From Bryum argenteum (Eukaryota > Streptophyta > Bryopsida > Bryales > Bryaceae): a stretch of DNA of 64,000 nt. The stretch covers positions 32,998,364 to 33,062,363 of the forward strand of contig CM073322.1 in assembly GCA_037043015.1 (NCBI GenBank), read 5' to 3'. Position 1 is the stretch's first letter, and each line of letters begins with the position of its first letter. This document shows positions 1 through 64,000 of the stretch, piece after piece. The translations under genes were made by a program, and so were the position numbers. The notes beneath the pieces are model-generated. The model was not told the origin of the DNA. It saw only the letters and a program-made list of their open reading frames with translations, and made no database searches.

Positions 1-3000
1 AGGTCGTCCTTCGCGACATCTTAGGAAGGCAGATTGATGATTTGTTTCTGAGAGGGGACAACGTGGACATATCCTGTGGAGATGTTCTTACATTTGATAA
101 TACCTTCGTCGAAGTGGGTGATTTGGAGAGAGATACGACGAATCTTGCTGAGGTGGTAGTAATTCAAGACAGTCCTGCTGACCAGAAGAAGCTCCCTTGG
201 CAACACCCCAGAACTTCCTCTCGAGGTTGTGTTCAGCCCTAGTTGCATGCTGTTCGGATTTCCTCTAACGAAGCCCTGTGGCAGTATTCTATTGTATTCT
301 GTAACCTATCTGATGACCTTTTGGCTTCTATAAGTTCGCCGAATGCACAGAGGCCAACGTATCGTATAGCAGAAGGAGATACACAACTTAGGATCAGGTG
401 TTGCCATGGAAGTTGTGGGGTTTGTGTTTATGTTTCAGACATTTGCTTGGTACAGACCAAGGGTAAGAATATTTTAGTACTGTTTTGTATGAAGGAATAA
501 TCAGAATTTAGCTTAAGTCTTTATTTGGTCGTGCAGGCTCACAGGCAGTTATAGGTCGTGTTCCCGATCCCGACATTGCGGAAGTGATTCAAGACTGTAA
601 GTAGTTAACTCTCCCACCCAATCCGAGGCTTTATGTGTCAGTGGTAATGGTAACTTGTTGTCTTTCGAAATTTATTTACTTCCTTCGATTTGGAACAGTT
701 CCTCGATTACTCTGAGTTGAGCCTTTTGTTATATGCTGCACGCTTCGTTAAGTTGCGACTCGTTGTGTATAAATTTTCTTGAGACTAGGTTGATAATACC
801 ACCTGGCCTACTATTTCCGAGTTTTCAAAGTATTCATGCCCAATCCAGTTGAGTGAATATGACTTCGTTAAGTTGTATGCGACTGATTAGGTGTCGATTT
901 TCAGCAGGAACAGGAAGGATAAGAGCTCCATTCAAGCCTCGTCCAAAACAGGAAACTGCACCGAAACGCCGAGACAGTATGTTTTGCTTGTGAAGAACTG
1001 ATCAGAAAATTGTGTATTTGTGGCTTTCAGTGTATCAGTGTACGCAAAACATAACGTAATGTCTTCGCTATCGTGTTTGCTTACTGCAGGTGGACAGGTC
1101 ATGAACAGTTTGAAGAGACCCGTGAACATCGCCATTCGAGAATCATCAAGCACTGCGAGCTGCCGTACTCGTGACTTTGTGGAAACGGAAGAGACTTTTA
1201 TGCTGCCTTCTACCTCACGACGTGGATCGGAGGAAGAGAGACCAACCACTGCAGATTGTGCTGGTGGTTTCCAGAAGCTCAATGTAGGCAAAGCACGCCC
1301 AGAGTCATTTGATGACGAATGCTTAATTATAAAACATGAGATGAAGCAGCAAAAGAATAAACTCGGAAATAGTAGGCCAGGTGGTATTATCAACCTTGAC
1401 GACCAGTTTGGCCTTGTGGTGGAGCAGTATGAGGTCGCAGTGGAAACGGATGGGAATGGAGCCTCTGTTCATACAGGGGACGTTTTTACCAAGTGCTCAG
1501 AGGAAGCAGCAAAAATCCTTGACGACAAGCGCTTTAGGTTTGTGTATTGGACCTATTGCTTCTTGATGGATCGTCTTTGAAGGACTGCTGCCCATTGCTT
1601 ATTTCTTGTTCTTGAAGAAATATGGTGCTTCTGTGTTTGTGATTACATATTTGCAGCGCATCATATTTTCGAGGTCCTTTCGTGAAGAGTTTTAGGAAGT
1701 GCAAGATCGCCTGGAGTCTATCGGGATTGACCTTTAATTACTTGAAACAGAGTTCGAGATTTCTGGGATGGATACAAGTTGTATTGCTACGGCTATTATG
1801 ATAACTGCGATCGGTCGAAATCTGAGTTTCTGAATAGCAAGATGGGTGAGCTTCAACTCTGCCAAAATTTCTCTTGACCATGTTTTATGTCGTGTACGTG
1901 TGAAGTGAGCTCCTTGTGACTTACTTTTCAAGTCTTCGCTTGATTAGCATCTGAGAAAGAGCCTTTGAATGCGACAATGGACTTATCTACCTTGTGAGGC
2001 CGACATAAGTCTGGTGTGGACCTGCTGCATTTGTCAAGGTCGGGCTGCGGATTTATCTGATCACGGTATGTTACGCAGGTCAAGTTGTTTGCCTGCTCCA
2101 TAACGAGATGGATGTACGATGGGGAGCAAAGTTTGATGAGACAGTCAGGCAAGTGTGGGCCATGATGGAGGAATATGTTAAGGTTCGGTATGGCAAGGAC
2201 TGCACAAACCTCAGGTCAGCTTCTTGCTTTGGTTCATGAGTCTTCAAGAGTGTATCTTGTCAGTTTTTGGCAACCGAGCAGCCCATTAAAACTGATCTCT
2301 CAGGGTTGATTTTGTCTACGTTTGCCTGTTCAATTTACATCATCTTGCATGTCTTGAACATAGAGCAGTAATTTACCTTGCTCTTCAGAATAGGGACATT
2401 CATGAAAATATTTATCCAAAGGTCACATTGTCTAAATTTGAAGGTTGTCTATGGTTGTGATAGCCAGAAATGCTCCCTGAAATAAACATTGTTGGAATAC
2501 TCAAGACGTTTCTTTGCGTTATCCTAAGGACATTTTGTGCATCCAGGGCTTTGATGGAGGAGTTTGAGGATGTAAAGAAGCTTGCTACCTCAGAGAAAGG
2601 CTCTTTGTTGCTACAACTTATTAAGGTTTCTTTCTTCACTATATCAATCCAGATACAAATAGCACAAACATTGGTATTGCTGTTGAACTTCGCAAATCTA
2701 CGAAAACTTCCATCGGTTGCAAGGTAGTTGTGTGCATGTGGCATTTCTTAGCTTGCCTACAGCAGTCTTCGCCTATTTGTCGACAGCCTCAGATATACTA
2801 ATTGCATTCCTTTTGTAGGATGACGAGCATGGCAGCGTAGCTCTCTACAAACACTCGCGCAACATCCAAATACAGTCGACGAATGTATTTGATGAGTTTC
2901 GTAGTAGGCTCAACCAGGTGGACTCGAACTTGGGCAGCCTCATTAAATCATCTGCGAAGACTTCGGAGCACTCATCCAAGACACTGAATGACTTGGACAA

Positions 3001-3121
3001 ACGGAATGTGGGTTCGAAGAACTCTCGTGAGAAAGGCTCTGTAAATAACGCAGCTAATAGGAGAAGTAAGTCCGCGGAGCGGTGTAAAGATGCGCTGCCC
3101 TCTTTTGATCTGGGCTTTTAA
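1..3121 (+). CDS. DUF2439 (ZGRF1-like N-terminal) domain protein, 5' partial
   Basis: The 3' part of a multi-exon gene that enters from the left edge. The first open stretch (3-239) reads LRDILGRQIDDLFLRGDN, then a CGDVLTFDNTFVEVGDLE run, matching the end of a DUF2439 domain (N-terminal domain of ZGRF1-type proteins). Supported exons: one ending near 465; about 537-597 (ends VIQD); 905-976 (GTGRIRAPFKPRPKQ); 1090-1537 (about 149 residues, acidic and Ser-rich); a piece near 2082-2216 (ETVRQVWAMMEEYVKVRYGK); about 2548-2624 (ALMEEFEDVKKLATSEKG); and 2820-3121, whose stop TAA is 3119-3121. The links between 240-465 and 1650-2080 could not be settled. The C-terminal half is charged and probably helical. 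No helicase motifs are seen, so this is not a full ZGRF1 helicase unless the missing exons carry it. The function is unknown; family membership suggests a nuclear DNA-related role (inference). Confidence 0.6.
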
Positions 3122-3506
3122 CCTCGGTTCCTGAATGTACAAAGAGTTATACCTTTCTTGAGCGATATGTCAACATTTGGTAGTATCTCACTGCTTGACG
3201 AGGGTCGGCTTGAAGGTCCTCTGCACATCGTGCTGTTCTGATGGTTTGACTTTGTGCACCTACACCTTTACTTGGCATACCGCTTGAGTTGTGACGTCCT
3301 TGGTATATGAAATTATATAGGTCTGAGTGGAAGGGATGCTTTACACTATGGGCCGTGAAGATTGACCATGGCCCTGTAAAATTTGTGATTGGAGAGTAAA
3401 GTGCTCTTGGTTCCCTTCGGCTTTCAACTACCTTGAAAGAACAAGAATGATCACCAACTTTGAGGTCTCCAAAGTATGCTAAATTTTGCATAGTGGATAA
3501 TGGTTT

Positions 3507-3574
3507 CATGGTCTACTTGATAATAGTTGAGTCGAAGCTATTACCTTGACTCAACTACAATCAAGTAGACCATG
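3507..3574. repeat. Inverted repeat / hairpin
   Basis: The arm starting CATGGTCTACTTGA (3507) pairs with the arm ending TCAAGTAGACCATG (3574). The 27-bp arms differ only in a central 3-bp bubble, with a 14-nt loop. It could be a miniature foldback element or a small-RNA precursor; nothing in the sequence decides between them. Confidence 0.75.
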
Positions 3575-4279
3575 AGGCTCAAAAATCATTGATTGGCTAG
3601 TCTTGAATTATTTAAAGTATCCAATTTTATTGGATTCCCAATTTTGAGTCTCTCGTTGGATTTCCAATTTTGAGGACACGCTGAGGAAATAATGAAAGGC
3701 CTTATTTGCTAAATTGAGACAAAATGCCCATTTTGAGACTTTGAGAAATAAATACAAAATTCTTGTGAATCAATATTTGTTGAACCCATGGATAGGTAGT
3801 AGATGGATACTAAAAAACGCTCAAATGCTATATACAAGTGGCTTAAATCATAGAACTTGGTTCTTACTAGCATTTACTGTGAGAAAATGATACCATCAAC
3901 ATGGGATAAATGAGTTCTTCGTACAAGAAAAGTGAGTGCTTTTGGAAAGGGAAAGTATTTTAAGTATTGGTTATGTTTACAAATATATGGTGTAGAGGTA
4001 GATGTGAAAAAGAATTTTTGTATGACTACATATACTAATAACTGCTCTACATATAAAATCTTCCAGCTATATGTCTTCTTTTGTTGTGATAGTTGTATCA
4101 ATGTTCGATTTTGTGTACAATAAGTTTAGCTTTGTTCGATTTTGTGTAAGTGATTTTGTGTCACTAAGTTTAGCCGCTTTTTGTGCATTAAGCTTTGTCA
4201 GCTCCTTTAAAGATATCATCACGTCAAGAACTATGGTAGGAACTATGGTAGGGCTTACTTCCCAGCGAGCAAGCGTCGT

Positions 4280-4367
4280 TTGTAATGTTTCGACCTTAGA
4301 ATTGTAATGTTTCGACCTTAGAATTGTAATGTTTCGTCCTTAGAATTTTAATGTTTCGACCTTAGAA
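4280..4367. repeat. 22-bp tandem repeat, 4 copies
   Basis: The unit TTGTAATGTTTCGACCTTAG plus AA occurs four times in a row. Copies 1 and 2 are identical; copy 3 has TCC for ACC, and copy 4 starts TTT. Confidence 0.9.
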
Positions 4368-5363
4368 TTCGAGAACGCTGAGAACTAAAATCCTTGAAAA
4401 CTGGAGAGGAAGTAACAGCGGTCACAAGTGGATGATGTTCCGGCGCCTTGACTAAAAGGTAGTCTTGTCTTAGACGATTTTGCAGTTCAGAAACACAAAC
4501 GCATACATCCTAAAATAAGATGCATTTAGTGAAAGTCCACATTATTTAACATAAAATAAAAGGAAACCCTTTCACACGAGATATTTAAGCAATTCATTCA
4601 TAGGTAGCCAATAGTAATCTTGCAAAGAATTAAGTATAAATCCACTTCCAATTACGTAGTATTTATGAATATACATAGTGTACATAGTACAAAATTTGAA
4701 AATGCCAATGTTGTCATGGGGTGGAAGCTATTGTACATAGGATCCACTTTCCAACACGTCCATTTTCTATGATTATGCCCATCCGGGGTAAAGCAAAATC
4801 CTATAATTTCGGAAGACTTTGACATGGCTTCAATGAGCTTATTGGCATTCCCGTCAACGGTATGCAGCAGGTTGAGGCTAATACAATTGTCCTCCATGTA
4901 TCCCTACAAATGTCCCGCTTCTAGATGACGGAACCATGGAAGAAGCTCTTCTATGAGAAGTCGTCCTCTTTATTCTAGGTGCAGAAGAACACAACATAGC
5001 CATTCTCATTGTAGATACTTTTGTGCGGAAAGCCGTTAAGAAGAGTATTTGCCAAGGGGAAATGACGTGTTGCCGCTGGGATTGGTGGACAATATCTTTG
5101 AGAGGACTTTCATGCACAAAATCTTTTGACCCAGTTGAAAAAAATTCCTTGGAAAGAGCTCTATCATGGTACACTAGTGTAGACAGGTTTTCTTATCCAA
5201 GATGAATGACCCAAACGAAGACCTAGTAGAGAATCTTTAAATGGAAGGTTCTTTGCGTCTAACGTTTTTATGCAACCAATGTCATATGTGAATAAAGCAC
5301 TTTTAAGATAATGTTTTGTATTAGTAAGGATCAAATAATTAGAATGATTATGTAACCTCTTAA

Positions 5364-5725
5364 CCCTTAAACGCCCATGGGGTCTAAAACGGGCAGCCCA
5401 AAATTGGATCACAGCATCTTTTGGACTTGGGCATCATGAATAGTGCACTTTTTGAACTTGGGCACCATGAATGAACCAATCGATGATGAGCTTGCAACCT
5501 CCTGCAAGGTTATGTACAACCCCAACCTACCTACCACAATCCTTTCAAACCATAAAATCATACATACAAATTGTGATTTGAATTGTAAAATTTCACTTTT
5601 TGAATGCATCATAAGACGGTGACCAGTTTGACATCAAAATATAAGTGAAAAGTTGATTACATTGAGAGCTACATGGAAGATTTTGTTGGAATCAAGCCCC
5701 TTGGGCTTGCTTGGGCGTTTAAGGG
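5364..5725. mobile_element. TTAA-flanked MITE, family 1 copy 1
   Basis: A 362-bp non-coding element with terminal inverted repeats CCCTTAAACGCCCA / TTGGGCGTTTAAGGG, flanked on both sides by TTAA (5360-5363 and 5726-5729). TTAA duplication with CCC termini is the hallmark of piggyBac-type transposition. The body matches the copies at 24632, 25802 and 57701, including the phrases ATCTTTTGGACTTGGGCAT and GAGCTTGCAACCTCCT. There is no coding capacity, so it depends on a transposase elsewhere. Confidence 0.85.
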
Positions 5726-5729
5726 TTAA

Positions 5730-6198
5730 GGATATTACAAATATATATGTGCTTATTTCACTATCCAGAGTTAACTAGACTCCAATTACTCTTTCCTTAT
5801 TGTTGACCAACCTTATTTTTTCTCTCCAAATATATCACAATAGAAATATTGTTAAGAATAGATTCTTATCTAATTTTAAGTATAATAATAATAATAATAT
5901 AATTAATTGTGAAGGATATTTTGAATGCCTTTGAGTTAGTGCACTTTTAATAATAAACTATTTGACTGCTCAAAATAAGAAATGCCCTAAGTGTTCTTTG
6001 CAATCCAATCGGCTTATCTTCTGTTCTGTTCATACTTTCCCCTTACGACGTCTATTCACATCCACTTGCATGTATGTATGCCGATCTCAACTCAAACACT
6101 AAGTTCTGCATACAATTTTTAGAATAGAAAATGAATTAGACATGTCTATATTTATACACAAAGCATTACATCAGATTGACACTTATTCGCAAGATGTC
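5730..6198. other. Intergenic, no gene
   Basis: AT-rich sequence with an (AAT)n run near 5884-5900. No gene or structured element was recognised. Confidence 0.55.
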
Positions 6199-6405
6199 CT
6201 TACCCATGTCTTCCGGACACAGACATCAACAATCTTAGATCAAAATTCAAAAAACATGTAAAAGATCTAGACCTAGGTATAAATACAAAGTTGGAGAATT
6301 TTCAAGAGGGTATAATTTTTTTATACCTAGATCTAGATTTTTTTACATGTTGTATACATTTCAAAATGACCATTTTGATGTCCGTGTCGGGAGAACATGG
6401 ATAAG
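6199..6405. mobile_element. Foldback (long inverted repeat) element
   Basis: Two arms of about 85 bp face each other. The left arm starts CTTACCCATGTCTTCC (6199) and runs to CTAGACCTAGGTATA. The right arm starts TATACCTAGATCTAG and ends GGAGAACATGGATAAG (6405). The arms are imperfect but match along their whole length around a short AT-rich spacer. A 39-T run follows directly. No target duplication was identified and nothing is coded. Confidence 0.75.
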
Positions 6406-6406
6406 A

Positions 6407-6408
<2 letters not shown>

Positions 6409-6447
<39 letters not shown>
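6409..6447. repeat. Homopolymer T tract (39 nt)
   Basis: An uninterrupted run of T abuts the foldback element. It may be the reverse-strand A tail of an old retroposed sequence. It creates an artificial poly-lysine frame on the minus strand. Confidence 0.9.
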
Positions 6448-6749
6448 CTTCCGCGAGGCGTAATTTTGGAAATCTAACAGAAAAGATGCTCTTAGGCATC
6501 CAAAGAACTTGTTGAGCGTATTGGAATTGTGTAGAACAATAATGTATTATAATGTTAGTGTAACTTGCCACCCAACCGGGCAAGCTTAGCGCAGTGCCTT
6601 AGTATAGAAAAAATTGCGCACGATTTGGTCGTTAGATTCTCCTACAAAGTTTGTCTCTAGAAGTAAGGTCACCTTCTCTACAAATGTTGTGTGTGAAAAA
6701 GCAGCATAAAGCTAGCTATGTGTGAAAACAATCTTTGGCAAGCAAATCC

Positions 6750-7304
6750 TGACTTAAAGTAGTGTTTGGCCTTGGGATTTATTGACTGTCATTGCATATA
6801 CAACGCAAACTAGGAATTGCTTGCGTCACACTCGAAACCTAGAGTGCTCCGCAATCAAGGAAATATGTGGAATGAAGGTAACATAACCGTCATCTTCTCC
6901 TATGAGTACTTCAACGTCAATAACGCGAGTTGAGCAGTGCCGAATACTAATTCATGTTCTGTTGCATAGGCCATTTGCTCGATCCAAGTTGCGTAGTAGC
7001 ATCACCGGCGTCCCAACTTTCAACGATAGCTTGTGTGGCAGCCAACCACTAACTTCAAGGTTGTTTAGGTACTCGATTGGTATGATATCGATGCCTTTGT
7101 CATCATCAACCTTATTTGCACTCAGAACTTCAGATCTAGCCACACACATTGCTGAGAGTCGCCGCATTTATCAAAAAATTTTGTTGTGTGCGGCAAAGTT
7201 AGCACGCACATTGTAAAATTTTTACGTCCATTTGGGCCGGCGTCATTGATTCTCCCATAGATGACACTGATGAGGTCACCCAATGTATGCTTTGACACAA
7301 TCAT
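6750..7304 (-). pseudogene. Helitron Pif1-like helicase, degraded C-terminal part
   Basis: The minus strand carries two motifs typical of the C-terminal end of Helitron RepHel helicases. One lies in the frame at 7167-6952: PHKLSLKVGTPVMLLRNLD followed by ANGLCN. The other is YAMTVNKSQGQTL at about 6803-6762, in another frame. Typical Helitron proteins read LNLKVGAPVMLLRNLDP and AFAMTINKSQGQTL at these places, spaced as here. Frameshifts and stops break the frame between the motifs and after GQTLL, so this is a dead fragment. The Rep domain and a 3' terminal hairpin with CTRR were not found. A cellular PIF1 gene is less likely because of the context and decay. Confidence 0.75.
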
Positions 7305-7803
7305 CGTGTGCGAACAACAAATGTAATCTCTCTATCATCTTTGGCAACCTGTTGGCAACATGTCGTCTCCGAGTGCGAGCAATCATTTTGCGAATGTGCG
7401 GTTTTCCAAATCATCGCTTGATATTAGAGATCCATGCATATCAACACTCTTACACCACAAACAAAGGTTTCAAAAAGATATTCCTCATTATTATTCATGA
7501 GTAAACAATATAACAAGAGAGAAGGAAGGTCTCCTCTCACTTGCTATAAGGAAGACACCACAACCTCCCTAACTACTCCATTGATGAGTAGTAGCAAGTC
7601 CAGACGAGTGTGTACTCATAACACTTCACTCTGTGCACAACTACAGCACGCATGTTGTGATGCAGTCTACACACATGCACTTCGCTCCAAAGATCAGATT
7701 CCTTGATCGTACCGAGAAGGTTTTTGAGCTCTAAAATGCCGAGCGATAAGTATTTTTCGGAAGAGCCTGTGCAAATAATATAGTACGAATGAGCCGTAGT
7801 TGT
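7305..7803. other. Intergenic between Helitron relic and Copia LTR
   Basis: No convincing reading frame or structure. It may be the 5' continuation of the Helitron relic, but no motif supports that. Confidence 0.5.
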
Positions 7804-7958
7804 TGTTAGCATAAAAACTGTTAATAGATTCAAGCGTTACATTGGCACCCTTCCGGTTACTAACCGGTGCTTCTTCTATAAAGAAGCTCATTGTAGACAC
7901 TATTATAATATATTATTCTACACACTTACATTATCATCTTTGCATATTGCGATGCCCG
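7804..7958 (+). repeat. Copia 5' LTR
   Basis: Starts TGTTAGCATAAAAACTG and matches 19020-19172 throughout, including the shared core GGTGCTTCTTCTATAAAGAA and the block TATTATAATATATTATT. The end was placed just before the primer-binding site and is uncertain by a few bases. CTATAAAGAA may be the LTR TATA box. Confidence 0.85.
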
Positions 7959-7961
7959 CTA

Positions 7962-7974
7962 TGGTTTCAGAGCT
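7962..7974 (+). other. Primer-binding site (initiator tRNA-Met)
   Basis: TGGTTTCAGAGCT lies directly after the 5' LTR and differs by one base from the standard plant Copia site TGGTATCAGAGC, complementary to the 3' end of initiator tRNA-Met. Confidence 0.8.
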
Positions 7975-8494
7975 ATGAATCTTTTCAAAATCTAAAAAGC
8001 ATATGCTTCTCTATGCCACCTTGAGCCAATCACCAATGCAATAAAGATGTTTCGATTTCTTGGTTGCAGAAGAAAACCGAGCTGAAATCAATGATCAATT
8101 TCGTATAGAAAATCGAATCTTCAATCTCGCCTTTGATTCGGATCTCCTTTAAACGTCAAATCTTTTTGAAGATGATAATTATCCAGTTGCGACTTAGACT
8201 CCAATTCAAGATATCGATCTCTCGGCAGACATCGAGTTCTTAACCTCTTTATAGTGATTTCATGCTTTAACTCAATCTCAACTCCATAGCTTCTTCGGCT
8301 AACAATATAGCTCCACGAGTCTGAACGACAACCTTCACTTGATGCTGATGGTCTTACAGCGTGGCAGCTCAAAGACTCTAGAGCACCATCAGATATCCTC
8401 CTACACTGCGGAGACAATTTATTACATTCCTACACACTCTCAAAACTTCCAAAGAAGTTTGAGATCAAATTAAATAAATCTATAAAAATCAAAC

Positions 8495-9118
8495 ATGGCC
8501 AGCCAAGTTAATTTACATAAGCAACTATGTTGCATAATAATGTTTGAAAACGAAAACATTATTTTCTTTTTAGAAAGGTGGCAGTCACTTTTACAGGAAG
8601 CATCCATTGATGGTTGCATCTTTTCAGATTCTGCGCAAGTCAATCTGCTTCTTGCATCTCTCCCTCATAGCTGGAGCTAATTTATTACAACCGAAGGTGT
8701 AAAACCCGATCTCACCTTAATAGAATAATTATCTAATCTCTTTCAGCACAATGAAATTAAAAGCCCAATTCATTCTAAAGATGATAAGGTGCAGAACCAT
8801 GCATTATATGTCAAAGGCCAGTTCACAAAACATTCTACAAACAAACCACCTAAGTATACATGGTTGTGAAGCACCATTTACACGATTCGACCCTTCTTTT
8901 TCAAATAATCGCAACTCTTCATCATCGCAACTATATTCAACCAATTCAATTATATGTCATCATCGCACTATACTGAGCCACAAATCTCCCGATTGTAAGA
9001 AAAAGAGGTGTTACGAAGGTGGTCCAATATCCCAAACCTATAGTAATAATCTTACACAAAATTCACGAGGATATTTATCTTCCACTACTGATTTCATTCA
9101 TGAATCGTCCAATTCTTG
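8495..9118 (+). pseudogene. Copia gag remnant
   Basis: The frame at 8495 includes FLERWQSLLQEASIDG and INLLLASLPHSW-like sequence (here VNLLLASLPHSWS), typical of the Copia capsid region (UBN2 family). A stop follows at 8678. Downstream, CHHRTILSHKSPDCKKK (about 8960-9010) looks like a degraded CCHC zinc knuckle. Several stops and shifts break the frame. The normal product would be the capsid-nucleocapsid protein of virus-like particles. Confidence 0.7.
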
Positions 9119-9790
9119 ATTCCTTGATTCCACACAAACTATTACTTCAAGATTATAAAATTCTTGTAAATCCTTGCATAATATTTCTCGGTAACGATCA
9201 CTCTTATGAAGCGACTAGAGCTGGTTTTGTCCTTATTAAAACTCCACTTGACAATTTGAAATGTTACTAAACATCTTACATGTCCCAAGGTTATCTCGTA
9301 ATTTACTTTCAATTGCACAAATCACCATGACTAGAAATACAAGGTCATCATTGTATAGCTGAGACCAGGTCTCCATCTTCCACCTCAATTATTAAATATA
9401 TTGTTACGAAACACGACAACTTATATCCTCTTGAATCTTGCATTTCCATGCATGATTCTATTAATTTGGCAACAATTTCAATGCCACATACAAACACTCT
9501 CATTTGGCATTATTGTCTTGGCCACATCATTGTCGATTATTCAACTCTAATGAAATCTAAATCAATGGTGAATGGCCTCCCTTCTATTCAACCAAATTCA
9601 TCACTTTGTTCAGACTGTATTCTTGGCAAAGACTCTAGAACAGCTTATTCCACTAATCAGGCAACGCGAGCCACTCAAGTTCTCGCTTCAATTAACAATG
9701 ATCTGTGCGGGCTGATCGAGACTCCCTCACATCCTTACTGGGATGTGCAGTTTATTTTCTACTACTTATAGACGACTATTCAAGGGAAGG
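9119..9790 (+). pseudogene. Copia protease / integrase N-terminal remnant
   Basis: The frame at 9448 contains LIWHYCLGHI, then CSDCILGKDSR and ATQVLASINNDLCG, the His-Cys zinc-binding GAG-pre-integrase module and start of the integrase core of Copia elements. Before it, a decayed protease-like part includes the YKILVNPCIIFLGNDHSYEA run. The integrase breaks off near 9790 at a DDYSR-like sequence, where foreign sequence begins. Not functional. Confidence 0.75.
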
Positions 9791-9796
9791 ACTTTC

Positions 9797-9859
9797 AAGC
9801 CAAGCTTACTGATTTAGAAAGCAAGCTTACTGATTTTTAAGCCAAGCCTACTGATGTTT
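9797..9859. repeat. About 21-bp imperfect tandem repeat, 3 copies
   Basis: AAGCCAAGCTTACTGATTTA, then GAAAGCAAGCTTACTGATTT, then AAGCCAAGCCTACTGATGTT. It marks the junction between Copia integrase and the inserted sequence. Confidence 0.75.
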
Positions 9860-9949
9860 GAGCACGGTTAGTTCTTTCACCATTTTCAAGTGAATCTCGG
9901 TTCTTTCACCATGTTCCTACATCATTTTAAAGTGCATCTCGGTTCTTAT

Positions 9950-10215
9950 AAGTTTGGGATGGGGTAGGCACATGCCCACCTCCTTCATCAAGGTCAAATT
10001 TTTCTTATAAGTTTAGAATTGGTGGGCACGTGCTCACCCCGTTCATCAATTTATTTTTTTCCTCACTTTTGGAGGGGTAAGCAGCCCACATCCTTCATCA
10101 ATTGGAGTTTTTTTCTCTTAAATCTGGAAGAAAATGAGGACATCCATAATCGTGATGAACTAATTTCTTTTGCTTAACATTGGAAAAAAATGAGGACATA
10201 CCCATCTCCATCAAT
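9950..10215. repeat. Degenerate tandem array, about 55-60 bp units
   Basis: Roughly five diverged units, each with a T-rich start, an AAGTTTGGGATGG- or TGGAAGAAAATG-like stretch and a CCCACCTCCTTCATCA-like end. It may be the subterminal array of the inserted element (inference). Confidence 0.5.
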
Positions 10216-10358
10216 TTCATTGTTCTCCATGGTTTAAAAAAAGGTTGGCATCTGTTTTGCCATAATAATGAATAAATATGAATAAAATTTGTATGTCCTA
10301 AAATTTCATGTCGCATGTGTCATTGGCAGGTGAAATTTAAATTGGAGATATTTAGAAT

Positions 10359-10840
10359 ATGGATAGTTTTTTGAATTATAAATGGTGGTTATCAAAGACC
10401 GATAAACACATAGTCTTATACATTTCGGACTTTCCATGGAAACGAAATGGAGCTTGGTGTGGGATGTTTCATAAAGTTGGAACTGTTTTGAAGATTGTAA
10501 AGGTTCAATTATGTTCTAAAAATGAAGTATGTGAAATCATCATGCGTGCCTCGAAACAAGATCCTCCTATGAGATACCTCATGAAGCAATGCAATATTAT
10601 GAGGTTTGTGAATTTGACACCTATAAAATGTACGGGTTTGCCAAAAGTTAAGTGGTTGGCAAAATTGAATGCTGCTCAGTAGAGTTTTCGTGAGAATTTA
10701 TGTATCAATGCTTCATTGCTTGATCAAGTTGAGCTTGACAGATTGCGTATTCACATGACCAAATACAAATGGTATCTCAATGGAATTGGAAATGCACCGA
10801 AAAAGTTGCTTGAACTTGTAAACTTCGGGCAAAGGTAAGG
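10359..10840 (+). pseudogene. Unrecognised protein fragment, one in-frame stop
   Basis: The frame opens with ATG 10359 (MDSFLNYKWWLSKTDKHIV), runs to a TAG at 10680-10682, then stays open and protein-like to about 10840 (SLLDQVELDRLRIHMTKYKW, then NGIGNAPKKLLELVNFGQ). The single stop inside otherwise coherent sequence suggests a decayed gene. Composition is basic and Trp-rich at the start. No family was recognised. The same style of decay occurs in the frames at 11120, 11707 and 12273, so they probably belong to one element. Confidence 0.45.
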
Positions 10841-11119
10841 CAGACTCTTTAAAGGTAATTTCCAAATTTGAAGAACGAGATGTTGAAGGATTTTGAACAC
10901 CGGTTCCTCTCGTCACTCCTATACAGAAAAAGAAGAGTTCACGACTTCACGGTCTTCTACAATTCAACCTGACAACAATTCATAGACAACAAATTTTGCA
11001 CTATCGTAGTATGATTTTGAGGAACACTCAGAACCATCTACTCACATACGATCAAAAAACAACCGACTTGATTCTGTTGGGCAATCTTTGCATACAACGG
11101 TAAAGAACGATCTGAATCC

Positions 11120-11647
11120 TTGCCCTTTACCGCTGAAGTTGAGATGGGATTTATATTTGGGAAGAACTTTCGTTATATTGTAAAAATTGGAAAGGGGAGA
11201 CCACCCTGCGATCGGTTTACAAATCAACGAATTTCAAATATCCAAAATAAAGAAAATGTTTATCAAAGGATGAAATCTCTTCATGTTTTAGAAATGCATA
11301 TGTTGACATTACGACCTATGGAGTACGTAGCGCCTGGAAATGTGAATGGAGAAAATGTGCAGGCTTATGTTTTTAAAAGTTTCAAAGCTTTCATTAAATT
11401 TATTGATGAAATGTCTGGAAATACGTTCGTAGAGAAAAGAGACGTTGTTCTTCCATTTATTACTTGGAAAGCGGTAGATGGGCAACATATTCTATATGCT
11501 TGTCAAAAACTGGTTTTATTGGACCGTACATGTGGGAATATCTCTGAGGAAACCTTCAAAAAAAAATTTGTGCAATGTCTGGCACAAGTGGTGGTTTTTG
11601 ATGAAGATTTCAAGTATCTTGTCGTTTCTAGTAAGCGAAATGAATAA
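11120..11647 (+). CDS. Unrecognised ORF, 175 aa, in the inserted element
   Basis: The longest open frame in the insertion. It begins within EVEMGFIFGKNFRYIVKIGK, continues through EMHMLTLRPMEYVAPGNVNG and DVVLPFITWKAVDGQHILYA, and ends VVSSKRNE before TGA. The sequence is globular-looking, with balanced charge and regular hydrophobic spacing, not low-complexity. No family was recognised. The open frame extends upstream of the ATG without a good start, so this may be an internal piece of a larger protein. The next frame (11660-11955) seems to continue it after a shift. Whether it is expressed is unknown. Confidence 0.45.
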   Translation: MPFTAEVEMGFIFGKNFRYIVKIGKGRPPCDRFTNQRISNIQNKENVYQRMKSLHVLEMHMLTLRPMEYVAPGNVNGENVQAYVFKSFKAFIKFIDEMSGNTFVEKRDVVLPFITWKAVDGQHILYACQKLVLLDRTCGNISEETFKKKFVQCLAQVVVFDEDFKYLVVSSKRNE

Positions 11648-11659
11648 TCTATCACGCGG

Positions 11660-11955
11660 AAAAACCATAGTACAATTGGAGTGTCATTGGAAAAATTTCA
11701 GAGTGTTTGGACAAAATTCTAATGCCCAAGTCTTTCAAACATAAAGATATTGAGAGGAGGCGGCAATTTCTGCAATATCTACCTAGCATTACTGGTATGA
11801 AACCAGAAATTAAGAACACCAATATCATGTCAATGAAGAAAATGAACGTGACATATCAAGACTGGTTGTTCATTGCTACTATATTAGAAACACAATGGAC
11901 GGCATTGAAGACCATGTGTGATGCTTATGACGAAGGATTCACTTTTATTCTATGA
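11660..11955 (+). pseudogene. Unrecognised protein fragment
   Basis: A short frame with IVQLECHWKNFRVFGQNSNA is followed in a shifted frame (from 11707) by KHKDIERRRQFLQYLPSITG and DWLFIATILETQWTALKTMC. It is probably a continuation of the protein at 11120 across frameshifts. No family was recognised. Confidence 0.4.
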
Positions 11956-12179
11956 AGAACAAAAAAGAAGAGCTCAAGACAAGTGGAAAGAAATCGACTG
12001 CACATGAACGTAAACGGATGTTCATTGGTTGGTTAAAACCACTGAAAGGCACTAGTCCAATAGACTTTACTCTTTTATGTAAAGCTGCAACTGTAGATTC
12101 ATGAGGCAAAGATCAAAAAATTTATTTTCATACTTTTTCATATTTTTCTTCAAAAAATTCGAGCATGGTTAGAGAAGAC

Positions 12180-12533
12180 CAATATTTGTAGGGGAGTTGA
12201 CAATGCTCTAAAGGGATTGGTTGCAGAGGCTGCTAGTGGCGTTACTGATAAGGAGAGCGTTGAGAAATTTGGTTGATGAGGAGCGTTGAGAAATTTGGAG
12301 ACAATCAAACCCTTGATTTTCTTAAAAGAGATGCCACAAATGAATTTTGGAAAAGTTGGGTGTCTGTAAAAGCTATGACCGGATTTGATACTATGTTGAA
12401 GAACAAGACATTTATCTTTATCAAGGTCTTTAATCACTTTACATTGATTATGGAAAGAAAATTAGGTTTGTTAACAGGTGGGAAAGAAATATTTCAAAAA
12501 ACTGAGGGGTTGTGGAGTTTTGAGTTTGAGTAG
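12180..12533 (+). pseudogene. Unrecognised protein fragment
   Basis: Coherent protein text: GVDNALKGLVAEAASGVTDK, then ESVEKFGDNQTLDFLKRDAT and ATNEFWKSWVSVKAMTGFDT, ending FEFE before TAG. A near-duplicate of about 20 bp (GAGCGTTGAGAAATTTGG at 12257 and 12280) shifts the frame inside it. It belongs to the same inserted element; the family is unknown. Confidence 0.4.
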
Positions 12534-12589
12534 GTTGGACAGAAAAGACTCGGACTACAAACAAAAGTGAAAGTTGGAGGTTGTTTATC

Positions 12590-13200
12590 TCAAACGGTAT
12601 AAGGAAAATTTGTTCGACCTGCGTTGTGGATGTTTGATTGTAGAAATGTGCCTAGTAGAGGTTTTTGGTCCGAGGAGGAATATAAAGGCATGGTAAACAC
12701 GATTGAGAATTGAATGTGTGATATAGAACGCTAGAACGCTATATTTATGTTGTCAGCCGGAGAAAGTGCAGAAGTTGTGATTTGTTTGCTAAATATTTCA
12801 GCAGAAAGAGGTTACACTATTATTACGAGTACTTCTGTATTTGTTCCTCAATTGGGCGCAAAAGGTCAAGTGATAAAAGGAGGGGGAAAATAGTGGCAAC
12901 TTATACACTATTTACCGAAAGTGTGAAAATTTGTGATTCAGTATTCATGGAGCCTGCAGTTGGTTGGAACTTGTGTAAAAGTACCACAAGGCACGTTGCC
13001 CAAGGATTGTGGATGAGATTATCAAATCTTATTTTCGTCGTGAGAAATAGGTGATTGCAGCTATTGGATTTATGCATATGACACATGGATTATGTGGTCA
13101 AACCAAAGAACTCGTACTATTTGAGCGTGAAGAAAATATGATAATATGGCTTCAAAGGTGGAAAGAACGAGCAGTTGATGGGTTGGTTGGTGATGAAGGT
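12590..13200 (+). pseudogene. Unrecognised protein fragment, multi-frame
   Basis: Read across frames, this stretch gives ALWMFDCRNVPSRGFWSEEE, then IFMLSAGESAEVVICLLNIS, AERGYTIITSTSVFVPQLGA, KGQVIKGGGKIVATYTLFTE and SVFMEPAVGWNLC, later GFMHMTHGLCGQTKELVLFE. The alternation of short hydrophobic strands and helices resembles a Rossmann-like fold, but no diagnostic motif supports a named enzyme. Frameshifts break it. It is part of the inserted element. Confidence 0.35.
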
Positions 13201-13671
13201 GAAGAACCACTATGAAAGAATAGTAGAATACTCCGACAGATCCAACGGAAGATTTCACCGAATCTGATGATGGTGATGACTATTTGGAGTCTACAACAGA
13301 TTTTCAGGATTTTGGATATGAAGATAATGATAGACTTGGCGGTCCTCGAAAGAGAATGCGTTAGGAAGTTTCATAATGTAAGCGGAAAGAAGATTTTGAA
13401 CACATTTGAGTGAAGATAATGAGTCTATGGAGTTTCGACTGGCACACATCCAAATTCAACCCATTTACGCATCTGGGGTTATATAGCCTACACTCATGTT
13501 TTTTATCACAAGCTCAAGAAATTAAAGAATTGCATTGCAAACCAATGTCACTATCAAATCCACTTGGGAATATTCTACAACAAATATTTTTGGTCAAGGA
13601 TATTTCTCACTATCAAATAGGTCAACGAATTCTATGGCTAAGTCTCGGAGAACATGAAATCCAAAACTAGT

Positions 13672-13875
13672 GGTTATGTCATCCCATTATACAAACCATT
13701 TTTCCTAATGGCACAGTCAAATTACTGAATTCTAAAGGTGTTGAATTTTCTCTACCAGAACAAATAATAGAACATTATGTTCCACTAAAAGATAAACCAA
13801 AAGTCCACATCAATTTTGTACATCCTATAAAGACAACAATGATAATTCATCACAAATCACAACATAATTTTTAAA
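13672..13875 (+). pseudogene. Unrecognised fragment, retroelement-like C-terminal
   Basis: The open stretch WLCHPIIQTIFPNGTVKLLN, then GVEFSLPEQIIEHYVPLKDK, ends at TAA 13873. The phrase FPNGTVKLLN followed by an acidic or loop segment is reminiscent of short SH3- or chromo-like ends of LTR-element polyproteins, but this is weak. It is preceded by YIAYTHVFYHKLKKLKNCIA-like text in other frames. Confidence 0.3.
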
Positions 13876-14134
13876 AATTATGTACACATTCCAATTCACA
13901 AGTGTCTCTTCCAAGTATACCATTCAATTATATATCTTTGGGATGAGAATAAGTAAGTCTCTTTCATCCATTTGTAAGCTTAATAGGGAAGTTATATTAA
14001 CCTCCTCAAAATGGTTATGGTTTCAAAATGAAGTCATCTTCCTCAATTTTCCTAAGTTCCAATGCATTATATTCGCTTCTTACATTAATACATTATTTGC
14101 TCAAGTAGTATAGCTTTTTCATACCCACTACATT

Positions 14135-14575
14135 ATGATGGACACATACATTGTTTATCAACCTATTTTCTTTCCCAAGAATGGTTTTAATGCTTATGAA
14201 CAAGATATTCTATTTAGAATGGGCTTACTCAATTTTGCCATTCAAGTGAAATCGCGACAACAAATTTCTGAACCAATTATTCATGAAATGCTTTTTAAGT
14301 TACACATGGATGCTACAACAACTGAAGTGGAAGGGAAGCACTATGAATTGATTCCAGAAAACTTCAGAGATTTATTTTATCCTTGTTTTCACCTTCATAC
14401 AATTCCATCAACACCAGATAAACATTACTCAAATCAACTACTTGTTTCAAAATCCTCCAAAAACAAGAACATAATCATCACATCAGCCATGTGTAAATTA
14501 GAGGCAACTAAGACAATTCTCAACTTCATTGGTTCAGCATTCAGTTGCAAGCAGAAATTAGGAGAAATCCCATGA
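14135..14575 (+). CDS. Unrecognised ORF, 146 aa
   Basis: The open frame starts MMDTYIVYQPIFFPKNGFNA, continues DILFRMGLLNFAIQVKSRQQ and MDATTTEVEGKHYELIPENF, and ends AFSCKQKLGEIP. It is in the same frame as 13880-14113, interrupted by one TAG at 14111-14113, so the original frame may have been about 230 codons. Rather low complexity in its first part and globular-looking in the second. No family was recognised. It lies just upstream of a solo LTR. Confidence 0.35.
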   Translation: MMDTYIVYQPIFFPKNGFNAYEQDILFRMGLLNFAIQVKSRQQISEPIIHEMLFKLHMDATTTEVEGKHYELIPENFRDLFYPCFHLHTIPSTPDKHYSNQLLVSKSSKNKNIIITSAMCKLEATKTILNFIGSAFSCKQKLGEIP

Positions 14576-14741
14576 ACATTAGTTTAATTAATACAACAAG
14601 CCATGAATGGACAAAGTATAGATTGGATTCAGATCTTGAAGCTTCACTTCCATTATGAATTACAAGGTATAATATTCGAATTACAAGGGCCAAAGCCAAT
14701 TACAATTTAAACAAGAATTGCAATTCACATTCATCTGTTAG

Positions 14742-16035
14742 TGTCGCAACCCTTGCTAGCTCACCTTGGCTTACACCAACTTTTCCCAACTCTAGCAAGT
14801 GTCACGAGCGCTAACTCTGCACATCCCCCACATGCACAAAGTTAGCTCTCCATACCAACCACCAAGCTCACCGCTTGGTTATCAATCCCTCCTACTCATG
14901 CAACCGGGACTCAACCCCTTCGTAGGTAGCCAATGGTTAGGTGCGGACTTCCACTTATGTCCAAGGCCCAACTTGGTGGCACTCCCATACCACGCGGCCT
15001 AACCGCACTTGGTGGTGTCTCCTCACCACCGCCCATGACCACCATGGTGACCCCAAGGCCACCAAGTAATCACAACGCCGGCGGTGAGACACCACCCCAC
15101 ATCGGTAGCACTCATGGTCCTCATTTTGCCTATATGAGTCCCCGTGGTGAAGCCCCAACACTAGCTCCCCCACCGGGACTCACCTTGTCCTTATGAGCCA
15201 CCGTGGTGAAGCCCCAACACTAGCTCCACCCACCGTGCCTCATTTTGCACTTTGAGTCCCCATGGTGGAGCCCCAACACTAGCTCCACCCATTGGGACTC
15301 ACCTTGGCTTGGGAGTCCCCATGGTGAGGCCCCAACACTAGCCACACCACTCGGGACTCCCACCTTGGTCACCACCAAGGCACCATGGGAGTGGGGAGGA
15401 GACCAGCCCTCCCCATAGTATACTCTGTGGGATTCAGCAGCCCCCTGGTCCTAGGTGAAGGGCTGGACCCTCACACCTCTTAGTTTTGGAAGACCACCCA
15501 ATCTCCCAATGCCTTAGCCGCTGGAAGGCCCCGGGAGACTTCCCGAACCTTCCAGGGCTCGTATCTACCTCGTCCCGCATCCAAACGCGACGAGCGACCA
15601 CTCTATCGACATCTACTCGTCAAGCAGATGCCGATAGACACCTTACTTGCCTCATTCCGACAAGTATTGAGGGAGTTATGCCCCTCTGAAGATTCGGGAG
15701 TCCCGGGCCAGCTTCCCAGTCCAGCACTGTCCCTGGACAGCACTCACTTTAGTCCCACAATCTTCCAACTCCCATAACTTTTAGCTCACACCTCCAACTG
15801 AGGTGCTCCTTAGCATCCCGGAATCGTGGCAACATGAGCTTCCATAATCTCATGTCCATTCCGTCGTGGCTCCTAGTCTCCGTGGGTGAGAGGCGTCTCC
15901 AACGCCCGGGGTCCTCTCCCACACTAGGCCCACTTAGGTTCCCTTCACCTTGGCACCCCAAGGCCCGGGCGTCACTCCGGTGTCCCCCTTGGGCCCTTGG
16001 TGTTGCGGGCACTCCTCAAGGAGAGGTGCGCGACA
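14742..16035 (+). mobile_element. Solo LTR (1294 bp) with 5-bp target-site duplication
   Basis: Starts TGTCGCAACC and ends GGTGCGCGACA, the TG...CA ends of an LTR with a short inverted terminal match. It is flanked by the identical 5-bp GTTAG at 14737-14741 and 16036-16040. It is much richer in G+C than its surroundings. No internal domain remains, so recombination between two LTRs probably removed the body. Size and composition suggest Ty3/Gypsy, but the superfamily cannot be decided without the internal part. Confidence 0.85.
15080..15400. repeat. Tandem array inside the solo LTR, about 65-70 bp units
   Basis: About four units share the phrases GAAGCCCCAACACTAGCTCC or a close variant, GGGACTCACCTTG and GAGTCCCC(A/G)TGGTG. 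Such arrays often sit in the U3 part of plant LTRs and can carry enhancer elements (inference). Confidence 0.7.
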
Positions 16036-16040
16036 GTTAG

Positions 16041-17280
16041 TTACCAAGATAACTAAACTATCATCATCGAGCATTCAAACTACTCTCCCTACATTAAAGA
16101 AACTCCGATTGCTTTCACATCTATCTAAAAACACATTGGCATATTTAAAACGAGCGAAAATTAACAAAAATCCAACTTCAATTCTTCAACAGCAAGACAT
16201 CATGATTCATTTGGTAACATTGCAATAGATCATACACCTACAAAATCAATACAATCAGATCAATCACTCGTTGAATTTGAAGTATGTCCATCACAACAAC
16301 ATCAGCAACAAGACAAATCAACTTTGAAGGAAAAACACATTCAAAGCAAATTCATCAGTAAGAAAAGAAAACAAATCTCAATTTCAAGCTCACCTACCAC
16401 ATCAGCTGATTGTCTGATTCACCTCTCACAACACCACAACAAAAACAAGATTCCTCCAAGTTCAACCTTCAAGCTCCAAGTGACAATACCAATGACACCT
16501 CTAGCCACACAGACAATGAGCAAAAACACACCACAATTGAGTTACTGACCAAGAAACAACATTCAACGAATTCTGAATCTCATTTCCTTCCCTTCACAAA
16601 ACGCCACAAATCAACTGAAAAGTGAGCTCACTTTCAACCAAACAAGCTCAAGCCAATTATAGATTCTACGTCCAAGACTAATAAGTTCACACCTCTAGCC
16701 AAGTACTTTTCAAAGCCTTCAAACAATTCTCAAGTTTTGATCAAGGTAGCAGGCGTCAACAAGACACACAAAACAGATGTACGACACTGAAGAATCTCCA
16801 AGCTTACTTTCCCACCAATGACATCTCAAAATTAAAACAACAGAGGTCAGTTTAGGAGTTGCAACATCCAATATTGAAAATATCGAGGGTATCATACTTG
16901 CTCAAGATCCAATCCTAACTCCGGCAGCAACCACAAACACTGAGCACACAAAAGTATTGAAGGCCTTCATACAAAATCCTTGAATACAACTTCATAAGAA
17001 CAAGATACTTTGAAAAATGCACGTGGCACCCCATCAAGTTCTAACTCCAAACCAGTGGAGAATGCTCTAGGCCCTTCGAAGCTCAACCATGTGCTTCTGG
17101 ACCCTGATCCACCTTCACCAAATCTACCACTAATTGATTCCAGCCTCAAACTTTCTCCTCACTTGTGCGCTCATTTGGAGTAGACTTAGCAATGAGCTAC
17201 ACCACTTCAGACCTGGACTTCCAGTCCCAAAACTCAAGGTGCGTGACAATCTACGAAGCTCCATGATAAGACATTGTTCT
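16041..17280 (+). other. A/C-rich, low-complexity stretch, no gene recognised
   Basis: Plus-strand frames are rich in Ser, Thr, Pro, Gln, Asn and Lys with scattered stops. The last part (about 16990-17150: ALGPSKLNHVLLDPDPPSPN) may be the linker between Copia integrase and RT, which is normally Ser/Pro-rich. The boundary between foreign and Copia sequence lies somewhere here. Confidence 0.45.
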
Positions 17281-17339
17281 TATTTGCATTTTTAACTCAT
17301 ACTCTGTTTTTGGAACTACTCGAAGTCTAGGTATTGTTC

Positions 17340-18040
17340 ATTGAAAAAGAACCATGGACACGGAGTACCAATCCTTGGTTAGAAATAAGACTTGGACTCT
17401 TGTTGATTTACCACCCAACAAATCACTAATTAGTATAAAATGGTTCTTTTTTAGTAAATTTAATCCTGACGGTTCTTTATCCTGTCATAAAGCGAGATTC
17501 GCCGCCGACGGTTTTCACAAGCATATTTTGATTACTTTTATACTTTCTCACCAGTTATAAAAATGACTTCATTATGCATTGTCTTAGCTTTAGCAATAAT
17601 CCATAACTCCTACATTCATGATGGATGTGTTATAGCCTTTTTGAATTGAGTCCTATAAGAGGAGATTTATATTCAACAACCCGATGGAAATATTCAACCT
17701 GGCCAAGAACACCACAATGTCAAGTAATAAAATACTTTTACGGCTTAATGCAAGCTCCATGAGTTTGCTATGTACTACTTATTTGATGGTATTTTATTGA
17801 GCCATGGTTTTCAAAATGCACTTCAGACACCAATGTTTATGTCAAACGCAATCAAAGCTCACTCCTGGTTTTGGGCCTTTATATTGACGATCTCATTTTA
17901 CTCTTAGATAACTTAGAATTACTATCTTCAACCAAAGTCTTATTTACACATCATTTGTCCGTGACTGATAACCAAGAGATAGCATATATTCTTGGCATCC
18001 AAGTCAGCCGTGATCGAGCTTCTTAAAGATTAACTTCAAC
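17340..18040 (+). pseudogene. Copia reverse transcriptase remnant
   Basis: The frame at 17354 reads MDTEYQSLVRNKTWTLVDLP, then SIKWFFFSKFNPDGSLSCHK and ARFAADGF, the classic start of Copia RT (RVT_2). Further on, in other frames, come FYGLMQAP and GLYIDDLILL, the latter holding the paired aspartates of the catalytic motif. Multiple stops show that it is dead. Confidence 0.85.
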
Positions 18041-18359
18041 ACAAGTCAAGTACGTCAATGACCTTCTTATAAAATTCAATATGACAACGACTAATCCCCT
18101 TGAGACTCCATTTGACGCTGACATGCGCTACTCTAAGTCTCCACAAGATAAGTTTACCGATCACTCTGCACTTGAGCCATGAGTACCTTACAAACAAGTA
18201 TTTGGAAGTTTACAGTACCTTGTTACTTTTACACAGTGAAATTTGGCATATTCAGTCAACCACTTCGCACAATTCATACAAGACCCAGCCCTTGTTCATT
18301 CGCTGGGGGTCAAGGGAATCTTCCGCTACCTACGAGGAACTACCATGAAGGGACTTAAA

Positions 18360-18830
18360 TACTCTGCTCCTCCTTTTGGATCCAATCAACACCTGCTGTG
18401 TGGATAGAGTGACGTCGACTGGGCTGGTGACATCGACACCCGACGCTCTACTTCCGCTTCCGTATACCTTTTCTAGCTAGACTCCTCATATTTGTTCTTG
18501 TGGCAAAGCCGTAAGTAACCTCTCATTGCGCTATCTTTGACTGAAGCTGAGCATATTGCTGCTCCTTCCGCTTCCTAGTGATTGATTTGGCTCCAATCTC
18601 TAATTCAAGAGCTGGATTACCCCCTTTGACTACCTAGCATGATCTACCGTGACAATCAGTCTTATATTGCCTTCAACAAAAATTCCAAATTTCATGACAA
18701 GTCTAAACATATTGATATTTGCTTTTATTTCTTTCGCAAGAAAATCCAAGCCAAGATTCTCAAGCTGGAGTATACTCCCACCTACACTATGTGGGCTGAC
18801 ATCTTGACCAAAGGCTAAGCATCAGGCTTG
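18360..18830 (+). pseudogene. Copia RNase H remnant
   Basis: Contains SDVDWAGDIDTRRSTSASVY, SLTEAEHIAAPSAS and YRDNQSYIAFNKNSKFHDKS, then KHIDICFYFFRKKI and the ADILTKG end typical of Copia RNase H. The catalytic D, E and D are visible but stop codons interrupt. The 3' LTR follows after about 190 bp. Confidence 0.85.
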
Positions 18831-19009
18831 TCTCCAAGGCCTTGGTGCTGAAGCTCCTTTGTGAAGCACGAGAGCGCTTCTTTGTATACTACTTCTTTCT
18901 CCAAAGCTTCACCATTTCCACTAGCGAAGACGTCATTTGACATGTCCGTCTTAAGTTTAATATCACTAGCAACTGCACTAGCATGTCTGATAATCTCAGC
19001 TGTATAGCT

Positions 19010-19019
19010 GATGGGGGCG
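19010..19019 (+). other. Polypurine tract of Copia
   Basis: GATGGGGGCG ends exactly where the 3' LTR begins with TGTTAACA, the expected plus-strand priming position. Confidence 0.7.
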
Positions 19020-19172
19020 TGTTAACATAGAAACGGTTTATAGATCGAAGCAGCACACTTGCACCCTTCTGGTTACTTAACCGGTGCTTCTTCTATAAAG
19101 AAACTTATGTAAACACTATTATAATATATTATTATACATACTTACATTATCATCTTTGCATACTATGATTCC
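19020..19172 (+). repeat. Copia 3' LTR
   Basis: TGTTAACATAGAAACGG followed by the same core as the 5' LTR (GGTGCTTCTTCTATAAAGAA, TATTATAATATATTATTATA, TTATCATCTTTGCATA). Many differences from the 5' copy indicate an old insertion. Confidence 0.85.
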
Positions 19173-19790
19173 CAATACTTATCGCCGTTATTGCGGTCAC
19201 GGCCATTATCAGACATGACTAGTCTCTCACTAGCAACCGCGCTACCACCGGGACGGAGCCCTAAAGACAGACATAGAGACCGATCGTGTTCTTTCAATTC
19301 CAAGCCAAGATTCTCAAGTGACTTGATAAAATTTGTCAACCTTCATCGCATATCTTACAAAGGAAAAACGATGAAAAAATACCTTTGCCAAGAAATAGCC
19401 TTGCGATAGAAAACATCTAGATCCATATCAATTCCATACCTACACTATATATGCATCAGTTGGAGTACAACAATAAAAGAAGTACCTCCATTTCTAATAT
19501 CGCAATCCATCATCTCTTTAATGTACATATCCACTTCAAGGCAAAGTCATATTCAAAAAGATACAACAAGATATTGTAACTGATTGAAGTGTAAACCTCT
19601 AGAAAGACAAGACCTCCACAGAACCTCTTTAATTCCTCAATACACATGTAAAAAACCGGTCATAGGTGCCTCTACCCTGGCACTGGCAGCTCTTCACAGT
19701 AAAGACAGTTGAGGTAACATTACAATGCAGGATCCGTGGGATTTATGTACTAGTGAATGAAGATTACTAGAGCTCCTTTATGGAACCTAA
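19173..19790. other. Intergenic, no gene
   Basis: No reading frame with family resemblance. A short phrase near 19300-19320 resembles the Copia RNase H tail by eye (AAGCCAAGATTCTCAAG at 19302 matches 18750), so this may include a fragment of another Copia copy. Confidence 0.4.
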
Positions 19791-19799
19791 GTGAGAGGC

Positions 19800-20070
19800 G
19801 GATCCCTGTATTTCACTCCTACGAGCATTTTTCGGAGAGCCCATCAGCCAATGGGATTTTTTCCTCAAAATTTGTGGAATTCTCCATTTGGACCCCCTGG
19901 TGACCGATTTTGATGATTTTGAATTCAAATTTGAGGTCTGCGACCTCACATTATTCCTGGAAGCCTACTCCTTGGCATTTACAGCCTATACATCAAAAAA
20001 TTAGGGGGCTCATTACCCATCCCCTCCCTGAGCTCCGAAAAACGCTCGTACCACTAAAATACAGTGATCC
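19800..20070. mobile_element. Mutator-like MITE, 271 bp, 9-bp TSD
   Basis: The termini GGATCCCTGTATTT and AAATACAGTGATCC are inverted repeats extending about 38 bp to CGAGCATTTTTCGGAG / CTCCGAAAAACGCTCG. The flanks GTGAGAGGC (19791-19799 and 20071-20079) are a perfect 9-bp duplication. Nine-bp duplications are typical of Mutator-like elements. No coding sequence. Confidence 0.85.
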
Positions 20071-20079
20071 GTGAGAGGC

Positions 20080-20569
20080 GCTCTCCTTTATCCGAATTTG
20101 GAACTGAATTCAGACATTGATTTCCACTTGCATGCACTCTCACATCTGTCAACTCCTGGTTTTTTACAAGCACACATTCCATGGCTTGAATGCGGACAAG
20201 CATTTCTTGGACAGTTGGACTCAATCAAGCTTGGTTTATCACCCATCTTTGCTCTTTTATGGTTCGTACGGTGGACTTGTCTGTTTGCTTGCAAAATCCA
20301 ATCTTAACCTTTATAATCAATGCAATTTGTAATCGGGAATGTCGAGGAAAAGGTTCATCATGACTCTAGTGTTAGGATGTTGTAATTGGTCTATGGTGAA
20401 AGCACCTATTGTCGTGTACTTATTAGGGATTACTTGGAGTGATGCAAATGAGTGGGATGCAAATGTGTGGGATGCAAATGAGGACAAGGACAAGGAAACG
20501 ACGAACTTTCCTTCTTTGTGTGATACTTTAGCCCCCGAAAAAGTGAGGAATGTCGGGGATTGACACTTT
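20080..20569. other. Intergenic, no gene recognised
   Basis: A short open frame at 20071-20307 has no family resemblance. Near 20440-20480 a 15-bp motif (GTGGGATGCAAATG) is repeated about three times. Confidence 0.45.
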
Positions 20570-21119
20570 AGAGGAGGGGTAGGAACTTTGAAGAGTCATA
20601 ACTTCTTCCTCTATAGTTCGTTTTGGATGAAATCACTTGTGTTGCGTCCTATATCAAGTCTACTATGTTTGGGATTTATTTTTTAATTTGTACAACAATG
20701 TAGGAATAAATGGCATGTGTTTTAGTGAGGGGATTCTTGTTTTTGAGGTTTTTGAATATAGGGCATGTTTTATAATGTAAGGCAATTATGGGAGATCAAA
20801 AAATATTTTTATGATTTATTTATTTCTGAAATAATCATAATCTGAATATTGAAGGGTAATAAGTTTCTAGTTGGGAGATTTTTGATCCAAAAACTTTTGG
20901 CATTGGATTTGCTATGATGTTTCTACAATGAAAAAAGTGAATAAATTGAGCAGCTATATCTCCTTCATCCACTGTTGGATTTTGACTATATTTTTGGGAT
21001 GAATTCTTATTCGCCATAACCAATTTCTTCTCCTACAACATTGCCAATTTTTGAGTTCATGTTCAAAATAGAAAAGATTCTTCATTGGCTATTATTTGCA
21101 CAAAGAAAATTTTCTCTAT

Positions 21120-21150
<31 letters not shown>
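20570..21150 (+). mobile_element. TTAA-type element, family 3, fragment A
   Basis: Matches the start of the elements at 21187 and 30623, including TTTTGGATGAAATCACTTG and TTGGGAGATTTTTGATCC. It is truncated at a T-rich run (21122-21150), after which a second copy begins. Confidence 0.65.
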
Positions 21151-21155
<5 letters not shown>

Positions 21156-21186
21156 TTAAAAAATAAATAAAACTATTTACCATTAA

Positions 21187-22047
21187 CCGGGCCCAATGTC
21201 AAAAATCTACATTTTGGATGACTGCAAAAACTTTGAGAGCCATAATTCCTTTATCTAGAGGTCATTTTGGATGAAATGACTTGGGTTGCATCCCATATCT
21301 AGTCAAGTTCATGTGGATAAAATTTGCAAACCCATAAAATGAAGTATGAGTGAATGGCATGCATTCTGATGAAGGCAACTCTTGTTTTTAAGCTGGCAGA
21401 ACATGGGGCATGTTTTGCCATTGGAAGGCTATTCTGGGAAATCCAAAAGATGTTTTCTTGAATTCTTTTTCATAATTATGGTCTTAAGATGAAGGCTAAC
21501 AACTTTCTAGTTCAAAATTTTTGATCCTATTTTTTGGTATTGGATCTATGATGAGGTTTAGAGTCTAGTTTTGGTGATAGAAACCTTGAGATAATCAAAG
21601 ATGTAATGAAGATAAGGCGTAGATTTGAGTGCAAAGGGTTGTTTTGGACTATTTTTCTTTTGTAAATTTTTTGGCAGTTTTCACCATTACAAGGCCATTA
21701 TTTGTGCAAATAAAATTTTCTCATGGAGTTTTTTTGTTCAAGGGTGTTATTGAGATGAAGGTTAACATCTTTGTAGTTGGTGGCTTTTTCATTGCAATAA
21801 GTCTATTGGTAGCATATCTACTCTAAAGTGAAAATGCTGAGATTTTGTGATGTTTTTAAAATACCAATTTGTTATTACCTGGCAATCTATGAGGCCTTAT
21901 GACTCAAGATTTGAGCCACATGATGTTCAATATGTCTACTGCAAGAATGTATGGTTGAGATCCAAATAACATACCTTAATTTCCACTTATGACACTTTTT
22001 CTAAAAATGTGTTCTTTTCTTTATCAATGAGTCAAATCATTTAGGGG
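21187..22047 (+). mobile_element. TTAA-type element, family 3, copy B
   Basis: Preceded by TTAA (21183) and starts CCGGGCCCAATGTCAAA. It ends TCATTTAGGGG followed by TTGA, one mismatch from TTAA. The body matches 30623-31664, including GGTTGCATCCCATAT, GGCATGTTTTGCCATT and a 65-codon open frame (21629-21826) resembling those of copies D and E. A partial 3' duplicate follows (22050-22310). Confidence 0.75.
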
Positions 22048-22049
22048 TT

Positions 22050-22310
22050 GAGAGTGTTATTCATAGAAAGATAAACATCTTTGTAGTTGGTAATTTATTC
22101 ATTGCAATAAGCCTATCGGTAGTATTTTCACTTCAAAGTGAACCTGATGAGATTTTGTGATATTTTTTGAATATTAATACGTTATGATCTTGCATTTTAT
22201 GAGGCCTCATGACTCAAAGCTTGAGCCACACGATGTCCAATATAATTACTACAAGATTGTATAGTTAAGAGTTGAATTACTTATCCTTATTTTCATTTAT
22301 GATAAAACTG
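22050..22310 (+). repeat. Partial 3' duplicate of family 3
   Basis: Repeats the 3' third of copy B: AACATCTTTGTAGTTGGT, TTCATTGCAATAAGCCTATC, GAGGCCTCATGACTCAAAGC. It lies in tandem directly after copy B. Confidence 0.7.
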
Positions 22311-23716
22311 CCAACTATGTTCACAAGATTGCCCATCTCTAAAATACAAATAATACAAATAATTCTCCTCTCCAATGCATTGGTCACTTATAGGTGCTTC
22401 TGCCTTACAAATGTTTTTCCATCCATCCTCCACAAGAAACAAGAAGGATACATTTATATTTATTTTTTTCCATTTATAATTCTTTTTTAAATATTTTTTT
22501 TGGTTATTTGTTTTCATTGAAACAACTAAAGAATTCTCCTTGAGTGCAACAGCTTTATGACTGGCAAGCCCAAACTTGTTCCACTTGGAGCTATGAATAG
22601 TGTGTACGAGAGTGGAAATTTTTCATTTCACCCACTCAGCATCAAAAGGAAAAGGACTCTGAACCCAAGCTCATCAAAGCCTAGAAATGATTTGTTTCTG
22701 ACTGACTGAAACTTCAGAGCTTCCACAATTGAAATGTTCCGCCCTAAGATGTTCACAGTGGGTACATTCTGCAAGTAAAACCTCAAATCTACCCCTCAAA
22801 AGGGGTCATATACACTCATGTCAAATTTCATAATCTCTCAATTGCGAGAGATATTCCCAAAGAATTAGGAGTAGGGTAGACAACCCTGTTTGGGTATTGT
22901 TCACATGTCACAATGTGATATTATAGAGAGCGTGCCACCCAAGATGTGACAATAAAGGGGTTAAAGTGTAACACAACTCATTGTGGTATGGTATGCAATT
23001 GATAAATGGAACATGATGAAATTCAACTGATTGCAGAATTGAAGAAAAAAGCTGATTTGTTTGTTAGAGCTCAGGACCTGTCAACCATGTACATCATGTT
23101 GTCCTACTCTCTTTTTGTTCTTACATTTTGATCTATTATACAGATAATGATGTCATATATTTGCTTTTTCACGTCATACATTGTTTGATACTAAAAAAAT
23201 AAAAATGATATATTAATTGAAAAAATGTTGGTTTTGTGAGGTCTGGTAGGCTTACTAATTTTAGGTTACTGTACGAGCGTTTGTTGTTCATTTGTAGGAT
23301 CGTAGGTAAGGATAATAGAGCTCCTGAATTGTCAGGGGAACGCTTGCGTCGTTCAGTGCAGTTTAAACGAAACAATTCCTGTACTGAACCATTCACAATT
23401 ATTTGAGGGCTATTTTTAGTTTTTTGAAACAATCGATGCATCATGTAAGTCGTAAACTAAGCGTGGCTTGGAGCTACTGGCAACTCAAGCCTATTTCTAA
23501 ACACATGCACAGAGCTGAACACATGCTTCATTAACTAAAGTAAGCTGGATTGCTCAATAATGGCTCACATTTCAGAATTGAAAAATGTAGGGTGATGGAC
23601 AATTGGACATGTTAGCAATTTTTGTGCATGTGCAATGTGAGTGGAAAGAGTTGACGAAACCATAAATTTTGGACTCTTATATGAATTTTTTATATACTTG
23701 TACAGTTGGATTTGGT
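22311..23716. other. Intergenic, no gene recognised
   Basis: AT-rich sequence with no supported reading frame, RNA gene or structured repeat. Confidence 0.5.
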
Positions 23717-24485
23717 AGGTGTTTCTAAAATGGTGCTTGAAATCGGCATCCTGTAACGCTCACCAGGAGTAGATAGATACAAACTCCGGTCCTTCGTGAA
23801 TGCCAAGTGTCCGTTCGTAATGCTAATATCCCGATGGCCACCGGACAAGGGGAAATTAGAACAATACTACTTCCCCGGTTCCCCCTCTCGAGGGTGGACA
23901 CTATAACTACGCTAGTTTCTACCCTAGTTACTAGAGCCTTGAAGATACTTGACATAGTATCCCCCCAAAGGACTTTGAGGTACCCATACAACAAGGTCCA
24001 AGGACCTCCCACAATAGTTGGGTGGACTATAGTGGTGAGCACCACGCTGGCATGGAGATTAGAACCCACGACCTCCTCATTGGGGGCCTAAGCCCTAACC
24101 ACCAAGTCAAGGCTTGTGGTGCCTTCACCAGGAGTACATGATATATCAAGCTTTTAAAGCTGTTATGTATCTTGATTTGATAAATTCTAATGAGCCATTA
24201 TTATTACATATGAGTCAATTTTGAGTAGTCCAGACTTACTTTCAAATAAGCAATACATGAGGAACTAAAACAATTGCTCGTTCAGCGAGGAGGAGCAGTA
24301 AGGTCGTCCAAAATGGAGCAATATCAATAATGGAGCTCTAGGCTTCTTAATATAGAGGTCTAGGCTTCTTAATATAGAGGTACACAATCGCTTTGCAATC
24401 CAATGTTCCTTGTACTAACTATGCAACAGAGGTTATAGGTTGCGGTTATAGGTTGCAATTCCGGGCACCATTTTAGGAACACCCA
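23717..24485. mobile_element. TIR element interrupted by a SINE
   Basis: The left end GGTGTTTCTAAAATGGTGC and the right end GGCACCATTTTAGGAACACC are inverted repeats. A related left end is seen at 45760 (GGTGTTGCTAAAATGGTGC). The interior holds a 353-bp SINE (23772-24124); without it the element would be about 400 bp. Confidence 0.65.
23772..24124 (-). mobile_element. tRNA-derived SINE with 12-bp TSD
   Basis: The minus strand begins near 24124 with a tRNA-like head. It has an A-box-like TTGACTTGGTGGTTAGG and a B-box-like GTGGGTTCTAATCTCC about 35 nt further, the layout of an RNA polymerase III internal promoter. Both flanks are TCACCAGGAGTA (23760-23771 and 24125-24136), a perfect 12-bp duplication expected from LINE-assisted retroposition. 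The 3' end (minus strand) is TATCTATC, a simple repeat rather than poly-A. No protein is coded. Confidence 0.75.
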
Positions 24486-24627
24486 TAAGTATGGCTTTTA
24501 GGATTTTTAACAAATTGTAAAAGAGTCCAAAATTGATGATTCCACTTGGTCTATCTTCCACTTACTTTGCCCATTCACAGAAAAGTTCTCACACCACAAA
24601 TTTGCCATGCTAAAATCCAAGCCATTA
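24486..24627. other. Short spacer between elements
   Basis: No feature recognised. Confidence 0.4.
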
Positions 24628-24631
24628 TTAA

Positions 24632-24981
24632 CCCTTAAACGCCCATGGGGTCTGAAACGGGCAACCCAAAATTGGATCACAACATCTTTTGGACTTGGGC
24701 ATAAGATAGTGCACTTTTTGAACTTGGGCACCATATATGAACCAATCAATGATGAACTTGCAACCTCCTACAAGGTTGTGTACAACCCCAACCTACCTAT
24801 CCTTTCAAAGCACAAAATCACTCATACAAATTGTGATCTAAATCGTAAAATTTCACTTTTTGAATGCATCATAAGAAGATGGCCAGTTTGACATCAAAAT
24901 AGAAGTGAAAGGTTGAGTTGTACAGTGAGAGCTACATTCTGTTGAAAAAAAGCCCCTCGTACTTGCTTGGGCGTTTAAGGG
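24632..24981. mobile_element. TTAA-flanked MITE, family 1 copy 2
   Basis: Same inverted ends as 5364 (CCCTTAAACGCCCATGG / TTGGGCGTTTAAGGG). The left flank is TTAA (24628-24631); the right flank is TTAT, one substitution. The body is shortened by about 10 bp relative to copy 1. Confidence 0.85.
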
Positions 24982-24985
24982 TTAT

Positions 24986-25801
24986 TAAGCTGCAGGTTAC
25001 CTACCTCCGAATGATCGCATATTTGGAACAGACTGTGAAGTAATAATACTGAAACTAAGCAAAATCTGTTGGTGTACTTGGTAAGCAAAGCTAGCAACTG
25101 AAGGGCAGAGTGAGAGGAATCTTGGGAGGATATCAATCCTGTGGAATCGGTGCAGCAACGTGATCTCACTCATCTGAGCGGCAGCAGCCACCCCTACTGA
25201 AAAATGACAATTTCAATTCAGTGGTTGCACTAACGACAGGCGATGGCTGTTACATGTTCTGGGGACGTCAGTAAGTGAGCCCTGCCATTTCTTAGCTTAC
25301 ATAACATCCCCCCATATCATAGTTGAAGTGAAGTTCGATAATTGACCTGCCATCTCTGCCGCTGTACCTGCTGCTCTTTAAGAGTGACCTGCTTCCCTAC
25401 CTTCGTGATAGCATAAGAAGCAACTCAAGTAAGAGAAGAAGTTCTTTATCAAGTGCTGGAGGGGAGCACCAACTCTAACTTTCGAGCTACTCTAATAATC
25501 ATATCAGTTCATTATTTCTACATGATTCCTATCAGACACCAGTCAACTGGTATCTCCATCATCTTATTCCCTCGAACAGATTCGTCGTAATCCTCAGTCT
25601 GCAAACCATCTCACCGCGCGCTGTCTGCCTTGCTCACTCTCACTTTCACTTTCAATTTGAGCAAGACCCATCTCACGACCACGGAAGTGAGATTTAGATA
25701 ATCTAAGAGAAAGCTACTTGAAATGGAGATGAGATTTTGTGTGATATTCAGACCCGAATGAGTCAATGAGATTGCTGATGTTGAATGAGATTTTGCAAAA
25801 A
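24986..25801. other. Intergenic, no gene recognised
   Basis: Moderate GC sequence. Overlapping minus-strand frames at 24975-25191 are short and match nothing known. Confidence 0.45.
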
Positions 25802-26137
25802 GCCCATGGGGTCTGAAACGGGCAGCCCAAAATTGGATCACAACATCTTTTGGACTTGGGCATTATGAATAGTGCACTTTTTGACCTTGGGCATCATGAA
25901 TGAACCAATCAATGATGAACTTGCAACCACCTACAAGGTTGTGTACAACCTCAACCCATCTACCACAATCCTTTCAAAGCACAAAATTACTCATGCAAAT
26001 TGTGGTCTGAATCGGAAAATTTCACTGTTTGAATGCATCGTAAGAAGGTGACTAGTCTGACATTAAGTGAAAAGTTGAGAATAGTGAGAGCTACAAAGCA
26101 GATTCTCTTCGAAAAAGCTTGATTGGGCGTTTAACGG
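25802..26137. mobile_element. TTAA-type MITE, family 1 copy 3, 5'-truncated
   Basis: Starts inside the terminal repeat (GCCCATGGGGTCTGAAACGG); the CCCTTAAAC end is missing. The right end TTGGGCGTTTAACGG is followed by TTAA (26138-26141). Confidence 0.8.
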
Positions 26138-26141
26138 TTAA

Positions 26142-27136
26142 ACAAATTCTCGATGACGCGGGTCAAAAAAAGTGCTGAGACGGGATGCGGTGTTGCTTAT
26201 TAGTGTAGAAGATTTGGATCGTGATCAACGAAGTTGATCCCTTGGGAACTAAAGTGAGTGCAAGCGGGTTCATACTCACTAGTGAGGTCATTACTGTACC
26301 CACTCAGCAGTGTATTGATGAGCACCCAGTAAGATGTTCGAATATCGAAACATTAATCTGGCACTTGGTGGTGATGGAATTGGCCGTTTGCACATAAAGA
26401 CGATCGCCTACTGTACTAGGCAACTAATCCATGCTCACTTATGTACTACTCAATAGCAGCAATCACTCAAATCGCACTTGTAACAGCTACGAGGGACCTG
26501 ACACGCTTACGTCAGTGCCTCCAGGGAGCCATGATAAATAACAAGCGCGTGATCAATTCAAAGCATTTGAAGTAATAATCTAAGTTAGAGAGGGTGATGA
26601 AAAAGGATCCATAATATTGGTTCTATTGCAAGGGATGGAATTTGAAAGGAATTTGGTGTGGCAAAGGAGCAGTATCAAATGAAAGACTAAGTGAATTGAG
26701 TGTGTCTGAGGCTATGGCAGGTCGGTAGTAAGAGCGGGGTGCAACAGAATGCACGAGCCTGTAGGTGGGAGGGCAGACAGTCACGGGCTGGCATCTGTCA
26801 ACTCTAGACCTTCCTCCGTATCCCCACATTCATAGCCTAGTCAGTGTTTGTTTATACGTGCTCTGCAGCAGCAGCAGCAGCGCAGCAACTCTGTTGCCTT
26901 CCACTTCTGGTTCAGAGTTAAGGTTTTTTTGTGTTATTGTGTGACACCGTCAAGGGTTGTCTTGTGTGACACCGTCAAACGTCATTAAGACAGACATTCG
27001 CCCTCCTCCGAGGGAGATCACATCAAAGAGGAAAGTGTGGTCAGATATTTGTGTCGAACTCGACAACAAACGGACATGTCTAATGAAATAGTTTGTCATA
27101 ATTGCATATGCATGTGGTCATTTGGAATGAGAAACT
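26142..27136. other. Intergenic, no gene recognised
   Basis: Contains a short CAG repeat (about 26867-26885) and a duplicated phrase TTGTGTGACACCGTCAA (26937 and 26962). No coding evidence. Confidence 0.5.
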
Positions 27137-27139
27137 TTA

Positions 27140-27630
27140 GAGCATCCTCAATGGACTCGGTAACGGGTCCCGCCAACGGCTCTTACCATGAGTTCACCAA
27201 AAACTCGACCCAACGGTCACGCTACAGCTCCCTTCATCCTGACGAGTCCGCTATTGGAGCTCCCGCTCTCGGCATATTTTTTGGCTTTGCAGGGAGACGC
27301 ATTACTCACGCCAAAAGGAGTCAAAGGGCTATCCATAACTCGACTAGTGAGGGGGGCCGATATTATTAAAGTGGAAAAATAAAATATTAATAAAAACGAG
27401 TGCCAGTCTGTCGCTTGCTTGCCGTTAATGGCAGCGAGCGCTCGTTTTATATGCCAGAATCTCTGACAGGGGGTGAGAGGGGGCGACTCGGTTGCAGCAG
27501 GCTCTGATGGCGGGCGCAGCTGCCGGGCACACCATTGAGGGCGCCTGCGCACTTCCTGCCCCGCCATCAGAAAGGGCCCTGGGAAATGCCGATGGCGGCC
27601 CTTTTAACATGGCATCCATTGAGGATGCCC
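27140..27630. mobile_element. PIF/Harbinger-like element, 491 bp
   Basis: The ends GAGCATCCTCAATGGA and TCCATTGAGGATGCCC are inverted repeats and the flanks are TTA on both sides (27137-27139 and 27631-27633). Three-base TTA duplications point to PIF/Harbinger. The interior is GC-rich with no transposase frame, so it is non-autonomous. A second element with the same start (GAGCATCCCCA after TTA) begins at 63977. Confidence 0.8.
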
Positions 27631-27774
27631 TTAATTGGTTGTACTAGAGAAAAACCTCATGTGGAGATCGTGTGCATAAAATCCGTGTACAGATTTTGAC
27701 AATTTGTATTGTGAAGGTTGAGCCATGAGGATTAATGAAATGACTAATATTGATACATGCAAACTCATATTTAA

Positions 27775-28701
27775 CCCCTAAAAATCCAGGAAAACCGATT
27801 CGGTTTTCTGAGATTTCGGGCAGCTCATTTTAAGCATTTAAATTGATATTTTTGCCTAAGATTTTTATTGGGTGCTCCCCATACAGTAATGTGTATGTGG
27901 TAAAATTTTCAAAGTCAAATTTTAATTTTATAACCTTCACCTAGAAATTTTAGGTTTCAAGTCCTAAACGGGCAGTTTAAAATATTTTTTTTTAATTTTT
28001 TTTTTTTTAGAAATATGTTCATTTCCAAATTACTATTCAAATTCCAAAGTATCCGAAGTCAAAAAGTTTACCAATTCTACAAGGGCAGCCTCCAAAACTT
28101 TCAAAAACAATCTTCACAATTTCTAGTAATTTTACAATTTTTTCTTTCAAAAATTGCCAAAATTCGAGATTTTGGATTTTTTCCAAGATTTTTTTTTTCA
28201 AAATTCACATTATCATAAATGCACCTTCTCACCGTCGAGATTTTTCTCAAACTAAATATATCATACGTAGTGCTTGTTTTACTATATGGTTGTTTTTAGA
28301 CCTTCTTTCATAAAATATTTTACGTTAAGGTCAAAAAGTGGAATTGGTCTCTAAAATTTTGCATGAGCATACCCAACTTGATTACATACATGAAAAAAAA
28401 TAAGGGAAAAATATTTGGAATAACAATCATCAAGTTGCCCTTGGCACCATTTAGAAAATGCCTCTCACGCAGCGGCAAAAAAAAGTGTTGGTCAAACTTT
28501 GATTGTTATAATCTCACAAATGACAAACATCCAACGGTTGAAATTTTGACCAGTCCTTTGTATACAAGTTAGGTACAAGATCTTACGGTTCAAAGTCTAA
28601 AACCGGAAAAAAAAGTTTCTCCATTTCCCCATTTCCCAACGAAGGTGAAAAATGGCAGTTTTTGGTTCTAGAGGTCGAGGAAACCCCTGGATTTTTAGGG
28701 G
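27775..28701. mobile_element. TTAA-flanked element, family 2 long copy
   Basis: 927 bp, bounded by CCCCTAAAAATCCAGG / CCTGGATTTTTAGGGG and by TTAA on both sides (27771-27774, 28702-28705). The interior is AT-rich and non-coding. It shares CAAAAAGTTTACCAATT, ACAAGGGCAGCCTCCAAAA and GGTACAAGATCTTACGGTT with the element at 32045, which looks like an internal-deletion version. Confidence 0.85.
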
Positions 28702-28705
28702 TTAA

Positions 28706-29501
28706 GCCATGTGTCAAAATAAAAACGCACATTCTCGAGATTGATCACAAATTTTAACTCATTTAAACCTCCATTTTATTAAGATGGCACTTTTTGGAGT
28801 GCTCTAGAAGTTGCAAATTACATAGGTTTTTATTGGTTTTTGCACTTTGAACACGGTTGAAGAATACCGTTCAAGGGCATATATTCTCATCGGGTATTTG
28901 AAAAAACAATTATTTTGAACAGCCGTTGAAATTATTTTGCCCAAATATTTCTCAAAAACAACAATGTTTTTAAACGTTAAGAATTGTATTTGCCCTTCAC
29001 TACTTCTAAAGGTCAAAATTGTCAAATTGTGTGATGATAAGGAATTTTGATGATATTACAAAAATAAGTTGATATTATGAAGGACATGCATGGTATTAAA
29101 AAAAAACGTGCCATTTTAGAGGCATACTTAGTTATGCCTCTAAAATGACTTGTTTTAGATAGCAGGCCAAAACAACACATCTAATTTGCCGAAATGGCAC
29201 ATAACACAACGCCATTTTTACGGAATTAAGGTTTTTGAATATATTCAAATATGCATTTTCTTTTCTGCCCAACTAGTTCTATGAAGTTGGGGTTGTTGAA
29301 TTTTGTTCAAAATGTCTACACTCTAATACGGCACCGGGTAAAGAGTTTTGTTGTATATGTATCAACAATACATGCAAGCTTGCAATGGGTGTCCCCGTAT
29401 GAAAAACTTAAACTTTGGATATTACTATGGTTTATGATAGTTTGTTGTGTGCACTGCCATAGAGCCTCGATACATTTCAATACTATAATCCGACATTCTC
29501 C
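28706..29501. other. Intergenic with one perfect hairpin
   Basis: No gene recognised. A 15-bp perfect stem with a 6-nt loop (CATTTTAGAGGCATA / TATGCCTCTAAAATG) lies at 29112-29147. Confidence 0.6.
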
Positions 29502-29505
29502 TTAA

Positions 29506-30488
29506 TCCCTATACGTCCCAGTCTATCTTAAGCCAACAAAGACATATTCTTCAAGAAAGTGTCATAGATGGAGATGAAGGTAAATTTATTCAACTTTTGA
29601 TTGTATAAACTTGTAGTATTCATATTGTAGGTCATGTGGTTCAAATTTTGGGTTAAAGGCCTCATAGTTTGCAAGGTTATAACGTACAAGTACTCAAAAA
29701 AAATCACAACATTTCATTATTTTCACTTTGAAGTGAAAATGCTTCCAATAAACCTATTGCAATGAAAAAATCTCCCACTCAAAAGTATTTCACCTTCATC
29801 TCTATAACACCCTTGAATAAAAGAAAAAACTATAGGAAAAGTTATTTTGCGTATATAATGACCTTGTAATGGTGAAAACTGCCTAAACTTTAGAAAGGTA
29901 GAAGAGGTCAAAATTAGACTCCTTGCACTTAAATCCAAGCCATGTATTCCTCACATCTTGGATGAGATTAAAGTTCATATCACATAAACCGGATCCAAAT
30001 TTGTATCCAGCCTAACAAACAAAGTTGAAACCTAAAAATAGATGAAGGAGATACAACTCCTCAAAAACTACACATTTTTGAAACCTTTTGAGTGTAGGAA
30101 TGTATATATAACTATATATTTTGGAAATCCAACACCAAATTTGTTCAAATGTAAATCTTTCAACTACAAAGTTGCCGGGTTTTATCTCAAAATTGTGATT
30201 ATTAATAGAAAAAGAAAATCATGAAAAACAAAAATGGGATCCACTTAATTGACTTGCAATGATAAAACATGCCCCATGTTTGAATACCCTAAAACAAGAG
30301 CTCCTTTCAAATCATTAATTCTTGTTTCACTTTATAAGTCTGAAGACTTCATCACACAAATGGACTTGATTTGGGACCCAACCCAAGTGAATTCATCCAA
30401 AACGAAATTTGGATGAAGAAGTGACAACTCTTCAAAGTGCTCCTTACTATCCATAATGTCATTTTTTTACATTTAGCACGTATAGAGG
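29506..30488 (-). mobile_element. TTAA-flanked element, family 3, copy C (inverted)
   Basis: About 983 bp, with TTAA on both sides (29502-29505 and 30489-30492). The ends TCCCTATACGT and ACGTATAGAGG are imperfect inverted repeats. In the reverse orientation it carries the family 3 phrases (GATGAATTCACTTGGGTTG, GGGCATGTTTTATCATTG). The open frame seen in copies B, D and E is shifted here. Confidence 0.8.
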
Positions 30489-30622
30489 TTAAGATTTACA
30501 TTGTTGGATGTTCATTGAAAAGAACTTAAGAAAAAAGAATAATTTTATTGTACTCTATTTGATATCCAATTGAACAGATTTTGTAAGAAATGGACATGTA
30601 GGAAAGAGATATGGCTCCTTAA

Positions 30623-30949
30623 CCCTTGGCCGGGTTGAATATCAAAAATCAACATTTGGATGAATGCAACAAATTTGAAAGAGATAATTTCTTCATCTAG
30701 ATTTTGTTTTTGATGAAATCACTTGAGTTGCATCCCAAATCAAGTCTAGTTTGTGTGATACATACAGAATTGCAAATCCATACAATGAAGTATGACTAAA
30801 TAACATGCATCTTAGTGAAGGCAACTCTTGCTTTTGAGTTTCAAGCATGGGGCATGTTTTGCCATTAGAAGGCAATTATAGGAAATCAAATAGACGTTTT
30901 CATGAATTTTTCTTACATAATCATGATCTTAAGATGAAGAGTTTTTCTT

Positions 30950-30990
<41 letters not shown>

Positions 30991-31664
30991 CTTTTTTTGT
31001 AGGGAGATTGTGAATCCAAATATTTTTGGTATTGGATTTGCAAGGATGTTTCTAACTTTCTATCTTGAAAAAAGTGATCTAATGGATGATTTTTGAAGAG
31101 CTCTATCTCCTTTATCGACAATCGGAATTCGACTTTATTTTTTGGGATAGATTCCAATTAGAGTTTATTTTTAGTGGGAGAAACCTTCACAAAATCAAAG
31201 ATGCATTGAAAATGAGGCATAGATTTCAGTGCAAAGGGTTGAGTTATGGACTATTTTTCCTTTGTAAATGTTTCGGCACTTTTCACCATTGCAAGGTCAT
31301 TATTTGCGCAAAGAGATTTTGCTCATGGAATTATTTTTTTTGAGGGCCTCATTAAGATGATTTTAGACATCTTTGTAATTGGTGATTTTTTCATAGCAAT
31401 GAGTATATTGGTAGCATTTTTACTTCAAAGTGAAAATGTTGAGATTTAGTGATATATTTTGAGTACTAACATGTTATGATCAGTCTTGCAATCTATGACT
31501 CCCCATGACTCAAAATTTAAATCATATGATGTAGAATATGTCTAATACAAGATTTTACGGTTGCGATTTGAATAATTTGCCTTCATTTCCATTTATGACA
31601 ACTCTTTGGAAATGTGTTCTTTTAATTTCTCTACCGGTGAGTCAAACCATTTCGGGGTTAAGGG
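30623..31664 (+). mobile_element. TTAA-flanked element, family 3, copy D
   Basis: 1042 bp, starting CCCTTGGCCGGG and ending TTCGGGGTTAAGGG, with TTAA at 30619-30622 and 31665-31668. It contains a long T-rich run (30946-31000) and an open frame at 31246-31449 resembling frames in copies B and E. No transposase motif was seen. Confidence 0.8.
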
Positions 31665-32044
31665 TTAAGTTTCTCATTTAAAATTCTAAATTGAAATCGA
31701 TCATGACATACTTGAATATAAGCTTGTCCTTTAGCACGTTCTATCTTTACTATGTCATCCCTCCAACCTCTATTCCATCCAATCGGCTCACATAATAAAA
31801 CGAGTGCTATAGATGTGAATTTGTAAACAATTGTGCACAAAGAAATTGCCCCCAATCTCTTGTACATGGTTATTGACAACTTTTAGCATAGAACCTCAAT
31901 TGTAGCATGATTTCTTGGTAGTGCCACTGACTTATTTTACATGGAGTCATGTAAAATGCAAGTGATTGTGCTTCTAATCCTTTAACTACACGATCTCATT
32001 CGAACTCAAAGCACCAATTCAATATAATCGGGAATATAAGTTAA

Positions 32045-32623
32045 CCCCTAAATTTCCTTAAAAACCGAAACGGTCTTTTGATGTTTTGGGCAGCCTTAGT
32101 TTCTTAGTAAAAATGAATATTTTTGAGATATTTTTTGGAATTTTGTGAGTTACACTGCAAAGTAGGTGCGGCGAAAATTGCAAAGTCAAATTCCAATTTT
32201 TGAGTCTTCTAGGACGATCCTTGGGTTGCGAGCCGAGATGGGGCAGCTCAAATAAGTAACTTTTTTGATTTTTTTTTTTTTTTAAACATGTTCATTACTA
32301 AATCACTACTCAAATTTCAAATTGACTCAAGTCAAAAAGTTTACCAATTTTACAAGGGCAGCCTCCAAAAATTTCAAAACCAATCTTTGCAATGCCCAAA
32401 AAAACTTGGGAGACAAACTTTGGATGTTGTAATCTCTCAAATGGTAAACATCCAACGGCCAATTTTTTGAACAGTAATCAAGTATATTCTTAGGTACAAG
32501 ATCTTACGGTTGGAAGTCCTAAAAAAGGAGAAGAAATTGGTCCACACCCCACGAGTGCTTAGAGGTGGAGAATCGCAATTTTGAGTTTTCAAGCTCCCAA
32601 AAAACACCAAGGAAATTTAGGGG
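32045..32623. mobile_element. TTAA-flanked element, family 2 short copy
   Basis: 579 bp, ends CCCCTAAATTTCCTT / AAGGAAATTTAGGGG, TTAA on both sides (32041-32044, 32624-32627). It shares internal blocks with the 927-bp element at 27775 but lacks about 350 bp of its middle. Confidence 0.85.
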
Positions 32624-32627
32624 TTAA

Positions 32628-33710
32628 TGTTATAACTCTGCACAGTAACAAGTACGGTAAAGAACAAGTAAAAAAATATACTGATAAGGTACGATGTTAC
32701 AGGTTTGAAAATACCAGCTAGACGTACGCAGTGACCCCGATTCCGCTAAAAATGGCACTCCTCAACTTTTTGAGCAACAGTCGAGAACACACACGACGTT
32801 ATAGAATTTGAAGGTGATCTTACAGGATATGGATGATACTGTAAAAATATGAGTGCTTTTACAAGAATGTGATCTATAAGAGAGTACACCATTGCGCAAG
32901 CACGGAAAAGCAAATTTTGGTGTAACAAAATGACACAGTATGGCATGGTTCCATTATATTGGGATTGAGGTCAATGCTCTCAGTACTAGCGTCACATCAC
33001 GAAATAATTTGAACACATAAAGACTCGCATCGTGAGTGCAGGAACCAATGAGCCAATAATATGATATTTTAGAATAAAATCTTAGAATCTGGGGCCCAAT
33101 GGATTAGAATGTAGCCAAGAATGAGGAATATGCCATTCCATGAGACGAACTGTTACAAGGTGGACTCCAGAATGATCAGTGATGGAGCTCGTCATACTGG
33201 GAACAATGGTGACGAGCAGCGCTCCCGCCCATTGAAGCAGCATGGAGTCAGAGAGGTGGTCCAGGAGGACATTCAATGCATGGACAAGTACCGGTCATAA
33301 TCTTCACATGAGATTAGACGCCCGCAATCTAGTCAATTGCTCCATCACTTCACGGTGTAATAGTGGTAGTCTGCCGCGATAATAATCAGCCAAAGGTACG
33401 GGAGCAGCTCATAATTTCACCTGCTCCCACTGCTTGCTCCTCCATATATGATCACCCTCAGGCATCACCCCCACAATTTCAGCTGCAGTAAGACTGAGAG
33501 CCGAGGCTCATCAAGCCATCACTCCTCAGTCTACTGCTTCCTGTCGCAAGGACATGCAGTAGCATTCATATATTAATAGTAGTGCTAACCAAGCACCTCT
33601 TGTCGATACGATGGTTTCGGCTCTGCGGCAGTGATCGACCTCTGGGTCTTCCGAATACTAGCGGAAGCTAGCTCGTCTGATTGCTGCAGTCGAAGCTTCG
33701 ATCGGCAACG
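32628..33710. other. Upstream region of the GDSL lipase gene
   Basis: No gene recognised. The last few hundred bases are richer in GC and CT and presumably hold the promoter and 5' leader of the downstream lipase gene. Confidence 0.5.
33567..33576 (+). promoter_or_regulatory. Possible TATA box of the GDSL gene
   Basis: CATATATTAA lies about 140 bp before the start codon. A second candidate (CCATATATGA) lies near 33440. There is no transcript evidence, so this is only a positional guess. Confidence 0.3.
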
Positions 33711-36135
33711 ATGGCGAAGATCGCGATCGTTCTGGTGCTGGCTATATTTGTGAGCGGAGTGCTTGGAATCCGCAACCTCACGGACTCCAAGGCTTACTCG
33801 GACCCGAGACTTGTTCCTGCTTTGGTCGTCTTTGGGGATTCCACTGTGGATGCTGGCAACAACAACTACTTAGCTACCATTATTAAGTCCGACTTCAGGC
33901 CTTATGGCATGAGTTATGCCGGCCACGTACCTACAGGCCGCTTCACCGACGGACTGCTCGTCACCGACTACGTTTGTAAGTACCACATTGTGAAATCCTT
34001 GCCTCGTCCCATGTCCGAGGTTTAGAGAGAGCAATCACTGACTCACTGTCAATGGAACATTCTTTTGACTTGCCATGGGCAGTTCGGCTGACATTGTAGG
34101 CTCGATCGATGACATTCACATGTCACATCCGTGATTGGGAAGATTGACTGCAGTCACGTATAGCTAAGCTCATGAGCTCTCCGATGAAGAAATTAGAATC
34201 TTCCTAGTATCGTTCGACGGTCGGGAAGTCCCTGCATTGACTTGAGTCCTTGAGAAAAGTTCCACTTCTGCTGCCATGGTCAAATTTCTGTAGCTTTTAG
34301 TTTCAGTTCAGTATAGAGATGGGCGTCAGCCGAGGTGAGGATCGTGAGGAATTCATATTTGCTATGAGCAACTTGGTACTAGCCTTTGTCACTGATATTT
34401 TTAAAGATTATTTTTTCAGATTCGCACATGGGCGTCGAGCCCATGGCAGGCATCCAGTGATTTTTTTCAGGGTGTCTTTATACACCCTCTGCTAGTTTAA
34501 GGTCATTTCGGACCACTCTGTCACTTACTTTCAGAGAAAGTAGGTCATAGCTGTGCATTGGATTGAAACAATGTGTCGGATGCTTGCAGCACAAAAGCTT
34601 GGGCTTCCACTGCAGCTGCCCTGGTTGAATCCGGCAGCACGCGGAGAAGCGATTCTCACCGGCGTCAACTTTGCTTCATCTGCATCTGGATGGTTCGAAA
34701 ATACTGCCACCCACTTCGTAAGTCTCTCTTGAAAACTCTGTTCTAGATTCTTTGCAATCCACCAGGACTTCAGCCTGAGTGCGCAAGGGCTTCCGTCACC
34801 CAAACTACCTCTGACCATCTATTAATTAGAGTCGCCCTGAGATTCTGATCTGACTGAAGGTAGAAGGTCTCTTAAACCTGAGTCAACTACACTATCTTAT
34901 TGTTTTCTTACATGTCAGGTGATGAACGCTCTGTTCACAATTATGCTTCTACATTTCCAGGGATGGTTTAGTGCGTGCGGGACAGAGATGTCCACAATGC
35001 TATTGAATCCTTCCTACTAAATATGTCTATAGAGAAAGCTATCCTGGATGATAGTCATCCAGGCTAAGTCATTAAGGTCGAGCTGGTGCAACAGACAGCA
35101 AGAAACACGCGGAAACTTTAGATTGAATGTTCAAGCAGGCTTATACAGTAGTCAGGAATTTTAAATCGAAGCATAGAATGGACTTGTAACTCTGCATATT
35201 ATGGCGTGCAGAATGTGAAGGGTCTGGACGCTCAGTACGAGTGGTTCGGCTTGTGGAAGAACGAAGTCTTGAAAACAGCAGGGCCAGAGAAAGGCCAATA
35301 CATCATCGACAATGCCCTGTACGCAATCAGCACGGGAGCTAACGACTGGGTCAACAACTACTACCTCAACCTCAATCTGCAGAACAAGTATACGCCGGAG
35401 AAGTACATCGACTTTCTCGTCGGAAATCTCAAGAAAAAAACTCTGGTAACTACACGAATAATTACTTCCGTAGTACCAATGACCATATTGACTAGGCACA
35501 CGTCCGAGGCTCACAAAAGGTTACTTTGTTGGGCAGGAGTTGTATAATATGGGCGGTCGCAACATTGTCGTTTTGGGCCTGCCACCGCTGGGCTGCATTC
35601 CCTCTCAGGTGACCCTGCACGGCGCAGTCGGCGACCCAGGTTGCGTGAAGTTTCTGAATGACATTTCCTCTCAGCAGAACGTCAAGATCATTCAAGCGAT
35701 CGATGACATGAACAAGATCACTCCCGGTGCAAGAATACTCTACATTGATATCTACAACCCCATCAAAGACGCCTATGAAAATCCTGCAAAATTCGGTAAG
35801 TCGCACGAGTCTGTTCTCAGTCCCTTTTCAAGAAAGCTTGCTCGTATCCACAACAACACTTGGTACGCTTCGATAGCCAAAAAAGTCTCCAAGTTTGTTG
35901 ATGGATTGTGTGGTGATCCTGAGCAGGGTTCAAGTACGCAAGGGACGGATGCTGTGGAACAGGGGACCTCGAAGTAGCAGTTTTGTGCAACAGAGCGCTG
36001 GTGTCGGCGTGCGACAATCCATCAGAGCATCTCTATTGGGACAGCTTTCACCCGACCTCGCACTTCTACAGCCAGTTAGCCGATTATATGTACAACTATG
36101 CCGCACCCAGAGTAAAACAACCGCCCAATCCTTAA
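33711..36135 (+). CDS. GDSL esterase/lipase, 364 aa, five exons
   Basis: Exons 33711-33975, 34590-34717, 35212-35445, 35537-35795 and 35927-36135 join with GT-AG borders into an unbroken 364-residue frame, the usual length of plant GDSL lipases. A signal peptide ([19 protein letters not shown]) implies secretion. Conserved blocks in order: [13 protein letters not shown] with nucleophile Ser44; [18 protein letters not shown] with Asn175; [17 protein letters not shown]; and [11 protein letters not shown] with Asp334 and His337 completing the catalytic triad. Members hydrolyse acyl esters of lipids or cuticle and cell-wall components; the substrate here is unknown. The first ATG with a signal peptide was chosen; the open frame before it has no ATG. 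All key residues are present, so it should be active. Confidence 0.93.
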
Positions 36136-36692
36136 GCTAGCACTCCATTGTAGCAAACAAAAAGTATCAATTGAAACCTTACTTCCCTGCTCAGTACTGT
36201 GATTATTTTTTCGGCACTCTGTGATTCTCTCATTCTGTGAATGTGCGTGGTGCGATCAGAGGCTAGAAATTGTACGTATACTATAGTAAGCTGTTGATGC
36301 TTCAGATTGAAGCATCAGCTGTTAAATATTTGTTTGCTTTTCCTGTACCACATATTAAATTGATTCCTAATTATTGCAATTGTCTGACATTTGCCACTTC
36401 CTGTCACTTCGATAGACTTGTTGAAGGAAGCTTTGTGGTGTAGCGTCCATATTGCCAATTCAGAAACTGCTTTTATCTTTTGGTTGTAGAGTTTTGTAGG
36501 TGGAGACTTGGATGTTGGTACCCACCAATTTCCTTTCAAGTGAAGTTTTAAACTCCTTGGAATTAGTTCATATGTGAAATTGGAGTGATGTATGCTAATG
36601 AGAGTCTATTTCTGAAATGGACGTTTGAAGTACATGCACATAGTGAACATTGAACAAGCCAATATCACATGCCTTATTACATTCATTGTAGT
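36136..36692. other. 3' flank of the GDSL gene
   Basis: Presumed 3' untranslated region and spacer. No other feature was recognised up to the LINE insertion. Confidence 0.5.
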
Positions 36693-37559
36693 ATATCCTT
36701 GTAAGTATATCCTTGTAAGGCCCGCACACTCAAACCAATATACATCTCAGACAATTTTGACTTACTCCCAAGACATTTAAACACCCGAACACAACCTACT
36801 ACCCACCAAGATACTCACCAAATAAGCCCACCACCTAACATTAAAAACAACCCTCTTGAATACCCCATAACTACAATATTAAATCACAAAACAGTAACTA
36901 CAAAAAACAAATACAAAATATCTAATATCCACAACACATACCTATGCAAATGGCACCACAATAACACCACATACCATAAATGGCTCCAACAGAGAGACCT
37001 ATTTCCCCTAAATTATCCAACAGTCATTTCACACAATATTCAACTACTTAAGGATTACTACACTAAATCGCAACATGATCACTATCGAAACTTGATCAAC
37101 ACTCACTTCATACAAGCACAACTCAAGGACACCAGGTTCTCACCACCACCATCAATGACCCCACTTACGCAAATACACTTTGGAGAATGTAATTTAGAAA
37201 GAGACATTATTACTAACAAAACCACCATACAAATAAATAACGAATCAGCTCACCTATACATAGACAATGGCCGATACCTCACCACCATACCCATAAACAG
37301 ATTAGAGTGGCTATAGCAACAATTTAATAAATACTCAAGCAACTCACACGGGCTAATGCCATACACACAAAAATTCAAAACAGAAATAATATGGCTATAC
37401 CAAAGATATAAAGCTCAATCCTCCAAAAAAAACCCGAAACTAACACCCCACCACACCCTTCCAACAAACAACCTTGATCATATCACCACTAACCTCCAAA
37501 TCAATCACTCATACTTTTCATCACCAATTACATGCTCCACCAAAATAACAAAATATTTC

Positions 37560-37870
37560 TCCCCTTTCTCTTGAGACAAAATCTTTGGATCTCGTGGCAA
37601 CGCTTTTGAATATAAATGGACGGGCATAGGGTATGCGCACACCCATAATCCGGAAACAACCCAACAAGCCATCCACTAGGCGAGATTAGCGGCCAAACAC
37701 GACCCAAATACAATCACCATAATAGCCACCCCCGACCCAAACTGGTACCAAAACCCAACCCCATATATTGGACCTTTCCAGGATACACATATAATAACCC
37801 ATCTCACCGCAGACTCCATCACATACGAAATCCCCACAAAAATACAAACCAACAACCGAACCACTTGCAA
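37560..37870 (+). pseudogene. LINE N-terminal segment, methyltransferase-like (tentative)
   Basis: After a TGA (37573) the frame gives DKIFGSRGNAFEYKWTGIGY, HNPETTQQAIH, then a TAG at a probable Trp codon, ARLAAKHDPNTITIIATPDP and PYIGPFQDTHIITHLTADSI. The pattern of a FGSxGxAFEYKW block followed by a strand and DxxWY reminds me of adenine methyltransferase-like domains carried by some retroelements, but this is a weak call. It has at least two stops and so is not functional. Confidence 0.35.
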
Positions 37871-37878
37871 TATCCATC

Positions 37879-38610
37879 ATGTGCATACACCATCAAAACA
37901 ATCACGTTAGTACAATAGAGCAAATTAACAACATTAAAAATGCAATTGAGGCCATGGCAATCCCGCACTACTATATACAACAAGCTCCACCAACCCCATA
38001 CAACACTATCGTCAATAAAAATAAAAGATGGAATAAAATTTTATACCCCTCATATACAAACTCAAACTCCGAACCCACATGTATACCCCCTCTACCAACA
38101 TTTGAAATCAACCCTACTCTAAAATTCCAACCGCAATACAGCTACTATACGGACGGCTCCTTCATATCACCTAAAGAAGCCGAGGATGGACATTGGAAAA
38201 AAGAAAAAGCTGGATACGGCATCTACAATCCCACAAAACCTGACGTGCAAATATCAGAAAGACTTCCTGGCCTTCAAACATGCTTTCGTGCCGAATTAAT
38301 GGTTATACATACAACCCTACACTTAATCAACACCAAATACCCAAATGAACCGGCCTATATCTTCACAGATTGCATAAACTGCCTATATAATCTAAATACT
38401 CACATATTACACCCATCCACACAACACAACCATCCTGACAAAACCATCTTAACAGAAATGGTTGAGATATTACAAAACCGTACTCAACCTGCTATACGGT
38501 ATTCCACAAAGTTAAAGCGCATATTAACATCACTGGCAACGAGCAAGCAGACAAACTTGCGAAAGCCGACGCCACCAAACGATACAAGGTAGCCACAAAA
38601 CCCCACGAAT
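37879..38610 (+). pseudogene. LINE RNase H domain, frameshifted
   Basis: The frame 37879-38592 contains YSYYTDGSFISPKEAEDG, ETCFRAELMVIHTTL-like text (here QTCFRAELMVIHTTL) and AYIFTDCINCLYNLN, carrying the D, E and D of RNase H. A frameshift near 38495 moves the last block, VFHKVKAHINITGNEQADKL with the final Asp, into the next frame. RNase H removes the RNA strand during target-primed reverse transcription. The N-terminal stretch upstream of YYTDGS (PTPYNTIVNKNKRWNKI) is typical linker sequence of LINE polyproteins. Confidence 0.8.
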
Positions 38611-38882
38611 TTGCACACACCACACCATTCTACTACCAGAAATATAAATGGCCAGGACCCCTAACTCGCCCAGACAAAGGCCCGGTCAGATGCCTTCAAA
38701 CATACATACACAAACAAGACTACGACAACAACCTTATAATACTCGCTGACCAATTCCCCAACATCAACAAATGGACAACAAACCCGGATATTGACAATGA
38801 ATTATCAAATGCATACTAGCTAAACCCCATAATTACGGACTCCCAAAAAACAACTATTTCAAAGCTACGCACCGGCCAATAT

Positions 38883-39605
38883 ATGGAGAACGCAAGGAAA
38901 CAACTATTCTTTGGTAGAGAACGATTCCCATCAAAAACTTGCTCTATATGTAACTCCATGGATGCCGACACATGGTTACACGCATTACTCAAATGTGGTC
39001 ACCACCACATACACGCCCTTAGAATCAAGAGACAATACGAAGCCGTATGGGAACTAAGAAAATTAATTCTCTCATCTCAAAAATCACGTTGTTATATCCT
39101 CATGAATGCAGGCACATTTAATAACAACCCCCAAGAAAATACGGTCCCTACATGGCTATTACAATGCGAATGTACACAACAAAAATGTCATTGCAACGCT
39201 AGATTCAAACCGGATATACTATGCGTTAAAGGTCTACCACACAAAAACGACCCACCACCACACCCAACAGACAACCTAACACTTCAATTTATAGAATTCA
39301 CATACTGTAACGATAGATTCTCTCAAGAAACAATTAATAACAAAACCGACAAATATCAACCACTTCTTGATAAACTCCGTAACCTAGGATGGAAAGTAGA
39401 CCCCCTCATAGTCATCACAACGGGTGCTAGAGGCACAACACACAAACCATCAATGAAACTTCTTGCAGAAAAATTTAACTTATCAGAAACATGCATAAAA
39501 CGCACATTCCATGAAATAAATACCATCGCCATTCAACAAGCCGGATCAATTATTTTACACAAAAGGAAAATTGAGAATGACCAAACAATCCCTACAATAA
39601 TGTAA
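38883..39605 (+). CDS. LINE C-terminal zinc finger plus restriction-like endonuclease-type domain
   Basis: A 240-codon open frame, the best-preserved part of the element. It starts inside a polyprotein (an in-frame TAG lies about 65 bp upstream). Residues about 18-45 hold CSICNSMDADTWLHALLKCG, a Cys-Cys-His-Cys knuckle like those at the C-terminal end of LINE proteins. Further on come FKPDILCVKG, LQFIEFTYCND and KTDKYQPLLDKLRNLGWKV, then VITTGARGTTHKPSMKLL. The PD ... (D/E)xT ... KY order fits the PD-(D/E)XK nuclease of restriction-like endonuclease LINEs. Its role would be target nicking. The fit was judged by eye, and the ATG chosen is only the first in the open frame. Confidence 0.6.
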   Translation: MENARKQLFFGRERFPSKTCSICNSMDADTWLHALLKCGHHHIHALRIKRQYEAVWELRKLILSSQKSRCYILMNAGTFNNNPQENTVPTWLLQCECTQQKCHCNARFKPDILCVKGLPHKNDPPPHPTDNLTLQFIEFTYCNDRFSQETINNKTDKYQPLLDKLRNLGWKVDPLIVITTGARGTTHKPSMKLLAEKFNLSETCIKRTFHEINTIAIQQAGSIILHKRKIENDQTIPTIM

Positions 39606-39738
39606 CAATAAAAGGAGGAGGGCGTGAGAAATGGCGCAAACCACTTCCCACAAGAATAGTCACACTTGTCTCAGGTAGATGGGACAAGGCTGATTGATTG
39701 GTACAAATTCCCTGTCTATGTATAACAAACTAGGAGCA

Positions 39739-39850
39739 CCAAGCCATGTATATCACATTAAACGCTCAAACGGATCCACCGAGTATCGAACCCGGACCGC
39801 TTATATGTGACTCAAACATCCCTACCAATCAACCAGGAATCATGGCTTGG
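39739..39850 (-). ncRNA. tRNA-like structure in the LINE 3' region
   Basis: On the minus strand, CCAAGCCATG at the 5' end pairs with CATGGCTTGG at the 3' end (10 bp). Inside are an A-box-like GGTTGATTGGTAGGG and a T-arm-like CCGGGTTCGATACTCGG whose loop GGTTCGATACT fits the RNA polymerase III B box. The total of 112 nt is too long for a tRNA because of about 40 nt between the T arm and the 3' stem. It could be a SINE head or a tRNA-like motif recruited by the LINE. Confidence 0.5.
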
Positions 39851-40075
39851 CGACCATACCCACGATAAAGTACAAAATATAACCTTACACAAACCTTAGA
39901 AAGATAATATTGACTATTTCTTGGTTACTTCTGTTTCTTTTGGCTACTATAGTGTCTAATCCCGAAAGGGGTGAGTAGTCTTGTACCAGAGTCCTCTTGT
40001 CCGGTGGGCATTAGGACACTGGCTTGACGAACAGACACTCTAATCACGCCGGCCCTGAAAAAGGACCGGAGTTTT

Positions 40076-40095
40076 TTATCTTATCTTATCTTATC
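40076..40095 (+). repeat. (TTATC)4 tail of the LINE
   Basis: Four TTATC units end exactly at the 3' target duplication, marking the 3' end of the inserted element. Confidence 0.8.
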
Positions 40096-40108
40096 ATATC
40101 CTTGTAAG

Positions 40109-41274
40109 TGTTCTTAACTTTGAGTTCAGCAAGACACCCAATTTAAAGATAGTTTTAAAGCATAAAGATTCTTTCAGATTTTGATGATGCAATTGTTTTT
40201 GATCTTGCTATTTGTTTTATTTTTAAAATTTAAAATATTGGTCCAGGACTCCAGGTATTGATGAAGAATGCATCAAGAATCAAGGCAATTATGTCATGCC
40301 TTTGAAGAAGTAGTAGTGTGCATTTTGCAAGATGCTCTTGAAATACCAAGCACTTCACTAAGTACCCGAATGTTCTAGTAACCACATGACCATAATCTCA
40401 ATTCCGTTTAAAAGATGTTATTCCATGTGCCATTTTGTCACACTAGATCTTACATTTGTAGGCAAACATATTGGTGTATTCTATTCTGCAATATGACTCC
40501 TTTATATACCTAATCACTCATTTTCCATAATATTACGTTTAAATTCTCTTATATGACATGATGTTTGGAGTGCAATTCTGAAAGCTAAGGTGTGCCATTT
40601 TAGTGGCATGATAGGATCATACTTTTATAGTAACTTATCCAAATGATCTAGTTAACAATGAATACCGAGTAAGTTGAACTTTTAAAAATTTTCAAAAAAA
40701 ATTCATTGCATACAACCAAGTGCTTCATATGCGACCTTATTCATTGACTATTTATAATCAACATAGTGCACCATAGTTTAATATGATGAAGGTATAATTG
40801 TCAATATCACTTATTTTCTTAACTTCTTATCCTCTCACTTTTTAATTTTCTTATATTTGTATTCACTTTTTTGTAGCATTTTTTCTTCAAAGCATGTTGA
40901 AAGCATACCATAGAATTTTGCATTTGAGCATTCTTCTAGACACTTGGTTTGATTTCATCAAAAAAATCTCAAACAATGTGTTTAGAAGCTTTTGAAAAGG
41001 AATTTCTTTAAAAGATATTTATACAACTAGTCCTAGACTATCAATAAAATGAAAATGAAATAAAAATACATCTTGTTATCCCCTAGACGTAGTCTTTCTA
41101 TCTATATATTAGCAAAATCCCTACTTCTCAACTAACTAAATGAATCATAAATTTCATAAGTTTTCTTTCTATATTCTACAGAATAATCAAATGCCTTTAA
41201 TCAACAAAAAAAAAAGTATGTAATGGAAATGTAGCGTAAATAAAGATCAATCTAGAAAAATAAAAAAAACAAAT
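40109..41274. other. Intergenic, AT-rich, no gene
   Basis: Very AT-rich sequence. It presumably includes the 3' untranslated region of the convergent beta-tubulin gene. No structured element was recognised. Confidence 0.5.
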
Positions 41275-44471
<3,197 letters not shown>

Positions 44472-44491
44472 TTAATTGTAACAAATGCAAT

Positions 44492-44529
44492 AGAGAGCCT
44501 TGCAAATGCCTTGGAATGCAAGGCTCTCT
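44492..44529 (-). promoter_or_regulatory. Perfect hairpin in the beta-tubulin 5' leader
   Basis: AGAGAGCCTTGCA and TGCAAGGCTCTCT form a 13-bp perfect stem with a 12-nt loop, about 35 nt upstream of the tubulin start codon on the minus strand. If transcribed, it would be a stable leader hairpin that could affect translation or be a small-RNA precursor (inference). Confidence 0.6.
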
Positions 44530-46944
44530 TTTGTAAAAAACAACAATCGTTTGTGTTATGGAGGAACAAACATGTGAAGGTGACGGCGAATCAAGGAGGT
44601 CGGCTGAGGGTTCAAGTTAGTTATTGTAGCCAACATACATCTAAATTGGTTGAAATTGCTACATATAATCTTCAAGTAAATTAAGTGTGGACAAGATACT
44701 TTCATCTTTCACTAGCTTCAACTTAAACCTCCCAATAAACCATGAAGAGGAAATAACTGTTTTTTCATCCGAGTTCTTTGGCATCTCTATTGCTAAATGA
44801 AGCAAAAATAATAGCTCTATGGGTAAATTTGACAATAATACAATGCATGACTTGGCAAGTTTTGGTTTTGATTTAGTTATGCCATTAGATTCAATAAGTT
44901 AGGCTGAATGCTATGTAATAATATAAGTAACCTTTTATTTGGGATTTCATTTGAAATGTCCGACAAACCTTTCACATGATAAACACAAGGCTTTTGAAAC
45001 TTTCATTTTTTCATGTTTCTTTGCAATTAAAAATCTGAAACTAAATGAGTCTATTTACTATTATTTTATTGCGTATTATAGTGAAAATTGTCAAATGGAC
45101 ATTTCTAAAGAATCTACTTATACTTATATAGTATCTTTAGGTTTTCACTTATTATTATTACAATAGATGATAAATTCCAATACATTTTAAAAGTATATGA
45201 GTGATATTTGCAAAATACTAGGAGCATAAATTCCTTGAGGTTAAATTTGATATCAAATTAGCAAAGTGTTAAAACATTTCAATTATGGTGCACCAAATTG
45301 TGGAAAAAACTTTAAAAAAATTCCCATAATTAATTTATAGAATTTAGAGTAGATAGTCACTAAGCAAATAAAAACTGATAAATCTTAGTAGTTATTAAAT
45401 AAATCATGCTTTATTTAATAATTACTAAGATTTATCAATTTTCATAAGAGTAAGTATTCATATGCTATGAAATATCAACGAATTGGTGTGGAGCAACCTT
45501 ATTGCACTACTTAGTGACATGAAAAAAAAAAATGCAATTAAGAGGGCATTGTGGTAGCAATTCCCAAAAATGAGTGCAAATGCACTATATTAGTAAGGTG
45601 TTCAATAATGGCTCAATTTTCATCACGGAAACTCTACAAGGATGATATGAGTGCAAGCAATTTTCGTTCATGGTGAAAATTAGTTGAAAATTACAGCAAG
45701 GGGAATGATCATTTGTGAACTCTTCTACAGGGAGTTATGAATTCTTGAAATTGGAAACATAGGTGTTGCTAAAATGGTGCCTTGAATTGATACCTTATAG
45801 TGTCTGCAAGGAGTACATGGTACTGTCACATGGAGAAGCCATTATGTACATATGAGTGAAGATTACTACATTGTGGGACCTGCTCCAGTTTAGACCACTC
45901 TACTACGGTACAGTACACACTCTACTTTTCATCACCAATTTTCATCACCAATGTAAACGTGCTCATGCGATGTTGTGAAGGTCGACATAGGCGAATGAAA
46001 ACATGGTCGTTCACGGCACCGCGGCTGAAGAATCTGTGAGAAGAATGCTCTGACGCTTTGCCTTTTCATTACAAATGTGAGGTTTATGACTTGACATAAA
46101 TTTCGCAGTTGAAGGATTGAAGGGGCGTGTACCGTAATGGATTGAATTCCGCACTGGAGCAAGCGTGGTTCACCTCTATCAATTTGAAGGTGAGTTTCAC
46201 TGCATTTGAACTTTCCGTCCTGCGCTTGTCACCTCAGCCACGGATCTTTTCGTTTCGGGTTGCTATCTTGCACAGTGTTTGCCCGAGGCGAAGCATTTAG
46301 GTTCGTAATTCGCTTTGATAGAAGCTCAATGTTGCCAATCGTGAAGTGATGAAGAATGCAAAGAATATTCGGAGTCTATCCTGTCAGGATGATTTAATCT
46401 AATCAAGGTTTATGGTCTTGGTATCGATCTTACTCTGTTTTTGGAAGAGATTTCGCAACCTTTTTTTGCTGGTGACACAACAATCTACAGTTGCAGTTAT
46501 TCAATTCGAAAGAACAGTCAGTAGGTTCAATCCCTAGGAGTGTGCGTGGACTCACAACTTGAATTTTTTGCCAATTATTGCTATGTTGACTAGAAAGGAA
46601 GTGTAATGCAGCTCAGTTTCTGTTTATTGAGAACAGGAATTTTTATTTAAGACGACGGTTCTTGCTAGTATTGATTGATCAGACTTTCATACTTTTGGTG
46701 GTCTCTAGTGACAATAGTTTCAACGAGAAGACTTTGAGGAGTTATTCGTACACATTGTAGCTGTCAGTTTAGGTCTGTTCATTGAGGCTTCGTTAGCTAT
46801 GTCTGTGTCTGGCTTTGTTGGCTTTCGAAGGACAGATTCGAAATCAAACAACTTGGAGTGCTTGATACCAGGTCTTACAATGTGAGGGGATAAAATCAAC
46901 GGTGGCTGTTTTGCAGATCGCACATAAAATTGAGCTGCAGAGTC
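44530..46944. other. Divergent promoter region between tubulin and phosphatase genes
   Basis: About 2.4 kb between two head-to-head genes. It includes a long hairpin (45371-45442) and a fragment near 45760-45815 related to the TIR element at 23717. The final 700 bp lie immediately upstream of the phosphatase start and may include 5' leader exons. The frame at 44319-44684 overlaps tubulin exon 1 antisense and is not supported. Confidence 0.5.
45371..45442. repeat. Long AT-rich hairpin (MITE-like)
   Basis: AAAACTGATAAATCTTAGTA pairs with TACTAAGATTTATCAATTTT, continuing through GTTATTAAATAAA / TTTATTTAATAAT: about 33 bp per arm with two or three mismatches and a loop of only TCATGC. Probably a small foldback element. 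Confidence 0.75.
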
Positions 46945-49900
46945 ATGGAGATTGTAGCGGATATTAGGTTAGTATTATGTGTACTCGCGATTTTGGTCCA
47001 TGGATCATCAAGCCTTTGGGAGCTTGAGGTCCGACAAGATGATACGCAGCCGTTGTCAATGATTGCTCTTCACCTCTCAACCCAGAAGTTCGACGATTCT
47101 ATCGAAATCAGTGCAAATCCAGTTCTTCTCGGCCAGAAGGTACATCACTTAATTGCATCGCATTGTTAGGTTAAAGCGGAATACTCTGGCACGTGATCCT
47201 GATAATAAGTTTTTGAGGTTCGCAGGGAGAAACGGCAGAATATGTGACTGTCAAGTACAAAAAGCCCGTTGGCGCAAGTGAAACGGATTGGATTGGGGTG
47301 TTCTCACCTGCAAAATTCAAGTACACTTTTCACCTGACTGGTCTGCAGTGGCTGTATACTTCGCCTGTGTAGACATTGCTGGTTGCTTGAAACAGTTTCG
47401 TATCGAAAGAAAAGTTTGTACAAGCCTTTGTAACACCATGCTCTAACTGTGCAGTGGTTCAGAATGTTTGAAAGATTTGAATCCCAGGGAGTATCAGCCT
47501 TACATATGCCAAGCTCCCATCAAAGTAAGTCCAACTCTTTCTTATTGTGATAGAGGAAGATTGCAGCTCGTTGTGCTCACCATTTCTCTAGAATATCTCG
47601 TTCACTGATGCGTGCACTGTTCATGTCCCAACTCCAGTATAAGTATGCAAACCACTCATCACCGAATTATGTTACCGACGGAGAGGGATCCGTGTCATTT
47701 CGATTAATCAAGCAGCGGGCTGACTTCGCTTTTGGATTCTTCTCTGGAGATATTACAAACGTAGGATTTCGTATTCCCACTCTGTGCATTGTGTCCTTTC
47801 TCACCTGAGTGCCAGCTTATGCAATTGTGCACGGATACAAGAGTGCCCAAAGACTTGTGCCCACTTTCATGTTGTGCGATTTCGTCAAAGAAATTATAAC
47901 AGAAATCCTCGAGTGCAGTTGCCACTTGAAATACACTTAAATTTGTGACATTCTATGCTGTACTTTAGAAACAAGAGTGTGATACTCTAGTATGCTCTCC
48001 AAACTCTTGTTAGCTTTAAACTATAGCGTTTCACTTTATTACAAACTGTGTATGCTTGGAGATGTTGCTACTGTAACGTAGAAAGTGTAGCTTGTTTTTA
48101 ACGAAAGGATTGCGAAAATGCTAGCTAACCAATTTTCGGGTGATACATGTGGGTTACAGCCGGTCCTGGAGGCGATCTCGAATACTATATCGTTCGCAGA
48201 TGCGAATGCGCCTGTGTATCCGCGATTGGCTCTTGCATCCTCTTGGGATCAAGTAAGTGGCTCTAACTCATAGTGGCTCTAGTGTATCCGGGTGAAGATT
48301 TGATTTCACTAAGTTTGAGGAGGGAAACTATTCCGTCATAAAGTGGAAGGGTCTGTGAGAGTTGTACAGATGACAGTTACGTGGACAAGCGGATATGACA
48401 AGAAGGACGCAGATCCGGTGGTGCAGTGGGGCACGGAAGGTGGCAAGGAAAAATGGTTGTCGCCTGCTAGCACGTTGACCTTCACTCGCCATGATATGTG
48501 TGGTAGGTCTCTCAAATTCGTGCTTCCATTTCTTTGACACTACTGTAAGAGCTCTTACAGCCTCTATGTAAGGCTACCATCACCCGAAGCCCTCTGAAGG
48601 AGTAGGTTTCAATCAGGGTCTTGGTATTGCCTTTCAAGTTTCATGCTGGTCTAAGACAGATAATAATAGTACATCTTTCTTGAACATACTCTTATGTTCA
48701 AGAACGGCAATGAAACTTGGGTCCGATTGTCATGTTGGGCCTTAGCGTTCTAGCAGAGCAAGTCAGTGAGAAAGGAGCATTCTAAACGGTAGCTCGGCAA
48801 CAGATCATATTTACGTTTAAGATCAGAAAGAGTAATGAAATTTTCTTGTCAATATGTATTGATTTATTCGAGAACGTGTAGTCCAGCCCCCAGAAATGTG
48901 GAGAGATAATCATTGACCTCGTTGTGTTCGGTAATTGCAGGACCTCCAGCAAGAAGTGTTGGCTGGAGAGATCCAGGTTTTTCTCATACTGCCTATCTTA
49001 AGGAGCTTTGGCCAAGCACCAGGTTAACATAGCATTCCTCTGGAACTGTATCATTGCTGGATTATATACCGTGTCTTTCTGAAGACTTATGGTTGATTAC
49101 GATCATTTTGGTCGAAGCTATACCTATATTGCTGACTTTAAGCTTGTTGGTACCAGATACTACTACAAGGTGGGGCACCGAATGAAGAATGGCGATTACA
49201 TTTGGGGCTCAAAGTACTATTTCACTTCTTCTCCTGCACTTGGTGAAGAGACAGTGCAGCGCGTGGTGATATTTGGTAAGAGACTTGTCGTTGAGTTGTT
49301 CCTGCTGTTGAACTGTCGACGAGTTGTCCATTCTGAGGACTGAGGTATGTTTCTGATGTATTGTGCAGGTGACATGGGGAAGGTATAACATTTTTTCCAC
49401 TGTAGACCTGGTTTTCAAGAGATTCAAGTATAGTGTGTTGAGCTACTTCTGCTTTGAAAGTCACTGAAATGTTTCTGTCATCTGCAGAATGAAAGAGATG
49501 GATCCTTTGAATATAATCAGTTCCAGCATGGCGCTCTAAATACAACTGATCAGCTTGTCAAGGATGTAGATAATTACGATTTGGTCTATCACATAGGAGA
49601 TTTAGCGTACGCAAACGGGTAATACACCGCTCGTTCAAATGTTTGTTTACGGAACAACCTGGTGCAGATATTCTTGAACCAACTGTTATTACCCTCATTT
49701 AACCGATATTTTTTAATTACCTGCTCATACGGAGAAAGAAGATCGTGTTCCCTGACAACTTATCAGTAATATAGTTTTCTCCTGTACATTTGATCCAAAG
49801 TTCCAGATATTATATGAACAGCGACAACATAGAATTGCTCAGTTATCAGAAGCTCAGAATATCAATACGATTCAACCGTTTGATTTCGATGAAGCAAATG

Positions 49901-51337
49901 CGCATCTTTGTTGAAATTACTGGATGGAAAGTATACTCCTAGATATCATTTTACTTGGTTGACGCTTGTCTTCTCTTATCTTTTCTGTGTGCAGATACAT
50001 ATCTCAATGGGACCAGTTTCATGAACAAGTAGGAGACATCTCAGCACGCGTTCCCTACATGGTGACAAAGTAAGTGCTGAAATTATCGAAATTTGGCTTG
50101 TCAGGAACTCTACACGTATGAACGCGGACGAGTTGCTAAGTTCTGTTGAGATGATCTGCTTGCAGCGGCAACCACGAGCGAGATTTTCCGGGATCTGGCT
50201 CCTTTTATCAAAATATGGACTCTGGTGGTGAATGTGGAGTACCAACACAAGTCATGTATCATATGCCGACTAAATATAAATCAAAATCCTGGTATGATTG
50301 GCAATTCGAGTTCTTTAGTTCGCAGCAGCAACGTCTTTTGTAGTTGCCAGACATAGTAAGATGTAGCTCCGTCTGTAAGCTGACAGCTCAAACCCAACTT
50401 CGCAAGAAGCAGTTTGTATTTGAGAATCGCCTACCTTAGCTAGAGACATGCTTTTAATTTGTTGTTCACTTCAGGTTCGTTTCATACCCTTCACATCAAG
50501 TAGCGGTTGAATAGGATGATTTGACTGATAAAGTTCTAAAAAGAACTAGATTATGGTCGTTCGTTCTAGATGCAAGTTGGTGAAATGAGCAACTTGAGCT
50601 GGTGGTGCAGGCACGAAGTAGACTACGGCATGTTCCACTTCTGTGTCGCAGACACAGAGGCGGACTGGAGAGAAGGCACCGAGCAGTACAAGTTCCTGGA
50701 AGAGTGTTTTGCAAAGGTCGATCGGCAACGCCAACCGTGGTTGATCTTTTTGGCACATCGTGTGCTGGGCTACTCCTCTGGTATCTTTTATTCCCAAGAA
50801 GGCGTATTTGCGGAACCGCATGGGCGTGAGAGCTTGCAAAAGCTTTGGCAAAAGTACAAAGTGGACCTTGCGTTTTACGGTCATGTGCATAATTATGAGC
50901 GGACCTGCCCTGTATATGAGGTGAGTAATTGCGAACTGCTAAATCAGACAGTGTAAATAATCATTTCTAATTTTGAGACTGCTGCTACATGTGAGGTTTT
51001 TTCTGAGGTTTTTCTGTGGCAGAGCCAATGCATTACCCCTGAAAAGCACCACTTCTCCGGCACATTCAACGCCACGATTCACATCGTAGCGGGTGGTGGA
51101 GGTTGTGACCTGTCGGAATTCAGTCCTTATGACACTCTCTGGAGTCTTGTGAAAGACATGGATCATGGGTTCACGAAGTTGACAGCGTTCAATCGGACCA
51201 CTCTGTTGTTCGAGTACAAGAAGAGCAGGGACGGCGAAGTGTATGATCAGTTTTGGATCTCCAGAAACTACAAGGATGTCCTAGGTTGTGATGGCACCCG
51301 CTATGGAAACTGCCCAGCCTTTACCCTTGCCACTTAG
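46945..51337 (+). CDS. Purple acid phosphatase, 650 aa, 14 exons
   Basis: Exons: 46945-47139, 47226-47320, 47455-47524, 47638-47760, 48160-48252, 48370-48502, 48941-49022, 49085-49275, 49369-49382, 49488-49618, 49995-50069, 50166-50291, 50611-50920, 51023-51337. All borders are GT-AG and the frame is unbroken. An N-terminal hydrophobic stretch (LVLCVLAILVHGSSSLW) suggests a signal peptide and secretion. An Fn3-like N-terminal part (DWIGVFSPAKF, MTVTWTSGYD) precedes the metallophosphatase domain. The metal ligands are visible: GDMG (Asp329), GDLAYANGY (Asp370, Tyr373), GNHE (Asn403), AHRVLG (His492) and GHVHNYER (His534, His536). It belongs to the large plant purple acid phosphatases (PAP1/PAP27 type), which hydrolyse phosphate monoesters and often serve phosphate scavenging. 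Exon 9 is only 14 nt. Its start ATG is preceded by an in-frame TTG only. Confidence 0.95.
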
Positions 51338-53306
51338 GTACCAACTCTGTACCACGTAATGTCGAAGTTTACTTTATAGATACTAGCACCACTTTGTCAT
51401 TTCCCGTACACGAATGCACCCTAGTTGTTTCGAGATTACTCATTGCTTTGGGTTTCTCCTTTCAGGACTTTTAGGAAAACCGACTATGTACTCTTATCAT
51501 CTATATTTTTCTCTGTTCCAAATGTAACTGCCTCAAAGAATAGACATCCATGAGTCTTACGTTTGTGTAAAGATACGACGCGTTGCACCTTAAGATGACT
51601 CCATTTGACTTGCTTGTATGTGCAACATCATTGTCTCCTTCGTCAGTATGTTGTGAACACCGTAATTGTACTTTGCAGATGTTTTATGTTTGAACATGAC
51701 TTAAAAGTAAGGTGTACTTTTCAAGCAGGGTTGCTGATACCCGACAATGGATGCTGTTTAATCACCATAAAAGCCCCTTTCAACATCTTAGCTCAAGGGT
51801 CATGTTTCATCTGATGATCACAAGCTACTTCTGGAACTTGAAGATGGCCAAATTTGAGGAGTATACTCTGAATTTATGATGCCATCAGTTGCTGTGTTTT
51901 TGGTGCGTTTCATGAATTTTTTATCAGATGAGTTTGGTGTATCGCCAAGCTTGAATTTAGTTTCAGCTATGCTGTCTGTGGAAAAACTTAGGTGTGTTAT
52001 AGAATATGCATTTTGTAACTTTTATGAAGTTTTGCTCAAAAGACAACATAGAAATTCCAAAAATAGACCACATAATTTTTTTAGTCAACATTGGAAGTAA
52101 TAAAAAACTTCAAACTTTTTTCTTCTTTTTAGTGTGCTGCAGCTCCTCAAAATACGGGATCGACCATAATTGGACTCTTACGGGTTAGTATTCAGATCCT
52201 TCGGTTACTCCCGGCGTTAGAAAACTGGTAGAGATTACAATTACCAGATGAAAGAGCCGGACGCTAATACCAACAAAGCAGGGCCATCCAATGAGCCAAG
52301 GAAGATGTGATTGTATTCGCTAATGTAGCACGGTAAATAATGTCTGCAGACATGTGATCCGCCATTGTTGCGGATTTTGAGGCTTAGTTTAAGATGGACC
52401 GGCACCCGAGATCTAGTAAGCCTTAGTCGGCCGCCTGAAGATCAAGCTCCCGACTAACTGCTGCTACTAAATATACTGAATTTTTGCCGACGAACTCATC
52501 GGGGTACGTAGACTTCTGATGCACACGAATCTTACCAGCAATAATACTGCAGACAAATTGCAGATTCACTCATGGTTATGTGCTGGTACAATATTATACA
52601 AAAAAGATACCGTTCTCGCTCTCTCTGGATTGGACCCCCCAAGCACGTCGCTTCTTCACCAAGAATCATTCTGGCTCCGATTGCCGAGCTTAGTCGGCAG
52701 TTGAAGCGAGTTCTTTAATTAGCAATATTGGTATGCATTAGGGGATACACCAATTATACACTCTATATCAGAAAAAGGCAAGTGGGCTCCGATTGACAGT
52801 ACTTACAAGTACTTATAAGTACTGTCAGTCTGAAGTGATTACTCGAAGCAATCGACGTTTCAGTTGTGAGATCTGTGCTCGGCTCAAGTCTAAGTAAGGT
52901 GCGTAATGAATCTCACCTTACCCATCCTTCAGTTCCATACAGTTCCAGACGTGCTGAAACCATCTCACTGACAGTTCGAGATGGTTACAATACATGGTAT
53001 TTATGAGTGTCACAAGATTTATTCAGAAATGAATTTCCTTCTGTACTTTGTTCTAGTGAATTATAAGTCGGTCAACTGCTGCGATACATGACTGTAGAAT
53101 TATCCTCGATCGGCTGATGAAAATATGACCCTTTTTCCAGTGGCTTGATGTAAATTCATGCTTGCTTCAAAGAATTCATCAGTTTCTGCATTGGATCATC
53201 TTACTTGATGGGAAGATATATTTGTTTGCTTGCCGAGCTTATCAGATTATTTTCTCGTGTTGCAGGTCTTTCCTTTTCCCGAGTTAGGTGACTTGCTTCA
53301 AGCAGG
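51338..53306. other. Intergenic, no gene recognised
   Basis: Holds the 3' flank of the phosphatase and the upstream region of the first VWA/Cache gene. One palindrome (52794-52827: TGACAGTACTTA / TAAGTACTGTCA) is the only structure noted. Confidence 0.5.
52794..52827. repeat. Short perfect palindrome
   Basis: TGACAGTACTTA and TAAGTACTGTCA pair over 12 bp with a short AGTACT-containing loop. Confidence 0.7.
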
Positions 53307-56276
53307 ATGAAGGAACTGGAGCAGTCTCCAATTCTTGCTTTCTTCTGCCTACATGTCCTATTTCTCGCCTGCATGACCGCTCAGGGGGCTGTTCTGACGG
53401 CTGAGCAGCTCATTTCAGAGAAAGTGCAAGAAATCAACAGTTTCGTTGCTATTATTGAGGCCAACTCCCGCAATTGTGGTACTTGCCTTCATCCATCTTC
53501 TGAAGCCTTGTATCCGTTTCTGGAACTAGACGTTCTGCTTGTGTGATTATCAAGCATTATCATTGCAGATTCGTCTCTTAAATGTTCTGTTATTGTGTGT
53601 GTTCTCTCTGTAGAGGATCGAAAATTTCTGTGGCAGGTACCCACTCTGTTTCATGCATGTGCAGGAGTGCTTAATGGTTGCGGAGCCGATGATTGTACTC
53701 GCATATCATGCTACCAGTACGGCACGCCAGGGAGTGCAACTACCGACTACCAATGCCTGGGAGTGCAAAACAACACAGATTGTGGCCTTTCCTGCAAGAA
53801 CAGGAACTTCGACTACAGCAGGAGCTTTCTGAGGTTATAATCTCGTCCATTGCATGCTCTGAGTTTTAGACATTTAAAAAAATTCGATGTAAACTAAAGG
53901 TTTCGTTACAATGATCTGACGCTCACAGATTGTAACATGTGCAGGCGTGTGGATGAAGTTGACGACCGTATAGCTCGGACTGTGTGCACACATCGTAATT
54001 TGGACGATGCGTTCAAGAAGAGCAGCATGTCGGACAGCAAGCATTTCTTTCGAGTCTTCTTTGCTGCCGTTGACGGCACGTTCCGAATCTACCCTGGAGC
54101 GGTATGATTTCTTATACATGTTTTACTGGTTTTTTTGGTCATGACTTTCCCTCGATCTTGCATAAACTGTTACTCTTGTAGTACAAGCCGTGGCAATGCT
54201 TGATCAAAGTGATATTGGTAGTATGCACTTGCGGTTGTCATAAAATGAAAAAAATGAACACTATCAGCCTATGGGTTCATGCACTAGTTAGTCCTTCTCC
54301 AAAAGAGACCGATGTACGCAGCATTTGTTTATTGGCGTGTATGTGGTATTCTAAAATCTAAGTCCTTCTCTTCGAGGTGCAAATCTAAGTCCTTTTCTTG
54401 CATTCATACCTTGTCATGGTCATATTCGTTAAATTGAGACTTTTCACATATGCTTGATTTTTTGCTTTTCATTGATTTCTTCACTAATTCTGTATTTGTA
54501 ATTGACTTTTTTATTATACATGGGAAGGTTATCCTCGACTCAACAAAAATCTAAAATTAGAAATCCTAAAGAAATTTCAGATTTTCTCACCTTAGTTGCT
54601 AAAATTTTAGGGCAAAAGTCTCAAAATAACAAAATTGTGGTTTGTCAGGATGAACTCTGCGAGGGCTCTCCGTATGATCCGCGAACGCGACCCTGGTATG
54701 TGTTAACGTTTGGCGCTTATGCAGCTACAGGAAATGATGTTTGCTGTATTCAGAAAGAGAGCAATTAAATTCGTACTGTCTTCTTGGCAGGTACATCGAA
54801 TCAACATCAGTTCCCATGGCCGTCACGATTCTTGTGGACTCGGGACTCAACATGAGGAGCAAACTCAGCGGTGGAACAACTCAGGAAACATACGGCAGCA
54901 AAGCCACAGCTACTGCCTTAGCTGTGTTGGAAACGCTAAAAGAAGACGAAGACTATGTAACTCTCATAACCTTCGATGGGGATGGCAGCAAGCTGCTGAA
55001 TACCACCATGATCTACAACAAGGCGCTTTTGAATCGAAGCTTCAGTATAAGGCTGCCTCAGAATGTTGCTGGTGGAAGCAAGGTGAACACCAATGCCTCA
55101 GCAACCAGTGATGCCATCAATTCCGCTATTACTGCACTGAGTACTCCAGGTCCGGTCCCAGCAAACTACCTCAAGGTGGTGATTGTTCTGACAACTGGGG
55201 AGCAATTTCAAGACTTGTCTCCGATGAATATGACGCCGTCGAATACCGGCGTTAATACGTTCGTGTACAATTTTCAAGAGAAAGCACCTCAGTGCAGTGC
55301 ATCTGCGAGAACATCCTTTGAGTCGATAGCAGTATTGAAATTGGATAATCCATTGTACGCTCTTCAGTCTTACTACTCCTTCCTCGCCAGCGTCCACAAG
55401 AGTTTTATAGGAGATGGGGTATCATATGGACAACAGTATGCAGATTATAGTGGTGTCGATAATTCCACATTGACGCTCTCAAAAGCAGGTACACGTGCTT
55501 ACTCAACCTGTCGACATATCACTTGCACATCCCAACATACATCATATACTTTCTCATAGGGTAGAAACTCGAGGTTTGAAGAGAAATACACTATACATTT
55601 TTTCAGCCCTGTTGCAGCACAGAAACTACACGATTTCTAACATCTTTGATTGAAAGAACATCCGGTTTGCTTATATTTACTAGATACGTGTTCTGTGTGC
55701 AGTGTTTGGGGGTGCGGGAGAGCTTCTGGGCGTGATTGGGATTGATTTTTATGAGAAGAAAGTGGACGAACAATACCCCACTATTCAGTTCCGATCAATC
55801 GTGGATACTGCTCGATCACATCAGCCTCAGACTGTCTTTGATACCGCCAAAGATCTGAAAACTAGTGTTTGCGTAAATCTAGTGAGTCGCGGGCATCTCA
55901 TTACTCTTCTTTGTCTGTGTTTTAATGTTGAGGAAGACCTTGTTCTCATTATATGTCACTTGTGCGGCTGCGGTTGTTTCAGACGGATCCCTGCCCAGGC
56001 CTGGCAACCAATTATGTGCAAGGATTTCTGTGTGAACCGAAATCGAAGGACAAAAGGATTGGGTGCTGCGGTTCATGCGTTCCAAAGAAGAATTGGGTGC
56101 CCACGATCGTGGGATCGACAGTTGGTGGTGGTGGTGGGCTTCTCGTGATAGCTTTCTTGTTTTACTGCTTTTATTGGAGCCCTCGAAAGGAAAGGAAAGC
56201 CAAAGCTGCGGAGGCGGCGGCCAGGTATCGCGACGGTTATGGATCCAAAGCCGCGGGCAGTGTGAGCAAAGCATAA
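53307..56276 (+). CDS. VWA/Cache membrane protein (alpha2-delta/CACHD1-like), 571 aa, copy 1
   Basis: Exons 53307-53478, 53665-53833, 53945-54101, 54649-54695, 54791-55488, 55703-55881 and 55983-56276 join into 571 residues. A signal peptide (about 1-28) is followed by a Cys-rich segment with ACYQYGTPG-like text (SCYQYGTPGS), then a Cache-like part: HFFRVFFAAVDGTFRIYPGA and YDPRTRPWYIES (about 177-186). A VWA-like domain starts at VTILVDSGLNM (about 194). Its metal site should read DxSxS but reads D198-S-G-L-N. After it, VFGGAGELLGVIGIDFYEKK (about 415-434) looks like the last Cache strands. A Cys-rich DPCPG...IGCCGSC segment, one membrane helix (about 515-539) and a short Lys/Ala-rich tail end the protein. 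Order and the RPWY motif match calcium-channel alpha2-delta subunits. The role in plants is unknown. A tandem paralogue lies downstream at 59412. Confidence 0.88.
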
Positions 56277-57696
56277 GTCGGACCATGATCGAGCTCTTTC
56301 GCTCCAGAGTTCGTTCTCGCGCCGAATGAGTAGATAAAATGCGAAGATGCTGAGATCAGTAAATGTCGGTTTAGCTAAACCGCCATTCTGCTCCACTTGC
56401 TCAGGTGAAGCGTGTATGATAGTGTAATGTAGAAATCTTAGCACTTGTAGCTAGAGGACTTCCGTGGGCCGCAAGGGCTGCAATATTCTGCAATAAATTA
56501 TTGCTAAGAATCGAACTTTCCATGCGCACAAATGTTGACATAAATATCGAGTCTGCAATGTATCGAAAGATCCGGGCATTCATGATTGACTTTCATGTCT
56601 TTTGAACAATGATGAGTTTCTCTACAGAAGAATTTAGCATTGCCTTTGGAGGCACAACTGGTCCCCGATGCAAGCTTACCGATTTCTTCCTTTGGAAACG
56701 AGTGGACGTTGAGCTGCACTGAATGAGCTGGTGGCCCGGCGTATGCTTCCGCGTCCCTCTCCCATTGATGAGCGGGTGTAGGATGCACTGTTGAGCATCG
56801 CCATAATGACTTTCCAAGCGAAATGTTTGAGAAACAATCATCCATCTCAACGTTTGGTATGTGCTCTGGATGCCCACCAACCGCACTGTAAACTCCACTA
56901 CTGGAGATTTAAATAATCCAGAAGTTTTAAAGCTCCACCCTCAAGCTCCTCTATTACCATAAGAGCTACAGTTTCTTAACGAGCCTCTCCACATATCTCT
57001 CCTGCAAAGAGCTTGGCCATGTATTTGAAGTGTACGTTGGCAATAGTGAGGTGAAGTTTGTGATCAGTGACGCTTAATGATTTTAGTATCATTATTATTT
57101 AATCAATCAATGCATTTATCAATTGAGTAATACATCTCAACCATAGCAGTAACGTGCCTGGAGAAGCAATACTGTAGCTGGACACTCATGTCTGTGAGGG
57201 AGGAATGGGGGTAGGGAAGAAGAGAGTGTGGGAAGGACAAGCCGAGGACTCTAGAGGAAGCTTCCCATGGGTGGCTGGGAGAGTTGCTGTTGGTGGTGAA
57301 TTGGTAATGCCTTAAAATAGGTGCGTACGGAGTGCCGTCTAAGAATTTGCCTTGAATGAGCAACCGGGCAACTGGCACCCTGAAAATGAAACTGTGGCAG
57401 AGCAAGCATCGTACATGCATTCATCATTTCTATGCGTTCGAACAGTGAGTACTCACTTTAGTATCAGTCAGCACTTTTCATCCCAAGTTCGATCTCGAGA
57501 TTCCTATCTGAAAAGGTTTCAGCGATCTCGAGATCTTCAACTTCTCGTCGCGAATTCATCCACATTTTTTCAGGCAGGAATCACGTCAGCTAGAGCACAC
57601 TGGTGGATGTTTTGAATCTGTCAAGTAGTGTCTTACAGTAACGGGATCTATAGCAGGCAGATCGTGAAGTACGACTTGTCGCCTGCCAATCCCCGT
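56277..57696. other. Intergenic between VWA/Cache paralogues
   Basis: No gene recognised. Several overlapping antisense frames near 56400-56900 have no family resemblance. Confidence 0.5.
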
Positions 57697-57700
57697 TTAA

Positions 57701-58059
57701 CCCTTAAACGCCCATGGGGTCTGAAACGGGCAGCCCAAAATTGATCACAACATCTTTTGGACTTGGGATCATGAATAGTGCACTTTTTGAACTTGGGCAT
57801 CATGAATAGACTAATCAATGATGAGCTTGCAACCTCCTACAAGGTTATGTACAACCCAACCTACCTACCACAATCCTTTCAAAGGACAAAATCATTCATA
57901 CAAATTGTGATTTGAATTGTGAAATTTCACTTTTTGAATGCATGAGAAGAAGGTGACCAGTTTAACATCAAAATATAAGTGAAATGTTGAGTACAGAGAG
58001 AGCTACAGGGAAGATTCTGTCGGAATCATGCCCCTCGGGCTTGCTTGGGCGTTTAAGGG
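57701..58059. mobile_element. TTAA-flanked MITE, family 1 copy 4
   Basis: 359 bp, ends CCCTTAAACGCCCATGG / TTGGGCGTTTAAGGG, with perfect TTAA on both sides (57697-57700 and 58060-58063). Inserted between the two VWA/Cache genes. Closely similar to the copy at 5364. Confidence 0.87.
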
Positions 58060-58063
58060 TTAA

Positions 58064-59411
58064 GTTCATTTCGAATTCGACTGGGGTGACCATCTTCACA
58101 GGAATTCAAAAACGATTGGAGAGTACCAGACTCTAACAAGGAATAGCAAAATCTGAGCAATTTACTAGATAAGGAGACCAAAGAAAATGTAAATGGTGTT
58201 CTCATAAGTAGGAATGTCTACAAAAGATAAATTTTTTGTGCATAAAACAGGAAGGTGATGCCATCTTCATTTTCTTGAGATACTTTTGTCCATGTCAAAC
58301 ATCACATCCTCCTCATAGTAAGGTGTGATCACGCTGCAGAAATCATATATTGGTGCGAGGATCATTAAAACAAGATACGCACAACAATGGAATCAAACTC
58401 AGAATAGACAGGAAACACGCTCGGGTGTCAATGCAAGGCTGGACTAAGCACCAGATAAACAGGAAGGGTTCAAACTCGAAACATCTAAAAGAGGACAAGA
58501 TACGCAACTAATGCCGATAGGAGATGTAGAAACTCGGCAGAGGGGACATTTTCCGTGCGGGAGGTGCATGAACGGAAGCAAAACAATGACGGGCACACAG
58601 CCTGGCGAGCAGAGCTGCAGCTGGATGAATGTGCGAAGATCATCCGAAGGCGCCCAGCTGCCCGTTGCCTCGCTCTGACCCCCAAGCCGCTCATGACCAG
58701 CTGGCTGGCACCTCGTGAAGTATAGAAGACCCTTACATCGCGCGCTACCGACAGACTGCGCTTGGACATCTCTCGCGTCGCCTAACATTCTTGCCTATCC
58801 CCCTTTTAGTTCGTCTCGTTTTCGGTCAAGGCGACCGTCTCTGGGTAGGATTCTCTCGTAACGGTAGAAAACAGGATCTTTGATTGTAGCACCCCGACAA
58901 AATCTGTGTTGAAGTAGTTCTAGATAGCCCCTGGTCGTTACTCAACCTACCCCTCCTGAGCTCATGATTTGTAATGATTTGCAAAGTAGACGAGTTCGGC
59001 GTACTACTAGTTGTATAGAGATTCAAGAGGAAGACCAACCAAGCAGACCAATCACTCAACTGTCGGTAGCCTCGAAAGACGAACTGTCGGTACTCAACTG
59101 TCGGTGGCACGTCGAGTGTTTTTCAAGCGGCGATATCAGTCACAGAACCTGTTGAACACCACCGGGGTAAGCTGAGACAAAATATCGTAAGCTATTTATC
59201 TTCGCCAGTTTCGATTGACAAACAGTTGTAATACTTTTTTGACGAATGTACGGTATACGCTAGTAATTTCTAAGAGGACATGGTTTGCAGTACATTCTGA
59301 AGGAGGGCTAGTATGTTGGACTTTAACAGGAGATCGTGCATTCTGCTTGCAGCTAGGTCTACAGTCCTGCGCTTATATTCACACATGGGAGTCTCGTATA
59401 CTCCAAACGAA
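58064..59411. other. Upstream region of VWA/Cache copy 2
   Basis: No gene recognised. Two overlapping minus-strand frames (58444-58788) are Cys/Ser-rich and resemble nothing known. Confidence 0.45.
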
Positions 59412-62400
59412 ATGAAGGGACTTCCGCGATACGATCTCAAGACTATTGCCATCCTTTGTATCATTAGTCTTCGTGTGATGAGTTTCAACTCCGTAGAAGC
59501 TCAAACGACTGCGAAGGAGCTTCTAGAGCTGAAAGAGAGGGAACTGAACATCTTTGTAGATGCCGTGGAGCGAAACTCTGCAGACTGCGGTACGTGCCTT
59601 CACGTCCTTGTATTGCATTGAAGCACTTCGAAGTCATTTGTACAATATTTGCAATCAGAAAAGGTCCCCAAACTTTTGACTTGCCATGTTAGATTCTCAT
59701 TCTTAAGTGGCCACTTATGAACTCAAAAGGAAATTTGTTGGAAAATTAAAAATAACCTCTACGTTGAAGCAGAAAGAACTGAAGTGTTACCAACTCATTA
59801 CTCAAAACTATGATGTAATGAACCACCCTCACGCATGAAGGCAACTGTGAAACTCTTGAAATATGGCCAAATGGCGCTCTTTCGAGTGCCTAATTAACAA
59901 ACCAAAACTGCAAGTTTTGTCACGAAGTGTCATTCGTTCGAGACTTTACATAAATACTTGCATGTGCAGATGTAATGAAGGGTTGTTCGAGTGACAAATG
60001 TTCCCGTCTGGCTTGCTACCAGTACGGCACCCCAGGGGATGCCAATTATAAATGTTTGGAAGTTGCAAACAACACCTTAAAATGCGATACGCCATCGTGT
60101 ACGACGAGGAACTTCGATTTCAGCAGGAGTGTTATCAGGTAATAGGAATCTCGCCATTTTACAACACTCTGAATGGTAATAACCATCTGTTACAAAATGC
60201 TGAGAAGTGGTCGCATCTGGTGCAGACTTGTGGATCCGGTCGAGAGGCGTACTGCCCGGACAATATGCACTCACAGATCATTGGATAGCCACTTTAGAAA
60301 CAGCACCATGGTGGATCCTAATCATTTCTTTCGAGTGTACTTCGGAGCTGTGGATGGCACTTGGAGACTGTACCCTGGAGCGGTATGAATGCTTCAGCCT
60401 CTCATTCCAATTTGCCTTACATTTCCTGAAGCGACTGCTTACATCTGCTACAGTATGATTCTCAACATTTTCTGTAGGATTGCTAAATTTCCAGTATTGC
60501 AGGATGAAGTATGCGATTATTCAGTCGACAATCGAATTCGACCCTGGTACGTGACGCACAACGAAGTTTATATACCATCAAGAATATGTGCCTAGGTTCA
60601 TAAATTTAAGTGTGCTTGCTTTTCGATTTTTGCTCCGGGCAGGTACCGCGAAGCCATAGATATTCCGAAGGTCGTGACTGTGCTCATAGACTCAGGCATT
60701 TTCATGCGCGGCATAATCACTGCCTCGACCCAAGAAACGTACATGAGCAAGGGGATTACGGCGGCACTTCAGCTTTTGAAGACTTTACGAGAGGACGTAG
60801 ACTACGTCACCTTTCTCTGTTTTGATGGAGATGGTCCAATCAAGCAGCTGAATGATTGGACCATGTTGTACACTGAAGACGTGTATCATTCGCTTGAAGA
60901 GAGCCTCACCCGCGTTGTTGCGAATGCAAGCAAGACAAATCCCACTCCTGAACAAACTAACTTTTTTCTCAAATACACCATGAACCAGCTGGCTTACTCA
61001 AAGCCGGAAGATTATTTGAAGGTGTGCATTTCGTCACCCTCCATCTTCGCTTTAGCTTAGAGGTTTAATCGAGACTATACTCAAGTGTTGATTTTGAGCT
61101 GCAGGTGGTGGTCGCCTTCATTGGGGGTCAGCAATACAAAAACAACTCTGACCTCAATATTACACAATTTCCGAATGTGAATCTGTTCATTTACAGTTTT
61201 CGGGCAGAACAAGAATATTACTGCGACCCAGCTCTTCGGGCATCCTTAGAAGGGATCCCCAACGAGAGGCTAAACAATCCGTTGTATGCGTTGCACTCCT
61301 ACTACTCATTCTTGGGGAAACTTCACAGGAGTTTTATGAAAAATGCGACTAACTTCGGCATTCAGTACGAAGATTACTCAGGGATTGATGAGCACACCCT
61401 GACACTAAGTAAAGCAGGTGCGCCAACTCAATCATGCTGGCTCCTGAATCTCTATGCTGTAACGTTCGTGACCACGGTCTTGAAATCCATTGCAAGTTTC
61501 CACTTCTTGCTCTCGGATATCTCGTGGCCAGCAGACCACGATTGTCGAAGTAAAAAGGTTTGTCCGATATCCAACGCCCCGAAAACCTCATCGAACGTTG
61601 GTCCTCGAAAATGCAGTGAGCATAATATCAATCAGACTGTGCAATGAACTAGATCTCAAGGACATTCAAACACGTTTAAAGCCAAGAGTTCGTTCGGTCT
61701 CTCTTTATACGACTTTTAAGTCACGTTCGATTGTTGAGTTACAATTAGTTATTTTCTTGCTGTTTGTAAGTGCTTACACTATCTGTGCTTTTACAACAAA
61801 GATGACAGTCTCTAGTTGATTCAAACGCGAATTTCGTTAATCGGCACAGAAAAGCGGAACCGAATGTTGAGGTTTTTAAAAGCTGGTCTCGTTTTCATTT
61901 GATCTTAATGAAATAGCCTCAAGTGAGTTTACAAGGAAACGGGAAAGAAATTATGAAAATGAGAGATACAGGTACCTGAAATGGACGACATAGTTTTGCA
62001 AATCAAGATATGTAAGTGAATTCGTCTGGTGGGAGGTGCAGCTTTTGGTCCTAATGGAGAGCTCTTGGGTGTGGTGGGGCTGGACTTTTTCGAGCGAAAA
62101 GTGAATGACTCGTACTCCAGTTTCAAATGGGATTCGGTTGTGGAGGAGGCTGGAAAACATGACTCAGGACGAACGTTCAACACGTCGACGGACCTGAGTA
62201 CAAACGTCTGCTTCAGCCAGGTACAACCATTGCCCCGTTGCCCAGATGTATTCATCATCTTCTAGACTCTGACTGTCGAGGGCATGATTCACTTTGTTGC
62301 AGACGGATCCATGCCCAGGCCTTGACAGTGCAAATGTACAAGGCTTTCTTTGCTCGACAAAATCAGATGACCCAAAAATAGGCTGTTGCGGTACCTGCAG

Positions 62401-62599
62401 ACCGTCTAGGAAGCACAAGCTAAAGCTATGGGAAATTGTTCTCATCGTTGTAGCTGGAGTGATTTGTTGCCTTGGTGTCTGTGGCGTAATTTATTATCGT
62501 AAACGTACACTCCCGAACTCTCCACCGAAAGTAACTGAATTCCCCGGAGGACGTCACGAAACACCCCTGAGCTCCGGAAACCAGAGTTCTCCAGGCTAA
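59412..62599 (+). CDS. VWA/Cache membrane protein (alpha2-delta/CACHD1-like), 571 aa, copy 2
   Basis: Exons 59412-59589, 59970-60138, 60226-60382, 60503-60546, 60643-61021, 61105-61417, 62042-62220 and 62303-62599 join into 571 residues, the same length as the copy at 53307. Exons 2, 3 and the next to last have identical lengths in both (169, 157, 179 nt). Layout as in copy 1: signal peptide, CYQYGTPGDANYKC, FFRVYFGAVDGTWRLYPGA, NRIRPWYREA (about 178-187), VWA start VVTVLIDSGIFMRG with D199-S-G in place of DxSxS, then AAFGPNGELLGVVGLDFFER, DPCPG...IGCCGTC, one membrane helix (about 516-538) and a Pro/Ser-rich tail. One extra intron (61022-61104) splits the VWA exon. In-frame ATGs at 59385 and 59313 are alternatives; 59412 was chosen because it places the hydrophobic signal close to the start. 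Confidence 0.87.
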
Positions 62600-63319
62600 C
62601 TTAGACCTCAAAGCAATTTTTTTATATTCTCACTGATACAACGGTCAGGTCAGAATCTTTCAAATGAGATCGTAGGTTTGTAGCTTCATAGACAACTCAT
62701 GATGTCAATTGGTATGTGACATTCTCATGCTTCGTCATAAACTGATCGTAAATATCAAATTGCGAGGTAACAGATCCGAGTTTGTTTGTTTTGTCTTTCT
62801 TACCAAATCAAGGTATCAATCAGTAGAGAAGAATGCAATTTTGAACCAAAGTTGTGTACCGCTTAGTGTGGGAGTAAGAAATTTGAGTTTGAAATGGATG
62901 CATCGTCCATGAGCTGTTACATTTTGAGAGATGAAATTTTGAGAGATGAAAGCTTAGGGTGAGTTTGAATGAGGGAACGAGCCACGAAAACGTGTGTGTA
63001 GTGTCTTGGATTGGATTTGATTCTCGTACTTCACATTTCAGTTAGGTTTGCTTTACACGAGAGGTCAAGTCATTGATGGGGCCAATTTATGCCAAAATTT
63101 TCATATGTGATTGGTTCATTTCTTGAAATTGGTCACATGGGAAGTCAAAAGCCAATTTGTTCGAATTATATTAATTATGGGAGGAGGACAAGTTATGGCA
63201 CGGTCCTTGCGGTAAAAGTTGTGAGATACATGAATAATCTCCCGTCAAAATTATTATATCACTAAAATATTTCATTGTGTCAATCAAAAGCATGTCCAGA
63301 ATGTAGCTAATATCGCAAG
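62600..63319. other. 3' flank of VWA/Cache copy 2, no gene
   Basis: No reading frame or repeat was recognised before the minisatellite. Confidence 0.5.
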
Positions 63320-63463
63320 TTGGCCTCATGGCCTTGCAAATTGGTCTCATGGCCTTGCAAATTGGTCCCATGGCCTTGCAAGTTGGTCTTATGTCCTTGC
63401 AAATTGGTCCCATGGCCTTGCGAATTGGTCCCATGGCCTTGCGAATTGGTCCCATGGCCTTGA
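63320..63463. repeat. 21-bp minisatellite, about 7 copies
   Basis: The unit TTGGTCCCATGGCCTTGCAA plus A varies at a few sites (GTCTC, GTCTTATGT, GCGAA). Because 21 is a multiple of three, both strands stay open and give repetitive peptides (MALQIGL on plus); these are not evidence of a gene. Confidence 0.9.
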
Positions 63464-63496
63464 ATTGCTTTCACAAGGCAGCCCCAAGGGCTTTAA

Positions 63497-64000
63497 CCCC
63501 TAAACGTTCCAACCTATTTTTAGCAGAAAAGCACATTTCTATAGAATTTGTCATAGATGAAAATGAAGAGAAGCTATTAAGATCTCAACCGTACAAAATT
63601 GTAATGGGCTTATCGAAGATCATGTGGACCAAAATTTGAGTCATGAGGCCTTATAGATCGAGAGATCGTAACATAATAATACTAAAAACAAACTGCAAAA
63701 TTTCTTCATTTTCACTTTGAGGTGGAAATGCTACCAATATATATATATTGCAATGAAAAAATCACCAACTAGAAAGATGTTCACCTTCATCTTAATTAGT
63801 CCTTTACCCAAAAAAAATTCATCAAAAAAATTTCTTGGCTCAAATAAAAGCCATGCAATGGTAAAAACTGCCGAAAATTTTACAAAGGAAAAATAGTACA
63901 AAATTGGACCCTTTGCATTCAATTTCATGCCTTATCTTCAAAACATCTTCAATCTTGTTAAGGTTTCTACCACTTAGAGCATCCCCACTAGTCCCGTAAA
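63497..64000 (-). mobile_element. TTAA-type element, family 3, copy E, cut by window end
   Basis: TTAA (63493-63496) is followed by CCCCTAAACGTTCCAACC, then reverse-strand family 3 text (GAGGCCTTATAGATCGAG; TTTTCACTTTGAGGTGG; CTGCCGAAAATTTTACAAAG). A minus-strand frame (63928-63731) resembles those in copies B and D. Another element starts inside it at 63977. Confidence 0.75.
63977..64000. mobile_element. Start of a second PIF/Harbinger-like element
   Basis: TTA (63974-63976) is followed by GAGCATCCCCACTAGTCCC, like the left end of the element at 27140. The rest lies outside the window. Confidence 0.45.

Follow-up and report, generated by a model that had tools for sequence, protein, structure and literature searches.

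In the 64,000-nucleotide stretch of Bryum argenteum DNA analysed here (the window), two neighbouring genes, A and B, encode proteins whose predicted ectodomain is shown by sequence comparison and structural modelling to be a single membrane-distal Cache module. A VWA domain is inserted into this module after an RPWY motif, as in CACHD1 and in alpha2-delta, the calcium-channel subunit bound by gabapentin. After the ectodomain come a Cys-rich stalk, a single hydrophobic helix and a short kinase-less tail. A and B may well belong to a bryophyte family of receptors and have type I membrane topology. They belong to a moss clade in which the amino-acid pocket of the Cache module is, judging from the alignment, largely conserved, while the metal-ion-dependent adhesion site (MIDAS) of the VWA domain is lost.

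Gene models and protein layout

An earlier note on this DNA had described two intact paralogues of 571 aa. The spliced models of both genes are indeed open from Met to stop with GT-AG introns (Table 1), and homologues of A elsewhere, among them in Ceratodon, make a chance result unlikely. The length holds for A, whereas B measures 580 aa if translation starts at ATG 59385 and 571 aa if it starts in frame at ATG 59412, the start from which residues of B are counted here. Gene B has one intron more than A (61022-61104), and the two proteins are 46.7% identical (258/553 aligned residues). The model of gene A is matched by its relatives P0004 (94% over 232 aa) and P0001 (52%). As the earlier note had it, both proteins have an N-terminal hydrophobic stretch, Cys-rich parts (19 Cys in A, 21 in B) and one probable membrane helix, a single hydrophobic stretch near the C-terminus that precedes a tail of about 30 residues. 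Seven N-glycosylation sequons were found in A and nine in B, one of the latter in the tail. The Cys-rich exon alone has isolated matches at other places in the genome.

Table 1. Positions of genes A and B and their features in the window.
Feature	Position	Strand	Remarks
Gene A	53307..56276	+	571 aa, 7 exons, six GT-AG introns
Gene A exons	53307-53478, 53665-53833, 53945-54101, 54649-54695, 54791-55488, 55703-55881, 55983-56276	+	
Gene B	59385..62599	+	580 aa, 8 exons, seven GT-AG introns
Gene B exons	59385-59589, 59970-60138, 60226-60382, 60503-60546, 60643-61021, 61105-61417, 62042-62220, 62303-62599	+	
Cys-rich exon, N-terminal helix to Cache part	A 53665..53833, B 59970-60138	+	
YDPRTRPWY, A residues 175-183	54673..54794	+	Split by intron 54696-54790; aligns with PctA Y121/R126/W128/Y129, first part of the motif
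VDNRIRPWY, B residues 176-184	60524..60646	+	Split by intron 60547-60642; Val for first Tyr
Inserted VWA, A residues 190-392	54813..55421	+	Boundaries set by hand; deletion scan; P0001 structure comparison
Inserted VWA, B residues 191-391	60665..61350	+	Boundaries set by hand; spans intron 61022-61104; deletion scan
DSG replacing MIDAS DxSxS, A residues 198-200	54837..54845	+	
DSG replacing MIDAS DxSxS, B residues 199-201	60689..60697	+	
Y.D of amino-acid motif, second Cache half	A YAD 55437..55445, B YED 61366-61374	+	
Asp aligned to PctA D173	A Asp429 (GVIGIDF) 55744..55746, B Asp428 62083-62085	+	
Probable transmembrane helix, basic tail after	A 56103..56177 (about residues 515-539), B about 62414-62488	+	Hydropathy

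The Cache-VWA ectodomain and its two sites

Protein A did not reach the curated Pfam cut-offs for VWA, VWA_N or dCache_1, and B alone had no match to any of the three at E <= 1, so a split-domain test was needed. A search with PF00092 over the whole genome likewise returned eight places, none of them in the window, and thus the VWA family search misses these genes. In the deletion scan for the VWA domain of A, the peaks fell within 15 residues of the boundaries chosen by hand. Once the VWA domain is removed, A has a partial dCache_1 match that covers only profile positions 61-150 of 240; such matches stayed below the curated cut-off in all proteins scanned, and P0001 had no match at all. The alignment to PctA runs across both halves of A. 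The order of Cache-like half, VWA and Cache-like half described in the earlier note stands, but the two halves belong to one Cache module, the membrane-distal one, and the second module of the double Cache domain of dCache_1AA sensors was not found in A or B.

The RPWY motif (residues 180-183 in A, 181-184 in B) lies directly before the VWA domain as in alpha2-delta, which the deletion scan and the structure comparison both bear out. By Foldseek and VIA-align, the overall fold of the P0001 model resembles alpha2-delta-1, the model itself being of low confidence (pLDDT 47.7). VIA-align rows ranked under alpha2-delta and CACHD1 start at model residues 149-190, at or near the VWA domain. Only the VWA part folded well in the P0009 model (pLDDT 42.6), and alpha2-delta was absent among the 50 Foldseek rows listed for it.

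With alpha2-delta-1, A and B share an extracellular position, one C-terminal hydrophobic segment and a VWA domain that sits within Cache directly behind RPWY and interrupts the same amino-acid motif. However, where alpha2-delta-1 has two dCache domains, A and B possess a single Cache module; they are half as long, lack the MIDAS and also differ in their hydrophobic helix and basic tail. The likeness to alpha2-delta and CACHD1 thus extends to the arrangement but not to size or module number: those proteins have two dCache domains (four Cache modules) and about 1100 aa, roughly twice the length of A and B. The partners of CACHD1 named in structure entry titles, FZD5 and LRP6, are animal proteins. 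In the bacterial dCache_1AA sensors PctA and PctB, residues Y121, R126, W128, Y129, Y144 and D173 align in A. Unlike these sensors, A and B lack the second, membrane-proximal Cache module and the chemotaxis output domain, and carry the VWA insertion.

The dCache_1AA motif (Y..R.WY plus Y..D) is complete in A, and the pocket residues R126, W128, D146 and D173 (PctA numbering) are each kept in 7/7 clade members. Against amino-acid sensing, the first Tyr of the motif is missing from B, and motif sites are only modestly enriched among invariant columns (4/7, P 0.03).

An intact MIDAS, as in alpha2-delta (1 and 2), consists of DxSxS plus a later Asp; A and B have DSG and no Asp, and all seven clade members in the aligned motif table share the loss. 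Paralogues in the same genome carry DVSVS, DVSKS or DVSLS at the same aligned position, not elsewhere in the domain, and those on C9 retain DxSxS, so the alignment places the loss as derived in one moss clade. Its clade-wide occurrence points to a changed function rather than decay, as the earlier note had proposed. Left out of the motif table and the tree were P0004 (intron read-through), P0012, the L030 fragments and L034-L038; C5d was also left out of the tree. Within the clade, VWA is the faster part (mean identity 0.453 versus 0.654 for Cache).

Relatives and receptor kinase fusions

The B. argenteum genome contains at least 21 family loci, not all intact: L030 consists of fragments, and several matches contain stops. 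A third copy at C2:29.31 Mb appears complete, all exons being matched but not assembled. Homologues of A in Ceratodon and one more assembly are 46-52% identical over 94-96% of A, and the clade has 100/100 support. Named matches in three protein searches, with about 8000 candidates scored in each, came from mosses and one Marchantia; none carried the name of Physcomitrium or of a seed plant, which is not evidence of absence. An alignment-based protein search returned six Sphagnum proteins and one kinase and none of the other mosses in the alignment, probably because its search words derived from Sphagnum rows.

A receptor-like kinase follows the same ectodomain in the Marchantia protein P0024, and this is supported for L050, L051 and L052 in the B. 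argenteum genome. In L050, the predicted junction of TM and kinase parts falls between an exon that ends at 4703 and one that begins at 4940 of that locus. A and B share type I topology with plant receptor-like kinases and proteins, but no cytoplasmic kinase was found in their tails, and the window had no match to the two kinase parts searched. Their ectodomain has a homologue in a receptor kinase, and with a membrane helix but no kinase, A and B are, on their sequences, best read as kinase-less receptor-like proteins. Either loss of the kinase on the branch without it or its gain on the receptor-kinase branch may account for the difference. Two Ceratodon proteins with another kinase type, P0022 and P0023, group with the kinase-less P0018; no weight was placed on these two, which may reflect an independent fusion event or a gene model that merges two genes. 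A Cache-VWA ectodomain is not known to us from any class of plant receptor, and no paper in the literature library searched contained both 'receptor-like kinase' and 'Cache domain'.

Possible roles of A and B

We give an even chance to the explanation that A and B are receptor-family proteins that kept the amino-acid pocket, lost the MIDAS and act as kinase-less partners of receptor kinases. The ligand of the Cache pocket would be an apoplastic free amino acid or a comparable zwitterion, and the VWA domain, released from metal-dependent ligand binding, would act as scaffold or make contacts that need no metal. By analogy with plant receptor-like proteins, A and B might pair or compete with a kinase-bearing partner, the simplest being a Cache-VWA receptor kinase of the same genome.

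VWA domains are common protein-contact modules, and A and B could instead be adhesion or cell-wall proteins in which the VWA domain contacts a protein or wall ligand independently of metal, the Cache pocket having only a structural role. The Cys-rich stalk and the several sequons agree with this, and the faster VWA could fit diversifying partners. This role, rated rather unlikely, would leave the invariant pocket residues and the kinase fusions unexplained.

An alpha2-delta role in moss, in which the family would raise the surface expression of a four-domain Cav-like channel, is more doubtful still. Four-domain Cav channels have been stated in two papers to be lacking from land plants, and the earlier note took them to be generally absent from plants, but the B. 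argenteum genome holds a four-domain Cav-like gene. GC3 in this gene is low (24% in one exon versus 52% in A). Contamination was judged an unlikely source because a repeat between its coding segments occurs on all of C1-C11; horizontal transfer could conceivably be its origin. Single exons presumed to encode domains I and II had no solved-structure match. The gene and the shared ectodomain arrangement favour a channel subunit, as does the DxSxS kept on C9. The best solved-structure match of the channel is T-type, though, and T-type channels are not known to need alpha2-delta. Kinase fusions would not be expected of channel subunits, and at least 21 family loci stand against the one channel gene found. 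According to PMC9901441, the main alpha2-delta-Cav contact is made via the MIDAS. This site is missing in A and B. CACHD1, its MIDAS likewise disrupted, still raises Cav2.2 currents (PMC6231325).

Relaxed constraint in duplicates on the way to becoming pseudogenes is very improbable: it could draw on the broken family copies and the motif residue lost in B, but both genes are intact and conserve their exon structure, and the same loss is shared, within the fully supported clade, by Ceratodon and by the apparently complete copy at C2:29.31 Mb. For A/B, dN/dS was 0.48/3.19 with dS saturated, and was not used as proof of selection.

Returning to the receptor reading, we tentatively propose, with less confidence than for A and B themselves, that bryophyte Cache-VWA receptor kinases and their kinase-less partners make up a class of receptors absent from the literature searched. 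Its members would sense an extracellular amino acid via the split pocket to which gabapentin binds in alpha2-delta, and the clade of A and B would have dropped metal-dependent VWA binding and kept the pocket. As the family coexists in this moss with a retained four-domain Cav-like channel, a land plant may have preserved an ancestral connection of this ectodomain to calcium entry. If confirmed by transcripts, the Cav-like gene would correct the claim that land plants are without such channels.

With these results, land plants are added to the organisms that have an ectodomain of the gabapentin-receptor type, and a receptor kinase is its likely signalling output. The two sites that occur together in alpha2-delta-1 come apart here: the amino-acid pocket persists without the MIDAS in one moss clade, and in another VWA is kept better than Cache and the pocket Asp is lost. 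Since mosses allow knock-outs, the role of each site is testable, and the related kinase fusions in moss and liverwort point to an unrecognised kind of plant receptor.

Genes A and B and their interrupted Cache module

The genome searched was the 258.8-Mb, 25-contig assembly, where the window lies at C2:32998364-33062363; by its homologues the window belongs with mosses. Genes A and B are both intact, with 7 and 8 exons, B having one intron more. Since B has two candidate starts, the 571 aa that an earlier note gave for each protein holds for B from 59412, while the start at 59385 gives 580 aa. Each protein has a hydrophobic stretch at its N-terminus and one more late in the sequence, followed by a tail of ~30 residues. 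A contains 19 cysteines and 7 N-glycosylation sequons and B 21 and 9; they are 46.7% identical across 553 positions, and dS between them is saturated. By eye, a short FPG-type motif was seen in the cytoplasmic tail of B (window 62537-62560) and in those of the kinase-less homologues P0002, P0003 (as FTG), P0005, P0016, P0017 and P0018, and none in A or P0001; it is a possible docking site. A short way downstream of gene B is a 21-base tandem repeat of seven copies (window 63315-63462).

In A, Pfam recognised only half a Cache domain (dCache_1, 14.9 bits, positions 108-150). With residues 190-392 removed, the match covers positions 61-150 of 240 and scores 23.1 bits, which stays below the curated cut-off of 45. 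Five of the six VWA-excised proteins scanned matched dCache_1 at E ≤ 0.1, the one without a match being P0001. The alignment of VWA-excised A to the bacterial amino-acid sensor PctA spans both Cache halves (E = 0.0014). In a deletion scan, where proteins were scored against the Cache part of sensor kinase P0012, all seven proteins tried scored best with a cut no more than 15 residues away from where the VWA starts. A rose from 27.3 uncut to 42.8 cut (swapped halves 27.4, other sites at most 32.0), and Marchantia P0024 from 22.6 to 52.9 (other sites at most 39.5). The VWA domain therefore interrupts one Cache module, as PMC9901441 describes for alpha2-delta-1. The earlier note was right to place the VWA domain between two Cache-like halves, which prove to be a single module.

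Metal site and amino-acid pocket

The reading of DSG for DxSxS in both copies was borne out, and the loss is conserved across the window clade: D[S/T]G, one residue shorter, occurs in all seven members (A, B, C2_29, P0001, P0002, P0003 and P0005), and the later MIDAS Asp in none. At the first motif, three C9 paralogues from the same genome read DVSVS, DVSKS and DVSLS, the C5a-c and C10a-c paralogues DxAxS, and Sphagnum proteins DVSPT, DVSAT, DAGAS or DNGLS. The first motif is degenerate in some rows beyond the clade as well: of the three kinase-fused loci in this genome, two read DTEQQ and DAGQV. Of the remaining 32 rows, 28 keep the later Asp, the three C9 copies have Asn or Lys instead and one has missing data there; these counts are not independent, since sister Sphagnum species contribute almost identical rows. 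All four kinase-group rows (P0024, L050, L051 and L052) keep this Asp. A 42-row IQ-TREE analysis put the window clade, supported at 100/100, on a long branch (0.975) nested among moss paralogues (99.9/100). It follows that the MIDAS loss is a derived state, old enough that Ceratodon and Bryum argenteum share it.

Counted by hand along the printed alignment, Y175, R180, W182, Y183, Y398, D400 and D429 of A correspond to Y121, R126, W128, Y129, Y144, D146 and D173 of PctA. Y121 and D146 are further residues of the amino-acid motif. Those named in PMC10104139 and PMC11245519 are R126, W128, Y129, Y144 and D173; citing papers give Gumerov 2022 as the primary source on the motif. The window clade keeps R126, W128, D146 and D173 in 7/7 members each and Y121, Y144 and Y129 in 6/7 each, B having Val at Y121. 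Kinase-group rows keep every position save one Phe at Y121. At D173, the remaining 32 rows have Asp in 11 cases, a different residue in 16 and missing data in five; at D146, 16 of them have Asp. Motif sites are somewhat enriched among the window clade's invariant columns (4/7 sites; 50/249 columns; hypergeometric P = 0.03).

Mean pairwise identity, a descriptive comparison of three to six sequences per clade chosen by us, was higher in Cache than in VWA for the window clade (0.654 vs 0.453, ratio 1.44) and the kinase group (0.452 vs 0.308, ratio 1.47). The ratio exceeded 1 less clearly at 1.20 for the C9 clade and 1.15 for Sphagnum, and was 0.91 in the C5/C10 clade (0.515 vs 0.564), where D173 is lost. 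These patterns suggest that metal site and pocket are retained or lost separately from each other.

Kinase-fused relatives

Exon-wise searches found at least 21 ectodomain-bearing loci in the genome (19 listed loci plus A and B), some not intact, with tandem groups on C9, C5 and C10. Five loci (L034-L038, on C6, C9, C3, C7 and C9) are lone Cys-rich second-exon matches, the rest of the gene being absent from the fetched stretch; two of these look like mutual copies. Opposite-strand fragments of further copies (L030, C2:29.324-29.332 Mb) lie near the C2:29.31 gene. In L045, L046 and L047 (C7, C8 and C2:18.67), three copies nearly identical to one another, no first VWA half was found; where compared, those on C8 and C2 hardly differ, which suggests recent duplication.

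Marchantia paleacea P0024 (910 aa) combines Cache, VWA and kinase, with a hydrophobic segment ahead of the kinase. The protein search also returned two Ceratodon proteins (P0022 and P0023) whose ectodomain is joined to a kinase of another type, either a real fusion or a fused gene model. With the cytoplasmic portions of P0022 and P0024 as queries against 19 own-genome stretches and the window, kinase matches occurred in L050, L051 and L052 only, on the same strand as the ectodomain; the window had none. L050 alone was assembled across the junction, its membrane and kinase exons joining in frame across a 236-base GT-AG intron, and its kinase exon matches PF07714 at 132 bits; L051 and L052 are known from matches. 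The catalytic loop reads HGD in L050 and HRD in L052. All three loci cluster with P0024 (98.9/99), so the kinase form is common to a liverwort and a moss. It may or may not predate the kinase-less forms, depending on where the unrooted tree is rooted.

Features of the window and related loci
Feature	Location	Strand	Remark
GDSL lipase piece	window 35540-35974	+	
RNase H-like piece	window 37879-38589	+	below its curated cut-off
Tubulin gene pieces	window 42102-43969	-	
Calcineurin-like phosphatase piece	window 50570-50953	+	
L050	C9:11.447 Mb		Cache-VWA ectodomain, receptor-like kinase exons
L051	C6:7.08 Mb		as L050
L052	C4:1.37 Mb		as L050
Candidate four-domain Cav-like gene (L055, L054, L053)	C5:14371300-14387300		PF00520 and Cav matches
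Cav-like domain I	PF00520 positions 38-80, 124-156, 136-188, 206-238		
Cav-like domain II	PF00520 positions 33-69, 64-104, 123-207, 201-236		
Cav-like domain III	PF00520 positions 46-234		
Cav-like domain IV	PF00520 positions 63-185, 186-233		

A candidate Cav-like gene and the proposed role of A and B

Land plants are described as being without four-domain Cav channels in PMC5824947 and PMC11085791, and the earlier note assumed their general absence. This premise does not hold for the present genome if a predicted gene on C5 is read correctly. PF00520 gave 22 matches across the genome, three of them consecutive at C5:14381521-14385404. Open segments along L055, L054 and L053 traverse the profile four times over, in domain order; taken singly, all domain I pieces and four further ones fall below the curated cut-off (E 0.028 to 1.6e-5), and five of the 16 segments scanned had no PF00520 match. 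Cav channels match one exon, L053:3994-5067, at 3.6e-47 for the best (Cav3.3), over what is presumably domain III plus the beginning of IV; no second copy of this exon was found in the genome. Pore segments TGESW, TTDAW and TLDNW occur in that order. The gene has a high AT content, with GC3 at 24% in this exon, and a repeat between domains I and II recurs in at least 39 other places on C1-C11, so the gene sits in native DNA. Pieced from separate open segments, it is a predicted four-domain Cav-like gene in a moss genome.

Neither a second, membrane-proximal Cache module nor the second dCache of alpha2-delta was found in the A/B ectodomain. Because of this module count, and for alpha2-delta also the lost MIDAS, A and B are not classed as alpha2-delta or CACHD1. 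CACHD1 itself has a disrupted MIDAS yet acts on Cav2.2, according to PMC6231325, and A and B may work like either protein despite the class difference.

No paper in the library searched pairs 'receptor-like kinase' with 'Cache domain', and Willebrand, VWA and Cache are all absent from the main text of a large receptor survey (PMC10834447). We are close to certain of the homology and anatomy of A and B. That their ectodomain senses amino acids is a tentative proposal, at slightly less than even chances, and action with a kinase partner is somewhat more doubtful. On the reading preferred here, the family would be one of receptors using an alpha2-delta-type ectodomain as an amino-acid sensor, of which A and B would be kinase-less members that have lost the VWA metal site.
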